Virus record (IMG/VR): IMGVR_UViG_3300036820_000018
Span: 1-64,000 of that record
Origin: a virus
Direction: 5' to 3' (one strand)
Length of the DNA stretch: 64,000 nt
Each line of letters opens with the position of its first letter. Positions within the stretch are counted from its first letter, which is position 1. Positions 1 through 64,000 of this stretch are shown here, in pieces. The position numbers were made by a program, and so were the translations under genes. The notes beneath the pieces were generated by a model, which worked only from the letters and a program-made list of their open reading frames with translations, did not search any database and was not told the DNA's origin.

Positions 1-943
1 TACCCTGCCAGGGGTAGTCCTTCGGAAAGCCCTGGAGAACTCCGAGCTCCCACAGCTCGACCTTGATTCCATCGCCGTTGACCCGACCGTTTCCCCAGTC
101 ATGGTGACCCGGCTGGGCGATGCTCGCATCGCCCGCCACAGTTGTCGCTGGTCTGTTGAACACCCACTGTCCACCCGCTTTGCCGGTCACGCTCGGAGCG
201 GGGCGGTCCATAGTCACCGTTTGCGTAGAGCCGTCGGGTCGTTGGTCTCGATGGGCGTCCTGGACGCCCATTTCTCGCGCTTCCCTCAAGCGGCGCCTGG
301 CGCCGCTTCCACCCGCTAGGTCTGGTCCGCCCTGATTCCCTCCGCAGAAGGTGAGAGCCGGGCGGTCAGGAAACCCCCATCCGAGAGCCTCAGCCATGCT
401 CACCCACGGTTTCAGGCCACCGAAGCCTCCAGGATCTTCGGCGTGAGTCGGCTCAGGAGGCCACGGCTGACGATCGCGGTGGCAGATGAGGAACGCTCGT
501 CGGCGAGTCTGAGGAACCCCGTAATCGGCCGCACAGAGGACCCCGGTCCAGTAGCGGTAGCCGAGCTGCTCAAAATCCCGGCCGAACTGTCGCCACAGAG
601 CCTTGATCTCCGCGACGGGTACCTGCTCGCAAGCGATCCACCTCGGACGAACGATCTCGACCCACCGAGGAACCTCGAACATGAGGGGGCCGGTCTCCCC
701 ATCTAGGCCAGCCTTCTTGCCAGCTACGGACCAGTCAGGGCAGGGGGGCGAAGCTATGAGGCCCTCAGCTCCTCTGAAGGCCTCTGGGGGATAGACGGTC
801 ACGTCAGCGCGGATCGTCGTCAGTCCAGCCGCAGAGCGTGTCTGACAGGCCCAAGGGTCCATCTCGAGACCGATCGGAGACAGCCCTACTGACTCAGCGC
901 CCTTGTCCCACCCTCCCGGTCCAGCGAAGGGGTCCACGACCAT
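1..943 (-). CDS. DNA (cytosine-5) methyltransferase, C-terminal end cut by window
   Basis: Transfers methyl from S-adenosylmethionine to cytosine C5 in DNA. About 314 residues are visible; the end lies beyond base 1. Seen in the translation: motif I DPFAGPGGWDKG near residues 4-15, catalytic motif IV SPPCPDW with Cys68, a motif VI equivalent CEQVPV near 105, motif VIII VPQTRRRAFLI near 143-153, and a motif X-like VLQGFPKDY close to the window edge. ATG at 943 is taken as start; it is preceded in frame by GTG and overlaps the stop of the small upstream gene by one base. It may protect phage DNA from host nucleases or act as an orphan enzyme; no cognate restriction enzyme is seen apart from the HNH gene two genes upstream. 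Confidence 0.9.
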   Translation of the reverse strand, partial: MVVDPFAGPGGWDKGAESVGLSPIGLEMDPWACQTRSAAGLTTIRADVTVYPPEAFRGAEGLIASPPCPDWSVAGKKAGLDGETGPLMFEVPRWVEIVRPRWIACEQVPVAEIKALWRQFGRDFEQLGYRYWTGVLCAADYGVPQTRRRAFLICHRDRQPWPPEPTHAEDPGGFGGLKPWVSMAEALGWGFPDRPALTFCGGNQGGPDLAGGSGARRRLREAREMGVQDAHRDQRPDGSTQTVTMDRPAPSVTGKAGGQWVFNRPATTVAGDASIAQPGHHDWGNGRVNGDGIKVELWELGVLQGFPKDYPWQG

Positions 944-1104
944 CACGCGGGCAGCGCTTCGATCCCGAGAGTGACGCCGTTGGCGGCGTGCTTCTCACGC
1001 AGGTTGAGCCTCCAGGTCCAGCGCTCCCCATGCTCGCCTCCTGCGGCCTTGAAGGCCCTGGTTGCTGGCTCGCCGCAGATAGCGCAGATCAGGTCACCGT
1101 CCAC
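943..1104 (-). CDS. small CxxC protein, 53 residues
   Basis: Unrecognised short gene between a hypothetical gene and the methyltransferase. GTG start with a GGGAGA-like ribosome site about 9 bases upstream; it overlaps the 3' end of the preceding gene, and its TGA overlaps the methyltransferase ATG. The product starts VDGDLICAICGEP, a CxxC pair, and is rich in Arg/Glu/His after it. A small zinc-binding role is possible but unproven. Confidence 0.55.
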   Translation of the reverse strand: MDGDLICAICGEPATRAFKAAGGEHGERWTWRLNLREKHAANGVTLGIEALPA

Positions 1105-1435
1105 GAATGAGCATCTCCCTTGGGGGGAAGGCTGGCCCGTCAGGGAAGTGGCACTTGCGACCGGTCACGCAGTCAAAGGCCATATTCCCTATCTCGTCGA
1201 TATCGTCGCTCTCCTGGGCCTGGAGAGACGCGTACCAGCACGACCAGCACGGACCCGGCTCCTCGACACCCTTGGCGACTCTCCAGGCCTGCCACACCAC
1301 CGCAGGGGCGACCGCTTCGTGGAAATCACGGTGGCTGCAGATGCAGCCCTCTTCGACCCAGTAGGGATTCTTGAACCCCGCCTCGGCCAGCGCCTTATTC
1401 AGACGATCGACAAAGACTTCGACATCAAGACCCAT
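1094..1435 (-). CDS. hypothetical protein, 113 residues
   Basis: Unrecognised. Cys/Trp-rich central part (CICSHRDFHEAV, GPCWSCWY, CVTGRKCHF) suggests a metal-binding fold. It overlaps the HNH gene upstream by 11 bases, so it is read as part of the same leftward operon. Confidence 0.65.
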   Translation of the reverse strand: MGLDVEVFVDRLNKALAEAGFKNPYWVEEGCICSHRDFHEAVAPAVVWQAWRVAKGVEEPGPCWSCWYASLQAQESDDIDEIGNMAFDCVTGRKCHFPDGPAFPPREMLIRGR

Positions 1436-1775
1436 GAACTAACCATCCCGTCTCAAAGGCAAGTGTTGGGTGATCGTGCAGGAATCTGTGACACCCTCTG
1501 TCAAGGTAGGCCAGGTTGTCGAGGCTGTTGTCCCCGCCCTGTGACCTCCTAAGGCGATGATGGATGTCTGTGGCAGGTGACTCTCCACAACGTTCACAGA
1601 GGCTCCCACAGCGTTCTGAGAGCCTGCCTCGTAGAGCGTTCATCTCGGCCTCGAAGGCCTTGCGACGCTCTGACATCTTGGGGAGGCGCTTTGAGGACAA
1701 CTCCATGGCTTTGCGCGGTAGGGGCTTCGCGCGCGTTAGCGGCGTAGAGCGCTTAAGCGGTGTCCTACGCATCAC
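1425..1775 (-). CDS. HNH endonuclease
   Basis: 116 residues. Basic N-terminus with TPLKRSTPL-type repeats, as in many phage HNH proteins. The metal-binding core is CERCGESPATDIHHRLRR, then GGDNSLDNLAYL and CHRFLHDHP. HH at about residues 71-72, Asn82 and His95-His99 fit the HNH/HNHc pattern. Expected to nick or cut DNA; phage copies often help terminase or act as homing enzymes. Here it lies in the modification/replication arm, far from the terminase at 46-48 kb. It overlaps the DpdA-like gene by ATGA. Confidence 0.82.
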   Translation of the reverse strand: MMRRTPLKRSTPLTRAKPLPRKAMELSSKRLPKMSERRKAFEAEMNALRGRLSERCGSLCERCGESPATDIHHRLRRSQGGDNSLDNLAYLDRGCHRFLHDHPTLAFETGWLVHGS

Positions 1776-2521
1776 GCTCGAGACGCGGGGATTGCAGTTA
1801 GTTCATCCCTGAGTAGTAGTTCTCTATAGAAGGGCAGTTCGGGTATCTCCCAGGTCCACAAAACGGGCTGAAGGTTGGTGGCCGTCACCCAGGCGACGAC
1901 TTCGGTCTCTCCTCTTTCGTGACGAACACCCTCCCCCTCTCCCTTGCGGCGACGCTTGCGGTATTTGATCGCAGTCCCGTCGCAGGAGAGGACGCCCATG
2001 CGATGAGCCCGTGCCATCCGTTGAGGAGAGTTGACGCGCCCCATGTGGACCCACTTGCCAGCGTTGCGAGCTCGGCGGGTAAGAGACGCCGCGCCTTCTG
2101 ACACCTTCCACTCGCGCCAAGGCGCTCCTCGGTTCTCCATGCCGCCGAGGAACAGGCAGTCGATCTCCCCCCATGGCCAGTCCAACGCCTCGGCCGCGTC
2201 CTGTGCCACGACAGCTACAGGGAACCCAAGATCGCGAATAAGGGGAGCGTACTCAAGGCCCCTGCGCTGACTCTCGACGGTGTCGGGATAGGCATCAGGG
2301 GCAACGGCGAAGAGACAGCGCTGGCTTCCGATGCCCGCGAGCCAGTCGACTCCGGCCTCTGGCGTCGCGCTTGCGTGCATTCCCACCACGTCAGCGGCCC
2401 AGCACGAGTACCGATGCACCCGACGCCAGTAGCCATTACCGGGCTGAGCCATTAGACCGATGCCAGCAGATATAAGAGCCGGTTCGATCCGGTCGCTCGT
2501 AGAGCCCGTGAGATATATCAC
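1772..2521 (-). CDS. dpdA: DpdA-like queuine/archaeosine transglycosylase-family protein
   Basis: About 249 residues from a GTG whose GTGA overlaps the upstream stop and follows a GAGGA site; an ATG at 2542 is the alternative start. Seen: a strand start VIYLTGS, FAVAPDAYPD, the block FLGGMENRG...EWKVS, then KWVHMGRVNS and SCDGTAIKYRKRRR. The FLGG...EWK..., HMGRVNS and CDGT blocks match what I know of phage DpdA proteins, which exchange guanine in DNA for a 7-deazaguanine base. A transporter for such precursors lies two genes upstream. The DNA-modifying role is inferred; tRNA as substrate cannot be excluded. Confidence 0.72.
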   Translation of the reverse strand: MIYLTGSTSDRIEPALISAGIGLMAQPGNGYWRRVHRYSCWAADVVGMHASATPEAGVDWLAGIGSQRCLFAVAPDAYPDTVESQRRGLEYAPLIRDLGFPVAVVAQDAAEALDWPWGEIDCLFLGGMENRGAPWREWKVSEGAASLTRRARNAGKWVHMGRVNSPQRMARAHRMGVLSCDGTAIKYRKRRRKGEGEGVRHERGETEVVAWVTATNLQPVLWTWEIPELPFYRELLLRDELTAIPASRA

Positions 2522-2706
2522 GGCTGGTCCTCGCCGTCCCATAAGTAGTGACGCGAGTTATCCAGCATCCAGGGCTCGGCCAGTTCGCGGCAGATGTACT
2601 TCTCCCGATAACCGTCCGACCACATGATGATCTCGCACTCCTTGGAGCACGTGTGCCAGCCGAATGGCGGGGGGACAGTGGGATCGGTGGATGGATCGTC
2701 CTTCAC
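2518..2706 (-). CDS. hypothetical protein, 62 residues
   Basis: Unrecognised. Coupled to the transporter gene upstream by an ATGA overlap and to the DpdA-like gene downstream by GTGA, so it sits inside the proposed modification cluster. Contains HTCSKECE and YICRELAEPW (three Cys) and a Trp-rich C-terminus. Its position suggests an accessory role in the same process, but nothing in the sequence defines it. Confidence 0.65.
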   Translation of the reverse strand: MKDDPSTDPTVPPPFGWHTCSKECEIIMWSDGYREKYICRELAEPWMLDNSRHYLWDGEDQP

Positions 2707-3281
2707 GCCGGAACCAGCTCAGGGTCTTGGTCTTTGGACGGAAGCACCCTCCGCAACCCATAAGCCAACGGCCCACCGACCAGCGTCACTATTAGCAACT
2801 TGGCAACAACCAGTCCGGCCAACTCACCGTGCCCGTAACCGATCCCCGCCCACTTGAGGAACACCAGCGAGTCAACGACCGCAGCAACGATCCCCGAAGC
2901 AATGACAGCAGGGACGAACCATCTGCGCTGAAGAGGCGTGTAGATCAGGAAGTCGAGCGATTCCGAGATGAGGAACGTCCCCCCTGATGCAATCGCTATC
3001 GCTGGGTCACTCACCCACCAGCTGACCAGAGCCGCCACGACGATCGCTACGACCCCCAGAATGCGACCACCGCCTCGCTGCACCAGATCACGCAACGGGA
3101 ACGTCAGAGCCGCCATGTAGGTCCCTGCGGGACATACGAGACCGAACAACGTCGGAAGCGTGTAGGTGTGAAACGGAGTCGGTGTGGCGCCGGGCATCCC
3201 GTGAACGATCAGGTAGTTCGCTAGGACGATCGCTCCTACATAAAGGGCGAGCGCAGCCAAGGCAAAGGGGCGGAGTTTCAT
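2703..3281 (-). CDS. yhhQ: VUT/YhhQ-family queuosine-precursor transporter
   Basis: 192 residues, about five or six membrane segments. ATG at 3281 follows the GAAAGGGAACC ribosome-site motif; the in-frame extension further upstream is not membrane-like and was rejected. The block FPLRDLVQRGGGR, SGGTFLISESLDFLIYTPL and GIVAAVVDSLVFLKWAGIG match the VUT family, whose member YhhQ imports queuosine precursors such as preQ0. Phages with DpdA may carry this transporter instead of a full preQ0 pathway. No FolE, QueD, QueE or QueC was seen in this window, so salvage from outside is the inferred route. Confidence 0.82.
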   Translation of the reverse strand: MKLRPFALAALALYVGAIVLANYLIVHGMPGATPTPFHTYTLPTLFGLVCPAGTYMAALTFPLRDLVQRGGGRILGVVAIVVAALVSWWVSDPAIAIASGGTFLISESLDFLIYTPLQRRWFVPAVIASGIVAAVVDSLVFLKWAGIGYGHGELAGLVVAKLLIVTLVGGPLAYGLRRVLPSKDQDPELVPA

Positions 3282-3292
3282 TGGGTTCCCTT

Positions 3293-3526
3293 TCAATCGA
3301 TTCCCCTGGACTGGTGCCACGGGGTGAGCAGGTCCCCGATAGGGGGGAGCCCGGTGTTGACGTAGCACTTTTCGGCGTGCTCACACACCTTCTCCGCAGC
3401 ATCAAGGCGGGCGAGGAGACCACGCAGATATCGGGCCGGGATTTGCAGCGCACTGTCGTCGGGGATTGGGTCGCGGATAAAGCTGAGGTCCCAGTCGCTG
3501 ATGACGTCAGCCACGAGCGTTCTCAC
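3293..3526 (-). CDS. hypothetical protein, about 77 residues
   Basis: Unrecognised. GTG at 3526 lies inside the end of the preceding gene; the longer reading starting near 3679 would overlap that gene almost wholly and was rejected. The product is mixed charged helix (ARYLRGLLARLDAAEKVCEH) with a Cys-His-Cys cluster, CEHAEKC. The stop codon lies in the ribosome-site region of the transporter gene. Confidence 0.55.
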   Translation of the reverse strand: MRTLVADVISDWDLSFIRDPIPDDSALQIPARYLRGLLARLDAAEKVCEHAEKCYVNTGLPPIGDLLTPWHQSRGID

Positions 3527-3782
3527 AGTGCTTCGTGTGCCCCTGTGCGGCCTCTCGTGCCCCTGCTTCGTCGAAGTGCTCACTCCTCGATCCGCAGTCG
3601 AGGCATACCCGTATAGCCCCTTTGCTCGTCTCCCAGAGCAGTTGACGCGCCCCGTTCCTGACCGCGTCCTGAGAGGCAAGCTCGCGAGTCTTGAAGAAAC
3701 ACCGAGCGCTATGGGGAGCCGGTCCGTCGAGGAACAAGTACCACCATCTACGGAAGCTCTCGCGCTTGAGTTGGACGATCAC
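3507..3782 (-). CDS. hypothetical zinc-finger-like protein, 91 residues
   Basis: Unrecognised. ATGA overlap with the upstream gene. The C-terminal half has VCLDCGSRSEHFDE followed by GHTKHCENARG, a CxxC...HxxxC arrangement typical of a small C2HC or C2H2-type zinc finger. Possibly a DNA-binding or regulatory protein. Confidence 0.6.
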   Translation of the reverse strand: MIVQLKRESFRRWWYLFLDGPAPHSARCFFKTRELASQDAVRNGARQLLWETSKGAIRVCLDCGSRSEHFDEAGAREAAQGHTKHCENARG

Positions 3783-4237
3783 TCGAAGTCCACTTCAAGG
3801 TCGGCGATCGCCTCGGCTGCAACCGCGTCAGCGACAGCCTCCCAAGTCTCTCGAACGTCCTTGCTGCGGTGCTCGAAGGCCATCGCTCGGGGTGCCCTGC
3901 GGCTTATGTAGGTCTCGTAGGCCAACTTCCCGAGCTTGGGCATCAGAACGGCTCGTTTGTCAGGCGAGTCGTAGTCCCAGCGCTCATCTACGGTCTTGGT
4001 GATGAGGAGCAGGAGAGCCACCTGAGCAGGTCGTAGTCCCAGTCCAGTCAGAACGGCGAAGGTAGTCGCCGTCGGGTGAAACGGGCCGTAGTCAGGCTCA
4101 CCTTTGGCGAGGAGGTCTTGTGCTCTAGTGAAGATGTCAACTCTCTGACGGAGAGGCCCTAGAGATTTACGAGCTGTCTCCTCCGCCATCCGCCTCCCCC
4201 GTTCGTCCTCTGTCTCGGCTTTCTTCGGTGGTGTCAT
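3779..4237 (-). CDS. hypothetical protein, 152 residues
   Basis: Start chosen at ATG 4237, directly after GAAAGGGAACC; the upstream extension is low-complexity and overlaps the primase. N-terminus is strongly charged (TPPKKAETEDERGRRMAEE); the centre has FHPTATTFAVLTGLGL and a hydrophobic stretch ALLLLITKTVDERW. No family recognised. It follows the primase-helicase gene, so a role in replication is possible. Confidence 0.65.
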   Translation of the reverse strand: MTPPKKAETEDERGRRMAEETARKSLGPLRQRVDIFTRAQDLLAKGEPDYGPFHPTATTFAVLTGLGLRPAQVALLLLITKTVDERWDYDSPDKRAVLMPKLGKLAYETYISRRAPRAMAFEHRSKDVRETWEAVADAVAAEAIADLEVDFE

Positions 4238-4319
4238 GTCTTGGTTCCCTTTCTTCGTATGTCTCGTCACAGATCGTGTGGATGTGCTGCCCGTTCTCGC
4301 AGAGCCAGATGCCGCTCTC

Positions 4320-5861
4320 TCAAAACATCCCCACTTCTTGTTTGTGACGGTAGACCCCTTCCCAGGGCCATACCTGTCCGCGATGGAGCTCGTTGGGAAA
4401 TGCTCGCTCATCGCGAGGGCCGCGCCAAGTGTGGAACTCCACCTCTGTCTCCGGGCGGTTCGGAAGAGGGCGGATCCCGAAGCCGAAGTCGGTCGAGCGT
4501 AGCCACAGAGAGGACCCAGTGGGTCGGAGAGATCGCGCCGTCGCTCCCGAGCCGTGACCTGAGTGTGCCTCGAGGATCACAGCACACTGAGCAACGTCAC
4601 GGGCGTCGTCGATTGCTGTTGACACGGTCCTCGCTACGAGCTCGTCGTTGGGGTCCTTGGTATGGAGGCGGTACAAAGGGCCAAGAACGAGCAAATCCGG
4701 CTTGTGCGCCACAGCTCGCTCATAGAGCCATGCTCTGTCGTCCTCTGTCGTCAGATCTAACCCCTTCGGACGCATGAGGACGTGCATCATTCCTGGCTTG
4801 ATCGGGTGGCCACTGCGCTCGGCCTGGTCTCGAATCGGCCTCATCTTGCGACGTACCAGATTGGGTGTGTTCTCGCAGTCGATAAAGAGCACCCGGCGTG
4901 GCTCAATCGGGGTGAACTTGAACGGGTGCAGGCCGGCCGCGACACAGATCGAGATCTGACGCAGGGTCATCGACTTACCCAGCCCCTCGTACCCCGTCAA
5001 CATCACCCGCTCCCCACGCTCGATCAGCCCGGGGACAAGCCAGTTGAAGACATCTTCCCCCTCCAAGAATTCCGCCAAGTCAGGAGCCAGGTCCGCCAGT
5101 TGCTCATCCTCTGAGACCTGCAAGAGGTCCTCGAGCGTCTTCCCGGCTTGGACATGGTCGGTGACGTCCTTGCCCTCGGCGGCCTCAAACCGGGTGACGC
5201 TCGCCCCACTGGCCACCAGCTCCGCCTCCACCTTCCGGGCGTGCTTTCTTCCCACGTCGTCACGGTCGGTGATGATCGCCACGACTGCGCCAGCGAGGGT
5301 CTTGGTGTGTTCATCCCGCCAGCCGTCCACGCCCCCCGGGTTACATGTCGCCACCTCCCCCAGGCCTTCGAGAGTGTGAACGTCCTTCTCGCCTTCCACC
5401 ACCCAGATGAGGCTCCCCTCTTCGATTCCCTTCAGGAGCCGGGGGAGGTGGTAGAGGGGACGGCGGATATCACCGAGCCGCCAGTTCCACCCTGACTTCG
5501 CGGTCTTGTCGGGTCGGCGTTGAGGAAAGTTCTTGCCCGAGCACCTGCACACCTCGAAGAGAAGCTCCCCGTGCTCGTCGGTGTAGCGATAGATATCCAG
5601 GGCCGGGCCGCGCGGAGTCCATTCATCGCTACCCTCCCGGGCAGGCAACACAGCGGAGCGCGGCAAGTCGAGTGCTCGCAGAATCGCATCCTCGGGGCAT
5701 GAGGCGAAGCAGTTGAGGAGCACCCCCCCGAGGAGGCCCTCTTTGATCGAAAGGCTCGGGTTCGTGTCATCGTGGGCGGGGCATTGAGCCTGGTAGCCGT
5801 CGCCCGAGCGCTTGAACTTCTTCCCATGGCTCTGGAGAGCGTTGAGCACATCTCCGATCAC
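4320..5861 (-). CDS. primase-helicase (CHC2-like, Toprim and RecA-like domains)
   Basis: 513 residues. Seen in order: a zinc-site CPAHDDTNPSLSI with Cys27, His30 and partners Cys51/Cys55; a Toprim fold with EGEKD (Glu157) and ITDRDD (Asp199, Asp201); a RecA/AAA_25 ATPase with Walker A GYEGLGKS near 290-297, a LFIDCEN strand, a Walker B-like LLVLGPLYR near 391-399 and a sensor EAHSGHG. Together these give primer synthesis plus hexameric DNA unwinding, as in phage primase-helicases and RepA-like proteins. It follows the initiator gene in the leftward operon. No DNA polymerase gene was found in the window, so host polymerase is probably used. Confidence 0.88.
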   Translation of the reverse strand: MIGDVLNALQSHGKKFKRSGDGYQAQCPAHDDTNPSLSIKEGLLGGVLLNCFASCPEDAILRALDLPRSAVLPAREGSDEWTPRGPALDIYRYTDEHGELLFEVCRCSGKNFPQRRPDKTAKSGWNWRLGDIRRPLYHLPRLLKGIEEGSLIWVVEGEKDVHTLEGLGEVATCNPGGVDGWRDEHTKTLAGAVVAIITDRDDVGRKHARKVEAELVASGASVTRFEAAEGKDVTDHVQAGKTLEDLLQVSEDEQLADLAPDLAEFLEGEDVFNWLVPGLIERGERVMLTGYEGLGKSMTLRQISICVAAGLHPFKFTPIEPRRVLFIDCENTPNLVRRKMRPIRDQAERSGHPIKPGMMHVLMRPKGLDLTTEDDRAWLYERAVAHKPDLLVLGPLYRLHTKDPNDELVARTVSTAIDDARDVAQCAVILEAHSGHGSGATARSLRPTGSSLWLRSTDFGFGIRPLPNRPETEVEFHTWRGPRDERAFPNELHRGQVWPWEGVYRHKQEVGMF

Positions 5862-6055
5862 GAGAAAAACTCTTTGGCGAGGACCTCAGCGCTCATCAGA
5901 CCTGCTAGAGCCAACTGGTCTGCCCACCAGTCCGGGACCGAGGCCACTGCCACGTAGAGATCCCAACCTTGACCAACCATCTCTCGCACTTGGGTTGTCA
6001 TGTCTTCGGCAATGATCGCTCGGATGCCTTCGATGGCCTTCAGGCGGTCGGTCAC
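5858..6055 (-). CDS. hypothetical protein, 65 residues
   Basis: ATGA-coupled to both the initiator gene upstream and the primase-helicase gene downstream. All-helical look, with DRLKAIEGIRAIIAEDMTTQ, WDLYVAVASVPDWWADQ and a hydrophobic end. No family recognised. Its location between initiator and primase-helicase suggests a helicase loader or replication adaptor, purely by position. Confidence 0.65.
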   Translation of the reverse strand: MTDRLKAIEGIRAIIAEDMTTQVREMVGQGWDLYVAVASVPDWWADQLALAGLMSAEVLAKEFFS

Positions 6056-6753
6056 GGCTCGTAGCCGATCAGATTGCCGTAGCTGTCCTCCATCGGCACA
6101 CGCCGGCCGTTCGTCTTGCAGCGCGGAGGTAGCGGGTCGTCATTCCAACAACCCTTGTTCAGCCAGGTCGCGGGGTACTTGGTGAACTCTTTCTCACGGT
6201 TGGGATCACCTCGGTAGCGCCGTACGCCAGCGAGAATCGTCTCGGGATTCGCGACCTTGACGGCCTTAGCCCAGGCCTTTTTCGCGGCTGCCTTCTCGAG
6301 CTTGAGGGGATACTCGCCGTAGAACTCATCGAAGGCATCTGAACTCGGATTTTCCGAAGGGGTAGATATATCTTCAGTCTTCTTTAAAGATCTTTCTTCT
6401 TTAGTGGTGGATTGACCGGATACGGATAATCCGTTTTCGGTCGAGGTCGGATTATCCGACTCGATGGGGATCTCATGGACCTGGGTCTCAACCCCGTCGA
6501 AACTCCCGTCGAGGCTCCTGGTCATGGTCCGGGTGATGTATCCAAACCGCTCCAGTTCGGCAAGCCCGGAATACACCGCGTCCCGACCGTCAGGGGCTTC
6601 CTTCACCAGCTGACAGACCATGACATTCCAGTTGTCCGGCTTAGTCAGCAGGTAGGCGAGGAGTCCTCGGGCTTTCCACGAGAGACGCGAGTCCTCCATT
6701 GACTGCTTCGCGATCATGACGAAGCGATCGCGTTCGGGGGTACGAACGATCAA
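6052..6753 (-). CDS. winged-helix replication initiator
   Basis: 233 residues from a TTG start seven bases after a perfect AGGAGG (6761-6766); the longer ATG reading (to 6813) was rejected for that reason. Residues about 6-95 form a winged-helix domain (SWKARGLLAYLLTKPDNW, GRDAVYSGLAELERFGYI) like phage replication proteins. A low-complexity, AT-rich linker rich in Ser/Thr/Glu/Lys follows, then a C-terminal helical domain (EFYGEYPLKLEKAAAKKAW, FTKYPATWLNKGCW) typical of such initiators. The linker DNA carries palindromic iterons. A promoter with good consensus lies upstream at 6903-6931. Confidence 0.78.
   Translation of the reverse strand: MIVRTPERDRFVMIAKQSMEDSRLSWKARGLLAYLLTKPDNWNVMVCQLVKEAPDGRDAVYSGLAELERFGYITRTMTRSLDGSFDGVETQVHEIPIESDNPTSTENGLSVSGQSTTKEERSLKKTEDISTPSENPSSDAFDEFYGEYPLKLEKAAAKKAWAKAVKVANPETILAGVRRYRGDPNREKEFTKYPATWLNKGCWNDDPLPPRCKTNGRRVPMEDSYGNLIGYEP
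6346..6458. repeat. palindromic iterons flanking an AT-rich stretch; possible replication origin
   Basis: Three 11-base near-palindromes of the form CGGATWWTCCG: CGGATTTTCCG at 6346-6356, CGGATAATCCG at 6423-6433 and its reverse complement CGGATTATCCG at 6448-6458. An AT-rich block (6363-6410) lies between the first and second. All are inside the linker-coding part of the initiator gene. This resembles the lambda origin inside gene O. Origin function is inferred. Confidence 0.5.
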
Positions 6754-6902
6754 GGCTGGACCTCCTAAAACGTCAGGGGTCCGTTCCCAAGACCCGCTTC
6801 CGGGACAACGCACGCAGACCGGGGGCCAAGGAAGCGGTTCTCGGCCGCTCCCGGTCTCTGGTCGTGCGTCTCACACCCTCATCCGTCGATGAGAATCACA
6901 GG

Positions 6903-6931
6903 AATGTAAGACTCACTTGCGAATAAGTCAA
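6903..6931 (-). promoter_or_regulatory. sigma-70-type promoter for the replication operon
   Basis: Read on the minus strand: -35 TTGACT (6931-6926), 17-base spacer, -10 TACATT (6908-6903). It points toward the initiator gene starting at 6753. The leader of about 145 bases has no other gene. Confidence 0.6.
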
Positions 6932-6943
6932 TGGGTTTGCGCA

Positions 6944-6974
6944 ATATCCACAGGAAATCCCCCGTTGTGGACAA
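6944..6974. promoter_or_regulatory. pair of inverted DnaA-box-like sites
   Basis: ATATCCACA at 6944-6952 (plus strand) and TTGTGGACAA at 6965-6974, which reads TTGTCCACAA on the minus strand. Both are one base or less from the TTWTNCACA DnaA consensus. They lie just upstream of the promoter for the initiator gene, so they may help replication start or let DnaA control transcription. Confidence 0.45.
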
Positions 6975-6976
6975 CG

Positions 6977-7006
6977 AAAAGAGCCCACCCCCGAAGGGAT
7001 GGGCTC
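6977..7006 (-). terminator. intrinsic terminator after the DUF6378 gene
   Basis: Minus-strand read: GAGCCCA stem arm, short loop, TGGGCTC arm, then TTTTC. Seven perfect outer pairs plus further C/G pairing. It ends the recombination/ThyX/DUF6378 transcript before the replication promoter. Confidence 0.75.
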
Positions 7007-7034
7007 GATCCGATCCTGCCGGAAGATGCTGAGG

Positions 7035-7310
7035 TTACTCCTGCTCCATCTCCTCGATCAATGCCGCGTACCCGCAGATGTCCACGAGAGAGTCTCTCTG
7101 GTGTCCTGCGGTCCACCGAGACATCTTGAGGGCGATCATGCACATGGCTACCTGCGTGGGCGCTACGGGGCAACCAAGGACCTCTGACCACATTCTGGCG
7201 ATGCGACCAAAGGACTCGGCGACTCCGCCGTAGTCATCTCTGCGCTGGCCGTGGATCAATCGCTCGGCCTCGGCGAGGATGTTCTCGGGCTTTGCTTGCT
7301 TGTCGGGCAC
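7035..7310 (-). CDS. DUF6378-type protein
   Basis: 91 residues. The start ENILAEAERLIHGQRRDDYG followed by FGRIARMWSEVLG and KMSRWTAGHQRDSLVDICGY matches a small helical family common in phages and annotated as DUF6378. The conserved Glu/His/Asp pattern recalls MazG-like folds. Function unknown; its place next to ThyX suggests nucleotide metabolism. Followed by a terminator. Confidence 0.75.
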   Translation of the reverse strand: MPDKQAKPENILAEAERLIHGQRRDDYGGVAESFGRIARMWSEVLGCPVAPTQVAMCMIALKMSRWTAGHQRDSLVDICGYAALIEEMEQE

Positions 7311-7319
7311 GTTTGCTCC

Positions 7320-8120
7320 TCAGAGTCCATATTCGTGACGTAGCTGACGCCATCCTGTGAAGTTCCCTCGCTCGACGGGGGTCCTTGCTGGGACGGCGAC
7401 GTGCTCCAGTGGTGACGCGTGAGCGGGCTTGGCAGTGATGAGTCGCCCGAACAAAGCCAGGTCTTCCTCGATATCACGCTTGCCGTCATGGGTGAGATAG
7501 CTGACACGGGCACAACGGGCAGCTGAGACGGCGCACACATGGTGAGGCACTTTGACCGCCTCCCGATCCTCGTGGTCGATATAGGGGAGGTGCCATTCTC
7601 CGGCGCTGACTGGGCGGGGTCGGCTCCTGAAGAGAGCGGCTTGCATCAGTTCGGCAACCGCCCTGATCTCTGGCTGGGCCAGAGGAGAGCACCTCTGAAC
7701 GAAGAAGTTCTCCCACTCAGTGCTCGAGACGATGACTGTGTGCCACATGAAGGGCTCAAGAAGACGGTTGGTGACCGACTTGTGGACACCCATGAGTGAG
7801 AGCGTCGTGGCTGCACTGACAGCATGGTCCCGGGCCTGGAGCCAAAACTCCTCGGCCAGCTCCCGCTTCTCGACCTCCTCGCCTCCCTGCATCCCCTTCT
7901 GCTCAAGCGGGAAGGTAAGAGGTATGGCTGGGTCGTCCATCACCCGAGCGATTTGCTTCTTCACTGGGATGGCTCGAGAGGAGGCTGAGTTCCTCGAAAA
8001 CACCCGGTGGGTGTTGAACTCGGCTAGCACGAACCGATGGATCTTCACCTCCATCGTGGTGAGCCGATCGCCCCTTTCACTGATCGAGTCACATATGACC
8101 TTTGCCTCGGGGATACTCAC
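7320..8120 (-). CDS. thyX: FAD-dependent thymidylate synthase
   Basis: 266 residues. Makes dTMP from dUMP using methylene-tetrahydrofolate, NADPH and FAD. The ThyX signature region reads THRVFSRNSASSRAIP near residues 37-52, a phage-type variant of RHRxxSxNxxSxR. The C-terminal part has ARVSYLTHDGK and HASPLEHVAVP followed by NFTGWRQLRHE, the usual dUMP-binding end. It overlaps the ERF gene by ATGA and supplies dTTP for phage DNA synthesis. Confidence 0.9.
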   Translation of the reverse strand: MSIPEAKVICDSISERGDRLTTMEVKIHRFVLAEFNTHRVFSRNSASSRAIPVKKQIARVMDDPAIPLTFPLEQKGMQGGEEVEKRELAEEFWLQARDHAVSAATTLSLMGVHKSVTNRLLEPFMWHTVIVSSTEWENFFVQRCSPLAQPEIRAVAELMQAALFRSRPRPVSAGEWHLPYIDHEDREAVKVPHHVCAVSAARCARVSYLTHDGKRDIEEDLALFGRLITAKPAHASPLEHVAVPARTPVERGNFTGWRQLRHEYGL

Positions 8121-9028
8121 GCGTCCTCGTCCTTCTGCTCCGCCAGCAACACCTCGATGACCGCTGAGGCCTGCCGTTTAGTCAAGTCAGTTGACGACTC
8201 GATGCTGATCCCGATGATCTCTTCGCAGCGTGCGAGCCTCACGCTTCTCTCGGTGTCCCCGAATAACTTCTGGATCATCCCTATCTGCTTCTCGGTCGCA
8301 GCGTTGGGGTCTGCCGGTGCTTCAGTCTTGGCAGGAGCAACCCCTGATCTCGCTTCCTGGAGCCTCAAACGCATTTGCGGCACCGTTCCCCCTTGCTCTA
8401 GTCCAGCGGCTCCTAGGGCCTCTGAGAGGGCTCTAGCCGACATCGTGGCGACGTCATCGTCTTCGGCTAACGCACGCGAGCCGGGATCTTGGGAGTTTGT
8501 CTCTTGGGGCTTGGGGCGGTTCGGGGCTCGGCGCGTGGTCGTGCCCTTCGATCCCCCGTCGTTCTCGACTGTCGTGCCATCGGCGTCGTCTTTCGGGTCC
8601 GCGATGAGGAGCATGTCGAGGAGCAGGTACTTAAATGCTTGGGTTGCCGCCTTGTTGAAGCCCTTGTCACTGTTGTCGCGACCGATGCCGAGGGTCTGAG
8701 CCTCGACTAGGTCAGCGACTCCACCAGGCCCGTAGATCTTCCAGTGGATCTCGATCTTCTCGTCCGTCCACGTGGCTCCTGATTTGACCTGGAACTCTCG
8801 GGTCTCGACCGGCACGGTCTTCCACGGGATCGGCACGACGCAGTACTTGGCGAAGAGGCCCTGCGCTTCTGCGGTGATCTCCTCGATGCCTCGGTAGGGG
8901 TAGCTCACCCCCTGTCCATCAGTCGTCGGGTGTTTCTTCTTCGCGATCGCCGGCAAGTCCTCCATGATCCGAGCTAGTGCCTGGATCACGTCGGTGGGCA
9001 TCGCCCTGTCAGTTGTTTCGTCAGTCAT
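8117..9028 (-). CDS. erf: ERF-family single-strand annealing protein
   Basis: 303 residues. N-terminal ERF domain: YPYRGIEEITAEAQGLFAKY near 40-60, VEAQTLGIGRDNSDKGFNKA and AFKYLLLDMLLIADPKDD near 105-150, the typical ERF run. A Pro/Ser/Asn-rich linker follows, then a C-terminal helical part with a LSEALGAAGLEQGGT SAP-like stretch and a TEKQIGMIQKLF helix seen in phage recombinases. ATG follows GAAAGGGAACC. Works with the RecB-like nuclease gene upstream (ATGA overlap) in homologous recombination. Confidence 0.85.
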   Translation of the reverse strand: MTDETTDRAMPTDVIQALARIMEDLPAIAKKKHPTTDGQGVSYPYRGIEEITAEAQGLFAKYCVVPIPWKTVPVETREFQVKSGATWTDEKIEIHWKIYGPGGVADLVEAQTLGIGRDNSDKGFNKAATQAFKYLLLDMLLIADPKDDADGTTVENDGGSKGTTTRRAPNRPKPQETNSQDPGSRALAEDDDVATMSARALSEALGAAGLEQGGTVPQMRLRLQEARSGVAPAKTEAPADPNAATEKQIGMIQKLFGDTERSVRLARCEEIIGISIESSTDLTKRQASAVIEVLLAEQKDEDA

Positions 9029-9789
9029 TGGTTCCCTTTCCTCACTAGTTCCCTTGCTTCTTTGATCGACTTGTTGTAAGCCATCGACTCCTTAACGAGC
9101 TGCTTCATTTCTGGGTTGCGGGTCCAGCGGTAGGCGTGTAGAAGCCCGCAGAAGACCTCGAAGACATCGTCTGTGATCGGGTAACGCTCGAGTCGGTAGG
9201 TCCCGTCGTCACGCACGTAGAGGTCCGCACCCCATTCGATCTTTGGGAGGGGTCGAAGGCCCATGAGGTTTCCCTCTTCGTCATAGACCCCGATGCCGTC
9301 GGCACGGGAGTAGGCACAGATCTGGAGCGAGTGCTCGATCGGATAGATCTTCCCCGCCTTGAGGTCGATGATCCCGATGCCGGTTGGCCAGTCCTCTCTG
9401 GTGATGGTGCCTATCCAGTCGGGTCGCCCCCCATAGCCGAGACTCGAGAGCACGACGCACTCCTGCTCGATCATCTGGGGGTTGTCATCGATGATCCACT
9501 TCTCGAGGGCATCGACGAATGGCATCTCCTCGTTAGGGACTTGGATCTCCTCGTCGCGCATCCACTTCTCAAGGTGCCCGTGGACTCTCGACCCCAGATC
9601 TCGGGTCGCATCCCAATCTTGGCGGTAGTTGATCCCTTCACGGGTTAGCTTCGCAGCCGCGCCGGCCATCCCGCCTGACTTACCGTCGTCGATGAGCCCG
9701 CTGATGGTTGTGACGTTCACGAGTTCCTGGCCGCCGAGCCGATACTTGTGGTTCTCGGCGGCTTGCAGGTCGGTCAGTTTGGAAGGCAT
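9025..9789 (-). CDS. RecB/Cas4-like PD-(D/E)XK exonuclease
   Basis: 254 residues. Core motifs: VHGHLEKWM with His, YGGRPDWIGTI (the Asp), IIDLKAGK (DxK) and QICAYSRADG (QxxxY), in the order of RecB-family nucleases. It would resect DNA ends to give single strands for the ERF protein, its operon partner. First gene of the leftward early operon, divergent from the lysogeny genes with a 55-base gap. Confidence 0.85.
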   Translation of the reverse strand: MPSKLTDLQAAENHKYRLGGQELVNVTTISGLIDDGKSGGMAGAAAKLTREGINYRQDWDATRDLGSRVHGHLEKWMRDEEIQVPNEEMPFVDALEKWIIDDNPQMIEQECVVLSSLGYGGRPDWIGTITREDWPTGIGIIDLKAGKIYPIEHSLQICAYSRADGIGVYDEEGNLMGLRPLPKIEWGADLYVRDDGTYRLERYPITDDVFEVFCGLLHAYRWTRNPEMKQLVKESMAYNKSIKEARELVRKGNQ

Positions 9790-9844
9790 GTCGTCAGGTA
9801 AGCCGGTGGTTGTGTCATCGGATGAATGGTACTACTCTGGGGCG

Positions 9845-10015
9845 ATGCCCGCACCGAAGCGTGAGTACATGACCCTGAATCTCCGCCTTTACCCGGAGGT
9901 CCATGACAGGGCGACGAAGCTGGCCTTCCGAAAGCGGATGAGCCTTAACGCACTTATCAACCAAGCGCTTATGGAGTTCGTCACAGACGAGGAGGCTGAC
10001 CATGAAGACGATTGA
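9845..10015 (+). CDS. ribbon-helix-helix (Arc-type) regulator
   Basis: 56 residues. MTLNLRLYPEVHDRATKLAF gives the strand and helix A; KRMSLNALINQALMEFV gives helix B: an Arc/HicB-like RHH dimer. ATG at 9845 after CTGGGGCG; longer readings upstream are antisense to the nuclease gene. Its 3' end overlaps the integrase start by 14 bases. It may act as excisionase-like factor or regulator of the divergent promoter region. Confidence 0.78.
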   Translation: MPAPKREYMTLNLRLYPEVHDRATKLAFRKRMSLNALINQALMEFVTDEEADHEDD

Positions 10016-10838
10016 CGGGGTGCCTCAGCACGTCCGGCGCAAGCCCTTCCCGAAGATCCCTCAGGAGCACCTGCTCTGGGACTTCTTAGCTCGATGCCGC
10101 AAGATCGGGCTCAGCGAGTACACCATCACCAACCGGACCACGACATGCAGGCCGTTCTTGCTGCGGTTCCCCGATCCCACAGTCGTCACTGAAGACGACG
10201 TGCGCGAGTTCATAACGAGAGGTTCGACCCCAGAGTCGCGACGACAGATCCGTAACCAGATCAATCAGTTCTACATCTGGCTGATCAAGGAAGGGCAGGC
10301 GACCTACAACCCCGCTGCTGAGATCAGGATGGCGAAGGTGCCGGGGCTTCCCCACCCATGCCCTACGTGGGCTCTCAGAGCCGCCCTAGAGACAGCTGCG
10401 CCCCGGACTAAGGCGTTGATCCTCCTGGGGGCTTACGGAGGCCTACGGATCGGTGAGATCGTCGGGTTATGCGTGGAGGACATCGACTTCGAGGCTCAGA
10501 ACATGAAGATCCGCGGCAAGGGAGACAAGCTGAGGATCGTCCCGATCAACTCAGACCTTATGGCTGCCCTGAAAGAGGTGCTGCCCGAGTCAGGCAAGGT
10601 GTTCTTCGGAGCCGAGACTGTGCGCGACCTCATCACAGAGCAGTTCAAAAGCGTCGGGGCAAAGGTCACACCTCACGACTTAAGGCACTGGTGCGGGACG
10701 ACGATCTACCGCACGACTCAGGACCTCATGCTCGTGGCGCGGATCTTGGGGCACTCGGACATTCAGACCGCGTTGATCTACACGAAGGCAGATACCTCGA
10801 AGGACCGCGAGAGGTTGGAAGGGTTGGCGACGGCGTGA
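10002..10838 (+). CDS. int: tyrosine integrase
   Basis: 278 residues. An N-terminal SAM-like/core-binding domain (1-110) precedes the catalytic domain. Active-site residues seen: Arg149 in YGGLRIGEI, Lys near 173-176 in GKGDKLR, His225-Arg228 in PHDLRHWCG, His251 in LGHSD and nucleophile Tyr260 in ALIYTK. All six are present, so it should be active. No arm-binding domain of lambda type is clear. Shows the phage is temperate. Coupled to the next gene by GTGA. Confidence 0.92.
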   Translation: MKTIDGVPQHVRRKPFPKIPQEHLLWDFLARCRKIGLSEYTITNRTTTCRPFLLRFPDPTVVTEDDVREFITRGSTPESRRQIRNQINQFYIWLIKEGQATYNPAAEIRMAKVPGLPHPCPTWALRAALETAAPRTKALILLGAYGGLRIGEIVGLCVEDIDFEAQNMKIRGKGDKLRIVPINSDLMAALKEVLPESGKVFFGAETVRDLITEQFKSVGAKVTPHDLRHWCGTTIYRTTQDLMLVARILGHSDIQTALIYTKADTSKDRERLEGLATA

Positions 10839-11059
10839 GGCTAGCGGGAGTCCGCAAGGCGATCCTCATCTTCATCACGGCCTACACGGAGCAGCATGGC
10901 TTCCCTCCCTCAGTCAGGGAGATCGGCAAGGCTGTCGGGCTCACCTCAACAGCGTCAGTCCACTACCACCTGTCGAAGCTCCAAGTCGAGGGGTACCTGA
11001 CGAAGAACACCGCTGGCCCGAGGACAGTCGTGGTAGCGAAAAATGTTCAAGAGAGCTAG
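10835..11059 (+). CDS. LexA-like winged HTH protein without protease domain
   Basis: 74 residues from a GTG overlapping the integrase TGA. The run GFPPSVREIGKAVGLTSTAS followed by VHYHLSKLQVEGYL is a close match to the LexA DNA-binding domain. The S24 self-cleavage domain is absent, so it cannot be an SOS-cleaved repressor on its own. Likely regulator of lysogeny or of SOS-box promoters. The larger reading in another frame at this place is a shadow. Confidence 0.8.
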   Translation: MRLAGVRKAILIFITAYTEQHGFPPSVREIGKAVGLTSTASVHYHLSKLQVEGYLTKNTAGPRTVVVAKNVQES

Positions 11060-11324
11060 ACCCGAAGCTACCAAGGCGCCGCCCGTCCTCCCGCCGAAGC
11101 CACCCAAGCCCCCGAAGTTGTGGGTGCTCAGAGACACCGAGACGGTCTTCACTGCTCCTGACGGCCGGACCATCCCGATCACATTTCTGTGGGAGGTCTT
11201 CAAGCAACTGGAGGCCTCTCAGTGGGATCTCATGGAGAGGGGCTATGTCGTCCGGCGCTTCGCTGAGTATCTGGGTGTGAAGAAAGAACCACACAACGAA
11301 AGCCCGCCACCCCCTAATGGATGA
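11043..11324 (+). CDS. hypothetical protein, 93 residues
   Basis: Unrecognised. Pro/Lys-rich N-terminus (PPVLPPKPPKPPKLWVL), then a strand-rich part and a helical FLWEVFKQLEASQWDLMERG segment. Overlaps the LexA-like gene by 17 bases; last gene before the terminator of this operon. Confidence 0.65.
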   Translation: MFKRARPEATKAPPVLPPKPPKPPKLWVLRDTETVFTAPDGRTIPITFLWEVFKQLEASQWDLMERGYVVRRFAEYLGVKKEPHNESPPPPNG

Positions 11325-11343
11325 CTGACCCCCAGACGCGAAA

Positions 11344-11379
11344 AGAAGCCCTCCTCCCCGCAGGGAAGAGGGCTTCTTT
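11344..11379. terminator. bidirectional intrinsic terminator
   Basis: GAAGCCCTC ... GAGGGCTTC stem with a loop of about 11-12 bases, preceded by AAAA and followed by TTTA. Separates the rightward lysogeny operon from the leftward late operon ending at 11426. Confidence 0.8.
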
Positions 11380-11423
11380 AGTTCAGCGGATAGAGCACCG
11401 GTTTCGCACCGGGCCGAAGGTTA
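11379..11423 (+). other. tRNA-derived sequence, possible attP core
   Basis: Reads like a tRNA from position 8 through the start of the T arm: TAGTTCAGCGGATAGAGCA is a standard D arm with GTTC/GAGC pairing, followed by a CCGG...CCGG anticodon stem and GCCGAAGGTT. The acceptor and T arms are missing and the anticodon loop is the wrong size for a working tRNA. Its place after the integrase operon suggests an attachment site copied from a host tRNA gene. Inference. Confidence 0.4.
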
Positions 11424-11425
11424 TG

Positions 11426-12130
11426 TCAGAACGGAACCGGAGTCACGGTAAAGCCAGCGACACCGACTGAGGCTGCAGGGTCCCCACCTTCCCACCCGAT
11501 GAACCAGTTCCCTGGTAGCCCATCTGTTGTGAGAAGCGCCTGATAGGCACCGACGTCATTGCGGATGATGGCCCCGACCCCGCCGTAGGTCCAAGTCTCT
11601 GAAGGTGCCCCTTCCCCTGCGACAAAGGTCAGAGAAACGACCCCGGGATCGGTGGGCATTCCTTCGGACTGCGGGGGGAACTGCGTGAAGGTTGCCTGGG
11701 TCATCACCGCGTTGCCCTCGTAGAGAGGGTTCGTGCAGGGGAAGCAGATGACCTGACAAGTAGCGGGGCCTATGGCTATAACCGCGGAAGTGACGACCGA
11801 GTCAGAGACGCTGACGACGTCAGAGACACCGACGGAGGGCAGCCTCTCTTGGACCAACACGGTGTCATAGAGAAAGACCAGGACCGCCGAAGGACCCGCT
11901 GCGTCTGTGACAAGAACGATGTCGACGACACCGGTCGCCTGTACTGGGATCCCGACTCTGTCGGTCACATGAACCGTGTCGGAGACAACCGCCCCTTCTC
12001 CAGCACTGGCATCGTGGACGAGCACGATGTCTGTGATCATCGTCGGAGCAGCCCCACCGAGATAGCCCGGTGCGGCTAGCCCCGGTGCGGCTAGCCCTGG
12101 AGCGGCAGAGAAGGCAGGGATGGCAGGCAT
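11426..12130 (-). CDS. tail-tip repeat protein with DxVxVxDS repeats
   Basis: 234 residues. A collagen-like N-terminus (APGLAAPGLAAPG, from a 15-base tandem DNA repeat near 12072), then about five repeats of the type DIVLVHDAS, DTVHVTDRVG, DIVLVTDAAG, DTVLVQERL, DVVSVSDSV. A C-terminal domain (VSLTF...TTDGLPGNWFIGW...VGVAGFTV) is shared with the 13771-14679 product. Probably a virion decoration or receptor-binding protein; last gene of the late operon. Confidence 0.65.
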   Translation of the reverse strand: MPAIPAFSAAPGLAAPGLAAPGYLGGAAPTMITDIVLVHDASAGEGAVVSDTVHVTDRVGIPVQATGVVDIVLVTDAAGPSAVLVFLYDTVLVQERLPSVGVSDVVSVSDSVVTSAVIAIGPATCQVICFPCTNPLYEGNAVMTQATFTQFPPQSEGMPTDPGVVSLTFVAGEGAPSETWTYGGVGAIIRNDVGAYQALLTTDGLPGNWFIGWEGGDPAASVGVAGFTVTPVPF

Positions 12131-13770
12131 TACTTCGGCGGGTAGTAGCTCGTCGTTGTGATGGTCGGGGTCCCGTTAGTCCAGCTCGGAGTAAAGCCTC
12201 CTCGAGCAGCGAGAGCGAAGTGAATCGAATTGCCAGCTTGGGCTGTCCCGCAACTGATTTGGTTCGCTGGAGCTCCGACCGTCGCGGTACATGTCGCTCC
12301 GGTCGCTGAGTTCGCCGTCATATGCACGAAGACTGGCATGGGATTCGGGTTGTAGATCAGAGTCCCGCTCCCAGACAGCGTGCACTGAGTGATATTGCTC
12401 GAGTTGTCGATCCACGGGGCGATCACGTTCGGCGGCCCGGTGATCCCCTTTAGGAGGGCATTGTTCTCTGTCGACAGATCAGCAAAGAAGTTCGGGTAGG
12501 CATTGGTGGCGCTTGGGGTGCCCTTGTTGACCACTGGGTTGGTGATGGTCACGTTCTGGACGTTGACGAGGTCAGGGTTGAAGTGCCTGATGCTGATGTC
12601 CGAAGGGAACTGGCTGGTAGACGACTGGGTGTAGTCGAAGAACATCAGAGGCATCTGAGCCTGGGTGCCCCACGGGCGGATGATGTCGATGAACTCGATC
12701 GTTATGTCGTCACACCGTCCGAACCAAATCGCCACACACGCATACTGGCTGGCTGCCGAAGAAACGTTGGAATGATTGACGTAGAGGAGCCCGATCCGCA
12801 TCGAGTGAGTGTCGCCACCAGGGGAAGACCAGTAGGTGCCGAGGTTGAGGGCTGCAGCAGCTTGGCCGCTACCAATGATGAGGGCGGCGTTCGCGTTGAA
12901 GGCGTAGTGATCCAGAGTGTTCTGAGAGGAGTTTCCACCGCTTGCGGACTGGTCGTAGTTCAGGCCCTGGACAAACCCCGCGACAGTGAGGAAATCAGTG
13001 TGGACGAAGCTCGTGGACTCAAAGAGGATCGGGGTCTGGCCGTACTGGACCGGGGAAAGGCTCGACCCACCGTGCGCTGTCGGACCGTTGAAGCAGAGGT
13101 TCTGAACCATCCCGCCTTGGAGAAAGGACCCTGACCCCGAGGTACTGCCACCCCAGATAATGCCGGGGTACCCCTGGAGGTTCGGGAAATTCAAGACACA
13201 TGAGGACTTCCCGAGAGTCAACCCGGGCGGGGTGTCAGAAGCGAAGATCACACCGTCTGACCCCTGGGTGATGCTCCCCGCTGTGCCCGTCTCAGAGAAC
13301 ATGAAGTTCCCGTCGGGGATCCAGACCTTGGTCGGCTTCCCTGTCGCCGCAGCGTTGGCTGCAGCCTGTGTGAAGGCATTCTGCAGCTGAGTGTCGGAGA
13401 AGGTCGAGCCTGACGGGTCCATCCCGAACTCCACAACCCCGTTGAGGGTGTTGTAAGGCGAGATGTTGTTGACGAACTGCGACAAGATCACGATCAAAAG
13501 AGGAGCGCCGGGGCTGTGGGTGAAAGAGAACCCAGGGCTCGCCAAGGTAAGAGACGTCTGAGTTGCAGTCGCTATGACGACAACGTTCTCAGGGTTGGAA
13601 CTCCCATAGTCGACAAGCAGCCCGTAGATCTCATTGTCTGCGAGGACTGGCCAATCACCGTTAGTGATCGTGATATTTGCCGCGACCCCGCCTGGGTTCA
13701 CGGTGCCCTGGAGAGTGGCCGTGCAGTAGTCCGAGAACACGAACTGGCCCGGGACAATCGGAGCACCCAC
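12130..13770 (-). CDS. tail spike, parallel beta-helix (pectate-lyase-like)
   Basis: 546 residues. N-terminal beta-domain for attachment; FTQAAANAAATGKPTKVWIP is the entry helix and first strand typical of phage spike beta-helices, followed by many short strands with Asn/Gly turns. C-terminal small beta domain with Cys pairs. Such proteins bind or cut host surface polysaccharide. No catalytic triad could be assigned by eye. Starts in a TAATG overlap region with its neighbours. Confidence 0.7.
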   Translation of the reverse strand: MGAPIVPGQFVFSDYCTATLQGTVNPGGVAANITITNGDWPVLADNEIYGLLVDYGSSNPENVVVIATATQTSLTLASPGFSFTHSPGAPLLIVILSQFVNNISPYNTLNGVVEFGMDPSGSTFSDTQLQNAFTQAAANAAATGKPTKVWIPDGNFMFSETGTAGSITQGSDGVIFASDTPPGLTLGKSSCVLNFPNLQGYPGIIWGGSTSGSGSFLQGGMVQNLCFNGPTAHGGSSLSPVQYGQTPILFESTSFVHTDFLTVAGFVQGLNYDQSASGGNSSQNTLDHYAFNANAALIIGSGQAAAALNLGTYWSSPGGDTHSMRIGLLYVNHSNVSSAASQYACVAIWFGRCDDITIEFIDIIRPWGTQAQMPLMFFDYTQSSTSQFPSDISIRHFNPDLVNVQNVTITNPVVNKGTPSATNAYPNFFADLSTENNALLKGITGPPNVIAPWIDNSSNITQCTLSGSGTLIYNPNPMPVFVHMTANSATGATCTATVGAPANQISCGTAQAGNSIHFALAARGGFTPSWTNGTPTITTTSYYPPK

Positions 13771-14679
13771 CTAGACCTCCATAAACGCGGGGAGAGGGGC
13801 CACCGAGATTCCGGCGACTCCGACGGCAGAACAAGGTGTGCTGCCAACCCATTTAGTCATCCATGATCCGGGGAGCCCAGAGGTGCTCAGGACTGCGTAG
13901 TAGTAGCCGACCCCGTTACGGAGAGCAGTGACGTTGACAACGGTCCCATCCCCCTGTCTGATTGTGAGGGTGACAGATCCAGGATCGACAGGGACCCATT
14001 GAGCCACAGGTGCGTCGAGCTCCGCAGCAAGGAACTGAACCTCAGCCTGCAGGGCACATCCCTCGATCAAGTTCCCTCCAATCGGGGCGATGAAGACCTG
14101 AGCGATCCCAGCGACAGGGGCGAGGGAGACGGACCCTTCCGCTAAATCCGCGACCAGCGCCTGATCAAAGATGAAAACGTGAACCGCTGAAGCTGAGTCA
14201 AAGACGAGCACCGTGTCGTGGGCAAAGGCCATCGTGACTGGTGTCGATGCTGAGTCAGTGACCAGCACTGTGTCGTAGATGGGTACAACACCGAAGCCAA
14301 CAGCAGAGTCAGTGACGAGAACGGTGTCACGGACAGCGACCTCTTGCCTTGGAGCGTAAGCAGAAACTGAGTCGGCAACAGTGACAAAGTCAAAGACGTA
14401 CGCACCGTGGAAGATGAGATAACCACCTGTGGTGGCAGCGCCGGTCAGGGCCTGGCCCGTCCCGAGCCGACGGATCGTCGAGCCGGTACGCGCGTTGCCA
14501 GTAGCCCGAGGTTGTGCAAGAGGCGCCTGAGAGCTGAGGGGGCTAAGAGGGTTGACGGGCCATCCCGTCGAGCCCTCCCCTGTCCTCTTCGCTCCTGTCC
14601 CTACAGAGCCTGGAGATCCGCCTGTGTACTGACCCCCGGTGAGCCCTTGGCCTGTCCCACCTCGGCCTCTCTGGGGCAT
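13771..14679 (-). CDS. tail-tip repeat protein with DTVLVTDS repeats
   Basis: 302 residues. Gly/Thr-rich N-terminus, then repeats DFVTVADSVS, DTVLVTDSAVG, DTVLVTDSAS, DTVLVFDSAS, DQALVADLAEG, each with a spacer of several residues. The C-terminal domain (VDPGSVTLTI...STSGLPGSWMTKW...VGVAGISVAPLPAF) is homologous to the end of the 11426-12130 product, so the two genes are paralogues separated by the spike gene. Structural role inferred from the cluster. Confidence 0.65.
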   Translation of the reverse strand: MPQRGRGGTGQGLTGGQYTGGSPGSVGTGAKRTGEGSTGWPVNPLSPLSSQAPLAQPRATGNARTGSTIRRLGTGQALTGAATTGGYLIFHGAYVFDFVTVADSVSAYAPRQEVAVRDTVLVTDSAVGFGVVPIYDTVLVTDSASTPVTMAFAHDTVLVFDSASAVHVFIFDQALVADLAEGSVSLAPVAGIAQVFIAPIGGNLIEGCALQAEVQFLAAELDAPVAQWVPVDPGSVTLTIRQGDGTVVNVTALRNGVGYYYAVLSTSGLPGSWMTKWVGSTPCSAVGVAGISVAPLPAFMEV

Positions 14680-14682
14680 GGC

Positions 14683-15831
14683 TTATGAGAGTCTGAAGGC
14701 GAAGGCGGTCTGGCTGCCAACGCTACCTGTGGCCAAGCTGGCTCCTGTGGTGCTCGCCCCGGGGGTGATGTTCAGGCCCACCGTTGTTGAGGCAGAAGTC
14801 ACTACTGCTATCCCCATCGCTGTTGCCCCACTGACGTGAGAGGCGAAGGCGGGGGATATCCCGGTCTGGGCGCCTAGCGGAGTGATCGTCCCACCTGAGT
14901 CGATCGTTAGCTGCACCTTGAACGAGTCCGACGCTGTTGAGTTGGTAATAGTACCTACAGCGAAAACCAACCATGTCCCGGTTGCGAGAGCTAGAGCGAG
15001 CCCGGTAGGGGTGGTAGTACCTGCGGAGAGGCTGACGCCACCGCTGGGGGGAGCCCCTGTGAGAAGTGAGCCGGCCGATGGTGTCCCGAACCCGTAGTAG
15101 TAGGCCGTCCCATCGCTATAGAGGTCGACAACCTGGTACTGAGACAGGTAGATCGGTGAGTTGACCCCGTTCAGATTGAGGGTCTGGGGAGTGACCTCGA
15201 CTTCAGTCGCGTTCAAGTTCAGAATGCGGACGTGCCATCCGTTGGTCGGGGCTGTCGCAGGCAAAGTCCCGACAAGGCTTGACCCGTTGAAGGTGAAGTA
15301 GTTCCCCGTGTCACCTGTAACGAAGGGGTAGTTGGCTGTCTTCGCTACGACGGTCGAAGAAGCTCCTCCTGAAGACTGAATGACAGTCATGGACTTGTCA
15401 GTGATCAGGTTCGTGACGATCGCAGTCGTTGATGTCGCTACGTAGATCTCGCCGAGAGCCACAGAACTTGATGGAATCGATGGCTTGACCGGGTAGTTCC
15501 CCGTGGTCGCAGGAGAGCCCTCCACAACGACGAGCCCTGTCCCCACGGTGTAGACGACAAGGTCCCTACGGTCGCCTGAAGTCGAGGCTGCAGCGACGGT
15601 GAGAGGAGATCCTCCGGTCGCAGTCACCGAGTAAGTGGACGCTCCGTAGAGGACTGTCCCCGATGAAACAGCAACCTTCATATCTGAGCCGGTGTCCTGA
15701 GACACCTGTGCCCCTGAGATCACCCCATTGCCGTTGATCCCCGCCTGGATGATGGCGTAGTCGGTTTGGTCACAGACGGTCTGTCCGTAGAAGGCAGGAC
15801 CGCTCTGTACGTTCGGCAATGTCCAAGTCAT
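14683..15831 (-). CDS. tail fibre protein
   Basis: 382 residues, Gly/Ser/Thr/Val-rich beta structure throughout. N-terminal part (AIIQAGINGNGVISGAQVSQ, DMKVAVSSGTVLYG) resembles the start of phage fibre proteins that trimerise on the baseplate. A C-terminal sandwich-like domain (TTTPTGLALALATGTWLVFA) may bind the host surface. Assigned from composition and position. Confidence 0.6.
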   Translation of the reverse strand: MTWTLPNVQSGPAFYGQTVCDQTDYAIIQAGINGNGVISGAQVSQDTGSDMKVAVSSGTVLYGASTYSVTATGGSPLTVAAASTSGDRRDLVVYTVGTGLVVVEGSPATTGNYPVKPSIPSSSVALGEIYVATSTTAIVTNLITDKSMTVIQSSGGASSTVVAKTANYPFVTGDTGNYFTFNGSSLVGTLPATAPTNGWHVRILNLNATEVEVTPQTLNLNGVNSPIYLSQYQVVDLYSDGTAYYYGFGTPSAGSLLTGAPPSGGVSLSAGTTTPTGLALALATGTWLVFAVGTITNSTASDSFKVQLTIDSGGTITPLGAQTGISPAFASHVSGATAMGIAVVTSASTTVGLNITPGASTTGASLATGSVGSQTAFAFRLS

Positions 15832-15889
15832 TAGCGATTCCTTTTAGCAAGAGAAGACATGTGGAAATGGACAAAAGCCCAGGTCGGAC

Positions 15890-16966
15890 CTAACTCCCGG
15901 ACACGGTGTCGGTGACCGTTGCTTGGTCAGAAACGTGCTGCACTGAAAATGGCGCAGAGAAGGATGTCTCTAAGAACATCGTGATCCCTGAGCCCAGGAC
16001 CACCCCAGCGAAAGCCCCCATCGCATAGAAAGACAACGGCGATCCCTGGGCTGTCCCGAGCGTATAGACCGCTGTGATCGTGTAACTCGCGGGGCTAACC
16101 GAGCTGGTCAGGGCGTAGGTACAGATCTTGCGGCCCATCCCAGAGATTGAGGATTCTCCCGAGAGAGAAACGTCGCTCGGCGAAGGGGTGATATTGGTAG
16201 TGGTAATCCCCATGTACCAGGCAGCCACTGAACCACCCGAGGGGACGCCGAAGAACCCTGAAGCGTTCGGGGTAGTCCCTGCTGCGCCTGTCTCAGGCAT
16301 CATGTACCACTGATCAACCGTGAAGGTCGGAGAAGTTCCTGAAGTATGCGAGATGATGTTCCCGAAGACCATGCCTCCCGAGGCGAGCGAGGCGTAGATC
16401 CGATAGTCCGCGAACTGATTCGCGCTTAGCCCTACGCTTACTGTGCCCTGAAGGGTGGTGCCCGTTGCGGACGAGCTCGTTCCTGTGGTGCCTGTAGAGC
16501 CTCCACCGAGAGCGTTGCCCCATAAGGCTCTTCCGGTGTTAGTGAGTAGAGCGTCAGGCCCTATGGCCCCTTGAGGAACCCCAGGAGCCACATCCTTAGC
16601 TCCGACCCTGCGCCAGTAGTCCTCGTAGTCACCTGGTCTGCCCACGGGGCACTGGTAATACTCAGAAAGCACTCGAGCAATGTCGTCATGATCAGACCAG
16701 ACAAAGGCAGGGTCGCGACGAGAGTGAGCATTCCAGATCCCAGCGTGGGGATGGGTGACAGCGACGAGAGCCTCGTGGTCGGGCATGTGGGTGGGCTGAC
16801 CCACTGAGACGCGCTCGATCTGAGCGAGTTCGGCTCCAGAAAATCCCTCTGCGTGGGTGTACGCCGCGGGAACGTGGACATAGGTGATGGCCTTGTTCCC
16901 AGCCCCAGGCCCTGTAGGCCGGTGGTTGCCGAACTCGATGTTGACTGGCCTATCAAGGACTGGCAT
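15890..16966 (-). CDS. putative tail structural protein
   Basis: 358 residues. The N-terminal 150 residues are globular and His/Asp-rich (THPHAGIWNAHSRRDPAFVW, YEDYWRRVGAKDVAPGVPQG); the rest is a Gly/Ser/Thr-rich beta domain resembling minor capsid or tail proteins. No family recognised. It lies between the holin candidate and a fibre gene. Confidence 0.55.
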   Translation of the reverse strand: MPVLDRPVNIEFGNHRPTGPGAGNKAITYVHVPAAYTHAEGFSGAELAQIERVSVGQPTHMPDHEALVAVTHPHAGIWNAHSRRDPAFVWSDHDDIARVLSEYYQCPVGRPGDYEDYWRRVGAKDVAPGVPQGAIGPDALLTNTGRALWGNALGGGSTGTTGTSSSATGTTLQGTVSVGLSANQFADYRIYASLASGGMVFGNIISHTSGTSPTFTVDQWYMMPETGAAGTTPNASGFFGVPSGGSVAAWYMGITTTNITPSPSDVSLSGESSISGMGRKICTYALTSSVSPASYTITAVYTLGTAQGSPLSFYAMGAFAGVVLGSGITMFLETSFSAPFSVQHVSDQATVTDTVSGS

Positions 16967-16975
16967 TGAGTCTCC

Positions 16976-17248
16976 TTAGACGTGAGGAATCGGGGCAGGG
17001 ACAAGCGCGACGCCCACAGGAGGAGCGGGGGCAGCCGCTGCAACGGCTTTGGCCTTGGCAGAAGTGGCCGCTACCGAGGCGACGTGATAGCCCGGGATGG
17101 CGATGAGAGCCGCTGAGATGGCCAGGAGCACCCCTTGAGCAGCAGTCGAGAGGTGCGACCCGTAGATCGGGGTGAGGACCGCTCCTGCGACCCCTGCGAG
17201 GGAGTGCAGGACAGAAACGATTAGCGGGAGGTTGACGTTGACCTTCAT
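16976..17248 (-). CDS. holin candidate, two membrane segments
   Basis: 90 residues. ATG at 17248 follows GAAAGGGAACCAAA. Two predicted membrane helices (LPLIVSVLHSLAGVAGAVL and GVLLAISAALIAIPGYHVA) and an Ala/Lys then Pro-rich tail. This is the usual look of a class II holin or a related actinophage membrane protein. The endolysin is far away at 60157-61014, so the assignment rests on topology alone. Confidence 0.5.
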   Translation of the reverse strand: MKVNVNLPLIVSVLHSLAGVAGAVLTPIYGSHLSTAAQGVLLAISAALIAIPGYHVASVAATSAKAKAVAAAAPAPPVGVALVPAPIPHV

Positions 17249-17262
17249 TTTGGTTCCCTTTC

Positions 17263-17340
17263 TCACGGTGATTTGCTATCGAGACGAAGGCTGAATGCCG
17301 TCTTGAATGCTTGAGCGGCTGGCGATTGGCCAGAAGTCGC
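17263..17340 (-). pseudogene. detached C-terminal tag of the lipoprotein gene
   Basis: In the same reading frame as the 17365-18612 gene, after two in-frame TGA codons, 25 codons read SPAAQAFKTAFSLRL near their middle. The GH12-like product ends in PAAARSFKAAFDARL. The match suggests a shared C-terminal tag that was lost from the lipoprotein by stop mutations. No start codon of its own. Confidence 0.4.
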
Positions 17341-17364
17341 TCAGGAGTCGATGCCAGAACCAAC

Positions 17365-18612
17365 TCACGGCAGTGCAGCAACCGCCGGCCCCTGCACCGG
17401 ACTGACCGGGCAGTACACGTACCGCAGTCCCTTCGCCACGTTCTGACAGACGGTCACTCCTCGAGGCGACCAGTCCACGCCCTGGCGGTTGAGCGGGAAG
17501 GCGTTGTCGTCGATCTCGGTCGTCTTGGCATCGACAGGTCCCCAGATCCACACGCCAGGCCGACTGAAGTTGGCCGACGATGACTCCTCGGTTGCCGTGT
17601 TCGAGTCGATGCGGATGTTCTCCGACGCAAGCGCGGGGTGAATCAGGACGGTCATCTCGCCTGTGATCGTGTTGTTCGAGAACTGCAGACGGTCGATCGC
17701 GCTCCCCGTCTGGGCCGACAGGACCGCGGCCGAATGGGTGTCGTTGATCGTGTTGTGCAGGATGTCGAGATCGTCCTGGTAACCACCGACGGCATCGACC
17801 TCTACGTCGAAGACTGCGTCGGGGACGCCCGAGAGGGTGTCATCGGAGAACGTCACGTGATTGGCGAGGATGATCGACAGCCCCTGACGGCCGGTACCCG
17901 AGCAGGTCGAGTCAGTGACCGTGACGTTGGTGGCGGGGTACTCGTAGCCGACGCCGCCGGATGCCTCATGGAGAGACTGAGCATCGACGCAGTCGCCGTA
18001 TGGGTCGGACATCTTGGTGTCGGTGACCTCTGCGTACTGGGTGCCGTCGAAGCTGATGAAGGTGTCCTGCTCAGTCGGACCGCCCGCCGTCCCTTTATTC
18101 GGCCCACGGAAGGTCATGTCCTTCACGGTGATGTGACAGCCCCCCTCGAAGACGACGGGCTCGACGATCGGCTCAGTGCCGGGATCAGCGAGGAAATCTG
18201 TGTCGCTGGCCTTTGTGAACCCGCGGTTGCCGCAGTACGCCGCACCGTTGGGGAGGGTGTCGAAGGTGTCACCGACAAGGGCCGCTGTCTCCTTGATGGT
18301 CCCGTTCTCCAGGGTGAAGTTCCGGAAGTCGCGCAGGAACATCGACCCGTTGACGAGGAAGCAGCCGCCGGAAAGGTCTACGACTTCACCTGTTCGTGGC
18401 AGTGAGTAGAGCCATTTCGCCAGCGCCTTGGTGTCATCAGACGCGCAGGTCTGATTGATCGACGCAGGCGGGCTCACCACGTTGGTCGCCACGGCTGGTT
18501 TCTGAGCCGCAGGAGCCTTCGTCGTGGTCGTGGCGGCGTGCGTCTGAGAGCAGGCGGCGAGGGCCACAGCGGCGAACAGAGCCACCAATAACGGGAGAAT
18601 GCGGCGCCTCAT
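17365..18612 (-). CDS. beta-helix lipoprotein
   Basis: 415 residues. Start at ATG 18612, inside the stop of the 22-residue leader ORF; the longer reading upstream is a shadow. MRRRILPLLVALFAAVALAAC is a lipoprotein signal with lipobox LAAC and Cys21. A Thr/Ala/Pro linker follows, then a right-handed beta-helix (ENGTIKETAAL, ITVKDMTFRGPN, NVTVTDSTCSG, LDILHNTINDT). Family members bind or cleave polysaccharides. Export and anchoring in the host envelope is unusual for a tail protein and suggests lysogenic conversion, receptor masking or surface polysaccharide editing. Inference. Confidence 0.72.
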   Translation of the reverse strand: MRRRILPLLVALFAAVALAACSQTHAATTTTKAPAAQKPAVATNVVSPPASINQTCASDDTKALAKWLYSLPRTGEVVDLSGGCFLVNGSMFLRDFRNFTLENGTIKETAALVGDTFDTLPNGAAYCGNRGFTKASDTDFLADPGTEPIVEPVVFEGGCHITVKDMTFRGPNKGTAGGPTEQDTFISFDGTQYAEVTDTKMSDPYGDCVDAQSLHEASGGVGYEYPATNVTVTDSTCSGTGRQGLSIILANHVTFSDDTLSGVPDAVFDVEVDAVGGYQDDLDILHNTINDTHSAAVLSAQTGSAIDRLQFSNNTITGEMTVLIHPALASENIRIDSNTATEESSSANFSRPGVWIWGPVDAKTTEIDDNAFPLNRQGVDWSPRGVTVCQNVAKGLRYVYCPVSPVQGPAVAALP

Positions 18613-18677
18613 GCTGGCGGGGCTGGCGCATCGAGCTGGCGCAGTAGGGATGCGAGGCGTTGGGTGTCGAGTGTCAT
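18609..18677 (-). CDS. 22-residue coupling peptide ORF
   Basis: ATG at 18677 overlaps the TGA of the GH12-like gene; AAAGGAG lies six bases upstream. It reads MTLDTQRLASLLRQLDAPAP plus two residues and stops in a TGA overlapping the ATG of the lipoprotein gene. The lipoprotein itself has no clear ribosome site, so this short ORF probably delivers ribosomes to it by coupling. Confidence 0.6.
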   Translation of the reverse strand: MTLDTQRLASLLRQLDAPAPPA

Positions 18678-19549
18678 GCTGCGCTCCTTTGCAGTCGAGC
18701 GTCGAACGCCGCTTTGAACGACCTCGCTGCAGCCGGTTCGACTGGTGCAGTGACCGCTGGTGCGCCGTTGATCCGGAGGCTAAAGGCCTGTAGCCCGAGG
18801 GTGATTTGACCGTTCGTGTAACAGATCTCCGCACCATCGCTCATCTGCCAGAGGTAGGCGTTGGGCAGGTAACCGTTGCTCTGGGCCCACTTGGCAAAAG
18901 CCAGAAGGTCGGTGTGGTCCGAGGTGTAGTTCTTGGTCGCCTCGAAGGTGATGATGTTCCCCGCCGAATCGTTCCCGACCCAGACCGTGTAACTCTCGCC
19001 AGAGAGGGTGATCGTGCCGGGGAGTTCGGTGCCAGCGGGGACCTGGTTGCAGGTATAGGCCCAGATCATCATCTCGGTGGACTTGCCCGACCATTCCGTC
19101 GAGCCGCCCCACCAAGGATCGTTCGCGTATTCGTAGTCATTGCCAGTGCAAGAGGGGGTCGCGTAAGCGCGGTAGTTGGAGTACATCGAGGTAAGCGAGG
19201 AGAGCGGCGTCGCTGCGGCGAGGGTCTCATTGGCGTCGGGGAAGGACTGGACGCGCCCACCTTCGCCCCCACCTGAGGATGCCGAGGCAGTGACGTAGAA
19301 GGAGTTCTCAGCGCAGGCATAGAGGGTTTGGGAGATGTTGTAGTTGTCCCAGACGTCGTTCGAGACATCGTTCGCCCCGCCGTATCCGACCACACCCGAC
19401 GGGGACGAAGAGGTGTAGTTCGGGTCCGTGCAGAGGTGGAAGCCGGGCCCTGCACCAGTCGCATCGAGCGAATAGTTCTGGCTCGACGGCACCATCACCG
19501 CAGCGGTTGCGAGTCCGAGAGCGACGATCAGAGCGAGGAAGATCTTCAC
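18674..19549 (-). CDS. exported GH12-like glycoside hydrolase
   Basis: 291 residues from a GTG six bases after AGGAGG. VKIFLALIVALGLATAAVMV is a signal peptide or anchor. The rest resembles GH12 beta-glucanases: SMYSNYRAYATPSC, STEMMIWAYT (candidate nucleophile Glu159), ITLSGESYTVWVG, LLAFAKWAQSNGYL, and DGAEICYTNGQITL (candidate acid/base Glu241) before a final strand FSLRI. The tail carries the PAAARSFKAAFDARL motif. It would cut beta-1,4-glucan-like polymers outside the cell. Virion location is possible but the signal peptide argues for secretion from the host. Confidence 0.68.
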   Translation of the reverse strand: MKIFLALIVALGLATAAVMVPSSQNYSLDATGAGPGFHLCTDPNYTSSSPSGVVGYGGANDVSNDVWDNYNISQTLYACAENSFYVTASASSGGGEGGRVQSFPDANETLAAATPLSSLTSMYSNYRAYATPSCTGNDYEYANDPWWGGSTEWSGKSTEMMIWAYTCNQVPAGTELPGTITLSGESYTVWVGNDSAGNIITFEATKNYTSDHTDLLAFAKWAQSNGYLPNAYLWQMSDGAEICYTNGQITLGLQAFSLRINGAPAVTAPVEPAAARSFKAAFDARLQRSAA

Positions 19550-19585
19550 TGCGTACCTCCTGTGTGAAACGCTTAAGGGGTGAAA

Positions 19586-19831
19586 GTGACGCGCATCCAG
19601 CGGCTCATCTGTGCAGAATGCGGCCAGATGCAGAGGGTCAAGAACCAAGCGGGTTGGTCCTCACCGTGCTTCGACTGCGGGCCGACTACGTGGTTTACTC
19701 TTTCGACGAGGGCGCCCGAGAGAACCCTTACGGTCGATCCGATCTGGGACGCTTCTACGGGGACGTGGCCCTCATGGGAGGTCGAGATGGATGCCTTCGA
19801 GGCCTACCTAGAAGCGTTATGGCAGGACTAG
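19586..19831 (+). CDS. small zinc-ribbon protein on the opposite strand
   Basis: 81 residues from GTG 19586, five bases after AAGGGG (GTG 19580 is the alternative). LICAECGQMQRV and SPCFDCGPTTW form a CxxC...CxxC zinc ribbon; the C-terminus is acidic. It is the only confident plus-strand gene within the leftward late operon; its stop overlaps the stop of the facing gene in a CTAG. Looks like an independent regulatory insert. Function unknown. Confidence 0.65.
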   Translation: MTRIQRLICAECGQMQRVKNQAGWSSPCFDCGPTTWFTLSTRAPERTLTVDPIWDASTGTWPSWEVEMDAFEAYLEALWQD

Positions 19832-20274
19832 GGGATGCTGGTAGGGCAGTCGAACTTCGTGCAGAGGAACCGCAGTTCACTGAGGGCTTGTGACTCTTCG
19901 GCCTCTAAGACCTTCACCGTCGCTCCCGCCTCGACGAGGATCGAATCCACGGTGGTGTCGCCTCTGGCTTGGAGCGCCTGCTCTGCCTTCATCTGAGTGA
20001 CCAGAGATTTGATGTCTGCGTCTTCTCCGACGACCTGAGTGACCAAGCTGTCAATCGCATTGATGGTCGCAGTGTGATTGACCTGAGCTGTAGCGATTCC
20101 CTTGACGAGAGCATTCGTCTCGGCATTCGTGTGCCCTTGGCCGATCTGGTAGGAAACGTAGATCCCAATCATCGCCACGATGAGCAGAGTGGCGAGCACC
20201 GCGGTGAGGACCTTCCACCTGTCTCTGTGCTCTTGCTTCCTCACGATCTCTTGAGTCTCTTGGTCCTCGCTCAC
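19828..20274 (-). CDS. membrane-anchored coiled-coil protein
   Basis: About 148 residues from GTG 20274. One membrane helix (VLTAVLATLLIVAMIGIYVS) then a helical, presumably external, part with HTATINAIDSLVTQVVGED and ILVEAGATVKVLEAEES. The frame stays open upstream and encodes ICRRCDLNSCVGC, a possible zinc ribbon, so a GTG near 20379 overlapping the previous gene may be the true start. Could be a second holin-like or spanin-like lysis protein, or a superinfection-exclusion factor. Confidence 0.55.
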   Translation of the reverse strand: MSEDQETQEIVRKQEHRDRWKVLTAVLATLLIVAMIGIYVSYQIGQGHTNAETNALVKGIATAQVNHTATINAIDSLVTQVVGEDADIKSLVTQMKAEQALQARGDTTVDSILVEAGATVKVLEAEESQALSELRFLCTKFDCPTSIP

Positions 20275-20332
20275 AGGGCATCCGACGCAGGAGTTGAGAT
20301 CGCACCTACGGCAGATCCGCAGATCGGGACGC

Positions 20333-20629
20333 TCATTTGGCGCTCCCTTCGAGCCGCTTGACGCGGGCGTCGATTTGAGGGACACGGGTATTGAGACCGT
20401 CGTGATGTCCCTCGTCGTCATCGAATCCCATGACGATGTCACAGACTCCGCGGTTCCAGCTACCCGCGTCATCGCGCCATCCGGTGATCCGTCTGTTGGT
20501 GAGCCACGTAGAGCGGTTCCTGTCGAGACTCTTTCGGTACCACAGACCGACTGACGCCGCCACAGTTACCGCCGCAGCAGCGATGACAAAAATGTTGACC
20601 ACGCTTTCGCTCACTGCTCCAACGATCAT
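20333..20629 (-). CDS. small membrane protein, 98 residues
   Basis: One N-terminal membrane helix (VVNIFVIAAAAVTVAASVGL), then a charged cytoplasmic part ending in a short coiled coil (TRVPQIDARVKRLEG). Placed right after a fibre gene and before another membrane protein, as holin/antiholin pairs often are, but unassigned. Confidence 0.6.
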   Translation of the reverse strand: MIVGAVSESVVNIFVIAAAAVTVAASVGLWYRKSLDRNRSTWLTNRRITGWRDDAGSWNRGVCDIVMGFDDDEGHHDGLNTRVPQIDARVKRLEGSAK

Positions 20630-20650
20630 GCGACACCGTGCCCCCCACAG

Positions 20651-21751
20651 TTAAGAGCCATAGCTGACCAGGCGCACGTCCATCCAAGTGAACGCGGACT
20701 CGGCGGGGTCCGGTTCTAGCTGTGAGGACAGGGTGGAATAGCCAGCGATGGCGAGGTTGTCGAGAGCAGCACAGGTGACGTCCTGAGCGATTGTGATGGT
20801 GGTTGGAGAAGAGGAACTCGGGTTGTTGTTCGCCCCCTTGACGAAGTTCCCAGAGCTCCCTGAGTACTGCCAGACACCGCCGCCTACCTGAGAACTCCCC
20901 GAGAACGAAGCGTTGGCTGGGAAGCGGACCGCACCAGAACAGTGGTAGATCCCGGCGAAGGGGACCTCCAAGCTGGCATAGCCGAGGGCAGTGTTGCCCG
21001 CCATGCCGCCTTGCTGACCACCGATCGTCCATGACGCAGCCGTTCCGAACGGCAGCCACGTGCTAGTCGTGGACATATTGGCCGCGCCGCCGTTGTACTG
21101 GATGCGGCCATAGGGGAGCACACCGGGCATCTGGCTGCCCATGACCTGGAAGTTGGTCCCGTCGCAGAAGAGTTCGAGGGACTGCCCTCTCGCGTAGAGG
21201 AAGTAGGAGTTCGAGGAGTTGATGTTCCCCGAGGTTGCCGCGATGATCGAGCCTGAGGGGGGCGTGATTCCTATGCCATTCGCAGAGGTGTCGGTCTTGA
21301 CGAACTTGAAGCGCTGGCCCAACGCCGGAGAGGGGAGGGTATATCCGGTGGCCCCACCGCTCGCATTACAGAGTTTGCAGTCGCCTGAGAGCGGATTGAC
21401 CACAGCCCCGGTGTTCTCCACGAACGCATTCCATACCGAGTCCGCGTAGTACGGGTCGATCTGAACCGTCTTCGTTGTGGCAACTCCGCCCACGCTGAAC
21501 GCGAGGATGTAGTAACCCGGGCTTGCCCAGAAGGTGAGATTCCCATAACCGTCGGTTGAGACAGGGTTGCTAACCGATGTTGCCGAAGACGTCGGGCCGT
21601 TGTAGAGGGTCGCTGTGCCGGCCTCAGTGGTCCCGTCAGGGGTCAGGTAGACCGTGACCGGGCTAGAGGTGACAGGTGCTCCTGTCGAGGAGAGGATCGC
21701 ATCGGCGAAGAGCCCATAGAACGGGGTGCCTGCTGAAATCAGGTTTGCCAT
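20651..21751 (-). CDS. tail fibre/appendage protein
   Basis: 366 residues. The N-terminal domain (FYGLFADAILSSTGAPVTSS, VYLTPDGTTEAGTATLYNG, STDGYGNLTFWASPGYY) is the Ig/carbohydrate-type attachment domain common in actinophage fibres. The middle has a knob-like CDGTNFQVMG segment and the end is a C1q/TNF-like jelly roll (YNGGAANMSTTSTWLPF, FAGIYHCSGAVRF). Probably the distal receptor-binding protein. Confidence 0.7.
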   Translation of the reverse strand: MANLISAGTPFYGLFADAILSSTGAPVTSSPVTVYLTPDGTTEAGTATLYNGPTSSATSVSNPVSTDGYGNLTFWASPGYYILAFSVGGVATTKTVQIDPYYADSVWNAFVENTGAVVNPLSGDCKLCNASGGATGYTLPSPALGQRFKFVKTDTSANGIGITPPSGSIIAATSGNINSSNSYFLYARGQSLELFCDGTNFQVMGSQMPGVLPYGRIQYNGGAANMSTTSTWLPFGTAASWTIGGQQGGMAGNTALGYASLEVPFAGIYHCSGAVRFPANASFSGSSQVGGGVWQYSGSSGNFVKGANNNPSSSSPTTITIAQDVTCAALDNLAIAGYSTLSSQLEPDPAESAFTWMDVRLVSYGS

Positions 21752-21758
21752 CTATCTC

Positions 21759-23459
21759 CTAAGCGATTCGGGTGCAGATGACGAAGGTGGCCTGGAGCGT
21801 GAACGGTGAAGCAGAGAGCGCATACTTCGCCTTGACCGTCCCAGCGGAGTTCGTACGGGTGTCGAGGTCGAAAGTCCCCGCTGTGGTGACAACGAGCAGA
21901 CCGCTGATCGGCATCGTCACGCCGTTCTCCGTTGCAGTGCCAGTCGGGAGAAGTAACTGGGCTCCCGGAGCGGTCCCCGAAATGACCGCGGTGCCACTTG
22001 ACTGCAGGACGTACCAGACGTTGTCTCCGATGGTCGTCCCACCTGAGATTGTGATTTGCCCGGTGATCAGCCAGGTCCCTATAGCCAGCGACGGGGTTGT
22101 GAGAGCTGTCTGTAAGGCAGACGTTGTCGGGATGGTGAAGTCAGCAGCGCCGGGCAGTGTCGTGTAGTTCGAGGTGAGGCCTATGACAGGGGTCGGGGTG
22201 AGCCCAGTGGCCCCCGTGATGCCGTAGCCGCCTCCGGTCACTACCGGGATCTGGCCCACGTTCGCAGCGTGGGTAGAGGCCGTCCCCGCCAAGAGCCCAG
22301 TGATCTTCTGCGAGTTGTTCGACCAGTTTGCTGCCGGGGGGTGAAGGTTCGCTATCTGGTCGAGGGTCCCTGACTCGACGACAACTGCTCCGGTGGTCGG
22401 AGTGATGACGACTGAGGCGTCCCCGGCCGCAACCGAGGAAACAGCCCCACCCCCGCCAGAAGGCACCTGCCAAGTCCCATCCCCCCGCAAGAACTGCGTG
22501 GTGCCCCCAGGAGGACTTGAGATGGTGGTCCCTTGGATCTTCGCCACCGTGGTTGCGTTAGAGCCCGAGGACGCCGTTACGTCGCCTGTGAGGGCAGCGC
22601 GTTCGAGGTTGGTCGTCGGTCCTGTCGGGCTGGTGATCGCGAGCGTCGTGCCCGTTGAGGTGATGTCGGAGATCGTGCCTGAGCCTGAGCCCGACGGCAC
22701 GTCCCACGTTCCGTCACCGCGGAGGAACTGAGTTGTCCCTCCTGGAGGTGCACCGATCGTGGTGCCTTGGATCGAAGCAAGAGTGGGGTCGGGGTAGGTG
22801 CCGGAAAGGTCACCCCCGGCAGGTCCCGTCGCTCCACTGCTCGGGGGCGGACCAGACACCCACATGCCGCTCGCCGCGGTCAGTACGTTCCCGGTAGCGC
22901 CTGGAGGAATGGCCGCGTCTATGTCTTCAGCGGTGACCTCGACCTGAGTCTCGTAAGGGGTCCACACACCGCTGGTCTTCTGGTAGAGCGTCGCTGAGGT
23001 GGTCGCGTGGTACCAGTCGCCATCAGAGCCCAGAGTGCCAGGAGGAGGCTCTGAGCCCCCCCACAGGGCTCCAGGGCCCGCTGTGTGACGGCCGGCTGAG
23101 TCCACCCCGCCTAGAGGAAGGGGATAGGGCGTCGCCGAGCCGTACATCTTCCCACCGACGAAGCGACTGGTCCGATTGCGCCAGGTCCCTCGGATGAGCC
23201 ACACCGTGTCTCCGATAGTCGGGACGTAGGGGTGTGACCATTTGACGTTCTGCGTGACTCCAGCAGGGTCGTCCTGATTGTTCTGCGTACCTGCAATATC
23301 GACATCGAGCGTCGCGGGAGGCCCGATGTTGATCGCCTTGACGACTCCCCATTGGATGGTGTCGTGGACGTAATTGCCGAGGTTGCGGCGTTGCTTCTGC
23401 ACCGACTTCTGCGTCATCACGCGCGCTGAGTGCATGGTGCGAGAGTTGGAGGCCTTCAC
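21759..23459 (-). CDS. baseplate/tail fibre protein with duplicated GDGTW repeats
   Basis: 566 residues from a GTG overlapping the previous TGA. N-terminal OB-like baseplate domain (WGVVKAINIGPPATLDVDIA, WSHPYVPTIGDTVWLIRGTW), then a classic fibre shaft with GGDLSGTYPDPTLASIQGTT and two copies of IQGTTIxxPPGGTTQFLRGD followed by GTWxVPSG. C-terminal beta domain. The repeat is also visible at DNA level near 22480 and 22720. Confidence 0.72.
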   Translation of the reverse strand: MKASNSRTMHSARVMTQKSVQKQRRNLGNYVHDTIQWGVVKAINIGPPATLDVDIAGTQNNQDDPAGVTQNVKWSHPYVPTIGDTVWLIRGTWRNRTSRFVGGKMYGSATPYPLPLGGVDSAGRHTAGPGALWGGSEPPPGTLGSDGDWYHATTSATLYQKTSGVWTPYETQVEVTAEDIDAAIPPGATGNVLTAASGMWVSGPPPSSGATGPAGGDLSGTYPDPTLASIQGTTIGAPPGGTTQFLRGDGTWDVPSGSGSGTISDITSTGTTLAITSPTGPTTNLERAALTGDVTASSGSNATTVAKIQGTTISSPPGGTTQFLRGDGTWQVPSGGGGAVSSVAAGDASVVITPTTGAVVVESGTLDQIANLHPPAANWSNNSQKITGLLAGTASTHAANVGQIPVVTGGGYGITGATGLTPTPVIGLTSNYTTLPGAADFTIPTTSALQTALTTPSLAIGTWLITGQITISGGTTIGDNVWYVLQSSGTAVISGTAPGAQLLLPTGTATENGVTMPISGLLVVTTAGTFDLDTRTNSAGTVKAKYALSASPFTLQATFVICTRIA

Positions 23460-24736
23460 GTCGTCCCGCTGAAGTTGTTGTTGGTCAGGATCCGGCCGGT
23501 GCAGTTCATCACGTCGTCGTAGGTGAAGGTATGGGTGATCGTGTCAAGAACGACGAAGGCGTTAACGAGCCCGACGCGCTCTCGAGTAACCGTCACCACA
23601 TCGTCGACGTCGAAAATGGGGTTGGGCGGGGTGGCGACAGTCACGGTCCATGCAGTCGAGAGAGCGACTTGCAAATCGCTGTTCGCCATCGGCTGCGCCC
23701 CCACGTTGGTGACGAGACTTGACTCCACGAAGTTCGGCACGTCTCCGAGCGCCCCGCCCACCCAGGTAGGTGACTGCGGGTTGTTGTCTGCTGCTTCGGC
23801 GAGGATCGGGGAGCCGGAAGTTTCAATCCCATCCCCGTTGTAGGTCGCGTCGTTCGCGGTGCCTGTGCCTTGGATGACGATGTCGTTGTAGATCCCGTCT
23901 CGGGTCATCACCACAGAAACTTCGACAGGGGTCGAGTAGGCCGAACCGAACAAGGCACCTGAACCTGTGCCGGGGAGGCCGATGATGTCAGCCTCGACAT
24001 CGGTGAAGTTCCAGGTGATCGGCTGGGTGAGGGGATTGGGGACTGGTTTGCCGGTGACGATCCCGTTGACGTCGAAGTACAGCTCGTAGCCGATTGCTGT
24101 CGCCATGTCCAAGGCGGCTTGCCAGGGATCTGAACCCTGGTCATAAGACGCAGTCGGGACGATCGCAGTCGTCGGGGCGATGTTGTACTGAAGCGGCTGG
24201 ACGCCTGTTTGTTGACTCCAGACCATGTTGAGAAGCGTCTGGATCTCGGTGACGAAGTTCCCCGACGAGGTGGCCGGGAAGTTGTACGGGTTCTTCAGCG
24301 CTCGTTGAGCGATCGTCCACCCTCGGTCGTTCAGATCCAAGGTGACCGTGCAGTCCTCGCCTGTGTCGTCAACCGTTGAGGTGGTGATGACAAACAGACC
24401 GTTCGGTACCCACTGGGTCGCCGGCGTGGGAGTCGTGACCTGAGAGAGGATCCCGGTCTCGATGAAGATCTCTGACCCGAAGGGCGCGAGCATCGACCCT
24501 GGGTTCACGGGCATCAACGTCGGAGGAGGGATTGTCGGGATCACCTCGATGGTGATCTCTCCTGTGCGTCTGAACTCCGCGTTGCGGTCGACAGTGAACG
24601 AGCCTGTCGATGCGTCAGCAAGGTAAGGACCACCCTGGGGGACGCCGCCTTTGAGAACCGTGAAGCGCGCCTCGACGAGCATCGCCCCATAACGCAGAGC
24701 ATCGATGAAAGCCGCGGAAGGGGATATAACGGGCAT
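23456..24736 (-). CDS. DUF5047-type minor tail/baseplate hub protein
   Basis: 426 residues. Start ALRYGAMLVEARFTVLKGG, then GSFTVDRNAEFRRTGEITIE and a DLNDRGWTIAQRALKNPYN block, and a C-terminal FDVDDVVTVTRERVGLVN, all as in the DUF5047 family of actinophages. It likely forms part of the hub below the tail tube. GTGA and TGATG overlaps with neighbours. Confidence 0.75.
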   Translation of the reverse strand: MPVISPSAAFIDALRYGAMLVEARFTVLKGGVPQGGPYLADASTGSFTVDRNAEFRRTGEITIEVIPTIPPPTLMPVNPGSMLAPFGSEIFIETGILSQVTTPTPATQWVPNGLFVITTSTVDDTGEDCTVTLDLNDRGWTIAQRALKNPYNFPATSSGNFVTEIQTLLNMVWSQQTGVQPLQYNIAPTTAIVPTASYDQGSDPWQAALDMATAIGYELYFDVNGIVTGKPVPNPLTQPITWNFTDVEADIIGLPGTGSGALFGSAYSTPVEVSVVMTRDGIYNDIVIQGTGTANDATYNGDGIETSGSPILAEAADNNPQSPTWVGGALGDVPNFVESSLVTNVGAQPMANSDLQVALSTAWTVTVATPPNPIFDVDDVVTVTRERVGLVNAFVVLDTITHTFTYDDVMNCTGRILTNNNFSGTT

Positions 24737-26472
24737 CAGACGGGCGGCCGCGATTGCGACACAAAAGTGATTGCAGTCGTCCGGTGCATGTTCACGATCG
24801 TGGACGGCAACAGAGTTGAATCGAGCGTCTTATTGCCCGTGCCTGTGCTCATTCCGCCTGTCTGGGGTCCTATGCGGAAGAACCCGCTGTCGGTGCCTCC
24901 GAAGGGCAGGGAGATGAAGACGGTGGCCTGGCTGTTCAACAAGGCTTGGAGTCCCAAGTAGGTCGGCTGGTCGAAGGTCTCGAAGGTTCCTTGTCCGTCG
25001 AGGCCGCCAATAGTGCTGGCGACGATGTTCGGTGGACTCTGTCCCATCACGAGGTGAGCCGTGGACTGCTCGGTGACCTGCGGCTCCCATTGAATCGCCT
25101 GAGCCGCGATCGCCGTAGCCGAGGGGTTGAGCGGGTTGAATGCCCAGCACTTGGTGGTGACGAAGTGCACAGCCGACGAGGACGCTGTGGCAGAGATCAC
25201 CGAAGCATTCGTGCCTGTGATCACGATGATCGACGCGACGTAGGTGTACTGGACCCCTGGGATGACCTCGAAGTCTTCGACGATCACCTGGTAGGGCGAG
25301 GTCCCTGGGATCGGAGCAGGATTGACCGGAGAGGCGTTTCTGACGTAAACGCTCGACCCGTCTGACCCGTTGCGCAGGATGATCGCGTTCTGCAATCCGT
25401 TGTAAGGGGTGTTCGCTCCGGTGACCAACAGGCTGATGATCGGGCACGCTGAGCCAAGCACGTCTGTGGTCTGGGTCGCGACGATCGTCGGAGTGGTTGG
25501 CGGGGTGTAGCTCGTCGAGAACGACGAGTGCGACCATCCTGACCACTGGCCTCCTGTCTCAGTGACCGCGACGTATGCCCGCCAGCTGATCCCGCTCGGA
25601 AGGTAGATCGGGACAGCGGAGAGGTCGAGGCTGTAGACATAGGATCCGCCGAGCTGGCCTGAATCATAGACCGACGTGCTGCCGTCTGTAGTGTTGATGG
25701 CTGACGGAAGAGTCGGAGATCCTCCGCTGGTGATGTTGTAGACGATCACCCTGTAGGAGGTCTGCTGTGCGCCAGGAGCCAGTGTGAGCGTCCAGGTGAT
25801 CAAAGGGTCTGCTGTAGCGATTGAGCCGCTAGGAGCCGTCACAGTGACGCTAGGGGCCACTTGAGCGTTGATGGTGAAGTACCCCGCTATCGCTCCAACA
25901 CCGTTTGAGTCCTTGGTCTGGATGGACCACTGGTAGATATTGCCGTCCTGCCACGGGGAGTTCGTTCCTGTGACTGCTCCGGTAGTGACGTGACCCGTCC
26001 CCCCCGTTTGAGAGACGAACCTCACCACCGCGACCGTGGATGAGGTGACCGAGGAGACGATGTAGGTAGCTACCCCGACGCTTGTGACCACCGCAAGGCT
26101 TGTCCCTGCAACAAACCCCGCAGTCGAGAGCACCGTGAGGTTGGTGATCGAGGCCGCGAGAGTCGAGGACATGTTCGCGTTGGTCGAGATCGCACCGGTC
26201 GGGAAGGTGTAGCTCCCTGTCGAGCCTGAGTTGTAGACAGGCGTCGATTGCCAGGTCCCTGTGGACACGTTCCAGAACTGGGCTATCGACCCACCGTTGG
26301 TGATCCGAAGGAACGCCCACCCGCTTTGAGTGAGGCCGGTCTGGCCTGGGTTGTACTGCCAGGTGAAGGTGGGTTGGTTGGAGAGATCGAGATATGTCCC
26401 GTTCGCTGGGGTGAGAAGCGTGGGGGCCAATGAGACCGGGTTGACCAGCCCCGCGACCACCAGTACGGGCAT
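24736..26472 (-). CDS. minor tail protein with FN3/Ig-like domains
   Basis: 578 residues. Begins with a fibronectin-type repeat (LLTPANGTYLDLSNQPTFTW), contains further FN3-like units (QWSIQTKDSNGVG, WRAYVAVTETGGQWSGWS) and a C-terminal distal-tail-like domain (GTFETFDQPTYLGLQALLN). An inserted stretch around residues 105-165 (NLTVLSTAGF, VTSVGVATY, RFVSQTGGTG) is homologous to an insert in the tail tube protein. Lies between the tape-measure region and DUF5047, the usual place for distal tail protein. Confidence 0.72.
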   Translation of the reverse strand: MPVLVVAGLVNPVSLAPTLLTPANGTYLDLSNQPTFTWQYNPGQTGLTQSGWAFLRITNGGSIAQFWNVSTGTWQSTPVYNSGSTGSYTFPTGAISTNANMSSTLAASITNLTVLSTAGFVAGTSLAVVTSVGVATYIVSSVTSSTVAVVRFVSQTGGTGHVTTGAVTGTNSPWQDGNIYQWSIQTKDSNGVGAIAGYFTINAQVAPSVTVTAPSGSIATADPLITWTLTLAPGAQQTSYRVIVYNITSGGSPTLPSAINTTDGSTSVYDSGQLGGSYVYSLDLSAVPIYLPSGISWRAYVAVTETGGQWSGWSHSSFSTSYTPPTTPTIVATQTTDVLGSACPIISLLVTGANTPYNGLQNAIILRNGSDGSSVYVRNASPVNPAPIPGTSPYQVIVEDFEVIPGVQYTYVASIIVITGTNASVISATASSSAVHFVTTKCWAFNPLNPSATAIAAQAIQWEPQVTEQSTAHLVMGQSPPNIVASTIGGLDGQGTFETFDQPTYLGLQALLNSQATVFISLPFGGTDSGFFRIGPQTGGMSTGTGNKTLDSTLLPSTIVNMHRTTAITFVSQSRPPV

Positions 26473-26841
26473 TTAGCTCAGCCTTTCTCGCATCTTCTCC
26501 GCGAAGCCTTGTGCGATCTTGTGACGGTTCAACAGGTCTCGGTGCACGCGTTCATCGACAAGGTCGAGTTGCTCTTCTCGAAGGCTTATGCCGCGGATCG
26601 CAGCTCGCTCCGCTTCGACCCTGACTGCCTCACGCACCGCTGTGTGGCCCTTGGTGCCCCCGTCTCCCCAGTCCCACCGTTCCCTACGGAAGGCTTGTAG
26701 AGCCTCAGGGGTGAGCTCTGAGGCCCACCAGGACCATTTGCACTCATCACAGCGCCAGGGAGGGGTCTCTGGACCCATCGCGTTTGGCTGGAGGACTCCA
26801 CCACATGAAGGGCACTGCTGGTGATAAGCGATGTCGCTCAT
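26473..26841 (-). CDS. zinc-ribbon tail-region protein
   Basis: 122 residues. N-terminal QCPSCGGVLQPN and WRCDECKWSWW form a C4 zinc ribbon; the C-terminal half is a charged helix (AVREAVRVEAERAAIRG). ATGA overlap with the tape measure gene. Function unknown; perhaps a tail assembly factor. Confidence 0.65.
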   Translation of the reverse strand: MSDIAYHQQCPSCGGVLQPNAMGPETPPWRCDECKWSWWASELTPEALQAFRRERWDWGDGGTKGHTAVREAVRVEAERAAIRGISLREEQLDLVDERVHRDLLNRHKIAQGFAEKMRERLS

Positions 26842-29800
26842 GTCCTCGTCCCCGCACCTGCGCTCAGAGAGGCGAGAGCCTGCCTGGCGAACTGCTCAGC
26901 AGATCCTTGCTCGATGGCTGTCTTGATTGAGCCAGCGTTCCCGCCTGGGGCGTAGATGTTGAACTCGGCGTTGACGACGAGGTTCATGCCACCACCGCCG
27001 TACCCCGAGCGGCCGCCAAGGGCGAACGGCACGGTCTTCAGCCGGTTCGAGGTGTCTAGAAGTGCGCTAATGGGCCTGCTCTGGTTGTTCCTCTGCCCGA
27101 CCTCTAAGCCTTCCATCATCGCCTCGCCGACCTTTATGAAGTAGGGCGACGGGCTACCGATCAGCCCCCCGATGAGGGGGAGTTTCTTAATGGTGTTGAT
27201 GATTCCGTTGATGATCCCTGTGAGGTGAGGGATTTTGCTCTCGAGCCCGTGGATGAACCCGGTGATCAGGGCAACCCCGGCGTCAATAAGCCAGGTGCCA
27301 GCCTTGCCGAAGAAGCTGATCAGTTTCCCGGGCAGTCCGAGGAACCACTTCTGCACCTGGAGGTAGAACTTCGCAATCCCGACCAAGAACCCTGAAAGCG
27401 AGCTTCCCCCTGAGCCGACCAGCCAATGGACGGCGTCAGAGAAGAAGGATCGGAGCTTGCCTGGCAGATTCAGGAACCAAGTCCAGAGCTTCGGGGCAAA
27501 CCCGAGGATACCGTTGATCATCCCCGCGATGAGGTGCTCGCCCGTGGGGACGAGCCATCCGACAGCGCTAACAACGAGCCCCTCGATGATGCCCGGCATC
27601 TTGACGAATAGGAAATAGAGGACCTTGAGTTCTAGCTCTGCCTCGCGCACCATCAGGATGATTGCCTCTCCGACGGCTTGTCCGAGAAGGTAACCGAGAC
27701 TGCCGATGGCCTTCAGAGCCAGATCAGGGAGCGTCTTGAACACCGCTTCTATATCGCCTGGAAGACTTTCAAAAAACGAGACAATCTCTCCTGGGAGCGC
27801 CTTGAAGAAGCTCAGGAGATCTCCGAAGCCCTCTTCGACATGCTTAGGGATCGAGGTGAAGAACTTAACAAAGGGGCCAGAGAACCATGCCCCGACGCTC
27901 TTCATGAACCCCCACACGGTGTTCCAGTGCGTAGCAATCAGCTCTGCCGCGGCGAGAAAGGGGCCAACAATCGGAATCGCCGCGAGGCCCAATGCTGAGA
28001 CCAGGGAGTGACTCTTGATGAAAGACCAGACCGTGTTCCAGTGCTTAACAAGCTCATAAATCGCAGCCGCGAAGGCCAGGATCGCAAGGGTGATCAGCCC
28101 GATGGGATTCGCGTCCGCCGCGATATCCATCGAACCTAGGGCTCCGTCGAGGGCGGGGATAGCGGTAGTGGCGAGGGTGATCATCCCCTGAGCGACGATT
28201 TTCAACGCGTCGGTGAGGGCACCAAACCCGATAGTTGTGATGACTCCTCGAAGCGCTGAGAACCGCAGGAGAAGAAGCCCGATCCCAAGGGCATCTGCAC
28301 CACCGGGGATCCCCCGGGCGAACCTCATTAGGGCGTTGATCACTTTGAGAGCATCGGTCGCGAGCTTGATCAGGAGCGGGGCTGCACCGATGTAGATCTG
28401 GGTCATGATCGAGCCGAACTGGATCAGAACCTGGATCAGTTCGAGCACCTCTTGCTTGTGGAGCTTGAAGACCGTGCTGAGACCGGTGGAGTCACCTGCC
28501 GTCGTGAGGACCGTGTGGAGTCGATTCAGGTAGCCGGTGAGCAACACGACGATTCCCTCGCCGAGTCCTGCTGTCTTCCCGAAGATGTCCGCAACGTCTT
28601 TGATCAGGATCTTGAGGAAGGCGTCCCAGGTCCGCCAGAGGGAGATCATGCGCTCGATCTCGCCAGCGAACTTGCTCCAGCCCGAACCGTTCAGTCGAGT
28701 GAAGAGCCTGTCAAGACTGGCTATAAACCCACCTGTCTGAGGGGCAATGAGGCCAATCATTCTGATGAGGAGCTCGACACCTTGGTCAAAGGCCTGCATC
28801 GCTGTCGGGAGATCTTGTTGGAACTTGTTCTCAAGCTCAGTAAAGATCGCCAGTCCCGGTCCAGAGATCCAAGCAAACAGGGGTTGAAGGTCTGTTTGGA
28901 TGATCTTGGTGTTCTCAGCCGCATACTTCCCGATGATCGGGAGGAACTTGTCGGCTACATGGACGGCCTGAGTGATGATCTCAGCCCCGTATTTCTCCGC
29001 TAAGCCCGTGTACTGATCGAAGAGAGACTTGAAGGTCTGGATCGCATCTGCGGCCCCTACGACGGCCTGACGAGCGATGGGGTTGAACCCTGAGAGAGCC
29101 CCGTTGAGTTCTCGGGCGGCCACAGCTGCCTCGGTTGACTTCGCGCCGTAGTCCTGGATAGCGGCAGTCAGGTTGTTCTGGGCACTGAGGACGTTCTTTA
29201 TGTCACCCGAGGCTTGGCCGATCCCGGCCAAGTCGGTACCCAGCCCAACGCCTTCAGTCCCAAGTGCCCCGAGGCCGAGCAGCCCCGCTCCAATCCCACC
29301 TCCAGCGAGGGAGCCAGCGAGGCCTACTCCGGTGAGTGCCAGATGCTCAGGACCGAAGCCGGCGAGAGCCCCGAGAGACATGAACCGAGCGCTGAAGAGC
29401 GCCGACAACGTGCTGAGAGGACTAAGGAGCCGATTGATGAAGGACCCGCTTGAGTCTCCCCACAGCGAACTGGTGAGGGTGCTCGCCAGGACGCCTCCGA
29501 GGAGACCTCCATCCTTGTTGCCGCCTCCGCTAGCTAGTCCTGCCAGAGCAGGCGACAGAGCTGGGAGTGCGAAGAGCAACCGCTTGTCGATGCTGTCACC
29601 CATCGCGTCGAGAGCGGCGAGCTGAGCCTCGACGGCGGCGACGTTCTTGAGTTCGAGGTCGATCGCTAGATCTCGAGAGTGGGTGATTGCGTCAAGCTCA
29701 GCGAGGATCGAGTTGATGTGGGCCTGGCTGATCTGCGGGTCGATCTCGACAGCGCCCATCGCCGCCAACATCGCGGAGAGCGATTCCATCTGAGCCAACG

Positions 29801-30146
29801 GACGCTCGTCGTAGACCTCAGGGTTGACCGCGATCTTGTATTGCTGAGCAGCGAAGGTCTGAAGAAGCGCGTCAGACGCGGCTAGAGATCCTGCGAGAGC
29901 CCCTTGGTTGACCTCAACGAAAGCATTCTTGACGGTCGGCTTCTTCGCCCAACTATCGAGGAAGGCTGAGGCTGAAGTGAGATCCGCAATGAGCTTTGCG
30001 TCATCGACCCCGACCTGTGTGTTCGTGGTCTGCTTGCCGAAGTCGGCGATAGCGGCCTCGTCCGCGGCAAGGGTCGCGAGGAGGTCACGATCATCGGCTG
30101 TGACCGAGATCACGATAGGCGGGAGGTAGCCCCCGTCAATAGCCAC
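26838..30146 (-). CDS. tape measure protein
   Basis: 1102 residues, the longest ORF and the ruler for tail length. N-terminal helical start with ADDRDLLATLAADEAAIADF, long coiled and Ala-rich central helices, hydrophobic segments around 660-720, and several Trp/Phe/Leu-Pro-Gly repeats (WFLGLPGKLISFF, WFLNLPGKLRSFF) near 860-960. C-terminal basic Gly-rich end. Preceded by the chaperone pair plus one gene. TAG/ATG junction with the gene upstream. Confidence 0.9.
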   Translation of the reverse strand: MAIDGGYLPPIVISVTADDRDLLATLAADEAAIADFGKQTTNTQVGVDDAKLIADLTSASAFLDSWAKKPTVKNAFVEVNQGALAGSLAASDALLQTFAAQQYKIAVNPEVYDERPLAQMESLSAMLAAMGAVEIDPQISQAHINSILAELDAITHSRDLAIDLELKNVAAVEAQLAALDAMGDSIDKRLLFALPALSPALAGLASGGGNKDGGLLGGVLASTLTSSLWGDSSGSFINRLLSPLSTLSALFSARFMSLGALAGFGPEHLALTGVGLAGSLAGGGIGAGLLGLGALGTEGVGLGTDLAGIGQASGDIKNVLSAQNNLTAAIQDYGAKSTEAAVAARELNGALSGFNPIARQAVVGAADAIQTFKSLFDQYTGLAEKYGAEIITQAVHVADKFLPIIGKYAAENTKIIQTDLQPLFAWISGPGLAIFTELENKFQQDLPTAMQAFDQGVELLIRMIGLIAPQTGGFIASLDRLFTRLNGSGWSKFAGEIERMISLWRTWDAFLKILIKDVADIFGKTAGLGEGIVVLLTGYLNRLHTVLTTAGDSTGLSTVFKLHKQEVLELIQVLIQFGSIMTQIYIGAAPLLIKLATDALKVINALMRFARGIPGGADALGIGLLLLRFSALRGVITTIGFGALTDALKIVAQGMITLATTAIPALDGALGSMDIAADANPIGLITLAILAFAAAIYELVKHWNTVWSFIKSHSLVSALGLAAIPIVGPFLAAAELIATHWNTVWGFMKSVGAWFSGPFVKFFTSIPKHVEEGFGDLLSFFKALPGEIVSFFESLPGDIEAVFKTLPDLALKAIGSLGYLLGQAVGEAIILMVREAELELKVLYFLFVKMPGIIEGLVVSAVGWLVPTGEHLIAGMINGILGFAPKLWTWFLNLPGKLRSFFSDAVHWLVGSGGSSLSGFLVGIAKFYLQVQKWFLGLPGKLISFFGKAGTWLIDAGVALITGFIHGLESKIPHLTGIINGIINTIKKLPLIGGLIGSPSPYFIKVGEAMMEGLEVGQRNNQSRPISALLDTSNRLKTVPFALGGRSGYGGGGMNLVVNAEFNIYAPGGNAGSIKTAIEQGSAEQFARQALASLSAGAGTRT

Positions 30147-30622
30147 TAGGACCCCACGATCGCAGCAGAGATGCGCTCAACGGCGAGCGGGGAGATCGAC
30201 GGTGTCACCTGATCCCAGGCCCTCAGCATGTAGTGAGCGCCGAACTGGTGGACGCTGTGAACGATCACCTCGGAGCTTCCGTACTCGTGCTCCATGTAGT
30301 GACCGGTGTCTGAGAAGAAGGCCAGATAGGGATGACCGAAGATCGTGCCTCCGAGTTCACGCTGCCTGCCGTAGATGATCGTTGGGCCAACCTCGGCCTC
30401 GTAGATCCCCTGTGCGCCTCTCGGGCCTTGCACGTCGATCGAACGTGCAAGGTCCCCTGGAGGGTTCGTCGAGTTGTCGGGGTAATCCCCCACGGGAGCG
30501 TTCGCTATCCCGGCTAGTTGATAGAGGTGGATCGCGTCCGCGGCGATGGCCTGAGTGGCCTGGTCGATGCGTTGGGCGAGAGCCCGAAGGCCGGCGATCG
30601 TGCCAGCAACCTCAACTGGCAT
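30146..30622 (-). CDS. HK97 gp10-like minor tail/neck protein
   Basis: 158 residues. N-terminal helix LRALAQRIDQATQAIAADAI, then PPGDLARSIDV and YGRQRELGGTIFGHPYLAFF as in HK97 gp10-like proteins that normally sit between connector and tail tube genes. Here the gene lies between the tail chaperone and the tape measure. ATG overlaps the chaperone TAA (TAATG). Confidence 0.6.
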   Translation of the reverse strand: MPVEVAGTIAGLRALAQRIDQATQAIAADAIHLYQLAGIANAPVGDYPDNSTNPPGDLARSIDVQGPRGAQGIYEAEVGPTIIYGRQRELGGTIFGHPYLAFFSDTGHYMEHEYGSSEVIVHSVHQFGAHYMLRAWDQVTPSISPLAVERISAAIVGS

Positions 30623-30945
30623 TAGTTGGCCTTTCCTCGTTTGCGCGCTGCCGCGGCCATGACCCGTTGCATCCGGGTGTCCTTGCTTGCGCCTGAACTC
30701 TGCTTGTCGATCTCATCGCGCTCTCGACGGGCGTCCATGATTGCGAACTGAACGTCGTAGACGGCGTCAACCACATGGACTTTTGCCATGAACTCGGTGT
30801 GGTCTACGACGGCTCCGGGGAAGAGCTTTCGCCACTGATAGGACTGGTATCTGCGGGAGAGGTCAGAGGAGACGGGCTCTGCGCTTGCACCTCGGAGGGT
30901 GAGGTCGAGGACGAAGAGCCCCCAGTAGGGGTTGCGTTCTCCTTG
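30622..30945 (-). CDS. tail assembly chaperone, T-type extension reached by -1 frameshift
   Basis: No start codon fits; the frame opens after a TGA at 30948-30946 and stays open past the G-type stop to a TAA at 30622. It encodes NPYWGLFVLDLTLRG, YQSYQWRKLFPGAVVDHTEF and a helical DARRERDEIDKQ end, typical of the T-type domain. The shift is -1 relative to the G frame. Candidate slip sites are the C-run at 30931-30928 and the G-run at 30923-30919 (minus strand); neither is a perfect heptamer. Confidence 0.65.
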   Translation of the reverse strand, partial: QGERNPYWGLFVLDLTLRGASAEPVSSDLSRRYQSYQWRKLFPGAVVDHTEFMAKVHVVDAVYDVQFAIMDARRERDEIDKQSSGASKDTRMQRVMAAAARKRGKAN

Positions 30946-31367
30946 TCATTGCCTTGAGGCTCGAAGTTCTCAGGCATCGCCGCGCTCATGGCCTCGCCAC
31001 CTGCTGCTTCGACGAGAGCGCCGTAGATGTCTCTCGGCAGTTTCCCGAAGTCAGCGAAGGTCCGGGGAAGGGGACGACTGAGAGTCCATGAGTGCAGAGT
31101 CCCGAAGGCTGACGCCTTACGGAGATTCTGCATCGCCATGGTCTCTTCAAAGGTGAGAGCGAGCGCCTCGTAGTCTGCCCTGACCCGAGCGGCGAAGCTC
31201 TCGTCGCTCTCGCCGTCCTCCTGGGTGGGAGAAACCCGTCCCGCTATCTTTGCCATCGCCGAGCTGGCAGCTGTGAAAGCGGCCTGAATCAGCGCTTCGT
31301 CATCCCCTGTGAGGTCGTTTCTCTCTTTCAAGAGAGCGGTGCCCCCAGGGATATCTACTTCCCTCAT
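30804..31367 (-). CDS. tail assembly chaperone, G-type
   Basis: 187 residues. ATG follows GAAAGGGAACC. Acidic helical N-terminal domain (ALIQAAFTAASSAMAKIAG, FEETMAMQNLRKASAFGTL), Ser/Pro-rich C-terminus. Position between tail tube and tape measure and the overlapping second frame mark it as the short form of the chaperone pair that wraps the tape measure protein during tail assembly. Confidence 0.75.
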   Translation of the reverse strand: MREVDIPGGTALLKERNDLTGDDEALIQAAFTAASSAMAKIAGRVSPTQEDGESDESFAARVRADYEALALTFEETMAMQNLRKASAFGTLHSWTLSRPLPRTFADFGKLPRDIYGALVEAAGGEAMSAAMPENFEPQGNDKENATPTGGSSSSTSPSEVQAQSPSPLTSPADTSPISGESSSPEPS

Positions 31368-31403
31368 TGGTTCCCTTTCGTGTTGGTTGATGCTGCGGTC
31401 GGC

Positions 31404-32852
31404 CTAATAAGCCGAGGCGACGGAATTTGCCACGGTGAGGATGCATGGTGACTCCCCACCTGCTGTCGCGTCGGTGGTGGTCGGGAGGAACCCGAACTCC
31501 ACTGGGGTCGTCGCGTAGTCCCCGGTGCGGTCGAGCTCACCAGTGATGAACTGAGCGTTGCTCGAGTGGATGTTGAGCGCCGCGCCCGCGACCTGATCGA
31601 AGATCGTGAAGTCGAAGGCCTGCTCAAGAGCATTGAGGTAAGCGTTCAACTGCGGAGACCCGGGCTGCTCGACGAAGGTCAGCTTGCCTGTGGCGACCTG
31701 GGGGCCGGCAAAGTAGCTGAAGTACTGCTGCTGACCCGTTAGAGCCGGGATGCCCTTCACCCCACGTTTGAAGTCAAACTCCCATTCGGTGACCGTTGGG
31801 ACGTAGTTCGAGGCGTAGCTGTTCCCGCCGAGCAGGGTGTAGAAGGACCACGGAGCAGGTGACTGCTTGCCGGTGTAGGACACTGTCGGAGGGCTGATGT
31901 TTGGAGTGGCGGGGTTGCCCATCCAGGTGCAGGTGTACTCGACCAGCCCTGTGCCGTTACCCTTGATCGTCAGCTCGTCGAGTTGCATGGCGGTCATCTC
32001 GCGCCATTCCTCACCGTCGAAGTCCCAGAGGGTGAACGATGGCGGCTGAGAGCCGATCAGGGTGACCAATGCCCCTACGACACCGTTGCCTGTGCCACCA
32101 GTCTGGCTGACGAAGGTGCAGCCGGTGAAGGTGGTACCGCTCCCGCCGAGACCGGTGTAGGTGAAGATTGCTGCCCCCACCGAAGTGTTGACCTGGATCT
32201 GTCCTGAAGAGAAGAATCCCGTGGTTGACAAAACCGTGATCGTGGTCAGGGCGCTGACAGCGGTAGTCGCCCCGTTGTATGTGGTACCCAGACCTGAGTT
32301 CTGAACGCTGAACTGGTGCTTGGAGAGCTGGGTGATGGCCGCGTTGGCCACCTGCGTGAAAAGCACCGGGGAAGACAGAGTCAAACTTGTCGAGCCGCCG
32401 CCTGACGCTATCTGGTGAGTTTCCACGGTCCCATTGGCGTTGGATCCGAAGGTGATCCACATGCCGTTGGTGAAGGTGCTGGCGCTGACAGTGATGGCCG
32501 CTGACCCAACCGTGGATGTGGAGAGCGTCACCCCTGTCACGGTCACTGCGGTGTACTTGTCCGGCGAACCGAACTCGCCCATCAGAAACAGAGGGAAGCT
32601 GTCGAGGTAGGGAGGTGCACTCCAGCCGTGGGTGTCGTCGCGGATCCCGGTGACGTATTGGTACGTCTCGACCATCGACCCCTGAAGAGTCTGGTCGGGG
32701 AGGATCATCAGATTGGGCTTGTACTTCGGGCCCTTGACTGGGATCGCGTAAGACGGGCCGCCTGAAGGCGGCGTGCCTTTGGTGATCTCGCGTCCAATGG
32801 CGATCTCGGTTTCGGCGACGGCATATGCCTGGCCGTTGTAGAAGGCGGGCAT
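31404..32852 (-). CDS. major tail tube protein with inserted domain
   Basis: 482 residues. N-terminal tail-tube start (EIAIGREITKGTPPSGGPSY, QTLQGSMVETYQYVTGIRDD), C-terminal tube half (TVTEWEFDFKRGVKGIPALT, ATGKLTFVEQPGSPQLNAYL). The middle (about 95-260) holds extra beta-domains, including TVLSTTGF...NTSVGAAIFTY...FVSQTGGTG, related to an insert in the minor tail protein at 24736-26472. Such inserts probably decorate the tube surface. Confidence 0.82.
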   Translation of the reverse strand: MPAFYNGQAYAVAETEIAIGREITKGTPPSGGPSYAIPVKGPKYKPNLMILPDQTLQGSMVETYQYVTGIRDDTHGWSAPPYLDSFPLFLMGEFGSPDKYTAVTVTGVTLSTSTVGSAAITVSASTFTNGMWITFGSNANGTVETHQIASGGGSTSLTLSSPVLFTQVANAAITQLSKHQFSVQNSGLGTTYNGATTAVSALTTITVLSTTGFFSSGQIQVNTSVGAAIFTYTGLGGSGTTFTGCTFVSQTGGTGNGVVGALVTLIGSQPPSFTLWDFDGEEWREMTAMQLDELTIKGNGTGLVEYTCTWMGNPATPNISPPTVSYTGKQSPAPWSFYTLLGGNSYASNYVPTVTEWEFDFKRGVKGIPALTGQQQYFSYFAGPQVATGKLTFVEQPGSPQLNAYLNALEQAFDFTIFDQVAGAALNIHSSNAQFITGELDRTGDYATTPVEFGFLPTTTDATAGGESPCILTVANSVASAY

Positions 32853-32855
32853 GTG

Positions 32856-33164
32856 TTACTCCTCAGGGTCGTCGTCAGCCGAAGGGCCAGACGGGGTGGG
32901 TGTTGAGACAACAGGTGGTACAACCGCAACGGTCTGAGCTTGCGGCGGAGGGCCGTCTGAGCGGGGGACCTCGGCATCTGAGACCTCGAGGTAAGGCCCG
33001 AAGTCGGCAGGAGCCTCGTTGCCCTCTTCGTCTTTCACCGGGTCTCCGACTTCGACCTGTGCGCTCTCGCCGGGGTGAAGCCCGACAGTGCGACCTTCGA
33101 TGTCCTTCAAGCTCGGCCAGTGACGCCACGAGTCGCTCTTGTTGGTGACGGTTTTGACAGACAT
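32856..33164 (-). CDS. hypothetical protein between tail genes, 102 residues
   Basis: A small SH3-like N-terminus (HWPSLKDIEGRTVGLHPGES) and an acidic Pro-rich tail. ATG with a GGAGAACCC site. Found between the tail terminator and tail tube genes. Function unknown. Confidence 0.6.
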   Translation of the reverse strand: MSVKTVTNKSDSWRHWPSLKDIEGRTVGLHPGESAQVEVGDPVKDEEGNEAPADFGPYLEVSDAEVPRSDGPPPQAQTVAVVPPVVSTPTPSGPSADDDPEE

Positions 33165-33174
33165 GGGTTCTCCT

Positions 33175-33714
33175 TTAAATGCCGGTGCCGACGAGCTGCT
33201 CCCATGCTTGGTAGCGCATGGAGCCGTTGATGAAGATCGTCAGTCCGTCGGGGTCGGTGTAGGGCTGGAGCATCCGGTGGTCCACGCCTGTGCCCACCTC
33301 GCCACCTGACATCCAGATGATCCCTGAGGGGCCTGGCTTCTGGTTGTTGCGGATCAGGATGAAGAGGGCGTCGACGATCGCGTCGTAGTCGAGCTGAGCG
33401 ATCAGACCGTCACCTGAGACGTTGACGAACCAAAGTTCGAGGGCGAGTTGGTGCTTGTTGAAGTCATCGACTGCGCCGAGGCCGGTGAGAGCGACGCGCG
33501 AGCGCTGATCGTCGGGCATGTTCACGACGATCACGCACCCAGAGCCGTTCTCGTTGCTCTGTGAGGTCACCTGGTAGGCCAGACCGTTCATGTGGTCGGT
33601 GTAGGCCTGCTCTTGAAGGATGACCGGGCGAGCGGCGAACACTGTCCCGACGTTTGCGATGTTCGCCTGTTGGATCTGCTGAGCGATGATCTGGCGGACC
33701 TGGACTCGGCCCAC
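33175..33714 (-). CDS. tail terminator-like protein
   Basis: 179 residues. QVRQIIAQQIQQANIANVGT at the start and a central VVNMPDDQRSRVALTGLG, KHQLALELWFVN, DYDAIVDALFILIRNN pattern are typical of minor tail/terminator proteins that cap the tube. Directly before the tail tube region and directly after the connector gene. Confidence 0.65.
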   Translation of the reverse strand: MGRVQVRQIIAQQIQQANIANVGTVFAARPVILQEQAYTDHMNGLAYQVTSQSNENGSGCVIVVNMPDDQRSRVALTGLGAVDDFNKHQLALELWFVNVSGDGLIAQLDYDAIVDALFILIRNNQKPGPSGIIWMSGGEVGTGVDHRMLQPYTDPDGLTIFINGSMRYQAWEQLVGTGI

Positions 33715-34737
33715 CTAGACCTTCGACTTCGTGCGCACCATGTAGGGCTTCAGAAGCTTCATCGCCTTGCCGTAGTCAGTGGTTGCGCCGGCTTGGCCGA
33801 GCGCCTTCCCACTGGGCTGACCCCCCGGAGTAGTCGGCATGACCTGAGCCATTGACCCTCTCCCCTTGATGAGAACGGTGGTGAGGCTGATACAGGCCTG
33901 CTCGATGTCATCGGGGAGGGTCGTGACGGGGGTGAAGTCGGGCGCTATGGGGAGGACGTGGCCGTTCTGGAAGGCGCTCGTGGTGAGGGTGCAGAGGTTC
34001 GCTGACGGGCTTCCCGGGGTGATCCCGGCGACCAAGACGAACTCGGTCAGGGCCTTGTCCGCGATGCGGAACGTTGTCATCCCCGGAAACACGCCCCAGA
34101 GCCCCCCAGAGCCGTTGGTGGCCTGAACCACACAGGTCGTCGCTCCCTGGCTCACAGGCTCAGCCAGGACCGTGTGGGGGTAGCCGTAGACATAGGACCA
34201 GACCGCGTAGGCCGATCCTCCGTAACCGCCCCAAGGGGTCACTGGAGAGCCGACATCGCCTGGACGGACCGGGTAGCCGTAGAGGGGCACGTAGATCGTG
34301 CGGATCCCAGTGGTCACAGCAGCCGAGAGGGAGGACCCGATCGAAGTGACGTTGCCCGGGTACGAGCCGACGTCGATACCGATGACCGGCCCGATCGGCT
34401 TGTAGTTGCAAATCAAACTGAGACGACCGTTGCGCACCTTGACGGTGTCTGATTCGACCGACAGCCCGGCAGCGGGAGTCACTCCTGTTGCTGCTGCGCT
34501 GGCTCCGAAGCAGATCTGCCCAACCCAACGCGACGCTCGACGGATCTCATCAGCGAGGACGAAGGCCTCTTGACCGGGGTTGTTCTTCGAGGGGATCAGG
34601 AGCGAGGTGTTGATCGCAGTGGGGGCGAAGCCGTAGACCGAGTTCGAGATCAGAGGTGCTGAAGGGGCTCCAACAACCGCGAGATTCGGGGGGACGATCG
34701 GTGTCGTGAGCACGACAGGCGTGTAAGGCAGCGTCAC
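33715..34737 (-). CDS. head-tail connector protein
   Basis: 340 residues from GTG 34737 after GAGGAGCAC; the longer reading starts in an unlikely Cys-rich stretch. FVLADEIRRASRWVGQICFG near 65-85 is the helix seen in actinophage head-to-tail adaptors; the C-terminus ends with TTLPDDIEQACISLTTVLIKG. The large middle is beta-rich. Assigned by the helices and by its place between capsid and tail genes. Confidence 0.6.
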   Translation of the reverse strand: MTLPYTPVVLTTPIVPPNLAVVGAPSAPLISNSVYGFAPTAINTSLLIPSKNNPGQEAFVLADEIRRASRWVGQICFGASAAATGVTPAAGLSVESDTVKVRNGRLSLICNYKPIGPVIGIDVGSYPGNVTSIGSSLSAAVTTGIRTIYVPLYGYPVRPGDVGSPVTPWGGYGGSAYAVWSYVYGYPHTVLAEPVSQGATTCVVQATNGSGGLWGVFPGMTTFRIADKALTEFVLVAGITPGSPSANLCTLTTSAFQNGHVLPIAPDFTPVTTLPDDIEQACISLTTVLIKGRGSMAQVMPTTPGGQPSGKALGQAGATTDYGKAMKLLKPYMVRTKSKV

Positions 34738-34781
34738 GCTGTGCTCCTCTGCTAGAAAAAGGCGATGGAACCTGAGCCAGA

Positions 34782-35114
34782 GTGAACAAGCACAAGGCGA
34801 AGAAGGCTCAGATGAAGGCGCTGACACAACTCACGGCGCTGGTCCCTCAGAACGTTCCGCTCAGGAACAGCTACGACCGGTATGTCGGCACATCAAGGGC
34901 GAGCTACTTCGAGCTCCACAACTACCGTCACCGTGATCGGAACTTTCTCCCGACCAATCTCGACATGCTCGTATTCGGCGGTGATGGACTTAGTGACCCA
35001 CCCATCAGCCTGAAGTCTGTGGAGCAGATGAGTGACGTTGTCGACCGTGTCGCTGCCATCGACGCGCTTCTTGCCCATTCAGATGTGACACCCATCGTGA
35101 CCCGCAGGACGTGA
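34782..35114 (+). CDS. possible plus-strand ORF, 110 residues (doubtful)
   Basis: GTG start, Lys-rich N-terminus (NKHKAKKAQMKALTQLTALV) with mostly C or G third bases over the first 37 codons, where no minus-strand gene exists. The rest is antisense to the gene at 34893-35078. Weak ribosome site. Either an antisense gene or chance. Confidence 0.25.
   Translation: MNKHKAKKAQMKALTQLTALVPQNVPLRNSYDRYVGTSRASYFELHNYRHRDRNFLPTNLDMLVFGGDGLSDPPISLKSVEQMSDVVDRVAAIDALLAHSDVTPIVTRRT
34893..35078 (-). CDS. hypothetical protein, 61 residues
   Basis: ATG immediately follows the stop of the upstream gene (TGA-ATG). The product reads as a short helix then two strands (THLLHRLQADGWVTKSITAE, EKVPITVTVVVELEVARP), a plausible small alpha/beta fold. 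Unrecognised. Partly antisense to the doubtful plus-strand ORF. Confidence 0.55.
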   Translation of the reverse strand: MGKKRVDGSDTVDNVTHLLHRLQADGWVTKSITAEYEHVEIGREKVPITVTVVVELEVARP

Positions 35115-35282
35115 ACAGCGAATCGTTTCGCTGGTCCAGGGACTCTCTGGGACCCAGTGGTCACACCTTGGGTACTCGCGCCAACGCAGTAATCGCATCT
35201 TGGGATAGTAAATGGCCCGGTCCTCGGGAATGCAGAACACCGGGTTCTCCGCGTCAATACGGTCCGAGTCGTAGCAGCGCAT
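35079..35282 (-). CDS. small Cys/His protein, 67 residues
   Basis: ATGA overlap upstream. The C-terminal IRCSRPAGHDGCHI has Cys, His, Cys, His spacing and is shared with the end of the product at 61617-61868 (RRCSRVEGHEGVHI). Also CDHW earlier. Probably zinc-binding; function unknown. Confidence 0.6.
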   Translation of the reverse strand: MRCYDSDRIDAENPVFCIPEDRAIYYPKMRLLRWREYPRCDHWVPESPWTSETIRCSRPAGHDGCHI

Positions 35283-35536
35283 CAGAGTGGGCCTTTTGCT
35301 TGGTTTATCTCGGCCTTCCGGAGGTCCTCAAGATAGAGACGCCCGGTTGATGAGAGCACCGGCCGAGATAGCCCCACGATCAGTTTCTGCTTCCACAAAG
35401 CATCCACATCGTAGAAGGCGATGGGACCGTATCGCCCTTCTAGCGATCTGCGGGAGGTGCCTCCCCAAGCGATGTCCTTAAGGATCTCATCCCGACGTGC
35501 CTTTACGACTGTCCGGGTTCCGTGCCCTCTGACCAT
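35282..35536 (-). CDS. winged-helix-like small protein, 84 residues
   Basis: ATG 35536 chosen because GAAGG lies six bases upstream. KARRDEILKDIAWGGTSRRS, YDVDALWKQKLIVG and a final STGRLYLEDLRKAE look like a winged helix. It follows a structured intergenic region. Could regulate late genes. Unproven. Confidence 0.55.
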   Translation of the reverse strand: MVRGHGTRTVVKARRDEILKDIAWGGTSRRSLEGRYGPIAFYDVDALWKQKLIVGLSRPVLSSTGRLYLEDLRKAEINQAKGPL

Positions 35537-35584
35537 CAGGCACCTTCGCACAATGAGGATCGCAAAAGCAATCCATCAACGGTT

Positions 35585-35655
35585 GAGGCCTCGGGGAACC
35601 CAGCTAGCTCTCGCAGAGCCCAGGGGCTCTTTCGCCGGGGGTCCCCGAAGACCTC
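35585..35655. other. structured intergenic region (nested inverted repeats)
   Basis: Outer arms GAGGCCTCGGGGA (35585-35597) and TCCCCGAAGACCTC (35642-35655) pair almost fully; an inner hairpin AGAGCCC/GGGCTCT lies at 35615-35630. It fills much of the 164-base gap between two minus-strand genes, with an AT-rich palindrome near 35657-35671 beside it. Terminator, processing site or small RNA are all possible. Confidence 0.4.
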
Positions 35656-35699
35656 GAATGAATATTATTCAGGGCTACTTCACTATTCCACGGAGCCCA

Positions 35700-36203
35700 T
35701 CAGTGATATCCCCCACAAGCGCATCCTTCAGCGTACTTGTGATGGTGAAGCACCTCTGAGTGACGATGAGGCTCGGCTCCGAGGGTACGCAGGATGTGCA
35801 GCACCCGACCGTCTAGGCGCTTCCAGTTCCCCGGACCACAGATCGAGCCGTTGTCGTCGATCTGATTCGCTCGGGCAATCGCATCGGGGAACCGCTTCAT
35901 GAGCGAGGACCGAAACCGTGTACACCCCAGCGCGTTGTCCACGAGAGATCCCATGATCCCGCGATAGGGGCTCACCGACCACTCACACAGACACGACTGC
36001 GCCTCTTGCAGAGCCTCGACCTTGATCTCAATGTCGTGCTCGATCACAAGGAACGTTCTGTACTCGCCCCAGAGCCGTTCTAAGAGCTTGGCGTAGGCCG
36101 TGTCACTCTCACTGACGTCGAAGTGTTCTGCGTCAGGACAGAGGTCTGAGAGGGCGCTGAGGGAGATCGGGTGTGTCTCGGTGTAAGGGACGATGACCCT
36201 CAC
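35700..36203 (-). CDS. glycosyltransferase-like protein (tentative)
   Basis: 167 residues. MRVIVPYTETHPISLSALSD at the start and a FLVIEHDIEIKVEAL segment give a first beta-strand and an acidic motif as in GT-A-like phage proteins. The C-terminus is His-rich (HRHSEVLHHHKYAEGCACGG). Placed in the capsid region, so it could act on capsid or DNA. Assignment weak. Confidence 0.4.
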   Translation of the reverse strand: MRVIVPYTETHPISLSALSDLCPDAEHFDVSESDTAYAKLLERLWGEYRTFLVIEHDIEIKVEALQEAQSCLCEWSVSPYRGIMGSLVDNALGCTRFRSSLMKRFPDAIARANQIDDNGSICGPGNWKRLDGRVLHILRTLGAEPHRHSEVLHHHKYAEGCACGGYH

Positions 36204-36589
36204 TAGGCGGCAGGACCAGCTGCCTTAGCTTGAGCAGCGGGCTGGGACTGCGCCTGCTTGAGGGTCTGGGAGGGGACTTGAGCCGCTTGCCTTTGCTTCT
36301 GCGGCAACGCGTCCCCATCGTCTTCTTTGATCCGACCCGCGACCACCTCTTCGTTGACCTCGTCAGGCGTGTAGAACTTCTCGCCCTTTTGGCCCCTGAA
36401 CTTGGTGAGGGCTTGACCGACCTCTTCGGGGACTTCGATCCATCCGTCTTCGTCGGCCTCGTACTTGCCTCCCTCGTGAGAGAGGCCCGAGCCGCCCGAG
36501 GGGTTGAGACGGGTCTCGAAGATACGCCGGCCCGGACGAAGCGGATCCTGGACCCTGACTTGCTGCTCTTTGAACATCTTGATGTACAT
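36203..36589 (-). CDS. head-region protein, 128 residues
   Basis: ATG one base after the GAAAGGGAACC motif. N-terminal half is a small beta fold (EQQVRVQDPLRPGRRIFETR, DGWIEVPEEVGQAL); C-terminal Gln/Ala-rich low-complexity tail. Located directly after the major capsid gene, where capsid-to-connector accessory proteins are found. Confidence 0.6.
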   Translation of the reverse strand: MYIKMFKEQQVRVQDPLRPGRRIFETRLNPSGGSGLSHEGGKYEADEDGWIEVPEEVGQALTKFRGQKGEKFYTPDEVNEEVVAGRIKEDDGDALPQKQRQAAQVPSQTLKQAQSQPAAQAKAAGPAA

Positions 36590-36620
36590 CGGTTCCCTTT
36601 CGTCTGCGAAGGATGCCCAA

Positions 36621-36660
36621 GAGCCGCGAGAGGAAGTGGGAACCAGACCTCTCGCGGCTC
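36621..36660 (-). terminator. 13-bp stem-loop after the capsid gene
   Basis: GAGCCGCGAGAGG (36621-36633) and CCTCTCGCGGCTC (36648-36660) form a perfect 13-base-pair stem with a 14-base loop. No T-run follows on the minus strand, so it may be a partial terminator or protect the 3' end of the abundant capsid mRNA. It lies between the capsid stop and the next ribosome site. Confidence 0.6.
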
Positions 36661-36677
36661 AAGGACGACTTGTGTGG

Positions 36678-38201
36678 TTAGGCCAGTCCTGCGGCGATGT
36701 TCGTCAGGACGCCCATAACCGGCGCGGCCCGATTCTCAAAGGCCGTGATCGACCTGATTTCAAAGTCGTATCTCGGACCACCGTTAGCGGTGCCCTGTGC
36801 GATCCGCGACGCTCCGTAGTCGAAGCGCCAGAAGTCGATCAGGGTCTCGACGCTCAAAGAGGTCGAGATGTTGGCTCCCGGGAACGGGACCTCGTCGACG
36901 ACAGCGACGATCTGACCTGGGGGAAGGTGCGGCTGGAGCTCCAAGGTGATGGGCTTGCCGTTCACCGTCTTGTTCAGGTAGATCGCGACCGCACCACCGG
37001 CCACCATGCGAGCACGGCCCGATGAGTCAGTCGGGACCAACCACGTCACGGCCTGTGGGTTGTCCAACAGGGCATTCGCGATGTCGTTGATCGACTGAGA
37101 CCCCATCAAGAGTCGCGTCGGGGTGAGCTGGTAGGTGTCGTAGATAGCCCGGTTCATGACGTCGATCTGCTCGATCGCCGCACCCTGCACGCTCAGCTGG
37201 GCTCCGTCGAGGGACTGGTAGTACGCCCCTTGTGTGGTGCCTGTGCCTGGGGTGATGAGGTTGGTGAACGTCAGGCCGTTACCAAGCTGGTCGGGCTGAG
37301 ACGCGTAGTCCCCGAGGATCGAAGCCGTGAGGCCGTTCATCCAGTAGGACTGGTAGGACACATCTGCGGTCGGCACAGAAGTCGGCCCCTGCAGCCCGGA
37401 GTTGTAGATCCCAGACAGTGAGGGAACGTTCTGAGCAACCGTCGGGATGGCCGTGATCGTCACGGTGTTGGTCGTGGTCGTGGTGTAGTAAAACTCCGCA
37501 CCCGACGAAGACCCGACGTACCAGTCATAGGCCGCAGCACCCTTGACAGCAGTCACCAATCCGGCCACTGAGGCCGTTGAGCCTGTGGTCGCCTGTGACG
37601 CCTCAGAGGAAGCAACCTGGGAACCGCCTCGGTAGTAGTTCACTCCCGAGCGTGCAGCCACCTTGACGTAGACCGTCGCTGAGCCTGAGATCGTCCCGCC
37701 CGTGGTCGACGCAGCAAGCGTCGGGGTGGCGATCGTCGGCAGAGCGAAGTTCTGCGCGTTGAGCTGGTGGATGTCCATACCGATCAGCACCTGGTTGATC
37801 GTCTGCATGGTGTCTACAGCCAAGGCATCCGCGTACCCCTGGGCAGTGGCGAGCGCGTCTTCAGACACCGTGCCACCGAGGGCCAGAGGAACGAACTGGC
37901 TCGCGAGGTACTGGTTCTGGATCTTGACGAGCGCACCGGCCTGCTCAAAAGGCGTACCGATGTCGGGCTGGAGGTTGTTGATGTTGAGCAGGGTCTGCCA
38001 GAAAGCGAACCTTGCGCCTTGGTCGGCCCCGTGTCGGGGAGTCGAGTTGAAGAAGGGCGTGTCGACCGGTACCAAGCTGTAGAGCTTGGGGTCGAGCATC
38101 ACACCCGCGATGCCTGTTCCGGTCGTGATGCCGTTCGTGGCGGCCTTGACCATCGACAGTGTTTCCTCGGTTATCCCGAGGGTGTCGGATCCCCAAGACA
38201 T
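36678..38201 (-). CDS. major capsid protein with inserted Ig/FN3-like domain
   Basis: 507 residues. AGGAGACCCCC precedes ATG. HK97-type features: helical start, a long arm (PVDTPFFNSTPRHGADQG), an A-domain-like part (LDGAQLSVQGAAIEQIDVMN, LMGSQSINDIANALLDNPQA) and the final LIDFWRFDYGASRIAQGT. Residues about 158-262 form an extra beta domain (TISGSATVYVKVAARSG, YDWYVGSSSGAEFYY) that would stick out of the capsid. No delta-domain cleavage site was identified by eye. A small GC hairpin lies upstream at 38265-38280. Confidence 0.85.
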   Translation of the reverse strand: MSWGSDTLGITEETLSMVKAATNGITTGTGIAGVMLDPKLYSLVPVDTPFFNSTPRHGADQGARFAFWQTLLNINNLQPDIGTPFEQAGALVKIQNQYLASQFVPLALGGTVSEDALATAQGYADALAVDTMQTINQVLIGMDIHQLNAQNFALPTIATPTLAASTTGGTISGSATVYVKVAARSGVNYYRGGSQVASSEASQATTGSTASVAGLVTAVKGAAAYDWYVGSSSGAEFYYTTTTTNTVTITAIPTVAQNVPSLSGIYNSGLQGPTSVPTADVSYQSYWMNGLTASILGDYASQPDQLGNGLTFTNLITPGTGTTQGAYYQSLDGAQLSVQGAAIEQIDVMNRAIYDTYQLTPTRLLMGSQSINDIANALLDNPQAVTWLVPTDSSGRARMVAGGAVAIYLNKTVNGKPITLELQPHLPPGQIVAVVDEVPFPGANISTSLSVETLIDFWRFDYGASRIAQGTANGGPRYDFEIRSITAFENRAAPVMGVLTNIAAGLA

Positions 38202-38286
38202 TGGGGGTCTCCTTTCTGTGCCAGGGCGCGCTTAGGCAGACCCAGTGGCACGAACAGGGGGAATGCGCCTTTAGGGGCGCTGAGAT

Positions 38287-39900
38287 CTAGCTGATGCCAG
38301 AGCTTGCTTTCACCGCAGCGATGGCCTGTGGGTAAGGCATCCCTCGCGCGTGAAGCCGCTCGACAACCTTTGCGTGCTCGGTTGACCGGTTCATGACGGC
38401 CTTCTGGAGCTCGTAAGGGTCATTGCCCTTCTCAGCCTCAGTGACCTTGTCGTCGAGAGCCTTGAATACCGAAGTTTCACTTGATGCTGCTGCACGCAGG
38501 GCGGCCACTCCACCCATTGCGTTGATGCCGGCCTGGTTGAGCACGGGGAGGGCTTGGGGCTGGCTGGCCATTTTCTGGAGCAGCTCGTTGCCTTCCAGCA
38601 CCGACTTCGCCAATGCTTCAAAAGCGCCAGGTGCCGCCTTCGCTGCCTGCTTGGCAGCCTTTGCAACACGCTTCGCTTCGAGCTTCGCGGCGAACACGGG
38701 GTCAGTCTTCGCCTTCTCGGCCATCGCCTCTTCATCCTTGGCGTTGGCCTTTTCCTTCATCTTCATCTTCTTCTTCTCTGCTTTGGCTTCGGCGGCCTTG
38801 CGCTCTGCCTTCTGGGCCCGACGAGCTTCGTCGCGCTCGTCCAGAGCCTTGAAAAGCTCGTCAACCTGCATGTCCTCTATCTCCTTGGTAGTTACGGATT
38901 GAGGAGGCAGGCCCAGAATGCGCCTTGCCTCGGGAACTGATATCGCCTGGCTTTTAACGAGCAGGGCAACAGCCTCTGCTTTCGCCTGGCTTTCCTTAGA
39001 AGCAGAAGGGGACTTCTCCTCTGCCTTTTCACGCTGAGCCAGTTCGTCGATTAACTCACCGGCTTCATCTGCGAGATTTGCGTCGTGCTTCTCCCATTCG
39101 GCATCGCCGGGGGACTTGCGAGCGTTGTGCTCGGTCTGTGTCTTGGCCTCTGATTCGGCCTTCGCGTCGTCCGCGTCACCGTCAGGAGCCGGGTCACCTC
39201 GACCGTCGCCTTCTTTGAAGGACTTACGGGAGTTCGCTCGAGTTTGAGACTTCGCCTCGTTGAGAGGGAGTGTCTTGTTCGGAGCAGTCGATCCGTGTCC
39301 TTCACCGTCTGCTGTGGGAGCGGGGTGGCCCTCGAAGGCGACGTGCATGGTTCCGAAGCCCTCGCGGGTCACGTCCATGTGCACAGCGCCCATGTGCGGG
39401 TGGTTCTCTCGGGTCTGCTCGTCTGAGGGGCGCGAGACCCCACCGTCTTGGTGGGATTCCTGGGATGCCCCTTCCTTCTTAGCGTCTCCCTCCCCGATGT
39501 CGGGGTAGCGACGGTGGACAGCGGCCTTGATCTTTGACTGCTGTTCAGGAGAGGCGTTGTGCAGCATTGACAGAGCAGCGCGAGCGTGGTTCTCGTCGTG
39601 GATCGGATACTCGCGAGAGTCGGGCAGAGCAAAAGCTGACTTAGGGAGGGCGTTGCGGGCCTTGGCCTTGAGCTTCGCCTTCTCGACAAGAGTATCGAAG
39701 TCGCTGAACTGCTCTTTGCAGGCGAGGCATTTGGACTCTCCGCAGAAGCCATCGAAGCGAGCTTTCTTCAACTCGTCCTTGCCGACCTCATCGACTGTGG
39801 CCGCAGCTTTGGCAAGCAACCCCGGAAACCCGCTCGCGCCTTCCTTGACCAGGTGAAACTCGTCTGGATCGAGATCTGTGAACTCGGTCATGATGGTCAT
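38287..39900 (-). CDS. scaffold-like protein with DUF6582-type segment
   Basis: 537 residues, Lys/Ala/Glu-rich and mostly helical. Short Cys-pair region CGESKCLACKEQF; the segment FALPDSREYPIHDENHARAA followed by LSMLHNASPEQQ matches the DUF6582 region seen next to XkdF-type proteases. A long charged coiled coil (residues about 330-440) and the C-terminal helices fit a scaffold removed during capsid maturation. ATGA-coupled to the protease-like gene; followed by the capsid gene. Confidence 0.65.
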   Translation of the reverse strand: MTIMTEFTDLDPDEFHLVKEGASGFPGLLAKAAATVDEVGKDELKKARFDGFCGESKCLACKEQFSDFDTLVEKAKLKAKARNALPKSAFALPDSREYPIHDENHARAALSMLHNASPEQQSKIKAAVHRRYPDIGEGDAKKEGASQESHQDGGVSRPSDEQTRENHPHMGAVHMDVTREGFGTMHVAFEGHPAPTADGEGHGSTAPNKTLPLNEAKSQTRANSRKSFKEGDGRGDPAPDGDADDAKAESEAKTQTEHNARKSPGDAEWEKHDANLADEAGELIDELAQREKAEEKSPSASKESQAKAEAVALLVKSQAISVPEARRILGLPPQSVTTKEIEDMQVDELFKALDERDEARRAQKAERKAAEAKAEKKKMKMKEKANAKDEEAMAEKAKTDPVFAAKLEAKRVAKAAKQAAKAAPGAFEALAKSVLEGNELLQKMASQPQALPVLNQAGINAMGGVAALRAAASSETSVFKALDDKVTEAEKGNDPYELQKAVMNRSTEHAKVVERLHARGMPYPQAIAAVKASSGIS

Positions 39901-40358
39901 GCGACGCTCCTTGTAACTCGGGCGAGGGATTCAGGGCTGGCTTCGTCGACGAGGCAGGCTCCCTGGATCGAACCTGACCCCCAGACACCGACTTCGACCT
40001 CTTCCCAGGTCTTCTGGGTGCAGATGACCCCGATGAGCCAATCGCCCTCTTCGATCTTCTGTTCTGATCCGTCGATCGCTTTCATCACCCAAGGGACTGA
40101 GTTGCGGTAGACGTAGTTCTCGACAACCTTGAAGGCGTCTTCACCACCAGGCTTGTGGCCGGTGCCGCCCTTGAATCCGTTGGCCGCAAAGCGCCAGCAG
40201 GCTTTCTCGACTACTCGGGGGGACGCGAGGTCAATCCGACCGTCAGCACCCTTACGAGGCATCTTGTTGGGGCTGTAGCCGACCATCAGCAAGAACCGGT
40301 CAGGCGATCCCTCAGGCGCGAAGACTTTCTTCAGGTTCAGCTTGTTCTTCTTCGACAC
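39897..40358 (-). CDS. XkdF-like prohead protease/scaffold component
   Basis: 153 residues. WVMKAIDGSEQKIEEGDWLI followed by GVICTQKTWEEVEVGVWGSG and SIQGACLVDEAS is the XkdF-type pattern, where a Ser protease-like fold precedes the scaffold. Here it is a separate protein just before the scaffold ORF. A catalytic Ser cannot be fixed by eye. Overlaps the previous gene by 47 bases. Confidence 0.6.
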   Translation of the reverse strand: MSKKNKLNLKKVFAPEGSPDRFLLMVGYSPNKMPRKGADGRIDLASPRVVEKACWRFAANGFKGGTGHKPGGEDAFKVVENYVYRNSVPWVMKAIDGSEQKIEEGDWLIGVICTQKTWEEVEVGVWGSGSIQGACLVDEASPESLARVTRSVA

Positions 40359-40515
40359 GGGCTACGTCCTTGATCCGTTCCATCTCGACGATGGAGGCGA
40401 AGCGTTGGGCCTTGACCGGGTCAAAGCGCTTGCGTCGCGCCTTTGAGCCTCGGTAACCCATCGCTCTCTGTGCCTGACGCCTCTGGTGGCGCTTTAAGTG
40501 GAACTGTTCGGTCAT
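40312..40515 (-). CDS. small basic protein, 67 residues
   Basis: Start at ATG 40515 in an ATGA overlap with the gene upstream. Very basic (FHLKRHQRRQAQRAMGYRGS, KARRKRFDPVKAQRF) then acidic at the end. May bind DNA or the inner capsid. Unrecognised. Confidence 0.6.
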   Translation of the reverse strand: MTEQFHLKRHQRRQAQRAMGYRGSKARRKRFDPVKAQRFASIVEMERIKDVARVEEEQAEPEESLRA

Positions 40516-40877
40516 CGACCTTCGATTGAGATTGAACAGGTCACCGAGGTGCCTGTCAGGGTCCACCTAAGGCGTGCCTGGGCGGTGAAGACGGCGTTGG
40601 AGCCAGGGGGGATGCCGGTGCCCGAGGACTGAGCGCACCCTGGTCCCAAGAACACTGAGCTCGTCCCAGGGGCCGAGAGGGCAGCAGCGCTCTCGTAGCA
40701 CGGGTACCAGGCTTCGTCATAGCCGAGGCGCTCAAAGAAGAACGTGATCGCGCCTGAGCCAGACACCGCGGTGACCGTGACGTCGAGGGCGACCGTGGTG
40801 ATCGCATTCGTCGCGAAGTTCGGGGTGACTCCTGGCGTAGTGATCGCGGTGGCCCTCTGGCTGTAGAGAGAGGCCAT
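40512..40877 (-). CDS. hypothetical structural protein, 121 residues
   Basis: Beta-rich, with two Cys in a VFLGPGCAQSSGTGIPPGSN loop. ATG overlaps the previous stop (TAATG). Looks like a small capsid decoration or fibre-like domain. No family recognised. Confidence 0.55.
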   Translation of the reverse strand: MASLYSQRATAITTPGVTPNFATNAITTVALDVTVTAVSGSGAITFFFERLGYDEAWYPCYESAAALSAPGTSSVFLGPGCAQSSGTGIPPGSNAVFTAQARLRWTLTGTSVTCSISIEGR

Positions 40878-41338
40878 TAGAAGTTGAAGTAAGGGATTTT
40901 GCAGAGCGCCCCGTTGATCACCGTGAGGATGTAGCCCACAGGTGCTCCCGGGAGGCCTCCTGCGTCGCTCCAGGTCCAGGCCGGTGAGCCCGTGTAGGTG
41001 ATCGCGATGGTGGCACCGGCAGGGAGGAAATAGAGGCCGTCAGCGGTTCCAGCGGAGACTCCGTTGATCGAGACCCCGGTCACGGTGCCACCTGTCAGGT
41101 TCACCAGGACTCCGGTGGAGTTGGTGTTCGTGACAGGAGTGGTCGTTGTCGGGAAGCTCGGAGTCGTGACGGTTGGGTTGGTGCCCGCTGTCGCCGAGGT
41201 GTAAGTCGAGGCCCCGGTGAACCCGGTGAAGGCCGCGTATGCGGTTACGGCCTTCGTGGGCGTCTTCGCGATGAAGTTAGAGGCCTCGTTCTCTTTGGCC
41301 GTCAGGTTCTTCAGGTATGGAGCAGGGGTAGAAGCCAT
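40877..41338 (-). CDS. capsid decoration-like protein, 153 residues
   Basis: Thr/Ser/Gly-rich beta protein: a helical start (YLKNLTAKENEASNFIAKTP), a Thr-rich stretch (FPTTTTPVTNTNSTGVLVNL) and a domain GVSAGTADGLYFLPAGATIA as found in phage decoration proteins. Placed before the protease/scaffold/capsid block. Function inferred. Confidence 0.55.
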   Translation of the reverse strand: MASTPAPYLKNLTAKENEASNFIAKTPTKAVTAYAAFTGFTGASTYTSATAGTNPTVTTPSFPTTTTPVTNTNSTGVLVNLTGGTVTGVSINGVSAGTADGLYFLPAGATIAITYTGSPAWTWSDAGGLPGAPVGYILTVINGALCKIPYFNF

Positions 41339-41350
41339 GAAGGCGTCCTT

Positions 41351-41704
41351 TCAGTCTGGTGAAATCGTCTTCCAGGGGACCAAAACGGTCGTCGGAGAGT
41401 CGTGCATAATCTGAGCGGTGCCTGCGGAGTTGTCTATCAAGACGGCGACATTGTGCTTTGCGCAATAAGCGGCTTTTGCCTTTCCCGGAGGATTGACAAA
41501 GACCTTCAACTTGTCGTAATGACCTTTCATCCCTAAGCCAGCGAGCTTTTCTTTCTTCATTTTCTTTTCGGCTTTGGTGACCGGTAAAACGTGGCTCCCG
41601 CTTAGCACCGTGACTTTGTGCCCGTGCTTATGAAGCTTTCTCATGAGCTCCCGGATGGCCGGGCTGGAATCGAGCGTGCCATCCAAATCGCACGCAATCT
41701 TCAT
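41351..41704 (-). CDS. HAD-like phosphatase
   Basis: 117 residues. Starts with the catalytic DLDGTLDSS (Asp7, Asp9), then VTVLSGSH (motif II Ser), a Lys-rich cap-like stretch, and AVLIDNSAG (motif IV). Small HAD enzymes remove phosphate from nucleotides or polynucleotide 3' ends. In this genome it lies three genes after an ORF with a 2H phosphoesterase and a Nudix hydrolase, so three phosphate-ester enzymes cluster in the head module. Confidence 0.72.
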   Translation of the reverse strand: MKIACDLDGTLDSSPAIRELMRKLHKHGHKVTVLSGSHVLPVTKAEKKMKKEKLAGLGMKGHYDKLKVFVNPPGKAKAAYCAKHNVAVLIDNSAGTAQIMHDSPTTVLVPWKTISPD

Positions 41705-42045
41705 GGAGTTAGCTCGCCATTAGTGATCCAACCGTGCCAATGTGACCCGTCTCGGTAGGACTGGCCATTCTCATCGACACGCCAGCACTCCACGTCGATC
41801 GAGGGGATGACCGTCAGGTTCGGAGCAGTGCCTGAGACGTCCCACATGCCGTGTGGAGGGGCTGCAGCAGCGTCAGTTGTTCGCCACGAGATCCGACTGG
41901 GAAGACCGGGCTCAATGGGCTTCGTGTTCGGCAGGACGATCCACCAACACTCTCGACCGTCTTTGTCACCGGACTCGTAGCGCCACATCATCCCCGGCTC
42001 TTCGTCCTCAGGAAAAGGTTTGTCGACAATGCGAAGTGCAGTCAT
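41701..42045 (-). CDS. hypothetical protein, 114 residues
   Basis: ATG 42045 in an ATGA overlap with the MuF gene. Trp-rich (MMWRYESGDKDGRECWWIVL, HGMWDVSG, VECWRVDENG, SHWHGWI). Compact beta-fold look. Unrecognised; between MuF and the HAD gene. Confidence 0.6.
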   Translation of the reverse strand: MTALRIVDKPFPEDEEPGMMWRYESGDKDGRECWWIVLPNTKPIEPGLPSRISWRTTDAAAAPPHGMWDVSGTAPNLTVIPSIDVECWRVDENGQSYRDGSHWHGWITNGELTP

Positions 42046-42743
42046 CGCTGGCTCCTGGCCGGCGCGACTGAGCATCGGCACCGAGGGTGGATCGGAGGCA
42101 TCGCTGAAGCGTCCGAGATCGGGTGTGGGTTGGCGTCTTTGATGTCCACGCACACAGGACAGGCTCCGACGTGGTTGAGCAGATCGAACATCGCGATACC
42201 TGCACGCTTAAACAGGTCGACCGAGGCCGTGGTCATGGCCCTGTTGACCTCTGTCCTCGATATCAGGGCCGCTCTGTCAGGGTCATTGATCAGTAGACCG
42301 ATCTGTTCAGCCAACTCGGTGACGTCTGCGTCGGTCCAAGGGACGTGAGCGACCCGTCCGGCGACGAAGGCCTCGACCAGAGAGACGATGAGGTCCCTTG
42401 TGTGGTCAGAGATGCCCTTTATCAGGCCTCCGAGTTGCTGAGAGACGTTCTCGAGGCCCGGAACAGTCCCATGTACCCGTCCGGGTGCCCACGCGGACCA
42501 GTCAACGGCGTTCACGGCGCCTTCGAGGGCGTCCCCAGTGGCCTTCTGAACGCTTACACCGTGTCCAGAGGCATCTTTGGCTCCCGCAAGCCATGAATCG
42601 GCCCACAGACGCTCTAGGGCGGTCCTGAGAGGCCCTGTGTCGAGCGGTATCGAGGCTATGAGGCTCTCGATGACCCCTCCGGGGGTTCCGACTGGGCCTG
42701 TGATCCCTTCGACGCGTTGAGCGATCTGTCTCGGGCGCACCAA
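42042..42743 (-). CDS. MuF-type minor head protein
   Basis: 233 residues from TTG 42743, but the frame is open upstream without a start to the portal gene. SRTEVNRAMTTASVDLFKRA and ACPVCVDIKDANPHPISDAS followed by PPIHPRCRCSV are the hallmarks of the Mu gpF/SPP1 gp7 domain. A -1 frameshift at 42830-42836 would fuse it to the portal polyprotein. MuF proteins sit on the portal and can enter the cell with DNA. Confidence 0.82.
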   Translation of the reverse strand: MVRPRQIAQRVEGITGPVGTPGGVIESLIASIPLDTGPLRTALERLWADSWLAGAKDASGHGVSVQKATGDALEGAVNAVDWSAWAPGRVHGTVPGLENVSQQLGGLIKGISDHTRDLIVSLVEAFVAGRVAHVPWTDADVTELAEQIGLLINDPDRAALISRTEVNRAMTTASVDLFKRAGIAMFDLLNHVGACPVCVDIKDANPHPISDASAMPPIHPRCRCSVAPARSQR

Positions 42744-42820
42744 ACGGCGGATTCCCTTAGCGATCTTGGGCGTGTGGAAGGAAACGAGGTCTTCCTCTCG
42801 ATGTCCGCCCGGCCCGGGCC

Positions 42821-45800
42821 TCAGGACACTTTTGGGCGGTTCACCTCGGCTTTGACGATCATCACCGTGTCGCCGGGTTCTAGGGGCTCAGGGAGGATCA
42901 GACGGCCTGAGTAGTCGATCGTGGCCTTCTGAGCTTGCTCCAGGATTGGCTCTAGGACCTCGAGGCCTTCACGGACCTTGTCGCGGATGACCTTGTCGTC
43001 GAGATCGTCGGTGTCCCACCAAGAGACTGCCGCGATCTCGTCTCCGTCAGGCTCCCCGAGGGAGACATCGTCCTCAGAGTCCGTCGAGTAGACGAAACCC
43101 TGGAAGATCCCGTCGTCTGAGCGCCAGGTGCCAACCATCTTCGCGTCGGTGGGCATCTTGCAGCCCGTCTCTTCGGACCATTCACGCACAGCTGCGTCGT
43201 GAGCCGACTCGCCATCGTCTAAGTGGCCAGCTGGTGTCTCCCAAGAGGCTCCATTACCGTCATCGTCTTTGTTGCCGCGACGGACGAGCAGAACCTTGCC
43301 TGAGTCTCGAGCGACGAGAGCAACTCCAGCGACTTCGGGACCCTTGGAGTCGTGAGCCTTAGCGGCCCCGCCGAAGGCGAAGACCCGGCACTCGTCTCCG
43401 CGGTGGACCGAGAGATGGGTGAAGGTGACAGGCGTGGGCGGGATCGGAGCCGGGAGATCTTCGTTGGAGTCCATGTACGCGAGCGTCATATGCGGATGAA
43501 AGTCGCTGTGCTGGCTCCCGTTGAACTGCTCGAGAGGTCCGCGAAGGGCTTCGATGCCCGGGATCTCGGGCTTAGCCCAAACCGGAATTAGCCAGTCACT
43601 CGACTCAGAAGCAGGGAAGGTACCCCGGCCACCGATAGTGCCTGACATTGGTCCACGCTGGGCGCTCGCGACTCTGGCAGCTACCGCACAGATCTTCTCG
43701 AAGGTGGCGTCATCAGCGATCTTGCCGCAGTAGACGATCGTGATGTGCTGGTCGGGGACCCCATTCTCCATCACCGGGATCAAGCCAGGGGGAACGTCGA
43801 GGGAGACCATCGTTGAGACCGGAGAATGCACCCCAGCCGTTGCCTTAGCGAAGGCCGCGTCAACCTCTTCGCGGGTTGTGGCCTTAGACAGCTCTGTCCA
43901 GACCGCGTCATAGACCCGTGTGGAAATCGCTGAGTTGTCGAAGTGACGCGGGAGGTCGTTCTTGGCGACGCGCTTTTGTGAGGCACGCTTCCAGCGCTTT
44001 AGGTCGAGCTTCTCTTCGATCTCGTCTTCAGGATCGTCGGGGTCCTCTGCGTAGTGAGCGCCCGCGATACCTGTCGCGATCCCGATCCCAGCGGTTGCCT
44101 CTTTAAGAGTCCTTCTCGACGCCGTTCCCTGATCTACGCGTCCGGGGGCTGCGGACCCGCGCGGTCTGGCGGGATTGGACCCGTTGGACGCGGCGGGCTT
44201 CTTTGCGCCCACTAGCGGTGCGGTCGGTGCTGGAGTTAGTGGGCCGGGGCCGAGTGGCCCCCCCACTTTTGGGCGTGCCGGGACCTTTCGCCCAGCGGCC
44301 GTGTCGTGCTGCCTCGCCTGGCTGTAGGCAGGAGGACCTGGAGCATCGGGATCTGGGCCCGGGGTGCCGGGAAGGACGAGCTCGATCGGCCGAACGGTCC
44401 CTGGACGTGGGGCTCCGGTCAAGGGGTCCACGTCTCCCGCGACACCGAGCAGGTAAGAGATCGGGATCGGGCCGAGGCGGTTCGAGTCGAAGAACCTCGG
44501 CACCTTCTCCTCGGGATTGATCGGGTAACCCAGGACCTTGTCTCTGACTTCGTCAGGAGACTCTGCGCCGATCGAGACGTAGATCTGGTGAGACTGCGCC
44601 TCCATGAGGCGGTCTTCCTTCTCGCGACCGGTGTCGAAGCGGAGCTGCACCGGGAGACCGAGGTCCTCCTGGGTGATCGCGTCCATGATGTCTTCGTAGT
44701 AGCCGACGTGGGGAAGTGAGTTGATCCTGAACTGCGTGTCCATCTGGGTGTCAGAGGTGCTGCGGTTCACGTCGTCGGTGAAGCCGAGGTCCTGGGGCAT
44801 CATCATGAATGCACCTGTAGTCCGGCGCATCACGTACTCAGCGATGTCAGGGTCGAACTGCTGCGGCTTGTAAAACTCGATCTCGGTGCCGTGAGGCAGC
44901 CATCTGAGCCCCCAGCGCTCTGACTGGTCCCCGTAGGTCCAGTCGTTGTAGTCCTCTTGCCATTCAGCAAGAGAGTCAGGGTCTGACTGGTCCTCGGGAG
45001 CCATCGCGAAGGCCTCAGGGACGTTGCCCGTGGTGAAGAACTGCAAGAAGTAGGTCTGGAGGCGCAGGTCGGTGTTCGCGTTGACCAGGACCGTCTCGAT
45101 CGGTGCGATGCCATAGGGGTCCTCTGTATGAGGCCACATGGGCTCGTAGATCAGGTCCTCAGATCTCAGCCAGTCCCAGGGGATTCCTTGGATGAACTGC
45201 TGGAAGGCCGGAGCCTCGCCGATCGGCTCTGCACCGAAGTAGTCAAGCATCGGGGCGAAGAGCGTCCCGTCGGCTACAGGCAGGCTGATCAGGCGACCTG
45301 CGCGATCACGCTGACGGTAAAGGGTCCCGCAATCGAAGCGCCAGACGTCGGTCGCGTGCTTGCAGAGCCAGTTACGAAGCGTGTTGCCCGAGCCCGCGAT
45401 CACCTTGCCCGACTCAGGGTCGAGCCTCTTGTCGGGGCGACGCCAGAACTCTTTAGCGGCCGCGATCTCTTTGACGCAGTTCTCCTCGTACCCGTCCATG
45501 ACCTCGAAGCGCACTCGCATCGAGCGGAGGTCTTGGATCGCGTGGCGGTAGCAGATGGTCGCCACGTCGTAGGAGGTGATCAGGTGCCGGATCGTCTCGA
45601 AAGGCATCCGGCCAGGGCGCGTCTGGGTCGAGATGTTGCGCCCGGTGTCGTAGTCGCGCTCTCTCGGCCTGCGATTGTAACCGAAGTACGGGGTCAGTGG
45701 CCTGCCTGGGGCAAATGGCGAGACCCAGTCAATGCCCTGCTCGTGCAGAGCGTTTTCGATCTCGATCGGGGTGATCGTGGACCCCGAGGGATTGATCGAG

Positions 45801-46057
45801 TTAGCTGTCTGGCGAGCGAGCACCTGGGCAGAGACGGGCTTTGAGCGAGCAAGGTGAGCCGTGGTTCCTGACTGTGCGCCCTGGACGTTCCAGACCGAGT
45901 TGTTGCGCAGGGCCTTCGCGACGAGATCGACCTCGCGACGTTCTCTCGGACGCAGGTCCATAAGGGCCAGGTCGTTTTTCGCGACCTTGATGGCCTTGGC
46001 CACGGTCTCAGAGTTGTCCCGTGGGGCGCGCAGACGCTCAGTCAACCTCAGAGCCAT
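42821..46057 (-). CDS. portal protein fused to 2H phosphoesterase and Nudix hydrolase
   Basis: 1078 residues from ATG 46057, which overlaps the terminase TAA. Residues about 1-560 are a portal (WVSPFAPGRPLTPYFGYN, IIRH-like TIRHLITSYDVATICYRH, WLRSEDLIYEPMWPHTEDPY, ALMMPQDLG-type GAFMMMPQDLGFTDDVNRS). A Pro/Gly-rich linker (560-650) and a helical segment follow. Then a 2H domain with QHITIVYCG (His771, Thr773) and HPHMTLAYM (His856, Thr858), and a Nudix box GHLDDGE...REWSEETG at 944-965, fully matching GX5EX7REUXEEXGU. Catalytic residues of both enzymes are intact. Ends at a frameshift site. Confidence 0.88.
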   Translation of the reverse strand: MALRLTERLRAPRDNSETVAKAIKVAKNDLALMDLRPRERREVDLVAKALRNNSVWNVQGAQSGTTAHLARSKPVSAQVLARQTANSINPSGSTITPIEIENALHEQGIDWVSPFAPGRPLTPYFGYNRRPRERDYDTGRNISTQTRPGRMPFETIRHLITSYDVATICYRHAIQDLRSMRVRFEVMDGYEENCVKEIAAAKEFWRRPDKRLDPESGKVIAGSGNTLRNWLCKHATDVWRFDCGTLYRQRDRAGRLISLPVADGTLFAPMLDYFGAEPIGEAPAFQQFIQGIPWDWLRSEDLIYEPMWPHTEDPYGIAPIETVLVNANTDLRLQTYFLQFFTTGNVPEAFAMAPEDQSDPDSLAEWQEDYNDWTYGDQSERWGLRWLPHGTEIEFYKPQQFDPDIAEYVMRRTTGAFMMMPQDLGFTDDVNRSTSDTQMDTQFRINSLPHVGYYEDIMDAITQEDLGLPVQLRFDTGREKEDRLMEAQSHQIYVSIGAESPDEVRDKVLGYPINPEEKVPRFFDSNRLGPIPISYLLGVAGDVDPLTGAPRPGTVRPIELVLPGTPGPDPDAPGPPAYSQARQHDTAAGRKVPARPKVGGPLGPGPLTPAPTAPLVGAKKPAASNGSNPARPRGSAAPGRVDQGTASRRTLKEATAGIGIATGIAGAHYAEDPDDPEDEIEEKLDLKRWKRASQKRVAKNDLPRHFDNSAISTRVYDAVWTELSKATTREEVDAAFAKATAGVHSPVSTMVSLDVPPGLIPVMENGVPDQHITIVYCGKIADDATFEKICAVAARVASAQRGPMSGTIGGRGTFPASESSDWLIPVWAKPEIPGIEALRGPLEQFNGSQHSDFHPHMTLAYMDSNEDLPAPIPPTPVTFTHLSVHRGDECRVFAFGGAAKAHDSKGPEVAGVALVARDSGKVLLVRRGNKDDDGNGASWETPAGHLDDGESAHDAAVREWSEETGCKMPTDAKMVGTWRSDDGIFQGFVYSTDSEDDVSLGEPDGDEIAAVSWWDTDDLDDKVIRDKVREGLEVLEPILEQAQKATIDYSGRLILPEPLEPGDTVMIVKAEVNRPKVS
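42830..42836 (-). promoter_or_regulatory. -1 ribosomal frameshift site CCCAAAA
   Basis: In the portal frame the codons are CGC CCA AAA GTG TCC TGA, giving a canonical C_CCA_AAA heptamer six bases before the stop. After a -1 slip the frame reads CCC AAA AGT GTC and runs without stop into the MuF ORF, adding SFHTPKIAKGIRRLVRP. A GCCCG/CGGGC hairpin lies about 9-10 bases downstream of the heptamer. Frameshift not proven. Confidence 0.7.
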
Positions 46058-47631
46058 TAGCCCACCTTTACGGGAGGTGCGACCTCCTCGGGACTTGCTT
46101 GACACCACACGCAGTAGGTGCGATCGGGATTCCAGCGGTGGTCACAGATCATCCGAGCACGCTTGCGCTCTGAACGAACGCCTTGGCGACGACGGGCCAT
46201 CCGGCGCTCCATGCGAGCCTTGTCATCGAGGATCGCCTCCTCACCTCGATGCTCTAAGCGCTGGGCTGCGTCACGTTCCATGAACTCTCTGAAGTTCGCC
46301 CCGACTCCACCTTCGGAGGTGATGAGGAGGTAGCATCCCATCCCGATGGTGACCGCTTGGTCGTCGTGACCACCTCTTGTGTGATCGAGGCGTGTGACAC
46401 CTGGGGAGGACTCTTTGAGCTTTAGGGCGAGAAGCTCTTCTTTCAACTCTCGAGTGTTCGGGATGAAGATTTGGCGGTTCCTGAAGGTGCTCGTGAGAGC
46501 GCTCGCGACCTCACCGACTGAGGAGGCCGTGAACTTGAACTCTTTGGCCCGCACGCCTCTGCGGTTGAGACGCTGCACCCCGTCAACGAACTGCTGAGGG
46601 TCGGCGTGAGCGTGTGCCCGGTTGTACCGAAAGGATGCCTCGACGATCCAGTCAACCACCCTGTCGATCTGAACGGGCTTCTTCTTCGATCCCCTCCAGC
46701 GCTCGACGTGGTCGACGACGACGCGCTTGGGACCTCTCGGGGCCTTGGGGTCGTAGGGCTCCTTGTGCATGATCGTCATGACCGTGGCGTCGTTCACCAC
46801 ACCGATGTCAACGAGGATTATGTACTTAACGCCCTTTTGCGGATCGAGGGTCGTATACGGCTGAGCGGCTGCTTCCCAGTCCTCTTCGCGGATAGCTGCG
46901 TCTTCGTCCTCTGACCAGAGGTTGAGGACCAGGCGGTCGTATTCAGAGGGACGAAGCTGGAAGCGCAATGAAGCGAGCTCGTCGGGACTCAGCCAAGGGA
47001 CCGGGCCGGGGACTTCGTGGACTCGCCACATCTTGTCCACCGAGCACTTGTCGATGACCTCTTTGGACCAGTGAGAAGGCTCGCCGGCCGAGCTCATCAC
47101 CACGAGCTTGCAGTTAGGGACCTTCGGAGCAGCTGATTGGAGGGCCGACCATACGCGTCGCGCTCCACGAGTGTCTGGCCACTGACAGAACTCGTCAGCT
47201 ACTAAGAAGTGAGCGTCGCGCAGGCCCCAGGACCCTGAGTCTGACTGGGCCAGGACGCGGATCCATGCGCCGTTCGGAGCAACGATGCGCTGGCTCTCGA
47301 CGATGATCGCACCTTCGAGCTCTTCGGTACGGGCTACAAAGCCCGCTGCGGCGTCGATGATGATCGCGGCCTGATTAGTCGAGGCAGCGACGATGTGACC
47401 GTTAGCGAGGGGCCTGGCGTCTGTCATGAGCCAGGAGAGGCCGAGACCAGCGATGTCCGTCGATTTTGAGGCACCTCTTGCTCGGGTGAGGAAGTGCCAC
47501 GTCGCTGCGGGGCGCTCGTTTAAGAGGATGGCTTCGGCGTCGGTCTTCTGGAAGGACCTCGCTACCTCACCCCAGCGGTCTCCGGTTTCGACCCGGAGCC
47601 CATACATGAGGTCTAGGGCGCCCTCACTCAC
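46057..47631 (-). CDS. terL: terminase large subunit
   Basis: 524 residues. ATPase: LTRARGASKSTD (Walker A variant), HFLVADEFCQW (Walker B with Asp-Glu) and a VVMSSAGE coupling motif. Nuclease: ILVDIGVVNDAT (first Asp), AHADPQQFVDG and THTR-like DHTRGGHDDQAV (last Asp pair). The C-terminus adds CDHRWNPDRTYCVWCQ, a likely zinc knuckle. Pumps DNA into the prohead and cuts it. GTGA-type overlap with the small subunit gene. Confidence 0.92.
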   Translation of the reverse strand: MSEGALDLMYGLRVETGDRWGEVARSFQKTDAEAILLNERPAATWHFLTRARGASKSTDIAGLGLSWLMTDARPLANGHIVAASTNQAAIIIDAAAGFVARTEELEGAIIVESQRIVAPNGAWIRVLAQSDSGSWGLRDAHFLVADEFCQWPDTRGARRVWSALQSAAPKVPNCKLVVMSSAGEPSHWSKEVIDKCSVDKMWRVHEVPGPVPWLSPDELASLRFQLRPSEYDRLVLNLWSEDEDAAIREEDWEAAAQPYTTLDPQKGVKYIILVDIGVVNDATVMTIMHKEPYDPKAPRGPKRVVVDHVERWRGSKKKPVQIDRVVDWIVEASFRYNRAHAHADPQQFVDGVQRLNRRGVRAKEFKFTASSVGEVASALTSTFRNRQIFIPNTRELKEELLALKLKESSPGVTRLDHTRGGHDDQAVTIGMGCYLLITSEGGVGANFREFMERDAAQRLEHRGEEAILDDKARMERRMARRRQGVRSERKRARMICDHRWNPDRTYCVWCQASPEEVAPPVKVG

Positions 47632-48068
47632 GAAGAAGAGGCGCGCAACGCTCGCCCGTTTGCCCTCAGACGGTCTATCTGGTTGATCGAGGAGGCGCTG
47701 AAGGCCATCGACATCGACTGGTCCTTCATCAGAGCAGCGCGACCAGAGGGGGAGAGGCCGAGGCGGTCAACACACTTCATGGCGTTTGTCTCAGCCTGGG
47801 TGGCTGCCTGCCAGACGTAGGGCTTGACCTTGGCGGGTCCGTACTTCTCAGCGGTGGCCATCGCCCAGTTGTGAAGCATCCGGGCTCGTGCTTCTGCGCG
47901 ACAGAACTGCATCACGGCGGCTTCGTCGGAGTCGAGGAGCCAGGGGTACTTGCCGATCAGCTCGTCTAGTACCTCTTGAGCGTGGAGACCGACGAGGACT
48001 TCGTTGTTCGCCCCGTGTCCTGTGTTGGTCCGACTGATGGCTACGACGACTTCGGCTTGGTCTGGCAC
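47628..48068 (-). CDS. terS: terminase small subunit
   Basis: 146 residues from GTG 48068 after AGGGGGTGTCAA; an ATG 15 codons upstream would span the rightward promoter. AATQAETNAMKCVDRLGLSP followed by SGRAALM is the P27-like small terminase signature. Binds the packaging site and starts packaging. Start of the long leftward late operon. Confidence 0.82.
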   Translation of the reverse strand: MPDQAEVVVAISRTNTGHGANNEVLVGLHAQEVLDELIGKYPWLLDSDEAAVMQFCRAEARARMLHNWAMATAEKYGPAKVKPYVWQAATQAETNAMKCVDRLGLSPSGRAALMKDQSMSMAFSASSINQIDRLRANGRALRASSS

Positions 48069-48098
48069 TTGACACCCCCTGGGGGCCGATCTAATACT
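48069..48098 (+). promoter_or_regulatory. sigma-70-type promoter for the rightward regulator gene
   Basis: Perfect -35 TTGACA at 48069-48074, 18-base spacer, -10 AATACT at 48093-48098. It touches the GTG start of the small terminase gene on the other strand, so the two directions may interfere. Confidence 0.55.
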
Positions 48099-48127
48099 TT
48101 CATCAATACCCAATGACTAGGACGGGA

Positions 48128-48655
48128 ATGACCATTCAGCCCCACGAGGTACCCGAGACCATTCGGCGGCTAGCACCGAGCGATCACAACGACATCGACT
48201 GGGAGAGAGCACGGATGGTCAAGCGCTATCCCCCCGGGACCCCTGAGCGAGTCGCTGAGGCGGTGAAGAGGGCACGAGCGAAGAAGGCATCTGAGTACGC
48301 GGCGGTGGCCGAGCTCCTGCATTGCAGCCGGAGCAGCGCTCAATATCAGATCGACAAGGCCAAACGCCTTGGACTCATCCCCATCCTCACCAGAGCACCT
48401 GCGCGGATGCACACCTTCAAGGTCGAAGACGAGATCTGGGAGAAAGCTGCAGACATCGCGGCGCTCAATGGAACGTCTGTCTCAGCGCTGATCGTGGACT
48501 TCTTGGTCAGCCTGGACTACCGGGTGAATATCAAGAAGCCGAAGAAAGCTCTACACGAGGTGGACCGCACATCTTGCATCCACGACCCGAAGACCATCGG
48601 GGGTCTCGTGTATTGCCGCATATGTGGAGTACGACTCAACCAAGCGAGGGAGTGA
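48128..48655 (+). CDS. DNA-binding regulator (HTH plus ribbon-helix-helix features)
   Basis: 175 residues; ATG 48128 follows AGGACGGGA (ATG 48113 is the alternative, nearly leaderless). RYPPGTPERVAEAVKRARAK then SEYAAVAELLHCSRSSAQYQ is an HTH; FKVEDEIWEKAADIAALNGT with SVSALIVDFLVSL is RHH-like. A C-terminal CIHDPKTIGGLVYCRICG zinc site. Divergent from the late operon, so it may control late transcription. Confidence 0.7.
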   Translation: MTIQPHEVPETIRRLAPSDHNDIDWERARMVKRYPPGTPERVAEAVKRARAKKASEYAAVAELLHCSRSSAQYQIDKAKRLGLIPILTRAPARMHTFKVEDEIWEKAADIAALNGTSVSALIVDFLVSLDYRVNIKKPKKALHEVDRTSCIHDPKTIGGLVYCRICGVRLNQARE

Positions 48656-48656
48656 A

Positions 48657-48932
48657 ATGCGATACCGCAGCTACAAAGTCACACCGACCAAGAATGGCCG
48701 GATCAGGGTCACGAGCAGGGGACCGTTCGCCTCTATGGGGATCGCTTGGTTCTGGATGATCCTGATCGTGTTCGTGTTCATCGTTGAGTGGAAGGCTACC
48801 TTGGTCATCGGTGGTGGGATCCTGCTCCTGGCTGGACTCGGTCACGCTCTGAGGCCAGGGATCCGCAAGGGGATGGCTCAGGCCGAGGCGAAGAAGGTCT
48901 CTAAGAGCCAGTCGAGGGTGCCTCGAGTATGA
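48657..48932 (+). CDS. membrane protein, 91 residues
   Basis: ATG two bases after the upstream stop, AGCGAGGGAG as ribosome site. Basic N-terminus then two membrane helices (WFWMILIVFVFIVEW and ATLVIGGGILLLAGLGHAL) and a basic tail. Function unknown; possibly superinfection exclusion or lysis control. Confidence 0.65.
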   Translation: MRYRSYKVTPTKNGRIRVTSRGPFASMGIAWFWMILIVFVFIVEWKATLVIGGGILLLAGLGHALRPGIRKGMAQAEAKKVSKSQSRVPRV

Positions 48933-49030
48933 GCGCTCACTGGTGGGACAAGACCAACCGGCTCGTCGATGTCACGATCTGGGGGATTGCTCTCACGCTG
49001 CTGATCTGCGCTCTCGTCTTTCACGTTTAG
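48929..49030 (+). CDS. 33-residue single-span membrane peptide
   Basis: ATGA overlap with the gene upstream. WWDKTNRLVDVTIWGIALTL then LICALVFHV: a short amphipathic start and one membrane helix. Its TAG overlaps the TAA of the facing gene. Confidence 0.55.
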   Translation: MSAHWWDKTNRLVDVTIWGIALTLLICALVFHV

Positions 49031-49173
49031 CAGAACCAGCTCCAGACAGGCGGTAAGGGGACGACCCTGCGTAGCTTCTCGCAGGAGTGCTCGGACGGAA
49101 ACGTCTGTTGAGGTTCGGCTGTGGTGCTCGTGGTGTGACCGCAGGGCCAGCGGACGAAGTATCGGATCATCAC
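49027..49173 (-). CDS. small Cys/His protein, 47-48 residues
   Basis: GTG 49173 overlaps the previous stop (GTGATG; ATG 49170 is equally likely). MIRYFVRWPCGHTTS and FPSEHSCEKLRR give CxH...HxC, a probable small zinc site. Converges on the 33-residue peptide gene. Confidence 0.5.
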   Translation of the reverse strand: MMIRYFVRWPCGHTTSTTAEPQQTFPSEHSCEKLRRVVPLPPVWSWFC

Positions 49174-49361
49174 GGCCACCAGATTGTCAGAAACCCGCAA
49201 GCCAAGAGCGTGAGCCCGAGAGGGATCAAGCCGGCCCAAGGGGTGACAGCGGTGCGCACTCCGTTCCAGAACGTGGCGAGTAGGAACGTGAAGGCCGCGA
49301 GCAGGAAGAACGCTAAAGCGATGCCCTGCTGAGCGGTGACGGTGGTCGCTAGGAGCCTCAT
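49170..49361 (-). CDS. two-span membrane protein, 63 residues
   Basis: Two hydrophobic helices (GIALAFFLLAAFTFLLATFW and AGLIPLGLTLLACGFLTIWW) with little else. Holin-like topology, but not near the endolysin. Coupled to the next small gene. Confidence 0.6.
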   Translation of the reverse strand: MRLLATTVTAQQGIALAFFLLAAFTFLLATFWNGVRTAVTPWAGLIPLGLTLLACGFLTIWWP

Positions 49362-49446
49362 GGCTTGCCTATACCCATCATCGAAGCGTCAATCAGATGG
49401 TCAAGGATCGGGCCTCGAGGTCCAGGGCCTTCAAGGCACCGATCCC

Positions 49447-49526
49447 TGGTAGCGGAGGCAGGATTTGAACCTAGCGATTTCCGGCTTATGAGGCCAGCGG
49501 GGACGACCAGACTCCCCTACTCCGCA
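49447..49526 (-). tRNA. tRNA-Met(CAT)
   Basis: 80 bases with an encoded CCA end. Acceptor arms TGCGGAG/CTCCGCT pair except 1:72 (T-T). D stem GGGG/CCCC, anticodon stem CTGGC/GCCGG with loop CTCATAA (anticodon CAT), T arm with TTCAAAT loop. The three G-C pairs of an initiator tRNA are absent, so an elongator Met or an Ile2-type tRNA is likelier despite the 1:72 mismatch. Lies between two minus-strand gene groups. Confidence 0.85.
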
Positions 49527-49602
49527 TCGAAGTGCCGGTCTTTCCCGGCTGTCAGCGTCTCTCCGCAGTCGTCGCCATAGTTAGTGGCCGGCGTTCGCCA
49601 TC

Positions 49603-49638
49603 TCATTTGGTTTGGGCGGGGGGCTGCCCCCCAAATGA
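49603..49638 (-). terminator. strong stem-loop after the Ig-like gene
   Basis: CATTTGG...CCAAATG outer arms enclose a G-run/C-run (GGGGGG...CCCCCC). Sits right after the TAA of the 49643-50404 gene. No clear T-run on the minus strand. Confidence 0.5.
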
Positions 49639-49642
49639 AGCC

Positions 49643-50404
49643 TTAAGAGGCAGTGACGTCAGGAGACGGCTCGACGGTGGTCGGAGTCGTCTCTGTCGGG
49701 GGGACCGAAGGGTTCGCGTCTGGGTCTTCAGTCACCGGAGTGCCGAGAACGTCGGAGACAGGATCGGACGAGGGAGTCGTACTCGTCGGGGTCGATGTCG
49801 AACCGTCCGTAGATGAAGTGGACGCGTCCGAAGGCTCCTCCGTAGAGGCCGAGACGGTCGTAGGCCCCGACACACTGAGGCTGAGCGCTGCGGCGTCGCC
49901 GGCAGTGACTGTGACCGCGACCGCAGGGGGAAGGGCGAAGGGGTTGCCTGCGGAGTCTGTGACCGCAGAGCCGTCTGAGTTGGTCAGAGTGATGATGGAG
50001 AAGTTGCAGGACCCTTCTGAGACGGGGTTGGCCTCTCCGGTGAACTCACCTGCGGTAGAGCCCGCTACGAGTCCCGAGGGGACACACACCGCGGTGTTGT
50101 CGGTCGAGACGACAGGGACGATCGGGTCACCTGTGACTGAGTCGTTCGGGCCGGTTGTGGGGTCACCGTGGTCGTCTGCGAACTGAACCGCGATATTGCC
50201 TTCTTGGTCGACGGTGAAGGAGGTCGTGGGCATGTTTCCTACTTTCAGGGAGAGAGTGAGGGCGACTGCCTCGGGTTTTTTAGGGATAAGGGCTTCGAAG
50301 AGGATGTGGCGGATGTCGTTCAGACTGCGAGCGATATTCGCGAGCGCTTTGACGTCTCGGTCGCGCCGTTGCGACTCATACCAATCGCTGTCGAAATCGC
50401 TCAA
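49643..50404 (-). CDS. Ig-like (BIG-type) virion-associated protein
   Basis: 253 residues. N-terminal helix RDVKALANIARSLNDIRHIL, then one or two Ig-like domains (TTSFTVDQEGNIAVQFADDH, VVSTDNTAVCVPSG, VAVTVTAGDAAALSLSVSG) and a long Ser/Thr/Pro/Asp tail. Looks like a surface or decoration protein. Followed by a stem-loop. Confidence 0.6.
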   Translation of the reverse strand: MSDFDSDWYESQRRDRDVKALANIARSLNDIRHILFEALIPKKPEAVALTLSLKVGNMPTTSFTVDQEGNIAVQFADDHGDPTTGPNDSVTGDPIVPVVSTDNTAVCVPSGLVAGSTAGEFTGEANPVSEGSCNFSIITLTNSDGSAVTDSAGNPFALPPAVAVTVTAGDAAALSLSVSGPTTVSASTEEPSDASTSSTDGSTSTPTSTTPSSDPVSDVLGTPVTEDPDANPSVPPTETTPTTVEPSPDVTAS

Positions 50405-50976
50405 CGGATCACGACACGTTTCGCCGATGGGTCACAGAGGTAGCAATGACAAGGCGCTGGGTGCTTGCGACCCTTCTTCGTCAGACCGTCAGGACCCGGG
50501 CCGTTGCGTCGAGTTGGCTTCGGCTTCGGGCGGAGACGCTTTGCCTCAACGGACTTCTGAAGGATCGGGATGACGTTTGACTGCGCCTCGACCTTTTCGA
50601 CGAACTCACGCTTTGAAGCAGCAGCACAACCGGGGCACGATGGGATCCCTCGGCGGATATGAGCACGGTACCCGTCTGCAGTCCCGTGATTGATCCACTG
50701 TGGAGGCAAGTCAACCGGGGGCGGAGGTGGGTTCATCCGCTCCTTGCGAACTTGAGCCTCTTCCTCAGCTGCTTGCTTAGCAGCGAGGCGACAGTCAGCG
50801 CACTTGCTCCCATACACCGCTGTGTCGTGACAGCGTTTGCAGCGATCGTGCTCGTAGACCGGGCGGTCTCGACAGGTCTGACACTGCCGATGAATCTTCG
50901 GGCTATGAGGCCGCTGGGGTCGTTTGAAGTCCGGGTAGGACTCAGGCGGCTGAAGTGACTTAGGGAGCTTGTTCAT
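50401..50976 (-). CDS. multi-zinc-ribbon protein, 191 residues
   Basis: Several Cys pairs: CQTCRDRPVYEHDRCKRCHD, KCADC, SCPGC and PCHCYLC. Basic and Pro-rich throughout. Perhaps a DNA- or RNA-binding factor. ATGA overlap with the next gene. Confidence 0.65.
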   Translation of the reverse strand: MNKLPKSLQPPESYPDFKRPQRPHSPKIHRQCQTCRDRPVYEHDRCKRCHDTAVYGSKCADCRLAAKQAAEEEAQVRKERMNPPPPPVDLPPQWINHGTADGYRAHIRRGIPSCPGCAAASKREFVEKVEAQSNVIPILQKSVEAKRLRPKPKPTRRNGPGPDGLTKKGRKHPAPCHCYLCDPSAKRVVIR

Positions 50977-51055
50977 GAGATTAGAGGCCAGAGATCGAAT
51001 GTGAGTTGTTGAGTACTCGCTACTCGATTGTCTGGCCTACAGATGGTCTAGCAGA

Positions 51056-51433
51056 TCAGATGCTGAAAAGCACCCCTTCAGTGACCCAAGCCTGGAACCT
51101 TTCATCCCCATAGGCGAGATCGAGCATCGGCACAACGGTGATCACAGGGAACTCCCCGTAGATCTCGTAGAAGGCCCCATCAGCCATCGGGCAGTCAAGA
51201 CACAGCCAACCAGCAGGAGTCATCAAGGCTCTATGCGGGAAGGGCCGGTGAGCACCTCTCTCGGGTGAGGCGTGCGTGAAGGTGTCGAGCCACTTCCACA
51301 CAGCCCCGTAGTCCGGCCACCATTGATCGTCGTAGGCGTGACTTATTCGAGCGACCTCGTGCAACTGTGCTGCGCCCTCCCACGTCGGGGCCTTAGGAGA
51401 GCGAGGGTAGATCTCCACACAAGTCTCACTCAT
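51056..51433 (-). CDS. hypothetical protein, 125 residues
   Basis: Trp/Asp-rich globular protein (YDDQWWPDYGAVWKWLDTFT) with WLCLDCPMADGAFYE. No family recognised. First gene left of the 51434-52148 control region. A short inverted repeat AGGCCAGA/TCTGGCCT (50985-51038) follows it. Confidence 0.6.
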   Translation of the reverse strand: MSETCVEIYPRSPKAPTWEGAAQLHEVARISHAYDDQWWPDYGAVWKWLDTFTHASPERGAHRPFPHRALMTPAGWLCLDCPMADGAFYEIYGEFPVITVVPMLDLAYGDERFQAWVTEGVLFSI

Positions 51434-51539
51434 GGGCTCAGAGTATCAGAGGGGGTCTTCACATGTATTGAGCGATTTAGGTGACTAAGCGCGTCAGGTC
51501 ATCGAGCTCGAGGGGGAAAACCCCTACACCCAGGCACTA

Positions 51540-51571
51540 CTGCACTCCACTTCACTCCCCGTGGAGTGCAG
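51540..51571. repeat. 11-base perfect inverted repeat, operator-like
   Basis: CTGCACTCCAC, ten-base spacer, GTGGAGTGCAG. TGCACT half-sites occur again about 110-140 bases to the right. Suits a dimeric repressor binding site or a hairpin. Confidence 0.6.
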
Positions 51572-51987
51572 TTGTGGCAGGTGTCAACTCGCCGGCTTTC
51601 TGGGCACCACTCAGCGTGGTTGGCCGATCAGACAGAGCTGTCTAGCCAGGGTCCTGTGCAGCTGTCTATGTTCTTGCACTTCTTGCACTCTGCTGTGTAA
51701 GTCACTCTCTGACTCTGTGGGGTGTCTTTGCCTTAGATGTTTTGAAGACACATACGGTCACCCGAAGGGTGATCCGAGCGATACCCCGATACCTACGCAG
51801 ATGCAGACAGACTGCTTGCGTATCCCCCCTGGGTTTGCCTTGCACGCTGCTTGTTCAGACGGATTGTGCGCTGGCCCTGCACTGCGTCGTCTGAAGGCTC
51901 TTAGTCGGGGCGGAACCGTCCCGTATTCTAGTAGAGGGTGGTCTAGCACTGGTATGAGCTCCAGGTCAAGAACCACCCCTAATCGAT

Positions 51988-52004
51988 TCTGGATTCAATC
52001 CAGA
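51988..52004. repeat. 17-base palindrome, operator-like
   Basis: TCTGGATT-C-AATCCAGA, 8-base arms around one central base, about 145 bases before the first gene of the rightward operon. Confidence 0.5.
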
Positions 52005-52148
52005 TAGATAGGTGCTGCTCAAGGCCTATGTTTACGCGTCGTGCCTGCTAGTGACCTCGAGTTTTCTTGTCCTTGCCTCTTGCTTTCTTATGCATCAGTA
52101 TGTACACTTCGATAAGTAGTTGAGCGTAAGAGACAGAAGGGACGAGAC

Positions 52149-52364
52149 ATGAGCAACACGAAAACAGTACAGGTCCGAGATGTAGTCAGGCTCTCAGACA
52201 GAGTGCGTGCGGTGGTATCTGAGGTTTGTTCAGACGGCACCGTCGAGGTCGAGTGCGCTTGGTTCGTCGACTGCACCGAGACAGCTCGAGTCATGATCGA
52301 TCACCTGATCCTCGGCGAGATCCCCACCTGCTTGAAGCACGCGCAGATGACGGCAACGTCGTGA
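52149..52364 (+). CDS. small SH3-like protein, 71 residues
   Basis: ATG after AAGGGACGAGAC, first of four genes with that ribosome-site motif. VQVRDVVRLSDRVRAVVSEV followed by TVEVECAWFVD looks like a small beta-barrel. Unrecognised. First gene of the rightward operon. Confidence 0.6.
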   Translation: MSNTKTVQVRDVVRLSDRVRAVVSEVCSDGTVEVECAWFVDCTETARVMIDHLILGEIPTCLKHAQMTATS

Positions 52365-52564
52365 GGCTTACCCAACGCGGCCAGGCGGTCGCAGCGGTCA
52401 TCGCCTGCGGTCTATGCCTCTGGGGCATCCAGAGCTTGCCTGACGGCTCTCCTAGTGCCCCTGTGGCGTCTCACACGGTCTGCTACGCCCCTGGTGGGTC
52501 GACTGTCGTGCAGATCGCTGGCCACACGCTGAAGGGCTTTCACGAGATCCGGTGCGCGTCGTGA
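52361..52564 (+). CDS. small exported/anchored protein, 67 residues
   Basis: GTGA overlap with the gene upstream. MRLTQRGQAVAAVIACGLCL is an N-terminal anchor of the RLTRRG type common in actinobacteria; the rest (VCYAPGGSTVVQIAG, FHEIRC) has paired Cys. Function unknown. Another frame here is a shadow. Confidence 0.6.
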   Translation: MRLTQRGQAVAAVIACGLCLWGIQSLPDGSPSAPVASHTVCYAPGGSTVVQIAGHTLKGFHEIRCAS

Positions 52565-52761
52565 GTGAGTCTTGGAGCGGCCTATCTGGGACGTTCGTGC
52601 CCAGAAACAAGACCCTTGAGTCTGAGCTGGGATTCAGAGCCTGCGTAGCCATCACGAACGAGAGCTACCTAGCTTCTGCCTTGCGCATGGCCACTATCAG
52701 AGACCGTTGCCGCATGGCTCACCTCTGGGGTGTGCTGAGGGCGTCTAGGAAGGGGTTGTAA
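52561..52761 (+). CDS. hypothetical protein, 66 residues
   Basis: GTG in a GTGAGTGAG overlap. Helical (LGFRACVAITNESYLASALR, MAHLWGVLRAS). Ends in AAGGGGTTGTAA, whose sequence is also the ribosome site of the next gene. Confidence 0.55.
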   Translation: MSESWSGLSGTFVPRNKTLESELGFRACVAITNESYLASALRMATIRDRCRMAHLWGVLRASRKGL

Positions 52762-52907
52762 TGCAACGAGCCAACACGTGGAAGGTCACTACGCAGGACT
52801 GGACGTACTGGTATCCCACCGAAGAGGCGGCGCAGCTGGCTGCTAAGGGATTCGCTCTTCAGGGGTGTCCAGCGGTAGTGACCCGAGACACTTCAAACCG
52901 CCGATAA
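52761..52907 (+). CDS. hypothetical protein, 48 residues
   Basis: TAATG overlap; ribosome site GGAAGGGGTTGT. WKVTTQDWTYWYPTEEAAQL and a CPAVVTRDTS end suggest a tiny alpha/beta fold. Unrecognised. Confidence 0.55.
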   Translation: MQRANTWKVTTQDWTYWYPTEEAAQLAAKGFALQGCPAVVTRDTSNRR

Positions 52908-52930
52908 TAGGAAGGGGTTGTGATGAGCGC

Positions 52931-53188
52931 ATGAGCGCATGTCCGCATTGCGGCTCAGATGTAAGCGCCCGAGACATAACTGATTACGACGCGGCATTGA
53001 TATTCTCCCACCAGCTCGCACAGCTTCAGCGAGACATGTTCGCTCTTCGCGGGGAGAACGGAGCTCTTCGCTTCGCTCTGCGGAAATCGGCCAGCGCTAT
53101 GAGATTTGCTCTCAATGGATGGTCCAAACAATCCGCCGACGCTGTCTTCGATGCCCTACGGCATGCTGACGCCCTCCAAGACACTTAA
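52931..53188 (+). CDS. small zinc-binding coiled-coil protein, 85 residues
   Basis: ATG 52931 starts MSACPHCGSDVSARD, then helices (ALIFSHQLAQLQRDMFALRG, LRFALRKSASAMRFALNG). The ribosome site GGAAGGGGTTGTG is better placed for an ATG eight bases upstream, which only reads three codons; an 8-base tandem duplication of ATGAGCGC explains this. Confidence 0.6.
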   Translation: MSACPHCGSDVSARDITDYDAALIFSHQLAQLQRDMFALRGENGALRFALRKSASAMRFALNGWSKQSADAVFDALRHADALQDT

Positions 53189-53272
53189 AACCGTCGATAG
53201 TCAGCGTCGGGTCTGTCTCGGCAGGCCTGGCGGTGTCTACCTGACACCTACTAAGCGAAGGGACGAGTAAAA

Positions 53273-53899
53273 GTGACAATGACTGAGGCGAAACCAGAGA
53301 TCACCTACGGATCAGGCTCTAAAGAGGCTCACACTGCCCGCAAGCTGCTTAAAGGCATAGGCGTCACCGATCGACTGTTCGTGTGTAATGTCGACGGCGA
53401 GCGTTGGGTCACAGATTCCTACTTTGCTGCCAAGCTCAACGAGTCTCCGGCTCGTGACCTGTGGTGGGGACTAGGCGAGCCGGACCTAGGACGCTGGGCT
53501 TTAGGCAGCCCCGGCGGGCCCGCATCTGTCTTAATGGATCCTCAAGCGCGTCCGAATCTTGGCATGGTCCTAGGGGACATCACAACTGCTGACGTGTTCA
53601 CGCTTGAGCAGGTCGAGATGGAGGCTGTCCCCGTCTATATCGAGCATGATGATCGCGCCTGCCCGATCTACCGTTCAGAGTCCGGCACGCTCATGTCCAT
53701 CAACTCGGTCTTTTTAGACGCCTTTAGGGCTCCTCGGAGCCGTTATGCCGAGCTGGTGCTGTCTCAGCCCGCCGGCACCAAACACGGATCACACAAGCCC
53801 GTGAGGGTGTCTCGGAAGGGTTCCTACACGTCACAGAAGGACGGGCGCGTGGAAACACTCACGATGGTCGGCGTCGTTATGCCTATCAGGCTGTCCTAG
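53273..53899 (+). CDS. hypothetical protein, 208 residues
   Basis: GTG 53273 (or ATG 53279) after AAGGGACGAG. A full-size globular protein: TARKLLKGIGVTDRLFVCNV, WVTDSYFAAKLNESPARDLW, ADVFTLEQVEMEAVPVYIEH, MSINSVFLDAFRAPRSRYAE. No family recognised; the strand/helix pattern is compatible with a clamp-like or cupin fold, not proven. Alone in its transcript segment between two hairpins. Confidence 0.65.
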   Translation: MTMTEAKPEITYGSGSKEAHTARKLLKGIGVTDRLFVCNVDGERWVTDSYFAAKLNESPARDLWWGLGEPDLGRWALGSPGGPASVLMDPQARPNLGMVLGDITTADVFTLEQVEMEAVPVYIEHDDRACPIYRSESGTLMSINSVFLDAFRAPRSRYAELVLSQPAGTKHGSHKPVRVSRKGSYTSQKDGRVETLTMVGVVMPIRLS

Positions 53900-53981
53900 T
53901 CAGTAGCACCACGGTCGCTCACTTGAGACAGTGAGCTTCCGCGGTGAGGCTGGCTTACCGATATGAGAGAGGGACGAGAAC

Positions 53982-54617
53982 ATGGGCGAGTACGCAACAC
54001 GCAAGTCAGACGGGCAAGATGTCAAAATCGGCACTTGTGAGGACATGTACTACCTGAGATGGGATCAGGCGCACCTGGTGAGGGCCAATGCCGGCAGTGT
54101 GGATCCGATCGAATACAAGAACGAGCTGCGCTTCAGGTTCCCGTTTCCGAATGAAGACGATGTCAGGCCTGGCGAGTTTGAAGACTTTGAGCGTGGCATA
54201 GCTGTCTGGGGTGTCGAGCCTCCTGAGGGTGTCGAACACTACAAGGTGCAGTTTGTAGCCTCTGCCGGATACAACGTAATGCTGCCTTGTCCTGAGGGCC
54301 CGGGACAGGTTGAGGGTGTCTCGCCCCATCGCAACGGCTTTCGCGGTGCGGTGCTGATAACTCAGCAGCGTTGGTGGAATGAGCAGTTGATCACGGTCTG
54401 TGAGTGTGGCGGGTGTGGTGCCAAGTACCGCATCGAGGAGACGTGGCAGGCGGACGAGATCGCAGTGGCTCTTAGGTCCGAGGCTGACCGTAGAGAGCAC
54501 CAAGCACGCATCGGGCCGCACTACCGTCCAGATGAGGACGTGAGCCACGAGGGCAGGTTCTGGCACCAGATGGCTGACCGCGTCCTAGCTGGCTACAAGA
54601 GCTCCGTCAACGTCTAG
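53982..54617 (+). CDS. hypothetical protein, 211 residues
   Basis: ATG after AGGGACGAGAAC. N-terminal beta part (GQDVKIGTCEDMYYLRWDQA, ELRFRFPFPNEDD) and a zinc site CECGGCGAKYRIE, then a charged helix. Similar small proteins are common in actinophages, but I cannot name a family. Confidence 0.65.
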   Translation: MGEYATRKSDGQDVKIGTCEDMYYLRWDQAHLVRANAGSVDPIEYKNELRFRFPFPNEDDVRPGEFEDFERGIAVWGVEPPEGVEHYKVQFVASAGYNVMLPCPEGPGQVEGVSPHRNGFRGAVLITQQRWWNEQLITVCECGGCGAKYRIEETWQADEIAVALRSEADRREHQARIGPHYRPDEDVSHEGRFWHQMADRVLAGYKSSVNV

Positions 54618-54711
54618 CTCGTCCCTGGCGTTGACAGCCCCTCGGCTCGGCTTCCATTCCCCGAGCCCTGGGGGTGCGAACGGCACCGACGAATCAACAG
54701 AAAGGGACGAG

Positions 54712-55092
54712 ATGACCGACGAACAAACCGCATATGTGGAGGGGCTGAGAGGCCTCGCAGATTTCCTTGAGCTGCGCCCTGAGCTGATACCGATCAACTA
54801 CGTGAGCCTGTGGCACTTCGTAGCCGCTGACCAGTTCGGAACGCTGGCGCAAACGATGGGGGGGTCAACCAAGACGGCAAGCGACAAGTACCTAGGCCTT
54901 GACCGCAAGTTCGGACCGCACAGCCTAAATCTGCGCGTCGAGCGCGAAGAGGTGTGTGAGCGCGTGGTCACAGGCACCGAGATAGTCGAGATTGACGACC
55001 CCGACGCCCCGCCTGTGCCAAAGATCACCGTGGAGCGAGACAAGGTCGAATGGGTGTGCCCGCCCTCGTTTTTAGCTCTGGGTGAGTCGTGA
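54712..55092 (+). CDS. hypothetical protein, 126 residues
   Basis: ATG after AAAGGGACGAG; longer upstream readings cross the hairpin and were rejected. EGLRGLADFLELRPELIPIN then LDRKFGPHSLNLRVEREEVC and a strand-rich end (ITVERDKVEWVCPPSFLAL). Resembles a protein family often seen in actinobacteria and their phages; role unknown. Confidence 0.65.
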   Translation: MTDEQTAYVEGLRGLADFLELRPELIPINYVSLWHFVAADQFGTLAQTMGGSTKTASDKYLGLDRKFGPHSLNLRVEREEVCERVVTGTEIVEIDDPDAPPVPKITVERDKVEWVCPPSFLALGES

Positions 55093-55274
55093 CCCTCTGC
55101 GAGGCTTGCAGGAACTACGAACACGCTGAGTGTCTCGAACCTGTCGCGACGCGCATGGAGCACGACACGGGCTATCACATCGTCCTCGTGTGCTGCTGTG
55201 GAATGCACGACATCTTCGCTGCTCAGTCTGAGGCAGCCATAGAACGAGCAGAGGTGGCACGAGATGGCTACTAG
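55089..55274 (+). CDS. small Cys-rich protein, 61 residues
   Basis: GTGA overlap. LCEACRNYEHAECL and VCCCGMHDIF form a probable zinc site; His/Glu-rich. Overlaps the RuvB-like gene by 11 bases. Confidence 0.6.
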   Translation: MTLCEACRNYEHAECLEPVATRMEHDTGYHIVLVCCCGMHDIFAAQSEAAIERAEVARDGY

Positions 55275-56385
55275 AGGCCTCATCCGATCAATCAAGGGCC
55301 GAAGCCCTACTCAACCGAAACCCAGACCTCAGGTGCAGAACCTCGAGGACTTACGAGCCTGGGCGAGGGAGCAGGCTGCGGCTAGACCAGCGGAACCCGC
55401 CCCCTCGTCAGACCGGGCCGTCTCCGTCCAGGAACCTACCCCAAGCGTCAGAGATCGACCCACCGCTATCTCAGACATGGTCGGACAGAAGGCGCTTGTG
55501 GGGCAACTCAGGCTTATCTGTGCCGGTTCGATCTTGCGAGGGACCCCTATGCCGCACTGCCTGATAACGGGCCCTAGCGGGCATGGGAAAACGACCTTGG
55601 CTTCGATCATTGCGAATGAGATCGGAGCCCACCTGGTCTGTACGAATGGGATGCTGTTGCGCCGGCCTGGGGACCTCGTCGGGCTTCTCGTGAAGATGCG
55701 CCCTAACTCAGCCTTACTGGTGGACGAGATCCATAGCCTGCCTAAGCCCGTCGCTGAGGTGCTTTACGAGGTGCTCGAGGACGGGAAGCTCTCGACGCTT
55801 GTCGGTAGTGGTGCTGAGACTGTGGCCGTCACACATCAGATGGAAGGGTTCGTCTGCATAGGAGCGACGACGAGGCCCGGACTCTTGAGCGCCCCCTTTC
55901 GTGGTCGCTTCGGGTTCGTGGGTCAGGTCGACCCGTACTCAGCTGACGAGTTGGCCGAGATCGTCACTAAGGCTTGGCAACGCGCTGGGGTCGAGGCATC
56001 TGAAGGTGAGGCTCTCGCGGTAGCTACTAGATGTCGCTACGTGCCACGCAGAGCCCTTCATTTGGCCGAGAGAGTCTTGGACTGGACATCGGTCGCCGGG
56101 ATAGACGGCGTGCCCTCTGGGACCGTCTCAGCGGCTCTGGCAGCCTTTGGGATTGACGAGCTCGGACTAGACGGCAACGACTGGCGAGTGCTCGCGGCAC
56201 TGACCCAAACCTTTTCAGGGCGCACCGTCGGACTCGACGCTCTAGGTTCTGCGCTCGACATGGACGCGGCCAGCATCGAGAACGAGATAGAGCCCTACCT
56301 GATTCAGAGCGGGTACATCTCGCGAACCAAGTCGGGTCGGATGGGTCTACCCCTCGCGTATGAACTATTCAGGGAGACAGCATGA
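55264..56385 (+). CDS. ruvB: RuvB-like Holliday junction ATPase
   Basis: 373 residues. After an 60-residue polar N-terminus: TAISDMVGQKALVGQLRLIC, Walker A GPSGHGKTT (103-111), Walker B LLVDEIHSLP (151-160), sensor 1 IGATTRPGLLSAPFRGRFG (199-217, with the Arg finger region), lid helices (YVPRRALHLAERVL) and a winged helix with EIEPYLIQSGYISRTKSGRM. All match bacterial RuvB. No RuvA, RuvC or other resolvase is seen, so it must use host RuvA or act alone, perhaps in replication or recombination restart. Confidence 0.85.
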   Translation: MATRGLIRSIKGRSPTQPKPRPQVQNLEDLRAWAREQAAARPAEPAPSSDRAVSVQEPTPSVRDRPTAISDMVGQKALVGQLRLICAGSILRGTPMPHCLITGPSGHGKTTLASIIANEIGAHLVCTNGMLLRRPGDLVGLLVKMRPNSALLVDEIHSLPKPVAEVLYEVLEDGKLSTLVGSGAETVAVTHQMEGFVCIGATTRPGLLSAPFRGRFGFVGQVDPYSADELAEIVTKAWQRAGVEASEGEALAVATRCRYVPRRALHLAERVLDWTSVAGIDGVPSGTVSAALAAFGIDELGLDGNDWRVLAALTQTFSGRTVGLDALGSALDMDAASIENEIEPYLIQSGYISRTKSGRMGLPLAYELFRETA

Positions 56386-56498
56386 GCGAAATAGCAGAGA
56401 TCGAAGTCGTGAGTCAGGGGAAGTTCGGTGGGACTCTCGAAGCGAAGCTCATCACACGCCCTGAGTTCGGCTGCACTCTTTGGGAGGCGACGGAGTGA
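56382..56498 (+). CDS. 38-residue ORF
   Basis: ATGA overlap with the RuvB-like gene. SEIAEIEVVSQGKFGGTLEA then LITRPEFGCTLWEATE. Two strands and a Cys. Unrecognised but well coupled on both sides. Confidence 0.5.
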   Translation: MSEIAEIEVVSQGKFGGTLEAKLITRPEFGCTLWEATE

Positions 56499-56800
56499 CG
56501 ACCGCGCGGGGGCCAATCGAACGTGACCGCGTAGCGATAGAACTCGGCCTTTTTGAGGCTTATGAGGGCTATGAATGGTGTCGTTGGCATCGCAACAAAC
56601 GCGGGACCACTGTCCATAGGCGCGACTGCACGCGTAGAGGTGCCTCGCTCCCCTGGTTCTGGGCGCAGGACAGATTTTCTACAGATGACGAGTTACTGGA
56701 GGGTCTTACCTTCGTCGAGTGGACGAAGCCGTGCAGCTACTGCCTCTCCAACTGCGACAAGGATCTCGTTTGCACCCGAGTAGGCGACAATCGTGCCTGA
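56495..56800 (+). CDS. hypothetical Cys/His protein, 101 residues
   Basis: GTGA overlap. EWCRWHRNKRGTTVHRRDC, then KPCSYCLSNCDKDLVC: likely zinc-binding. Unrecognised. Confidence 0.6.
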   Translation: MTTARGPIERDRVAIELGLFEAYEGYEWCRWHRNKRGTTVHRRDCTRRGASLPWFWAQDRFSTDDELLEGLTFVEWTKPCSYCLSNCDKDLVCTRVGDNRA

Positions 56801-57041
56801 CCTCTTGCCCTATCAGGTCCTCATTTCCGATCTAAACGGCTCAAAGCGTCAGATCGTACAAACGGAGTCCTACGACGCTGCAAGGCGTATAGCGGCACAC
56901 AGGGTGCGTCAGAACGCCTCGCGGTACTCGACTCAGGTCGTCTACTCAGCAGTCATAAAAGACGGGGAGACTCTCTGTGAGTTCTTCCGCCGCGAAGACA
57001 AACAGGGCAAGATTCATGTGAGTGAGAGAAAGGGGACCTGA
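56793..57041 (+). CDS. hypothetical protein, 82 residues
   Basis: GTG start overlapping the previous gene by 8 bases. LPYQVLISDLNGSKRQIVQT, ESYDAARRIAAHRVRQ and STQVVYSAVIKDGE give a beta-alpha-beta fold. Unrecognised. Confidence 0.6.
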   Translation: MPDLLPYQVLISDLNGSKRQIVQTESYDAARRIAAHRVRQNASRYSTQVVYSAVIKDGETLCEFFRREDKQGKIHVSERKGT

Positions 57042-57091
57042 TGAGTTTTTGTTTATCGCCCCCTCGCAGAGCGGTTCGGGTGACGGGGTGA
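57041..57091 (+). CDS. 16-residue mini-ORF
   Basis: ATG overlaps the previous TGA and is preceded by AAAGGGGACC. It reads MSFCLSPPRRAVRVTG and stops in GGGGTGA, which overlaps the GTG of the next gene. A similar arrangement is repeated at 57339-57374. Confidence 0.4.
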   Translation: MSFCLSPPRRAVRVTG

Positions 57092-57342
57092 GGCCGACCG
57101 ACACCTGCGAGTGCGCTGACTATCGCAGAGACCATCGAGACGGCCCGTGCGCCTTCAAGGACGGCTGCAAGGAATTCCGATTGATACGGCCCGCACCAAC
57201 ACGTCAGGAGCTAGAGGCGGATGTGGACGGGCATTACAAGCACTTCAGGTCGGTGCCCGATAACTCAACTCCCGAGAGTCGTCTCAAGTTCCTCTTGTGG
57301 CATCACGAATACGACCGAGGACCGGGAAGGCGTTCGAAGTGA
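57088..57342 (+). CDS. hypothetical Cys-rich protein, 84 residues
   Basis: GTG in GGGGTGAGGCC. CECADYRRDHRDGPC and GCKEF make a Cys cluster; the end (SRLKFLLWHHEYDRG) is helical. A reading starting at 57022 would overlap the previous gene and was rejected. Confidence 0.55.
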   Translation: MRPTDTCECADYRRDHRDGPCAFKDGCKEFRLIRPAPTRQELEADVDGHYKHFRSVPDNSTPESRLKFLLWHHEYDRGPGRRSK

Positions 57343-57374
57343 CAAAACAACGAGCGTCCGTGGTGATGGGGTGA
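57339..57374 (+). CDS. 11-residue mini-ORF
   Basis: GTG overlaps the previous TGA. Reads MTKQRASVVMG and stops in GGGGTGA, overlapping the GTG of the next gene exactly as at 57041-57091. Probably a coupling peptide or an upstream ORF. Confidence 0.35.
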   Translation: MTKQRASVVMG

Positions 57375-57604
57375 GGCCGCGGCACCGTACCTGCGCCCCA
57401 AACGCTACGCCCGGCGAGTGCGTCTACAGCATGCCCAAACGGTGCGGTGCGCCTGCTACTTATTGGATCGCCGCGGGGCCTGATTACTACCAGCCGCTGT
57501 GCGAAAGGCACACGTCGAAAGAGTTCATGCCGCCGAATATCGAAGTGCACAAGGGGCTGCCGGTCACACCCCCACCCGACAGCCTAGAGATGGAGGATGC
57601 GTGA
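57371..57604 (+). CDS. hypothetical Cys-rich protein, 77 residues
   Basis: GTG in GGGGTGAGGCC. MRPRHRTCAPNATPGECVYS, KRCGAPATYWIAAG, PLCERHTS: Cys/His pattern of a small zinc protein. N-terminal codons repeat the start of the previous gene (MRP). Confidence 0.6.
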   Translation: MRPRHRTCAPNATPGECVYSMPKRCGAPATYWIAAGPDYYQPLCERHTSKEFMPPNIEVHKGLPVTPPPDSLEMEDA

Positions 57605-57777
57605 CAGTTGAAGAGCACGACGATGACAGATGCCAGACGTGTGGTGGCGACGGCTACGAGGTGTGTGAGGACGTCAACAGTTCCGGAGGCTGCTGGGAAC
57701 CTGACTGCAATGGCGATATACACACCTGCCCGAATTGCAAGGGATCAGGCAGGGCAAAGGACCAGTGGTACTGGTGA
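57601..57777 (+). CDS. DnaJ-type zinc-finger protein, 58 residues
   Basis: GTGA overlap. CQTCGGDGYEVC and CPNCKGSGRAKD are CxxCxGxG-like repeats, as in the DnaJ Cys-rich domain. Too short for a J domain. Probably a zinc-binding accessory protein. Confidence 0.65.
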   Translation: MTVEEHDDDRCQTCGGDGYEVCEDVNSSGGCWEPDCNGDIHTCPNCKGSGRAKDQWYW

Positions 57778-58058
57778 TGACCCCCGACGTGAACCCGAGT
57801 CACGTGCTCGATGAGCTGGAGGGGGCGCTTGCGAAGTACACCGCCATAGAGAGTCATCTCCCGGCTCTTATTGGCAGCGCCCGTCATGAGATCCCCGTAG
57901 CCGTTAGCGACCTACGCAAGCTCCTCGCCGTCGCCAGAGCCGCTGTTGCGTACCGGGAGTGGTGGAACGCTAAGGGAGTCGCCCACGTCAAGCACTCTGA
58001 CGTGCAGGCAGACCTCCTGCGCACCACAGCCGCACTGGGGGATGCGACCGGTGAGTGA
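57777..58058 (+). CDS. hypothetical helical protein, 93 residues
   Basis: ATG 57777 (or GTG 57774) overlapping the previous stop. VLDELEGALAKYTAIESHLP, AVSDLRKLLAVARAAVAYRE and DVQADLLRTTAAL are helices. Unrecognised. Confidence 0.6.
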   Translation: MTPDVNPSHVLDELEGALAKYTAIESHLPALIGSARHEIPVAVSDLRKLLAVARAAVAYREWWNAKGVAHVKHSDVQADLLRTTAALGDATGE

Positions 58059-58290
58059 CGACACAGTGCAGGGTCTCGCCGCTCTGGTCTTGCGTACAAA
58101 GCAAGCGCTCTCAGAAGGTGGACGCCCTGATTTAGCCGACAAATGCCGAGCAAGTGTGGACGAGCACGGATCGGTATGTCTCACCTTCAGCGAGATTGTC
58201 ACCGGGAAGTCCTCACCCGAAGTCCTGAAGGCGTTGAGCATCGATCCCAAGTGGATGCCGCACGCCCCACCAACCGAAGGAGCTGAGTGA
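58051..58290 (+). CDS. hypothetical protein, 79 residues
   Basis: GTG in GTGAGTGA. VQGLAALVLRTKQALSEGGR, LADKCRASVDEHGSVCLTFS. Helix then strands. Unrecognised. Confidence 0.6.
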   Translation: MSDDTVQGLAALVLRTKQALSEGGRPDLADKCRASVDEHGSVCLTFSEIVTGKSSPEVLKALSIDPKWMPHAPPTEGAE

Positions 58291-58613
58291 CGATGGGTGA
58301 GGTGCGTAGATTCCGTGTCGGCGGTCTGTGTCCACGAGGTGGCAGTCATGTCTGGCTAATCACAGACGAGGACGCCGGGGCATGCGGGTCGAAGTCGTGG
58401 GATCTCTTCATCGAGGTTGAGGACGAGGACGTTCCCTACCTGTTGGAAGAGATGTCTTGGCTGAAAGGAGCTGAAGTGCGACCGGCAGCTACATATCCCG
58501 AGGAGTTGGACTTCGCCAATGTTGATCTTGACCCAGATGCGCCACCGATTGAGGAGCAACTGGAGTACATGCGTCAGCATCGCCCCCAACCACAAGGAGA
58601 CCTGAGTGAGTGA
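58287..58613 (+). CDS. hypothetical protein, 108 residues
   Basis: GTGA overlap. VRRFRVGGLCPRGGSHVWLI, then LFIEVEDEDVPYLLEEMSWL and an acidic end. Compact alpha/beta. Unrecognised. Confidence 0.6.
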   Translation: MTMGEVRRFRVGGLCPRGGSHVWLITDEDAGACGSKSWDLFIEVEDEDVPYLLEEMSWLKGAEVRPAATYPEELDFANVDLDPDAPPIEEQLEYMRQHRPQPQGDLSE

Positions 58614-58878
58614 GACGGTATTGACTCCCTCCTTGCAGCGAACGCTGCGCATCTTGCAAACGGGCGGCGGATGGAAATACCCGCAGCCCACCGAAGCGAT
58701 TCAGGCGAAACTAGACACGTTGTTGGTGCTTGGCCATGCCTATCTAGTGAACCGCTCAGACGGCACCTATCTTTTGGCGCTCCATCCCAACAACCCACGT
58801 CTGTGCTGGTGTAACGAACCTTCTCGTCAAGGATTCGCTCACCGCTCACATGAGTGTCTGGAGATAGGAGTTCAGTGA
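58606..58878 (+). CDS. hypothetical winged-helix-like protein, 90 residues
   Basis: GTG after CAAGGAGACCTGA. SLQRTLRILQTGGGWKYPQP and AIQAKLDTLLVLGHAYLVNR resemble a winged helix; CWCNEPSRQGFAHRSHECL is a Cys/His tail. Could be a small regulator. Confidence 0.6.
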   Translation: MSETVLTPSLQRTLRILQTGGGWKYPQPTEAIQAKLDTLLVLGHAYLVNRSDGTYLLALHPNNPRLCWCNEPSRQGFAHRSHECLEIGVQ

Positions 58879-59093
58879 ACCTCACCGCCGCTTGCAATAC
58901 GGGAGCACGCTGTGTCTGCAATCACGGACCCTGTGACTGCTCATGCCATGGAGTGGGACTCGAATCCATAATCCAGCAGGCCATTGAGGAGTGGGCAATC
59001 ATAGCGAGGGGACCTCATCTACGAGGCAATAACCCGTCACTTGCTCACTACATTGCCACCAGAGTGACTATCCCCGACCCGAGGGAGGCGTAG
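58875..59093 (+). CDS. hypothetical Cys-rich protein, 72 residues
   Basis: GTGA overlap. CNTGARCVCNHGPCDCSCHG packs six Cys and two His in 20 residues; the rest is helical (LESIIQQAIEEWAIIARG). Metal binding likely; unrecognised. Confidence 0.6.
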   Translation: MNLTAACNTGARCVCNHGPCDCSCHGVGLESIIQQAIEEWAIIARGPHLRGNNPSLAHYIATRVTIPDPREA

Positions 59094-59252
59094 ATGGGTG
59101 AGCACGTACATGAGGGCGACTTCTACGAAGAAGACGAGCCGATCGAAGACATCCTCGCTGCTTGGGAGAGAAGCACTGAGCACGTCGTCACTGAGAGACC
59201 GGCTCAGACGTTCAGCGGTGGAACGACGATCGAACTGAAGCCACCAGAGTGA
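59094..59252 (+). CDS. small acidic protein, 52 residues
   Basis: ATG directly after the TAG of the gene upstream. FYEEDEPIEDILAAWERSTE and HVVTERPAQTFSGGT. The ILAAWER...VTERP pattern is common in small actinobacterial proteins. Role unknown. Confidence 0.6.
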   Translation: MGEHVHEGDFYEEDEPIEDILAAWERSTEHVVTERPAQTFSGGTTIELKPPE

Positions 59253-59500
59253 CCCCCGAACCCGCACACACGCACACGATCGATGGCTCAGACGAGGTCT
59301 ATCAACACTCGCACATCGACCCGGAGTGCTCTCACCATTGGCGAGCGTGCCCAGTCCATACACCTGAAGACGGTTCAATGCCGAACGTCAACGTGGTCAC
59401 CACGTGCATCTATGGAGGCGCTGAACTCAAAGACGGCGGCACCTGGAACGACGACACGTCTAAAGAGGTTTGGGACCGAGTGCTCAAGAAGATGTCGTGA
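59249..59500 (+). CDS. His/Cys-rich protein, 83 residues
   Basis: GTGA overlap. AHTHTIDGSDEVYQHSHIDP and CSHHWRACPVHTPED contain many His and Cys, so a metal site is probable. Unrecognised. Confidence 0.6.
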   Translation: MTPEPAHTHTIDGSDEVYQHSHIDPECSHHWRACPVHTPEDGSMPNVNVVTTCIYGGAELKDGGTWNDDTSKEVWDRVLKKMS

Positions 59501-59559
59501 CCACCGAACCCGCACAAGACGCCAAGGGGAGCGCTAACCCGAAGAGGGAACGGCCCTAA
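59497..59559 (+). CDS. 20-residue ORF at operon end
   Basis: GTGA overlap; polar (TTEPAQDAKGSANPKRERP). Its 3' end overlaps the convergent minus-strand gene. Possibly the last gene of the rightward operon, or chance. Confidence 0.35.
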   Translation: MTTEPAQDAKGSANPKRERP

Positions 59560-59905
59560 GACACTGGGCTAGGCCCTCCAAAGGCTCCCCGTTGAAACGC
59601 TCGACCGACAGAGTGTCTCCACTCTCCTTCTTAAACGTCACCCTGATCTGGAACCAGGCTTTGACCGTCTGATCGCGCTCGATGCTCGCTGACCAAATAC
59701 GCCAGTCCGACAGCGGAGCTCGAAAGAAATACTCCTCCACAGCTGCATTCGGCTCTGAGGCATCGCCAGGTGTCGAAGATGAACTCTCTGACTGTGAGTC
59801 GATGTCGTTGAGGATCTGCCTGAGCGCGTCGACTGACGTGTCGCTCATCGGGAAGAGGTGCCCGACTAACTCGTGCCTCATGAGTTTGTCCCATGTCCCC
59901 ATCAT
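59534..59905 (-). CDS. hypothetical protein, 123 residues
   Basis: ATG 59905 in an ATGA overlap. WDKLMRHELVGHLFPMSDTS, LRQILNDIDSQ, then DWRIWSASIERDQTVKAWFQ and a strand. Globular, unrecognised. Last gene of the leftward lysis-side operon. Confidence 0.6.
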   Translation of the reverse strand: MMGTWDKLMRHELVGHLFPMSDTSVDALRQILNDIDSQSESSSSTPGDASEPNAAVEEYFFRAPLSDWRIWSASIERDQTVKAWFQIRVTFKKESGDTLSVERFNGEPLEGLAQCLRAVPSSG

Positions 59906-60141
59906 TCGGGACACTCGCGCTCGAAATCAAACAACGGAGCCTCAAAACGGTCCAGAGGGTCTGTGATCATCACATAGCCCTTAGGAGGGCTCGGGACCAA
60001 CATGACCTCTCCGAGGCTCTCAGGGGCTAAGACGACGTTCAGGCCCTTAAGTCCAGAGCAGTTGTGAGTGTTCTCTTGATGTTGTCGGCAGAACGGGCAG
60101 TGTCTCACCTCAGTCACGACTACGGCGGTGGAGGAACGCAC
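59902..60141 (-). CDS. hypothetical zinc-site protein, 79 residues
   Basis: GTG start 60141 close behind the endolysin stop. CPFCRQHQENTHNC is a C2HC-like site, followed by a beta part (GLNVVLAPESLGEVMLV). Unrecognised. Confidence 0.55.
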   Translation of the reverse strand: MRSSTAVVVTEVRHCPFCRQHQENTHNCSGLKGLNVVLAPESLGEVMLVPSPPKGYVMITDPLDRFEAPLFDFERECPE

Positions 60142-60156
60142 CTGTCCAGTCGCGTC

Positions 60157-61014
60157 TCACGACTCGATTGTGTAGAGAGCCGCGTTAGGAGCCTCGTGGT
60201 GGATCTGGTCAGTCACGTCAGTCGCGAGCCAGCTCCCGGTCCCCTTGGGGTTCTTGAACACAAGCAGGTGTCCCTCGTTGTTGGGGACAGTGCTCACGCC
60301 GGCGACGTACGCATTTCCCTCTGAGTCAAATGTGACTGTCGGTGCCATGTCCTTGATCTCCTCTGGTATCGGGGGAAAGGGTGGTTTGGGCGTCGGGGGC
60401 TTAGGGACGATCTTGGGCCATAGCCCGTCGTAGTTCCAGGCCCCGAAGCGAGTGACGTTGTTAACGACCTCGTCGATGTCTACCTGCTTGCCCGCGATGT
60501 AAGTCGGGTTGGCGAGCTGTAGGAGGTCCGCGAAGCGAGAGACCTGACCGTTAGACCAGGCTTCTGTCTGCCAGTAGTAGCACTGAACGAGGTCTTCATC
60601 CGCAGCTTCGTTGACGATCAGGATTCCCCCATAGGGACCTCCGACGTAACCCGACTCCGCGACGACAGACCTGAAAGCTCGTAGGTAGTCCAGACAGACG
60701 CTTATTTGGGCCTGTGAGACGTCAAAGTCAAAGGCGACGTAGATAGCTGAACCAGGGGGTTGGCCGAGCGCACGAGCGAAGGCAGCGGCCCCCACACCGT
60801 CTGCCATGCCCTGAGCAGCGCCACCTAAGGCAGCTTGAGCTTGATCCTCCCAGACCGTGACGATGCCCATGCCTGCTTCGGTGTAGCCGTTGGCCTCTGC
60901 TCGAGTCAGAGCCTTCCCGTTAGGCAGTGAACAGGCGTAGCGGCAAACGAAGAAGATCCCCGCCTCTAGGAGCTCGGCGGGGGTAGGACCGCTTTCAAAG
61001 TCGCAGCCCTTCAT
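60157..61014 (-). CDS. endolysin, DUF1906 glycoside-hydrolase-like
   Basis: 285 residues. Residues 1-200: KGCDFESG at the start (active-site Asp), FFVCRYACSL, VTVWEDQAQAAL (Glu), AIYVAFDFDVSQ and GGPYGGILIVN, then YYWQTEAWSNG and QVDIDEVV. This is the DUF1906/Rv2525c-like TIM barrel found in actinophage lysins. A Pro-rich linker (KPPTPKPPFPPIPEEI) leads to a small C-terminal beta domain for wall binding. Degrades peptidoglycan for release. Confidence 0.82.
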   Translation of the reverse strand: MKGCDFESGPTPAELLEAGIFFVCRYACSLPNGKALTRAEANGYTEAGMGIVTVWEDQAQAALGGAAQGMADGVGAAAFARALGQPPGSAIYVAFDFDVSQAQISVCLDYLRAFRSVVAESGYVGGPYGGILIVNEAADEDLVQCYYWQTEAWSNGQVSRFADLLQLANPTYIAGKQVDIDEVVNNVTRFGAWNYDGLWPKIVPKPPTPKPPFPPIPEEIKDMAPTVTFDSEGNAYVAGVSTVPNNEGHLLVFKNPKGTGSWLATDVTDQIHHEAPNAALYTIES

Positions 61015-61247
61015 GCGTCCGCCCAGATCATCTTGTAGCCCTCAGGAATGGCACCTATGGCTCGGAGGGCACCTTCCATCTCTCGGAGATAAGCATCAGC
61101 CTCGGTGGTGAGCTCCAGTTCAAGATTCCCCCTCCTCCCCAAGGCAGGCCGCTCAGACCCGAACGGGTTCCCCATCTTCTCTGCTTGAGCCTCGGCCTTG
61201 GACTGCATCAGGGCTTCGATCTCAGGGTCGTGGGGGTCGAAACTCAC
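61011..61247 (-). CDS. hypothetical protein, 78 residues
   Basis: GTG 61247 in a GTGA overlap; the longer reading is low-complexity shadow. DPEIEALMQSKAEAQAEKMG and ADAYLREMEGALRAIGAIPE are helices. ATGA overlap with the endolysin gene. May be a lysis accessory. Confidence 0.55.
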   Translation of the reverse strand: MSFDPHDPEIEALMQSKAEAQAEKMGNPFGSERPALGRRGNLELELTTEADAYLREMEGALRAIGAIPEGYKMIWADA

Positions 61248-61528
61248 TGCCCTATGTCCTCCTCCCCCATCCCCACTAGCCCCTTCAGCAGGTGCTCGGG
61301 CATGGCCTGGAGAGCCGCTCCGCGCATCACGGCCCGATATTGCTCCTCCGTCCACACCTCGACCTCTTCGGAGTGAGCAGCTATGCCGTCGACCCAGAGG
61401 GGCAGCATCCGAGCCAAGGAGCGGATCGTGGCATTGAAGGCAGCGCTGGTCTGAAACAGTCTCTGGCGCTCAGGGTCGAGACCGACAAGGGCGACTACGA
61501 GAGCTTGGAATCGTTGGTTCTCGCTCAC
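61244..61528 (-). CDS. hypothetical helical protein, 94 residues
   Basis: GTG 61528 after AGAGGTGCGGC. FQALVVALVGLDPERQRLFQ, FNATIRSLARMLPLWVDGIA and VEVWTEEQYRAVMRGAALQA. Helical bundle look, unrecognised. Coupled on both sides. Confidence 0.6.
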   Translation of the reverse strand: MSENQRFQALVVALVGLDPERQRLFQTSAAFNATIRSLARMLPLWVDGIAAHSEEVEVWTEEQYRAVMRGAALQAMPEHLLKGLVGMGEEDIGQ

Positions 61529-61617
61529 GCCGCACCTCTGTTCACATAGAGAATGATCCCACCCGTGACGAGGGAACAGAGCCCCACCCATGCTCCGATA
61601 GCCCATAGCCAGTTCAT
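61525..61617 (-). CDS. 30-residue one-span membrane peptide
   Basis: MNWLWAIGAWVGLCSLVTGG then IILYVNRGAA. One membrane helix with a short basic end. ATG overlaps the stop upstream; its TGA overlaps the next GTG. Four genes from the endolysin, so a small holin or holin regulator is possible. Confidence 0.5.
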   Translation of the reverse strand: MNWLWAIGAWVGLCSLVTGGIILYVNRGAA

Positions 61618-61868
61618 CAGATGTGAACCCCTTCGTGACCTTCGACGCGAGAACAGCGTCGCTTACAAAAGTGGGAGACGCCTAGGAATCCTTGCCCGCT
61701 GTCGAGGTCCAGCCACCAGAGGGGGCAATGAGGGAAGCTTCCGGTGATGTGACGGAGGAGAGCAGGGGCACCGTCCGGGTAAAGAGGTGGCCGATCTTCC
61801 GGGGGGTGAAAGAAACGACGGGCCTCCTCCATACGGAGACCGTCTTCGTTGTCGGGGAAGACCATCAC
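61617..61868 (-). CDS. hypothetical protein, 83 residues
   Basis: GTG 61868 in a GTGATG overlap. MEEARRFFHPPEDRPPLYP, WWLDLDSG and the end HFCKRRCSRVEGHEGVHI, the same Cys/His tail as in the 35079-35282 product. Probable zinc site. Confidence 0.6.
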   Translation of the reverse strand: MMVFPDNEDGLRMEEARRFFHPPEDRPPLYPDGAPALLRHITGSFPHCPLWWLDLDSGQGFLGVSHFCKRRCSRVEGHEGVHI

Positions 61869-62206
61869 CTGAGATTCAACTTGGTCTCAACGACTTTGAG
61901 TTGCGACTCAAAGATCGCCATCAGATGGCCGTGCCACTCTAGGTGAACCTTCTCGTCGACTACCGCGCACCCGCACTTCGGACAGGACTTGAGCCCTACT
62001 CCACCGACCGAGATACCTGCGTCGATAGTGAAGCCAGTGGTTGCTCCGACGTCGCGCAACGGCTCGAAGATCACTGAGGTGAGACGGCTGACGTGCTTGT
62101 GCTCAACGTCTTTCGGATAGATGTGGACGTGGGACCAGGACCCATCTTCGTCTGAGTGCTCGTGTGACCCGACTACGTGCTCGACGTGCTCTCGGCTGGA
62201 CGGCAT
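61865..62206 (-). CDS. hypothetical zinc-ribbon protein, 113 residues
   Basis: ATG 62206 six bases after GGGAGG. His-rich start (REHVEHVVGSHEHSDEDGSW), FTIDAGISVGGVG, then CPKCGCAVVDEKVHLEWHGH as zinc ribbon. Unrecognised. Confidence 0.6.
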   Translation of the reverse strand: MPSSREHVEHVVGSHEHSDEDGSWSHVHIYPKDVEHKHVSRLTSVIFEPLRDVGATTGFTIDAGISVGGVGLKSCPKCGCAVVDEKVHLEWHGHLMAIFESQLKVVETKLNLR

Positions 62207-62208
62207 GA

Positions 62209-62391
62209 TCAATCCTCCCAGGGATGCATGGCTCTGTGCTCGACGAGGGTGTCGCGGTTCTCTTCGAGCAGGTCGAACTTCGCGACCGTGACGAGCTTCC
62301 ATTCACAATCCCGGCACTCGTAGCGATAGGCCAAGGCCCCAGGCCCCCGGTACGGTCCCACGCGCATGAAACCATCGAGAGTGTCTTTCAT
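62209..62391 (-). CDS. C2H2-like zinc protein, 60 residues
   Basis: ATGA overlap. YECRDCEWKLVTVAKFDLLE followed by VEHRAMHPW gives C-x2-C...H-x3-H. A phage-type small zinc finger; DNA or protein binding possible. Confidence 0.65.
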   Translation of the reverse strand: MKDTLDGFMRVGPYRGPGALAYRYECRDCEWKLVTVAKFDLLEENRDTLVEHRAMHPWED

Positions 62392-63242
62392 CCGATTGCC
62401 TCCGATGGCGGCGGGAGCGTCCTTGCTGCTCTTAGGCGGTCGATCTCTTCAGCTACGTCCTCGGGGTGCTCTTCGGCGTCTTTCTTGAGCCAGAGCTGTC
62501 TCCACCCGAGCCAGCGCTGAAAGTCTGCCCCGCCTGCTGAGTCCTGGTTCTCTTTCTTGAGCTTCCACGAGGTCCACGAGAGGTAGCACTTGTTGTCGAG
62601 GCCGCGCTTCAATCTGTCGTTCGGTGTCCCTACTACCTGATACTCACAGGCCAGGCAGGTGCCGACGAGGGCTTCTGAGGGAAGGATCGGCTTGGGCATC
62701 TTTGTGATGCGTCGGTAGCAGCGTTCGACGTGGACTAGCTCTCGAAAGACGACACGCAGGCGGAACTCGATCTCTTCGACGGAATCTTGAACGGGGTCGG
62801 CCCACCGTCGCCCTGATCCCGAGCAACGCCTACAGACCCCTGTTCCCCCGTCAGGAAGCGACACGTAGCCCCAGGAGCCGACTTGGAACCCACACGTCGG
62901 TGTCTCGCCTTGATGGATAGAAGCCTTGGCCAGGAGGCCACAGAGGGAGCAGACCGTGCATTCGAGACAGATATCGCCCTGGCGCAGTAGAACGGCAGAA
63001 CCCACAGGATCTGAGTGTCCCTCAGAGCCCGCAGAGCCGCTCACCCGCCCTGCCCCTTGTACCGACCCACCTTGGGGGTAGCCGTCGATCTGTAGGGGCT
63101 CCTCGGCTCGCAAGAGCAGGTCAGCGAGGAGCGAGAAATGCCTCTTCCCTTGAGGTACGCGAGTGTCGGATTCCTTTAGGAGGTCTCCGAGGATGCCGAT
63201 CGCGTCTTCTACACGCTCTTCGAGCCGGCCGATATTTGTCAC
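62388..63242 (-). CDS. hypothetical multi-Cys protein, 284 residues
   Basis: N-terminal coiled coil (RLEERVEDAIGILGDLLKES), a long Cys-rich middle (CLECTVCSLCGLLAKASIHQ, CGFQVGSWGYVSLPDGGTGV, CRRCSGSG), then CLACEYQVVG and a basic, Trp-rich end. The CRRCSGSG part resembles a DnaJ-type repeat. ATGA-coupled both sides. Unrecognised. Confidence 0.6.
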   Translation of the reverse strand: MTNIGRLEERVEDAIGILGDLLKESDTRVPQGKRHFSLLADLLLRAEEPLQIDGYPQGGSVQGAGRVSGSAGSEGHSDPVGSAVLLRQGDICLECTVCSLCGLLAKASIHQGETPTCGFQVGSWGYVSLPDGGTGVCRRCSGSGRRWADPVQDSVEEIEFRLRVVFRELVHVERCYRRITKMPKPILPSEALVGTCLACEYQVVGTPNDRLKRGLDNKCYLSWTSWKLKKENQDSAGGADFQRWLGWRQLWLKKDAEEHPEDVAEEIDRLRAARTLPPPSEAIG

Positions 63243-63421
63243 GCACGCCCCTCATAGAAGGCCTTGACCCTCTCGTAGTCCCCGGCGATTGCCTCACACT
63301 CGCCGACCGCCTGCATTGTTGCGAAGGTGATGAAATCCGAAAAGCTGGTGTTCAACTGCCTGCACACCTTTCGTAGCCGATCTATCTGCTCAGGGGTGAA
63401 CTGGACGTCCCGCGCGCCCAA
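63239..63421 (-). CDS. ribbon-helix-helix-like protein, 60 residues
   Basis: TTG start about five bases after AAGG. VQFTPEQIDRLRKVCRQLNT then SFSDFITFATMQAV fits an RHH fold. Possible regulator of the leftward operon. Confidence 0.6.
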   Translation of the reverse strand: MGARDVQFTPEQIDRLRKVCRQLNTSFSDFITFATMQAVGECEAIAGDYERVKAFYEGRA

Positions 63422-63426
63422 CGGCC

Positions 63427-63993
63427 TTAAACGTTTGCAGGTTGGGCGTCGGCGTCGAAGAAGTCCTCAGCCGCGGCACGCTCACGCTCTTCTTCTGAGA
63501 GGGAGAGGTCGTTCAGGGTCTCGGTGGTGCCTAGAACCTCGCCCACGGTGTCTTGCGCGATCCGGTCGGTGACGTCCTCGCCCCATTCGTTGTAAGTGTG
63601 GCCAGGAATCGTCTCGCGGGTGCCCTCGGATACGTAGCCACCGAACTCGCCTGTGCTGATGTCTTCGGCGTCGTCCTCTTCGACTGTCGGGATCTCTGTG
63701 CCATCTGTCGTCTTGAGACGCATCTGGCCCTTCTTCTCCGCTGCTTCTTTCTCGGCCTTGTCGGCGATCTTCGCGATCATCGTGTCAATGGCCTTGCGCG
63801 ACCTGGCGCTGTCATCGGGGACTACGGCGATCGTGTCGAAGACGAGCACGCGCTCATAGCCCATGAGTTTGCCGGGGTCATCAACAGAGAGGATGTTCTC
63901 GAAGATCTCCTTCGTCTGGACATAAAGGGTGGATGCGACGATCTCTTGGCCTGGCTCAACGTCGAAGGGAGCAACCTGCATTGTCTGGTTCAT
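63427..63993 (-). CDS. hypothetical acidic protein, 188 residues
   Basis: N-terminal beta start (MQVAPFDVEPGQEIVASTLY), VFDTIAVVPDDSARSRKAID, a Lys/Glu-rich helix and an acidic C-terminus (SEEERERAAAEDFFDAD). No family recognised. First gene seen of this operon; the promoter lies beyond the window. Confidence 0.6.
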   Translation of the reverse strand: MNQTMQVAPFDVEPGQEIVASTLYVQTKEIFENILSVDDPGKLMGYERVLVFDTIAVVPDDSARSRKAIDTMIAKIADKAEKEAAEKKGQMRLKTTDGTEIPTVEEDDAEDISTGEFGGYVSEGTRETIPGHTYNEWGEDVTDRIAQDTVGEVLGTTETLNDLSLSEEERERAAAEDFFDADAQPANV

Positions 63994-64000
63994 CGCTCGC

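What the first reader, a model, noticed from the sequence alone, without database searches (positions are those of the whole stretch)
17365..19549. Exported GH12-like hydrolase and beta-helix lipoprotein inside the late operon
Both proteins have export signals: a signal peptide and a LAAC lipobox. That fits action from the infected or lysogenic host surface, not the virion. A GH12-like beta-glucanase in a phage is rare. The pair could strip host polysaccharide to help release, block superinfection, or give a lysogen a new polymer-degrading ability.
Basis: partly seen in the sequence, partly recalled or inferred. Interest (0 to 1): 0.7.

Follow-up and report, generated by a model that had tools for sequence, protein, structure and literature searches.

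The report
Exported GH12 glucanase in a phage
A temperate phage of an actinobacterium-like host carries, among its late genes, a secreted enzyme of the cellulase-type family GH12 and a partner lipoprotein, probably to cut the host's own outer beta-glucan during release; GH12 has hardly been seen in phages, and the two other phage copies found also sit beside cell-wall-lysis genes.

Summary
Window 18674-19549(-) encodes a 291-residue protein with a signal-peptide-like start and a real GH12 domain: Pfam 39.4 bits against a cut-off of 27, both catalytic glutamates (E159, E241) and the GH12 fold (AlphaFold domain mostly pLDDT >90; VIA-align Z 28.6 to Trichoderma Cel12A). The next gene, 17365-18612(-), encodes a lipobox protein (LAAC) with a Pfam beta-helix hit; its model failed. 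A 22-codon frame with ATGA overlaps at both ends links the two, so they are probably co-translated. The phage is temperate (integrase) and collinear from portal to tape measure with Arthrobacter phage Sonali; the pair lies between tail genes and integrase, where Sonali has lysin A and a membrane protein. A separate endolysin lies at 60157-61014. No other GH12 appeared in 50,697 phage records or in the viral structure library; one motif scan of 2.9 million viral contigs found two, each next to an exported peptidoglycan-hydrolase gene. I favour a late, exported accessory-lysis/release enzyme acting on the host's own beta-glucan over a plant-polymer metabolic gene or superinfection block. Substrate and role are inferred. 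New variant of a known kind (phage-borne glycoside hydrolase).

The parts
18674..19549 (-). Exported GH12 beta-glucanase, 291 aa; signal-peptide-like residues 1-20; GH12 domain about 43-263; catalytic Glu159 (EMMIW) and Glu241 (GAEI)
   Evidence: Pfam 39.4 bits > 27; catalytic residues conserved; model and fold search
19555..19561 (-). Shine-Dalgarno AGGAGG(T), 6 nt before the GTG start of GH12
   Evidence: read from sequence
18609..18677 (-). 22-codon frame MTLDTQRLASLLRQLDAPAPPA; its ATG overlaps the GH12 stop (ATGA), its stop overlaps the ATG of the lipoprotein gene (ATGA); AAGGAG upstream inside the GH12 3' end: likely translational coupling
17365..18612 (-). Putative lipoprotein, 415 aa, lipobox LAAC with Cys21, right-handed beta-helix domain
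   Evidence: Pfam Beta_helix 34.6 bits; AlphaFold inconclusive
16976..17266 (-). 96-aa protein with two predicted transmembrane segments, holin-like by layout only
   Evidence: hydropathy; no family or phage match
19828..20472 (-). 214-aa protein with one predicted transmembrane segment
   Evidence: no phage match
20333..20629 (-). 98-aa protein with an N-terminal hydrophobic segment
   Evidence: no Pfam match
60157..61014 (-). Separate candidate endolysin: Rv2525c/DUF1906 glycoside-hydrolase-like domain, no signal peptide
   Evidence: Pfam 82.1 bits; PHROG endolysin family E 9.3e-32; 38% to lysin A of Mycobacterium phage prophi91-3
10002..10838 (+). Tyrosine integrase: temperate lifestyle
   Evidence: Pfam Phage_integrase E 3.5e-25

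Best explanation
The two genes are a co-translated late module for release. Late in infection (or after induction) the GH12 protein is exported by the Sec route and cuts beta-1,4-linked (or mixed-linkage) glucan on or around the host; the beta-helix lipoprotein, held on the outer face of the membrane, binds or cuts a polysaccharide beside it. Together they open the outer glucan layer or matrix of an actinobacterial host so that cytoplasmic endolysin (60157-61014) action gives full release and spread. Shown: GH12 family, catalytic residues, fold, gene layout, overlapping frames, separate endolysin-family gene. Inferred: export, late expression, substrate, lysis role, cooperation of the two proteins.
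For: GH12 profile, catalytic residues and fold. Export-type N termini. ATGA-linked frames. Portal, capsid, adaptor and tail genes run collinear with Arthrobacter phage Sonali, where lysin A and a membrane protein occupy the stretch between tail genes and integrase; here that stretch holds small transmembrane proteins and this pair. In two unrelated viral contigs a GH12 gene follows an exported peptidoglycan-hydrolase gene directly: L004 (2 nt after an SLT lysozyme-like gene; endolysin-family amidase about 1.1 kb away) and L005/L167, a terminase-bearing 237-kb contig (GH12 lipoprotein right after an endolysin-family Hydrolase_2 gene). Streptomyces makes a cellulose-like glucan exposed on its cell wall (PMC11022532), so a host target exists in this phylum.
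Against: No expression, localisation or enzyme data. The endolysin candidate is 41 kb away, and the transmembrane neighbours match no holin family. In Sonali the genes in that slot are not homologous to these. Only two other viral GH12s were found, so the lysis association rests on three cases, and a secreted enzyme could serve as well outside the lysed cell. The host is known only by phage kinship (Actinomycetota), and whether it makes a beta-glucan is unknown.
Confidence: 0.45

Rival explanations
1. Auxiliary metabolic or lysogenic-conversion gene: the exported GH12 lets a lysogen or infected cell degrade environmental (plant or microbial) beta-glucan as food.
For: Integrase present. Nearest bacterial GH12s are ordinary secreted actinobacterial enzymes. 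Soil viruses are known to carry glycoside hydrolases, one an active GH5 endomannanase (PMC6786970) and one an active chitosanase (PMC9485262).
Against: Sits inside the minus-strand late run, with no sigma-70-type promoter match nearby (weak test in high-GC DNA); no carbohydrate-binding domain, transporter or sugar-metabolism gene seen beside it; a late gene gives little time for feeding.
Confidence: 0.27
2. Surface modification against superinfection or for spread: the pair trims a glucan receptor or matrix so that released virions are not trapped and competing phages cannot bind.
For: Exported lipoproteins serve superinfection exclusion in some phages (own knowledge: T5 Llp, TP-J34 Ltp). Phage S6 of Erwinia uses host cellulose as receptor and carries cellulases (PMC9544554).
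Against: No receptor known for this phage. Llp and Ltp are small non-enzymatic lipoproteins (own knowledge), unlike this pair.
Confidence: 0.15
3. Virion-associated depolymerases whose apparent signal peptides are only hydrophobic N termini; they act at entry.
For: Other genes downstream look like fibres or spikes, for example 12130-13770 with a weak pectate-lyase-like match. Many phage depolymerases are tail parts.
Against: Charged start, hydrophobic core and lipobox in the second protein; L004 GH12 also starts with a signal-like stretch and L005 GH12 has its own lipobox; no tail-attachment domain found.
Confidence: 0.08

Closest known systems
GH12 endoglucanases of secreted bacterial and fungal type (Cel12A of Trichoderma reesei 1h8v; CelB2 1nlr; actinobacterial relatives L127-L130)
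   Same: Profile, fold, both catalytic Glu, conserved Asp144, Met161, Trp163, secretion signal
   Different: Only about 22-30% identity; encoded in a phage late region; paired with a lipoprotein; no carbohydrate-binding module
Erwinia phage S6 cellulases gp094/gp095 (GH48, GH5) (PMC9544554)
   Same: Phage-encoded cellulase aimed at bacterial cellulose
   Different: Other GH families; large proteins tied to receptor use in a podovirus, not described there as signal-peptide proteins
Soil viral glycoside hydrolase auxiliary genes: GH5 endomannanase (PMC6786970), GH75 chitosanase (PMC9485262)
   Same: Polysaccharide hydrolase carried by an uncultivated soil virus
   Different: Different families; no lysis-gene neighbourhood argued for them in the passages read; GH12 not named in the main text of PMC6786970
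Arthrobacter phages Sonali and Mufasa8
   Same: Portal-MuF 39%, capsid 41%; Sonali has the same gene order from portal to tape measure
   Different: Sonali carries an annotated lysin A plus membrane protein in the slot where this phage has the GH12 pair

Membership tests
GH12 (Pfam PF01670) | Profile score over curated cut-off | tested here: met
   39.4 bits against 27, E 9.4e-10;
GH12 (Pfam PF01670) | Two catalytic glutamates, nucleophile in E-x-M-I-W and acid/base in G-x-E | tested here: met
   E159 invariant and E241 at least 90% conserved in a 44-row alignment
GH12 (Pfam PF01670) | Beta-jelly-roll fold of clan GH-C | tested here: met
   AlphaFold model, domain mostly pLDDT >90; Z 28.6, rmsd 1.6 over 208 residues to 1olq, above GH11 rows at Z about 22-23. 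Alignment was built from GH12 rows; no templates.
GH12 (Pfam PF01670) | Endo-beta-1,4-glucanase, xyloglucanase or mixed-linkage glucanase activity | not testable with these tools
   needs assay
Sec-exported protein (GH12 gene) | Positive start, hydrophobic core, cleavage site | tested here: inconclusive
   MKIFLALIVALGLATAAVMV, hydropathy peak; no SignalP, cleavage not shown
Bacterial lipoprotein (17365-18612) | Lipobox L-A-A-C after a charged, hydrophobic signal | tested here: met
   MRRRILPLLVALFAAVALAAC, by inspection; lipidation itself untested
Right-handed beta-helix | Profile over cut-off | tested here: met
   PF13229 34.6 bits against 25.9
Right-handed beta-helix | Parallel beta-helix in a structure model | tested here: inconclusive
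   single-sequence model mean pLDDT 37
Phage endolysin | Peptidoglycan-hydrolase domain in the GH12 or lipoprotein gene | tested here: not met
   only GH12 and beta-helix/NosD hits; the endolysin-family gene is elsewhere, 60157-61014
Phage lysis cassette | Holin or endolysin genes next to GH12 | tested here: inconclusive
   transmembrane neighbours without family match here; clear peptidoglycan-hydrolase neighbours in L004 and L005
Auxiliary metabolic gene | Supports host metabolism during infection or lysogeny | not testable with these tools
   needs expression and growth tests

The most novel reading that the evidence does not exclude
Exported GH12 glucanases are a recurring extra member of phage lysis gene clusters: a further class of lysis enzyme, beside endolysins and LysB/spanins, that removes a cellulose-like outer glucan of the host so that progeny can leave.
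Probability: 0.25. Interest if true: 0.75.

Novelty: new variant of a known kind. Interest (0 to 1): 0.5.

Why it matters
Phage-borne glycoside hydrolases in soil are usually read as carbon-cycling genes. If this class sits with lysis genes and cuts the host's own glucan, some of those genes are release tools instead. It would also make testable whether the cellulose-like surface glucan of actinobacteria is a barrier to phage release.

Tried and rejected
Phage records (tblastn) for GH12 and the lipoprotein: no match. Peptide-pattern scans of viral contigs with GH12, lipoprotein, terminase and portal found no relatives. Alignment A2 was too diverse to scan with. The MLW variant of the GH12 motif hit mostly glycosyltransferases, none GH12. 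L006 and L007 matched the motif by chance. The motif scan finds only 6 of 15 independently found GH12 loci, so more viral GH12s may exist. The viral structure library gave no match at E <= 0.001; absence there proves little. Lipoprotein relatives in 396 genomes: two weak matches only. Host by the tRNA-like stretch at 11376-11425: matches only a short, common tRNA part, not informative. Capsid in the same 396 genomes: none, no positive control; the same search with the portal failed on the machine.

Full report
What is there. The window is part of a 64.7-kb viral record. On the minus strand, 18674-19549 encodes a 291-residue protein, start GTG with AGGAGG six bases upstream. It scores 39.4 bits against Pfam Glyco_hydro_12, cut-off 27, and matches solved GH12 cellulases at E down to 1.1e-8. 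The GH12 nucleophile motif E-x-M-I-W (E159), the acid/base (E241) and Asp144 line up with known enzymes. An AlphaFold model with a 44-row alignment is confident over the domain, and its best solved matches are GH12 enzymes (Z 28.6, rmsd 1.6 over 208 residues), ahead of GH11 xylanases at Z about 22-23.

The partner. 17365-18612 encodes a 415-residue protein with a clear lipobox (VALAAC) and a Pfam Beta_helix hit above cut-off. A single-sequence model failed, so its fold rests on the profile. Between the two genes a 22-codon frame overlaps the GH12 stop and the lipoprotein start by ATGA on both sides, with AAGGAG ahead of it. This points to translational coupling. Codon use of both genes follows the late genes (correlation 0.87 and 0.90), so they are probably long resident.

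The phage. Portal and capsid are 39% and 41% identical to those of Arthrobacter phage Sonali, and the order from portal to tape measure is the same. The host is thus most likely an actinobacterium. An integrase marks it as temperate. In Sonali, lysin A and a membrane protein lie between tail genes and integrase. Here that stretch begins with small transmembrane proteins and the GH12 pair. The cassette genes themselves are not homologous to Sonali's, so this is a positional argument. A candidate endolysin, Rv2525c-like, lies at 60157-61014.

Relatives. No phage record matches GH12 or the lipoprotein. A motif scan of the viral contigs gave two true GH12 genes. L004 carries phage DNA polymerase, tail and endolysin-family genes; its GH12 begins two bases after an exported SLT lysozyme-like gene. 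It is also the best match to the window's GH12 (29.6%, 66 bits). L005/L167 is a 237-kb contig with a terminase; its GH12 carries a lipobox and follows an endolysin-family Hydrolase_2 gene. L005 has no Pfam GH12 hit and is assigned by BLAST to bacterial GH12s (78 bits). In a tree the window's GH12 and L004 fall with a group of actinobacterial secreted GH12s (support 96/89), but on long branches, so the exact place is unsure. Two of those bacterial relatives sit in ordinary chromosomal surroundings. A source in actinobacterial secreted GH12 is likely.

How it works. I commit to a late release module: exported glucanase plus surface lipoprotein that open the host's own outer glucan or matrix. Support comes from export signals, gene order, the overlapping frames and the lysis neighbours in all three viral cases, the window being the weakest of the three. 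Streptomyces has a surface-exposed cellulose-like glucan made by CslA-GlxA (PMC11022532), so a target is known in the phylum. The host here is not known to make it. The main rival is a metabolic or lysogenic-conversion gene, in line with active soil viral hydrolases (PMC6786970, PMC9485262). Superinfection effects and virion parts are less likely.

Novelty. Phage cellulases and soil viral hydrolases are known (PMC9544554, PMC6786970, PMC9485262). My literature searches in the open-access library found no phage GH12; the library is incomplete. This is a new variant of a known kind.

Noticed in passing
window 42821-46108 (-): Portal protein fused to a MuF-like, RNA-ligase-like (783-912) and NUDIX (920-1040) stretch; Sonali has a portal-MuF fusion, but the ligase-like part matched a separate gene in Arthrobacter phage Salgado.
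   Followed up: partly
window 55264-56385 (+): Phage-encoded RuvB with complete N, lid and C domains and a roughly 60-residue N-terminal extension.
   Followed up: no
window 11376-11425: Half-tRNA-like stretch (TAGTTCAGCGGATAGAGCACCGG...) beside a terminator between integrase and late-operon end: possible attP core.
   Followed up: partly
window 19580-19831 (+): 83-codon frame with CxxC...CxxC on the opposite strand in the 279-bp gap upstream of GH12; might be a real small zinc-ribbon gene or chance.
   Followed up: no
L002 2575-4052 (Curtobacterium flaccumfaciens plasmid): GH12-like gene annotated hypothetical, directly followed by an expansin EXLX1 gene.
   Followed up: no
L143-L149, L151-L159: A widespread phage protein family that looks like a glycosyltransferase (MITAILNGYKRPQFLKEQ...), picked up by the motif scan; identified by eye only.
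   Followed up: no

Follow-up and report, generated by a model that had tools for sequence, protein, structure and literature searches.

A putative −1 frameshift site between the portal and MuF coding regions of an IMG/VR virus and its relatives

The portal and MuF coding regions and their junction

The window analysed here is a stretch of 64,000 nucleotides (positions 1 to 64,000 of IMG/VR record IMGVR_UViG_3300036820_000018) and makes up nearly the whole of the 64,671-base virus record. On its minus strand, a long open reading frame (ORF) with portal, 2H and Nudix domains is followed by a MuF coding region in the −1 frame. The features of the locus are as follows:

46108-42821, minus: portal-2H-Nudix zero-frame ORF, first GTG at 46108, stop TGA at 42823-42821
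about 45166-44537, minus: portal, Pfam stretch (phrog_2662, E 3.3e-20; PF04860, E 3.2e-6, below the curated cut-off)
44273-44267, minus: putative slip site A, the second CCCAAAA in phase, 254 nt beyond the portal core
44266-44239, minus: hairpin directly downstream of site A, with a GGGGCC-ACTC-GGCCCC stem
about 43747-43454, minus: 2H/2'-5' RNA ligase-like domain (PF13563, slightly under the curated cut-off)
about 43330-42998, minus: Nudix domain (PF00293, E 6e-19)
42847-42841, minus: SD-like GAGGTGA, candidate stimulator, predicted anti-SD pairing −10.2 kcal/mol
42836-42830, minus: putative slip site B, heptamer CCCAAAA in the canonical phase C_CCA_AAA, kept in relatives L232 and L233
42830-42042, minus: MuF coding region in the −1 frame, codons 42830-42045, stop 42044-42042, with predicted entry by slippage
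42829-42801, minus: downstream GC hairpin, inner stem 42819-42815/42811-42807, outer stem 42829-42824/42806-42801
42743-42741, minus: TTG, first candidate start in the MuF frame, with TAAGG 11 nt upstream

The true start of the portal ORF may lie downstream of GTG 46108. The MuF frame matched minor head/MuF profiles of PHROGs, namely phrog_115 (E 5.5e-12) and others, and both marks of MuF/SPP1 gp7-like membership were present, a profile match and the conserved HPxCRC end. No Pfam match below 0.001 was obtained for the window MuF protein itself; its relatives do match PF04233. A PDB fold search with the model of the window MuF gave no significant match. The portal family phrog_2662 (717 positions) matched both halves, portal and MuF, and the portal-MuF fusion is therefore already contained in a public family. 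The branch of the window MuF (42042-42830) was very long (2.41) compared with an ordinary one for the portal (0.18), which suggests fast change or replacement of the window MuF relative to its portal.

Slip site B is followed by GTG TCC TGA, so that six bases (GTGTCC) separate the heptamer from the portal stop, and the position and phase given for this heptamer in the earlier note proved exact. The MuF frame lies at −1 relative to the portal and is open from stop to stop between 42887 and 42042 (minus strand). It holds no ATG, GTG or TTG before TTG 42743, which lies 87 bases past the slip site and 77 bases past the portal stop, confirming the earlier claim that the frame is open for 77 bases before any usable start. 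The bare motif CCCAAAA is not rare, as the window contains two copies with 3.1 expected; it is the phase and place of slip site B, rather than the motif, that are beyond chance, and a chance occurrence was ruled out by the statistics of phase and place given below. An exact-junction scan found no other assembly with the junction of the window.

Two candidate stimulators flank the heptamer. The short GC hairpin that had been noticed about 9-10 bases downstream was recovered, its inner stem starting 10 nt after the heptamer; the predicted fold reaches −19.1 kcal/mol in 45 nt, with a modest z of −1.13. The 60 nt downstream folded better on average than controls (mean z −0.74 vs. −0.16, p 0.002), the single z-scores being modest. 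Upstream, anti-SD pairing was calculated for the 17 nt ending 3 nt before the heptamer, with in-frame stretches of the same genes as controls. The median was −8.55 kcal/mol in the junction set vs. −3.3 kcal/mol in the controls (p 3e-12), although not every member of the set has the SD-like element.

Slippery heptamers and frame polarity among relatives

Relatives were gathered from IMG/VR and one bacterial MAG by alignment-based scans with the portal core and MuF that used peptide patterns far from the junction, with the heptamer ignored. In viral_contigs, relatives escaped scans that relied on the window proteins only and were found through alignments with the Arthrobacter phages Sonali and Mufasa8. 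A heptamer was counted if it had the form XXX(AAA or TTT)N, in phase and within −70 to +20 nt of the MuF start. In this way, an in-phase slippery heptamer was found at the MuF junction in 29 of 39 non-redundant loci with portal and MuF, vs. 0.56 expected, the background being 18 in-phase heptamers per 37,592 codons of the same ORFs (binomial P about 1.6e-45, uncorrected for kinship). In L009 and L060 the heptamer precedes the detected MuF start by a longer distance, and these two loci were left out of the 29. Six further loci came from an AAAA-anchored pattern scan, which was biased and returned mostly chance matches, and these serve as illustrations only.

The junction motif was CCCAAAA in most loci and GGGAAAA, CCCTTTT or CCCTTTA in others, encoding PK, GK, PF and PL, respectively. 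Because these four motifs encode different dipeptides, it is the slipperiness that is conserved and not the peptide. In the same ORFs, CCA makes up 7.7% of the proline codons and AAA 20% of the lysine codons. In the nearest relative, L232 (portal identity 83%), the site, a stop within a few codons and the −1 MuF frame are all retained, and L233 keeps the slip site and the −1 MuF frame. Conservation of the heptamer and of the upstream MuF frame, proposed in the earlier note as a check, was thus observed in relatives including these two. The next-nearest relatives L030 and L067, which are fused, and L011 have no heptamer at the junction; it was also absent from the junction of the more distant isolates THSA-485A, Polewnik and MMB025, in which portal and MuF are in frame. 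In the more distant clade of L069, L090, L094, L101 and L102, the sequence following the heptamer (GCGCTAAGCGGGACTGGCCCGGCTGGCAG) has hardly changed, suggesting a two-frame or RNA-structure constraint.

The relatives fall into two polarities. In the window and in L008, L010, L014, L020, L032, L187, L214, L232 and L233, the zero frame stops and the −1 frame enters MuF. In most of the relatives, Sonali and Mufasa8 among them, a single ORF spans portal and MuF and the −1 frame soon meets a stop, after a median of 5 codons in the fused loci (n = 23) vs. 32 at background positions (p about 1e-8). The CCCAAAA of these two phages is in phase, as AAC CCA AAA in Sonali and TTC CCA AAA in Mufasa8, with the −1 stop nine codons on. 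Since the −1 stop is so close in the fused loci, most members of the group resemble dnaX, with a slip expected to give the short form. Mapping the split-with-heptamer state onto the portal-core tree required a minimum of five changes, each imposed by well-supported branches, with the site persisting throughout; the weaker MuF tree gave four changes of polarity.

Among overlapping portal/MuF pairs at a −1 offset (n = 31), a heptamer was present in all 11 pairs in which MuF lacks a start and in none of the 20 in which it has one. The partition is clean and takes in the further heptamer-bearing clade of L069, L090, L094, L101 and L102; its Fisher p of 1e-8 overstates independence, because the 20 start-bearing pairs form one clade of the MuF tree. 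Relatives with an independent MuF start and no heptamer, which the earlier note had named as evidence against slippage, were found only in this separate, more distant clade of start-bearing pairs. In L014 and L232, a GTG overlapping the portal stop could start MuF.

An in-phase heptamer also occurs 230-260 nt past the portal core in the window, L030, L067, L232 and L233, as CCCAAAA in four of them and GGGAAAG in L030, and at this place in no other of about 40 relatives. L030 and L067 keep it though they have no junction heptamer. In the window this is site A, whose hairpin has a predicted energy of −21.8 kcal/mol in 40 nt (z −2.17), and a −1 slip there would be followed by 54 further codons and a stop, resulting in a short portal. 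Judging from these sequence features, the window probably has a second slip site at 44273-44267 giving a portal without 2H, Nudix or MuF. This second heptamer and the reversed polarity of most relatives go beyond what the earlier note had recorded.

Probable frameshifting at the junction and alternative explanations

The earlier proposal of a −1 slip into MuF is strongly supported by the heptamers of the relatives, their phase, the −1 frame and the lack of starts, and further by homology ahead of TTG 42743, a confidently predicted helix and the SD-like upstream element. We consider it very probable that a programmed −1 frameshift site lies between portal and MuF, yielding portal subunits with and without MuF. 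Most ribosomes would read portal-2H-Nudix and terminate at 42823, and a fraction would shift their tRNA pairing on CCCAAAA from CCA/AAA to CCC/AAA and read on into MuF in the −1 frame, the product being portal-2H-Nudix-MuF. The relatives with one ORF would reach the same end with reversed polarity, the slip yielding the short form, and a one-base indel behind the slip site would be expected to swap the default while keeping both products.

The best of the alternatives, which we nevertheless regard as improbable, is that MuF is a separate protein, whose translation begins at TTG 42743 or restarts beyond the portal stop, with an incidental heptamer. The TTG has a plausible ribosome-binding site (TAAGG upstream), the distant clade starts MuF with its own codon, and GTGA overlaps occur in L014 and L232. 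However, the TTG is not conserved in L232, where it is ATC, and the MuF sequence ahead of it is protein-like, as the earlier note had held. An HMM built without the window aligned to the MuF frame beginning at codon 6 past the slip, 23 codons ahead of the TTG, and the near-invariant proline of the HYAP motif falls in this stretch. A helix with pLDDT of about 95 was predicted at MuF-frame residues 9-28, wholly ahead of the TTG (residue 30), so that according to the model a start there would remove the first MuF helix, which is homologous to that of all relatives. Between the slip and the TTG, L232 and the window differ in 24 codons, of which 11 are synonymous changes in the MuF frame. Moreover, in L008, L010, L020, L032 and L214 the first possible start comes 36-52 codons past the slip, within the domain, and separate initiation leaves the heptamer of the one-ORF relatives unexplained.

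It is still less probable that the split reflects faulty sequencing or assembly, or a mutation that disabled a true single ORF. The close relatives L030 and L067 and many others do have one ORF, and a few loci (L019, L060 and L233) look broken. In contrast, the −1 split recurs in L232, L233, L008, L010, L014, L020, L032, L187 and L214 and again in the clade of L069, L090, L094, L101 and L102, each with an in-phase heptamer; errors would not seek out a heptamer, and L232 shares site, nearby stop and frame with the window at 83% portal identity. That the heptamer is kept for its peptide (xPK) or as a DNA motif is hardly credible, since the recurrent DA(G)PKG-like context stands against four heptamers with different dipeptides, retention of the rare codons CCA and AAA, close −1 stops in the fused members and the SD-like element upstream.

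Portal rings are treated as twelve identical subunits, and a frameshift kept at the portal/MuF border implies a need for mixed subunits, with and without MuF. If both portal forms enter one dodecameric portal ring, the slip rate would set the number of MuF copies hanging inside the head; mixed subunits would explain the loading of few MuF copies and offer a genetic handle on MuF number. The polarity has been swapped repeatedly, a natural experiment that suggests selection on having both products and not on the default. With less assurance than for the frameshift site itself, we lean toward a broader reading, in which a large phage group sets MuF number on the 12-subunit portal ring by −1 frameshifting, the default frame having been swapped repeatedly so that the slip either adds MuF or removes it, and in which the window phage would draw three portal forms from one gene through two slip sites. 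By analogy, the mixed ring would fit phage SPP1, in which gp7, the MuF protein, attaches to the portal and is taken into the procapsid at low copy number (PMC6316719); unlike in the window, gp6 (portal) and gp7 are separate genes there, with no frameshift reported at this place.

Relation to known systems and further observations

The earlier note had taken the four-domain fusion to be new, and this holds only in part. A single ORF already encodes portal-Nudix-MuF in Sonali (995 aa) and Mufasa8 (1000 aa), where the annotation reads portal or 'portal and MuF-like fusion'; what the window adds is the 2H domain and the predicted frameshift. These two ORFs are homologous to that of the window, with the domains joined in the same way and CCCAAAA in phase at the same site, but the 2H domain is missing and the annotation is of a plain fusion without reported frameshift. 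One-ORF genes of such cultured phages may hide a second product missed by annotation. Portal-MuF fusions have been published for Microbacterium clusters EA3/EA5/EA8/EB (PMC7302621), and in a frameshift predictor paper, VIP2 and MuF-like genes receive no more than a mention among the predictions without annotation (PMC10885494). We found no report of a portal-MuF frameshift or of polarity reversals in the open-licence literature searched.

In dnaX (tau/gamma), a slippery heptamer is accompanied by an upstream SD-like element and a downstream hairpin, and the slip gives the short form. The portal-MuF junction has a slippery heptamer, an SD-like element upstream and a predicted hairpin downstream as a candidate stimulator, and in genes of the Sonali type the slip would likewise give the short form at a close −1 stop; the differences are that this is a phage head gene and that the slip in the window would make the long form. 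The lambda gpG/gpGT tail assembly chaperone has a conserved −1 slip that yields a shorter and a longer protein in fixed proportion (Xu et al., 2004, as cited in PMC7911831). The portal-MuF junction resembles it in having a conserved −1 slippery site within a structural gene of a phage, but the gene here is the portal, a virion component, the extension is MuF, the slip would shorten the product in most portal-MuF relatives, and there is no tail-chaperone homology. The portal/MuF pair also adjoins the terminase, whereas a lambda-type chaperone pair would lie just upstream of the tape measure gene, here at 30146-26838. The ORFs before the tape measure gene of the window (31367-30804 and 30622-30146) do not overlap and have no canonical heptamer, so that a lambda-type tail chaperone frameshift is not evident.

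Bacterial −1 frameshift sites of the IS3/IS1 families and others belong to the same X_XXZ_ZZN motif class, with a different gene and purpose, and the portal-MuF sites that encode lysine terminate in AAAA, not AAAG. In Escherichia coli, C_CC.A_AA.A and G_GG.A_AA.A fall in the efficient, shift-prone V_VV.A_AA.R class; C_CC.U_UU.U belongs to the H_HH.U_UU.Y class, and slippage at C_CC.U_UU.A exceeds 0.1% even when stimulators are absent (PMC4066793). Older work, as cited in the introduction of that paper, described G_GG.A_AA.A as poor in E. coli.

Several observations stand apart. A portal end reading CGC CCA TGA possibly reflects a +1 recoding event or another expression mode. In L019 (5000-5480) and L060 (2257-2700), the zero frame holds the beginning of MuF after the portal and then a stop, with the remaining MuF in another ORF, which may be a broken gene, an error or inserted sequence. 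L233 (2618-3703) carries a tandem pair of Nudix domains. The second runs on in the −1 frame of the portal ORF and precedes slip site B at 3655, with no canonical heptamer listed at the inner frame change. In the window, a small ORF between the MuF and capsid genes (41351-41704) had no PHROGs match and begins MKIACDLDGTLDSSP, an HAD-phosphatase-like start.

What the first reader, a model, noticed from the sequence alone, without database searches (positions are those of the whole stretch)
42821..46057. Portal protein fused to a 2H phosphoesterase and a Nudix hydrolase
One open frame carries a portal, a Pro/Gly linker, a 2H domain with both HxT motifs (His771/Thr773, His856/Thr858) and a complete Nudix box (944-965). 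A twelve-copy portal would bring twelve copies of two nucleotide-phosphate enzymes into the virion. 2H enzymes such as Acb1 destroy cyclic nucleotide signals of CBASS, and Nudix enzymes can remove NAD-derived or capped nucleotides. An injected or virion-borne counter-defence is a plausible reading; RNA or nucleotide repair is the alternative. The fusion is seen; the role is inference.
Basis: partly seen in the sequence, partly recalled or inferred. Interest (0 to 1): 0.85.

Follow-up and report, generated by a model that had tools for sequence, protein, structure and literature searches.

The report
Phage portal carrying swappable enzymes
A phage of (probably) actinobacteria carries two nucleotide-cutting enzymes on the tail end of its DNA-portal protein. 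Related phages swap such enzymes in and out of the same place, which suggests an interchangeable cargo that the phage loads into its head; fusions of this kind are known, but how the cargo would be released and what it does are still open.

Summary
On the MINUS strand, 42821-46057, one intact frame (1078 aa) encodes portal, Pro/Gly linker, a short "KRW" segment, a 2H domain (HIT771-773, HMT856-858) and a Nudix domain with a complete box. Pfam, PDB profile searches and confident AlphaFold models support both enzymes. A colinear relative (L195/L111) matches on both sides but has a second Nudix where the window has 2H, so the fusion is not an assembly join.
2H and Nudix fusions to portal/MuF, with the same injected counter-signalling idea, were published in 2017 and 2022 (PMC5512222, PMC9503650). 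The two together in one portal is a rarer variant. New here: the enzymes are interchangeable cassettes. In 71 portal-selected relatives, 43 have Nudix only, 7 2H only, 2 both and 19 neither; the pair arose at least four times, so it is not a conserved two-step pathway. The 2H resembles LigT/CPDase more than Acb1. A [VI]xK[AS] motif is enriched at payload borders, at the capsid-protein N-terminus and in scaffold-position genes, but not in controls. I read it as a prohead-protease cut motif that frees the enzymes inside the head (inference; untested).

The parts
42821..46057 (-). portal-2H-Nudix protein, 1078 aa plus stop (ATG start; alternative GTG start at 46108)
44423..45784 (-). portal domain, residues 92-545
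   Evidence: Pfam/PHROGs; 83-85% identical to L111/L195 and 72% (best segment against the family query) to an Actinomycetes MAG locus L191
44018..44422 (-). Pro/Gly-rich linker, residues 546-680
   Evidence: 29% P+G in residues 521-690
43841..44017 (-). conserved short 'KRW' segment, residues 681-739 (LKRWKRASQKRV...PRHFDNSAIS...AF), present also in relatives with no payload
43357..43840 (-). 2H phosphoesterase cassette, residues ~740-900
   Evidence: Pfam, A4 against PDB, AlphaFold pLDDT 93 and Foldseek; 70-71% identical cassette in L031/L236
43739..43747 (-). first HxT motif, HIT 771-773
   Evidence: both HxT/S motifs in 87 of 87 homologous 2H domains
43484..43492 (-). second HxT motif, HMT 856-858
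42923..43357 (-). Nudix domain, residues 901-1045
   Evidence: Pfam E 5.5e-19; AlphaFold pLDDT 87 and Foldseek
43160..43228 (-). Nudix box, residues 944-966 (GHLDDGESAHDAAVREWSEETGC)
   Evidence: REXXEE kept in 12 of 12 portal-selected Nudix homologues
43842..43849 (-). GCTAAGGC, 5' copy of an 8-bp direct repeat at the 2H cassette border (encodes AKA, K738)
43356..43363 (-). GCTAAGGC, 3' copy of the repeat (encodes AKA, K900)
42042..42743 (-). MuF-like minor head protein (separate gene here, fused to the portal in many relatives)
   Evidence: Pfam Phage_Mu_F E 1e-3, PHROG minor head E 5.5e-12, 34% identical to the MuF part of Sonali gp3
39897..40358 (-). XkdF-type (S78_2) prohead protease
   Evidence: Pfam E 3.4e-10
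38287..39900 (-). probable scaffold (position between protease and capsid gene; rich in K-A motifs)
   Evidence: position
36678..38201 (-). major capsid protein; conserved xKAxTxG motif near its N-terminus (here SMVKAATNG, K19)
   Evidence: 41% identical to annotated major capsid protein of Arthrobacter phage Sonali; motif match in 57 of 59 homologues
46057..47631 (-). terminase large subunit
47628..48113 (-). terminase small subunit

Best explanation
This is a head protein made like a polyprotein. The N-terminal half is the portal. Behind a flexible linker and a short 'KRW' segment lies a cargo site that holds exchangeable enzyme cassettes, here a LigT/CPDase-like 2H phosphoesterase followed by a Nudix hydrolase. 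Because the cargo usually lies between portal and MuF, and the SPP1 portal draws its MuF-type protein into the procapsid interior, it most likely ends up inside the capsid. The XkdF-type maturation protease probably frees the enzymes by cutting at K|A (or K|S) sites at the cassette borders, and they leave with the DNA at infection. In the cell they most likely hydrolyse nucleotide-derived molecules, cyclic-phosphate or 2'-5' linked for the 2H and NDP-X type for the Nudix, that host defences use as signals or leave as damage products. Shown: the fusion, intact motifs, predicted folds, conserved gene order, cassette gain/loss/exchange, and motif enrichment. Inferred: location, cleavage, ejection, substrates, role.
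For: Both enzymes have intact catalytic motifs and confident folds. Portal-selected relatives, not chosen for their cargo, show the same site empty, with Nudix, with 2H, with both, or with two Nudix domains. On a tree of 80 portals the 2H+Nudix state needs four origins. L236 and its near-identical relatives L254/L120 differ by a clean 2H cassette. Closest relative L195/L111 is 70-71% identical up to residue 739, then has a Nudix where the window has 2H, then matches again at 60%. [VI]xK[AS] against composition expectation: payload linkers 91 vs 15.8, scaffold-position ORFs 241 vs 24.4, capsid-protein first 40 aa 31 vs 1.4; TerL 0 vs 2.9, capsid body 6 vs 8.8, 2H domain 0 vs 1.0; [VI]xR[AS] in linkers 11 vs 23.9. 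K[AS] lies within about 35 aa of the start of 15 of 18 and the end of 15 of 17 2H domains (shuffled means 8.3 and 6.9). Precedents: SPP1 portal draws the MuF-type gp7 into the procapsid (PMC6316719); the SPN3US prohead protease cuts capsid, portal and ejected proteins at one short motif (PMC10052503).
Against: No virion proteomics, activity data or defence assay. The K-A signal does not carry over clearly to other head lineages: six 2H-XkdF fusions show no excess, and 2H borders outside this portal family only a slight one. Some K-A sites, such as the RKA before Nudix and the site inside XkdF, are at homologous positions, so counts are not independent. The window's own 2H-border sites (FAKA, AAKA) lack the V/I two residues before K. 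Some relatives carry no known payload, so the cargo is not needed for head assembly. Substrates cannot be read from sequence.
Confidence: 0.5

Rival explanations
1. Assembly-stage rival: the enzymes stay tethered to the portal and act in the cytoplasm late in infection, destroying signals made when defences sense capsid or portal proteins; packaging is incidental.
For: The gene lies in the late head operon. Staphylococcal Thoeris senses the major head protein and makes gcADPR (PMC11312562). PMC9503650 raises a similar possibility for head-fused ARTs.
Against: K[AS] motifs at the cassette borders suggest release. The cargo also appears fused to MuF in relatives, e.g. L236, so portal tethering itself is not conserved.
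Confidence: 0.2
2. RNA-end repair or nucleotide housekeeping: a LigT-like CPDase opens 2',3'-cyclic phosphates on RNAs cut by host nucleases (or ADP-ribose 1'',2''-cyclic phosphate), and the Nudix trims NDP-X ends or caps; no signal molecule is targeted.
For: Nearest solved relatives of the 2H are RNA 2',3'-cyclic phosphodiesterases, drCPDase and LigT; top Nudix folds include RppH and Dcp2. cRec-Nudix fusions are proposed to degrade 1''-2'' cADPr (PMC9503650).
Against: No RNA ligase, polynucleotide kinase or KptA was found among the window proteins I searched (not every ORF was searched). 2H and Nudix rarely occur together (2 of 71), which does not suit one two-step pathway.
Confidence: 0.22
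3. The domains are structural or regulatory decoration (nucleotide binding) without catalysis.
For: Some relatives lack them, so they are accessory.
Against: Catalytic motifs are kept: both HxT/S motifs in 87 of 87 2H homologues (most found with patterns that fix only one of the two), REXXEE in 12 of 12 Nudix domains found through the portal alone.
Confidence: 0.05
4. Assembly join or frameshift artefact.
For: Single uncultured contig; reads not available.
Against: Continuous frame, even GC, colinear relatives matching on both sides of the 2H, and independent portal-2H, portal-Nudix and portal-Nudix-2H fusions in other contigs.
Confidence: 0.02

Closest known systems
Portal-Nudix-MuF fusion gp3 of Arthrobacter phages Sonali and Mufasa8
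   Same: Same portal family (38-41% identity), linker, Nudix with full box, KRW segment, MuF; XkdF-type protease gene downstream.
   Different: No 2H; Nudix lies before KRW; MuF is fused rather than separate.
2H-MuF/portal and Nudix-MuF/portal fusions of Iyer, Burroughs, Aravind and colleagues (polyvalent proteins 2017, PMC5512222; NAD+-ADPr survey 2022, PMC9503650)
   Same: Same kinds of domain fused to head proteins; same injected counter-signalling proposal.
   Different: The passages I read do not describe both in one portal, exchange at one site, or protease-motif bracketing. Figures are not held, so I could not check their drawings.
LigT/CPDase RNA 2',3'-cyclic phosphodiesterases (drCPDase 5h7e; E. 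coli LigT 5ldi-5ldq)
   Same: Closest fold and sequence profile of the 2H domain; both HxT motifs.
   Different: About 20% identity; here embedded in a portal; substrate untested.
Acb1 anti-CBASS 2H enzyme (7t26, 7t27)
   Same: Same 2H superfamily fold (Foldseek E 3.6e-3, TM 0.53-0.62).
   Different: Not significant by sequence (E 0.06); not the nearest group; Acb1 is a separate small protein.
MuF polymorphic toxins of temperate phages (PMC5576092)
   Same: Variable enzyme attached to a portal-proximal head protein, proposed to be injected.
   Different: Toxin domain is on MuF there, mostly in Firmicutes temperate phages; these payloads are nucleotide hydrolases with no sign of toxicity.

Membership tests
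2H phosphoesterase superfamily | Two HxT/S motifs in a duplicated fold | tested here: met
   HIT771-773 and HMT856-858; fold matched to LigT/CPDase at E 1.5e-6, model pLDDT 93
2H phosphoesterase superfamily | Pfam curated score cut-off | tested here: inconclusive
   PF13563 at 25.4 bits against a cut-off of 27, E 1.6e-5; the related 2H of L031 passes with 32.8
Acb1 anti-CBASS | Significant profile relationship to Acb1 | tested here: not met
   E 0.057 (7t26) and 0.031 (9q2g) with the 45-sequence profile; LigT/CPDase far better
Acb1 anti-CBASS | Hydrolysis of 3'-5' cyclic oligonucleotides | not testable with these tools
   needs enzyme assay
Nudix hydrolase | GX5EX7REUXEEXGU box | tested here: met
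   residues 944-966; Pfam NUDIX 68.9 bits, cut-off 21.1
ADP-ribose pyrophosphatase / NADH diphosphatase Nudix subgroups | Pro about 15 residues after the box (ADPRase) or SQPWPxS (NudC type); signatures from memory | tested here: not met
   sequence after the box is KMPTDAKMVGTWRSDDGIFQG: D at +15, and no SQPWPxS; a weak test
Phage portal (PF04860 type) | Portal domain next to terminase and MuF, with homology to annotated portals | tested here: met
   PF04860 E 3e-6 (below gathering), phrog_2662 E 3e-20, 40% identity to Sonali portal, gene order
Head-packaged payload fused to MuF/portal (polyvalent type) | Effector domain fused to a head protein in the packaging operon | tested here: met
Head-packaged payload fused to MuF/portal (polyvalent type) | Presence in virion and delivery to the host | not testable with these tools
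   needs proteomics and ejection assay
MuF polymorphic toxin | Toxin domain C-terminal to MuF | tested here: not met
   MuF is a separate 233-aa gene without an extension; the enzymes are not known toxin families

The most novel reading that the evidence does not exclude
The portal-to-MuF region of this head lineage is a cleavable cargo polyprotein. Enzyme cassettes flanked by [VI]xK|[AS] cut sites are inserted, swapped and stacked at one site; the XkdF prohead protease frees them inside the procapsid at the same step at which it trims capsid protein and scaffold, and they are ejected with the DNA to disarm nucleotide-based host responses.
Probability: 0.35. Interest if true: 0.75.

Novelty: new variant of a known kind. 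Interest (0 to 1): 0.52.

Why it matters
Portal-fused enzymes raise an obvious question: a portal stays in the empty capsid, so how could its enzymes reach the host? The recurrent K[AS] motif at cargo borders, shared with the capsid-protein N-terminus and the scaffold, gives a concrete and cheap test of an answer. If right, the portal of these actinophages is a natural protein-loading platform with exchangeable cassettes, and the set of cassettes found in a phage would be a readout of the nucleotide-based defences it meets.

Tried and rejected
Single-protein scan of viral contigs with P0001 found no close relative; alignments were needed. 'Specialised two-step 2H+Nudix enzyme' was considered and set aside: the pair is found in 2 of 71 portal-selected loci against 5.7 expected (Fisher p 0.0097, not corrected for phylogeny; the tree-aware pair test is not significant, median p 0.25), and the arrangement differs between cases. 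A conserved 2H-Nudix order was rejected: orders seen are 2H-Nudix (window, L038) and Nudix-2H (L031/L236, L243; L121 and L134 in other head-protein contexts). Acb1 membership rejected. Chimeric assembly rejected. Payload as toxin: not supported by the domain families found. K-A motif as pure DNA-level recombination scar: the 8-bp GCTAAGGC repeat fits it, but V/I enrichment two residues before K in scaffold-position proteins, where no cassette sits, favours a protein-level signal; both may hold. Out-of-lineage test of the motif was largely negative. Pfam on C-terminal extensions after MuF (L006, L010, L009, L021) named no enzyme. No solved structure matches the portal by sequence.
Full report
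OBSERVATION. The window is bases 1-64000 of a 64,671-base IMG/VR virus record. The frame lies on the minus strand, 46057 down to 42821, 1078 aa. It starts at an ATG overlapping the stop of the terminase large subunit. Pfam finds NUDIX (E 5.5e-19), Phage_portal (3.1e-6) and 2_5_RNA_ligase2 (1.6e-5; 25.4 bits against a cut-off of 27); PHROGs agrees. Because the single-sequence 2H hit is marginal, I built a 45-sequence alignment (A4): it matches solved 2',3'-cyclic phosphodiesterases at E 6e-10 to 1.5e-9, and AlphaFold gives a 2H fold at mean pLDDT 93 whose best PDB matches are drCPDase and E. coli LigT. The Nudix model (pLDDT 87) matches DR1025, RppH, Dcp2 and many other Nudix enzymes, so it is safely Nudix but its substrate is not indicated.

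SURROUNDINGS. On the minus strand the order is TerS, TerL, portal-2H-Nudix, MuF, a DUF6527-like gene, a small HAD-like gene, two unknowns, XkdF-type S78_2 protease, scaffold-position gene, major capsid protein. A tape measure and tail genes follow. Relatives are Arthrobacter phages Sonali and Mufasa8 and loci in Actinomycetes MAGs, Streptomyces and Kitasatospora genomes, so an actinobacterial host is likely (inference).

RELATIVES AND MODULARITY. Portal-based searches collect relatives without regard to cargo. In 71 non-redundant, scorable loci the block from portal to MuF holds Nudix only in 43, 2H only in 7, both in 2 and neither in 19. Counting the window and one locus found through its 2H (L038), the 2H+Nudix state occurs four times on a tree of 80 portals and needs four changes, also when only well-supported branches count. 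The closest relative, L195 (same contig as L111), has 85% portal identity and colinear neighbours, and differs in the cargo: identity 70-71% to residue 739, then a Nudix instead of 2H, then a 60% identical Nudix. L191, from an Actinomycetes MAG, has an empty site: KRW runs straight into MuF. L236 and its near-identical relatives L254 and L120 differ by a clean insertion of a 2H cassette between Nudix and MuF; that cassette is 70-71% identical to the window's and begins and ends alike (KATAGxHS ... FGGAxKA), although it sits in another protein. In the window the cassette is flanked by the 8-bp direct repeat GCTAAGGC. Fusions of 2H or Nudix to MuF or to the maturation protease also occur. These are shown facts from sequence; the inference is that the cassettes are moved by recombination between head genes.

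THE PAIR. 2H and Nudix do not attract each other: 2 observed, 5.7 expected (Fisher p 0.0097). A test that allows for relatedness is not significant, so I claim only that there is no sign of pairing. This weakens the idea of a dedicated two-step pathway and favours independent, stackable activities.

RELEASE. In linkers between domains, the dipeptide KA is 1.86 times over-represented (267 vs 143), against 1.09 inside domains, and RA is depleted. With two residues of context, [VI]xK[AS] is enriched 5.8-fold in linkers, 9.9-fold in scaffold-position proteins and 22-fold in the first 40 residues of the capsid protein, where a K-A-x-T-x-G motif near residue 20 recurs (57 of 59 homologues have a hydrophobic-x-K[AS] match there). 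Terminase, capsid body and the 2H domain show no excess. The enrichment inside the Nudix, portal and KRW segments (6.4-, 2.8- and 4.4-fold) may partly reflect profile edges and homologous positions. At 2H borders, K[AS] lies near the start in 15 of 18 cases and the end in 15 of 17 (shuffled means 8.3 and 6.9); at Nudix borders in 42 of 49 and 29 of 49 (17.6 and 14.8); there is little or no such excess at MuF borders. I read this as the recognition motif of the prohead protease, by analogy with the SPN3US protease, which cuts capsid, portal and ejected proteins after one short motif (PMC10052503). Limits: homologous positions inflate the counts; 2H-XkdF fusions of other head lineages show no excess and 2H borders outside this family only a slight one; the window's own border sites are A-K-A without V/I at the second position before K; I found no published cut site for an XkdF protease.

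FUNCTION. Location in the head follows from the portal and MuF neighbours: in SPP1 the portal draws the MuF-type protein gp7 into the procapsid, and gp7 supports initiation of infection (PMC6316719). Action in the host is inference. The 2H is of LigT/CPDase type, so RNA 2',3'-cyclic phosphates, 2'-5' oligonucleotides or ADP-ribose cyclic phosphate are the more likely substrates; cyclic oligonucleotides of CBASS are possible but not indicated. The Nudix lacks the ADPRase and NudC signatures that I remember, a weak negative. Counter-defence, assembly-stage action and RNA repair remain open; I put counter-defence by injected enzyme first because payload exchange with kept catalytic motifs is the pattern expected of an arms race.

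NOVELTY. Fusions of 2H with MuF or portal (PMC5512222) and of 2H and Nudix with MuF, portal and the serine peptidase (PMC9503650) are published with the injected counter-signalling reading. The finding is therefore a variant of a known kind: both enzymes in one portal. What I did not find in the passages read is the common cargo site with clean cassette exchange and the shared putative cut motif.

Noticed in passing
L019:1527-5201; L023:4862-9178; L038:1119-6236; L134:2565-7424; L256:1904-6340: Probable inteins in head proteins: portal domains split by about 400 aa with LAGLIDADG (L019, L023) or a weak intein/polymerase-type match (L038); intein splicing signatures in the protease-Nudix-2H protein L134 and after MuF in L256.
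   Followed up: partly
window 55264-56385 (+): Phage-encoded RuvB-like Holliday junction helicase (RuvB_N E 3e-43, AAA lid and RuvB_C present); RuvA and RuvC were not found in the neighbouring ORFs searched.
   Followed up: no
window 41351-41704 (-): Small HAD-like protein (MKIACDLDGTL...) between MuF and protease, kept in L195, L191, L196 and L236 whatever the payload; role unknown.
   Followed up: partly
L055:3-5465; L058:3-5792; L121:4650-7739; L134:2565-7424: Very long proteins with two 2H domains (L055, L058) or with Nudix plus 2H (L121, L134; L134 also has a proheadase match), from contigs of about 160-175 kb.
   Followed up: partly
L111:2226-5426; L112:471-3278; L198: Portals carrying two Nudix domains in tandem (L112's second copy runs into another frame).
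   Followed up: partly
L006:8551-9333; L010:3676-4458; L009:6541-7212; L021:8131-8862: 220-260 aa extensions after MuF without a clear Pfam family; possible further payload domains.
   Followed up: partly
window 7320-8120, 8117-9028, 60157-61014, 49447-49526: ThyX-like thymidylate synthase, ERF recombinase, Rv2525c-like glycoside hydrolase (possible lysin) and a tRNA-Met gene.
   Followed up: no
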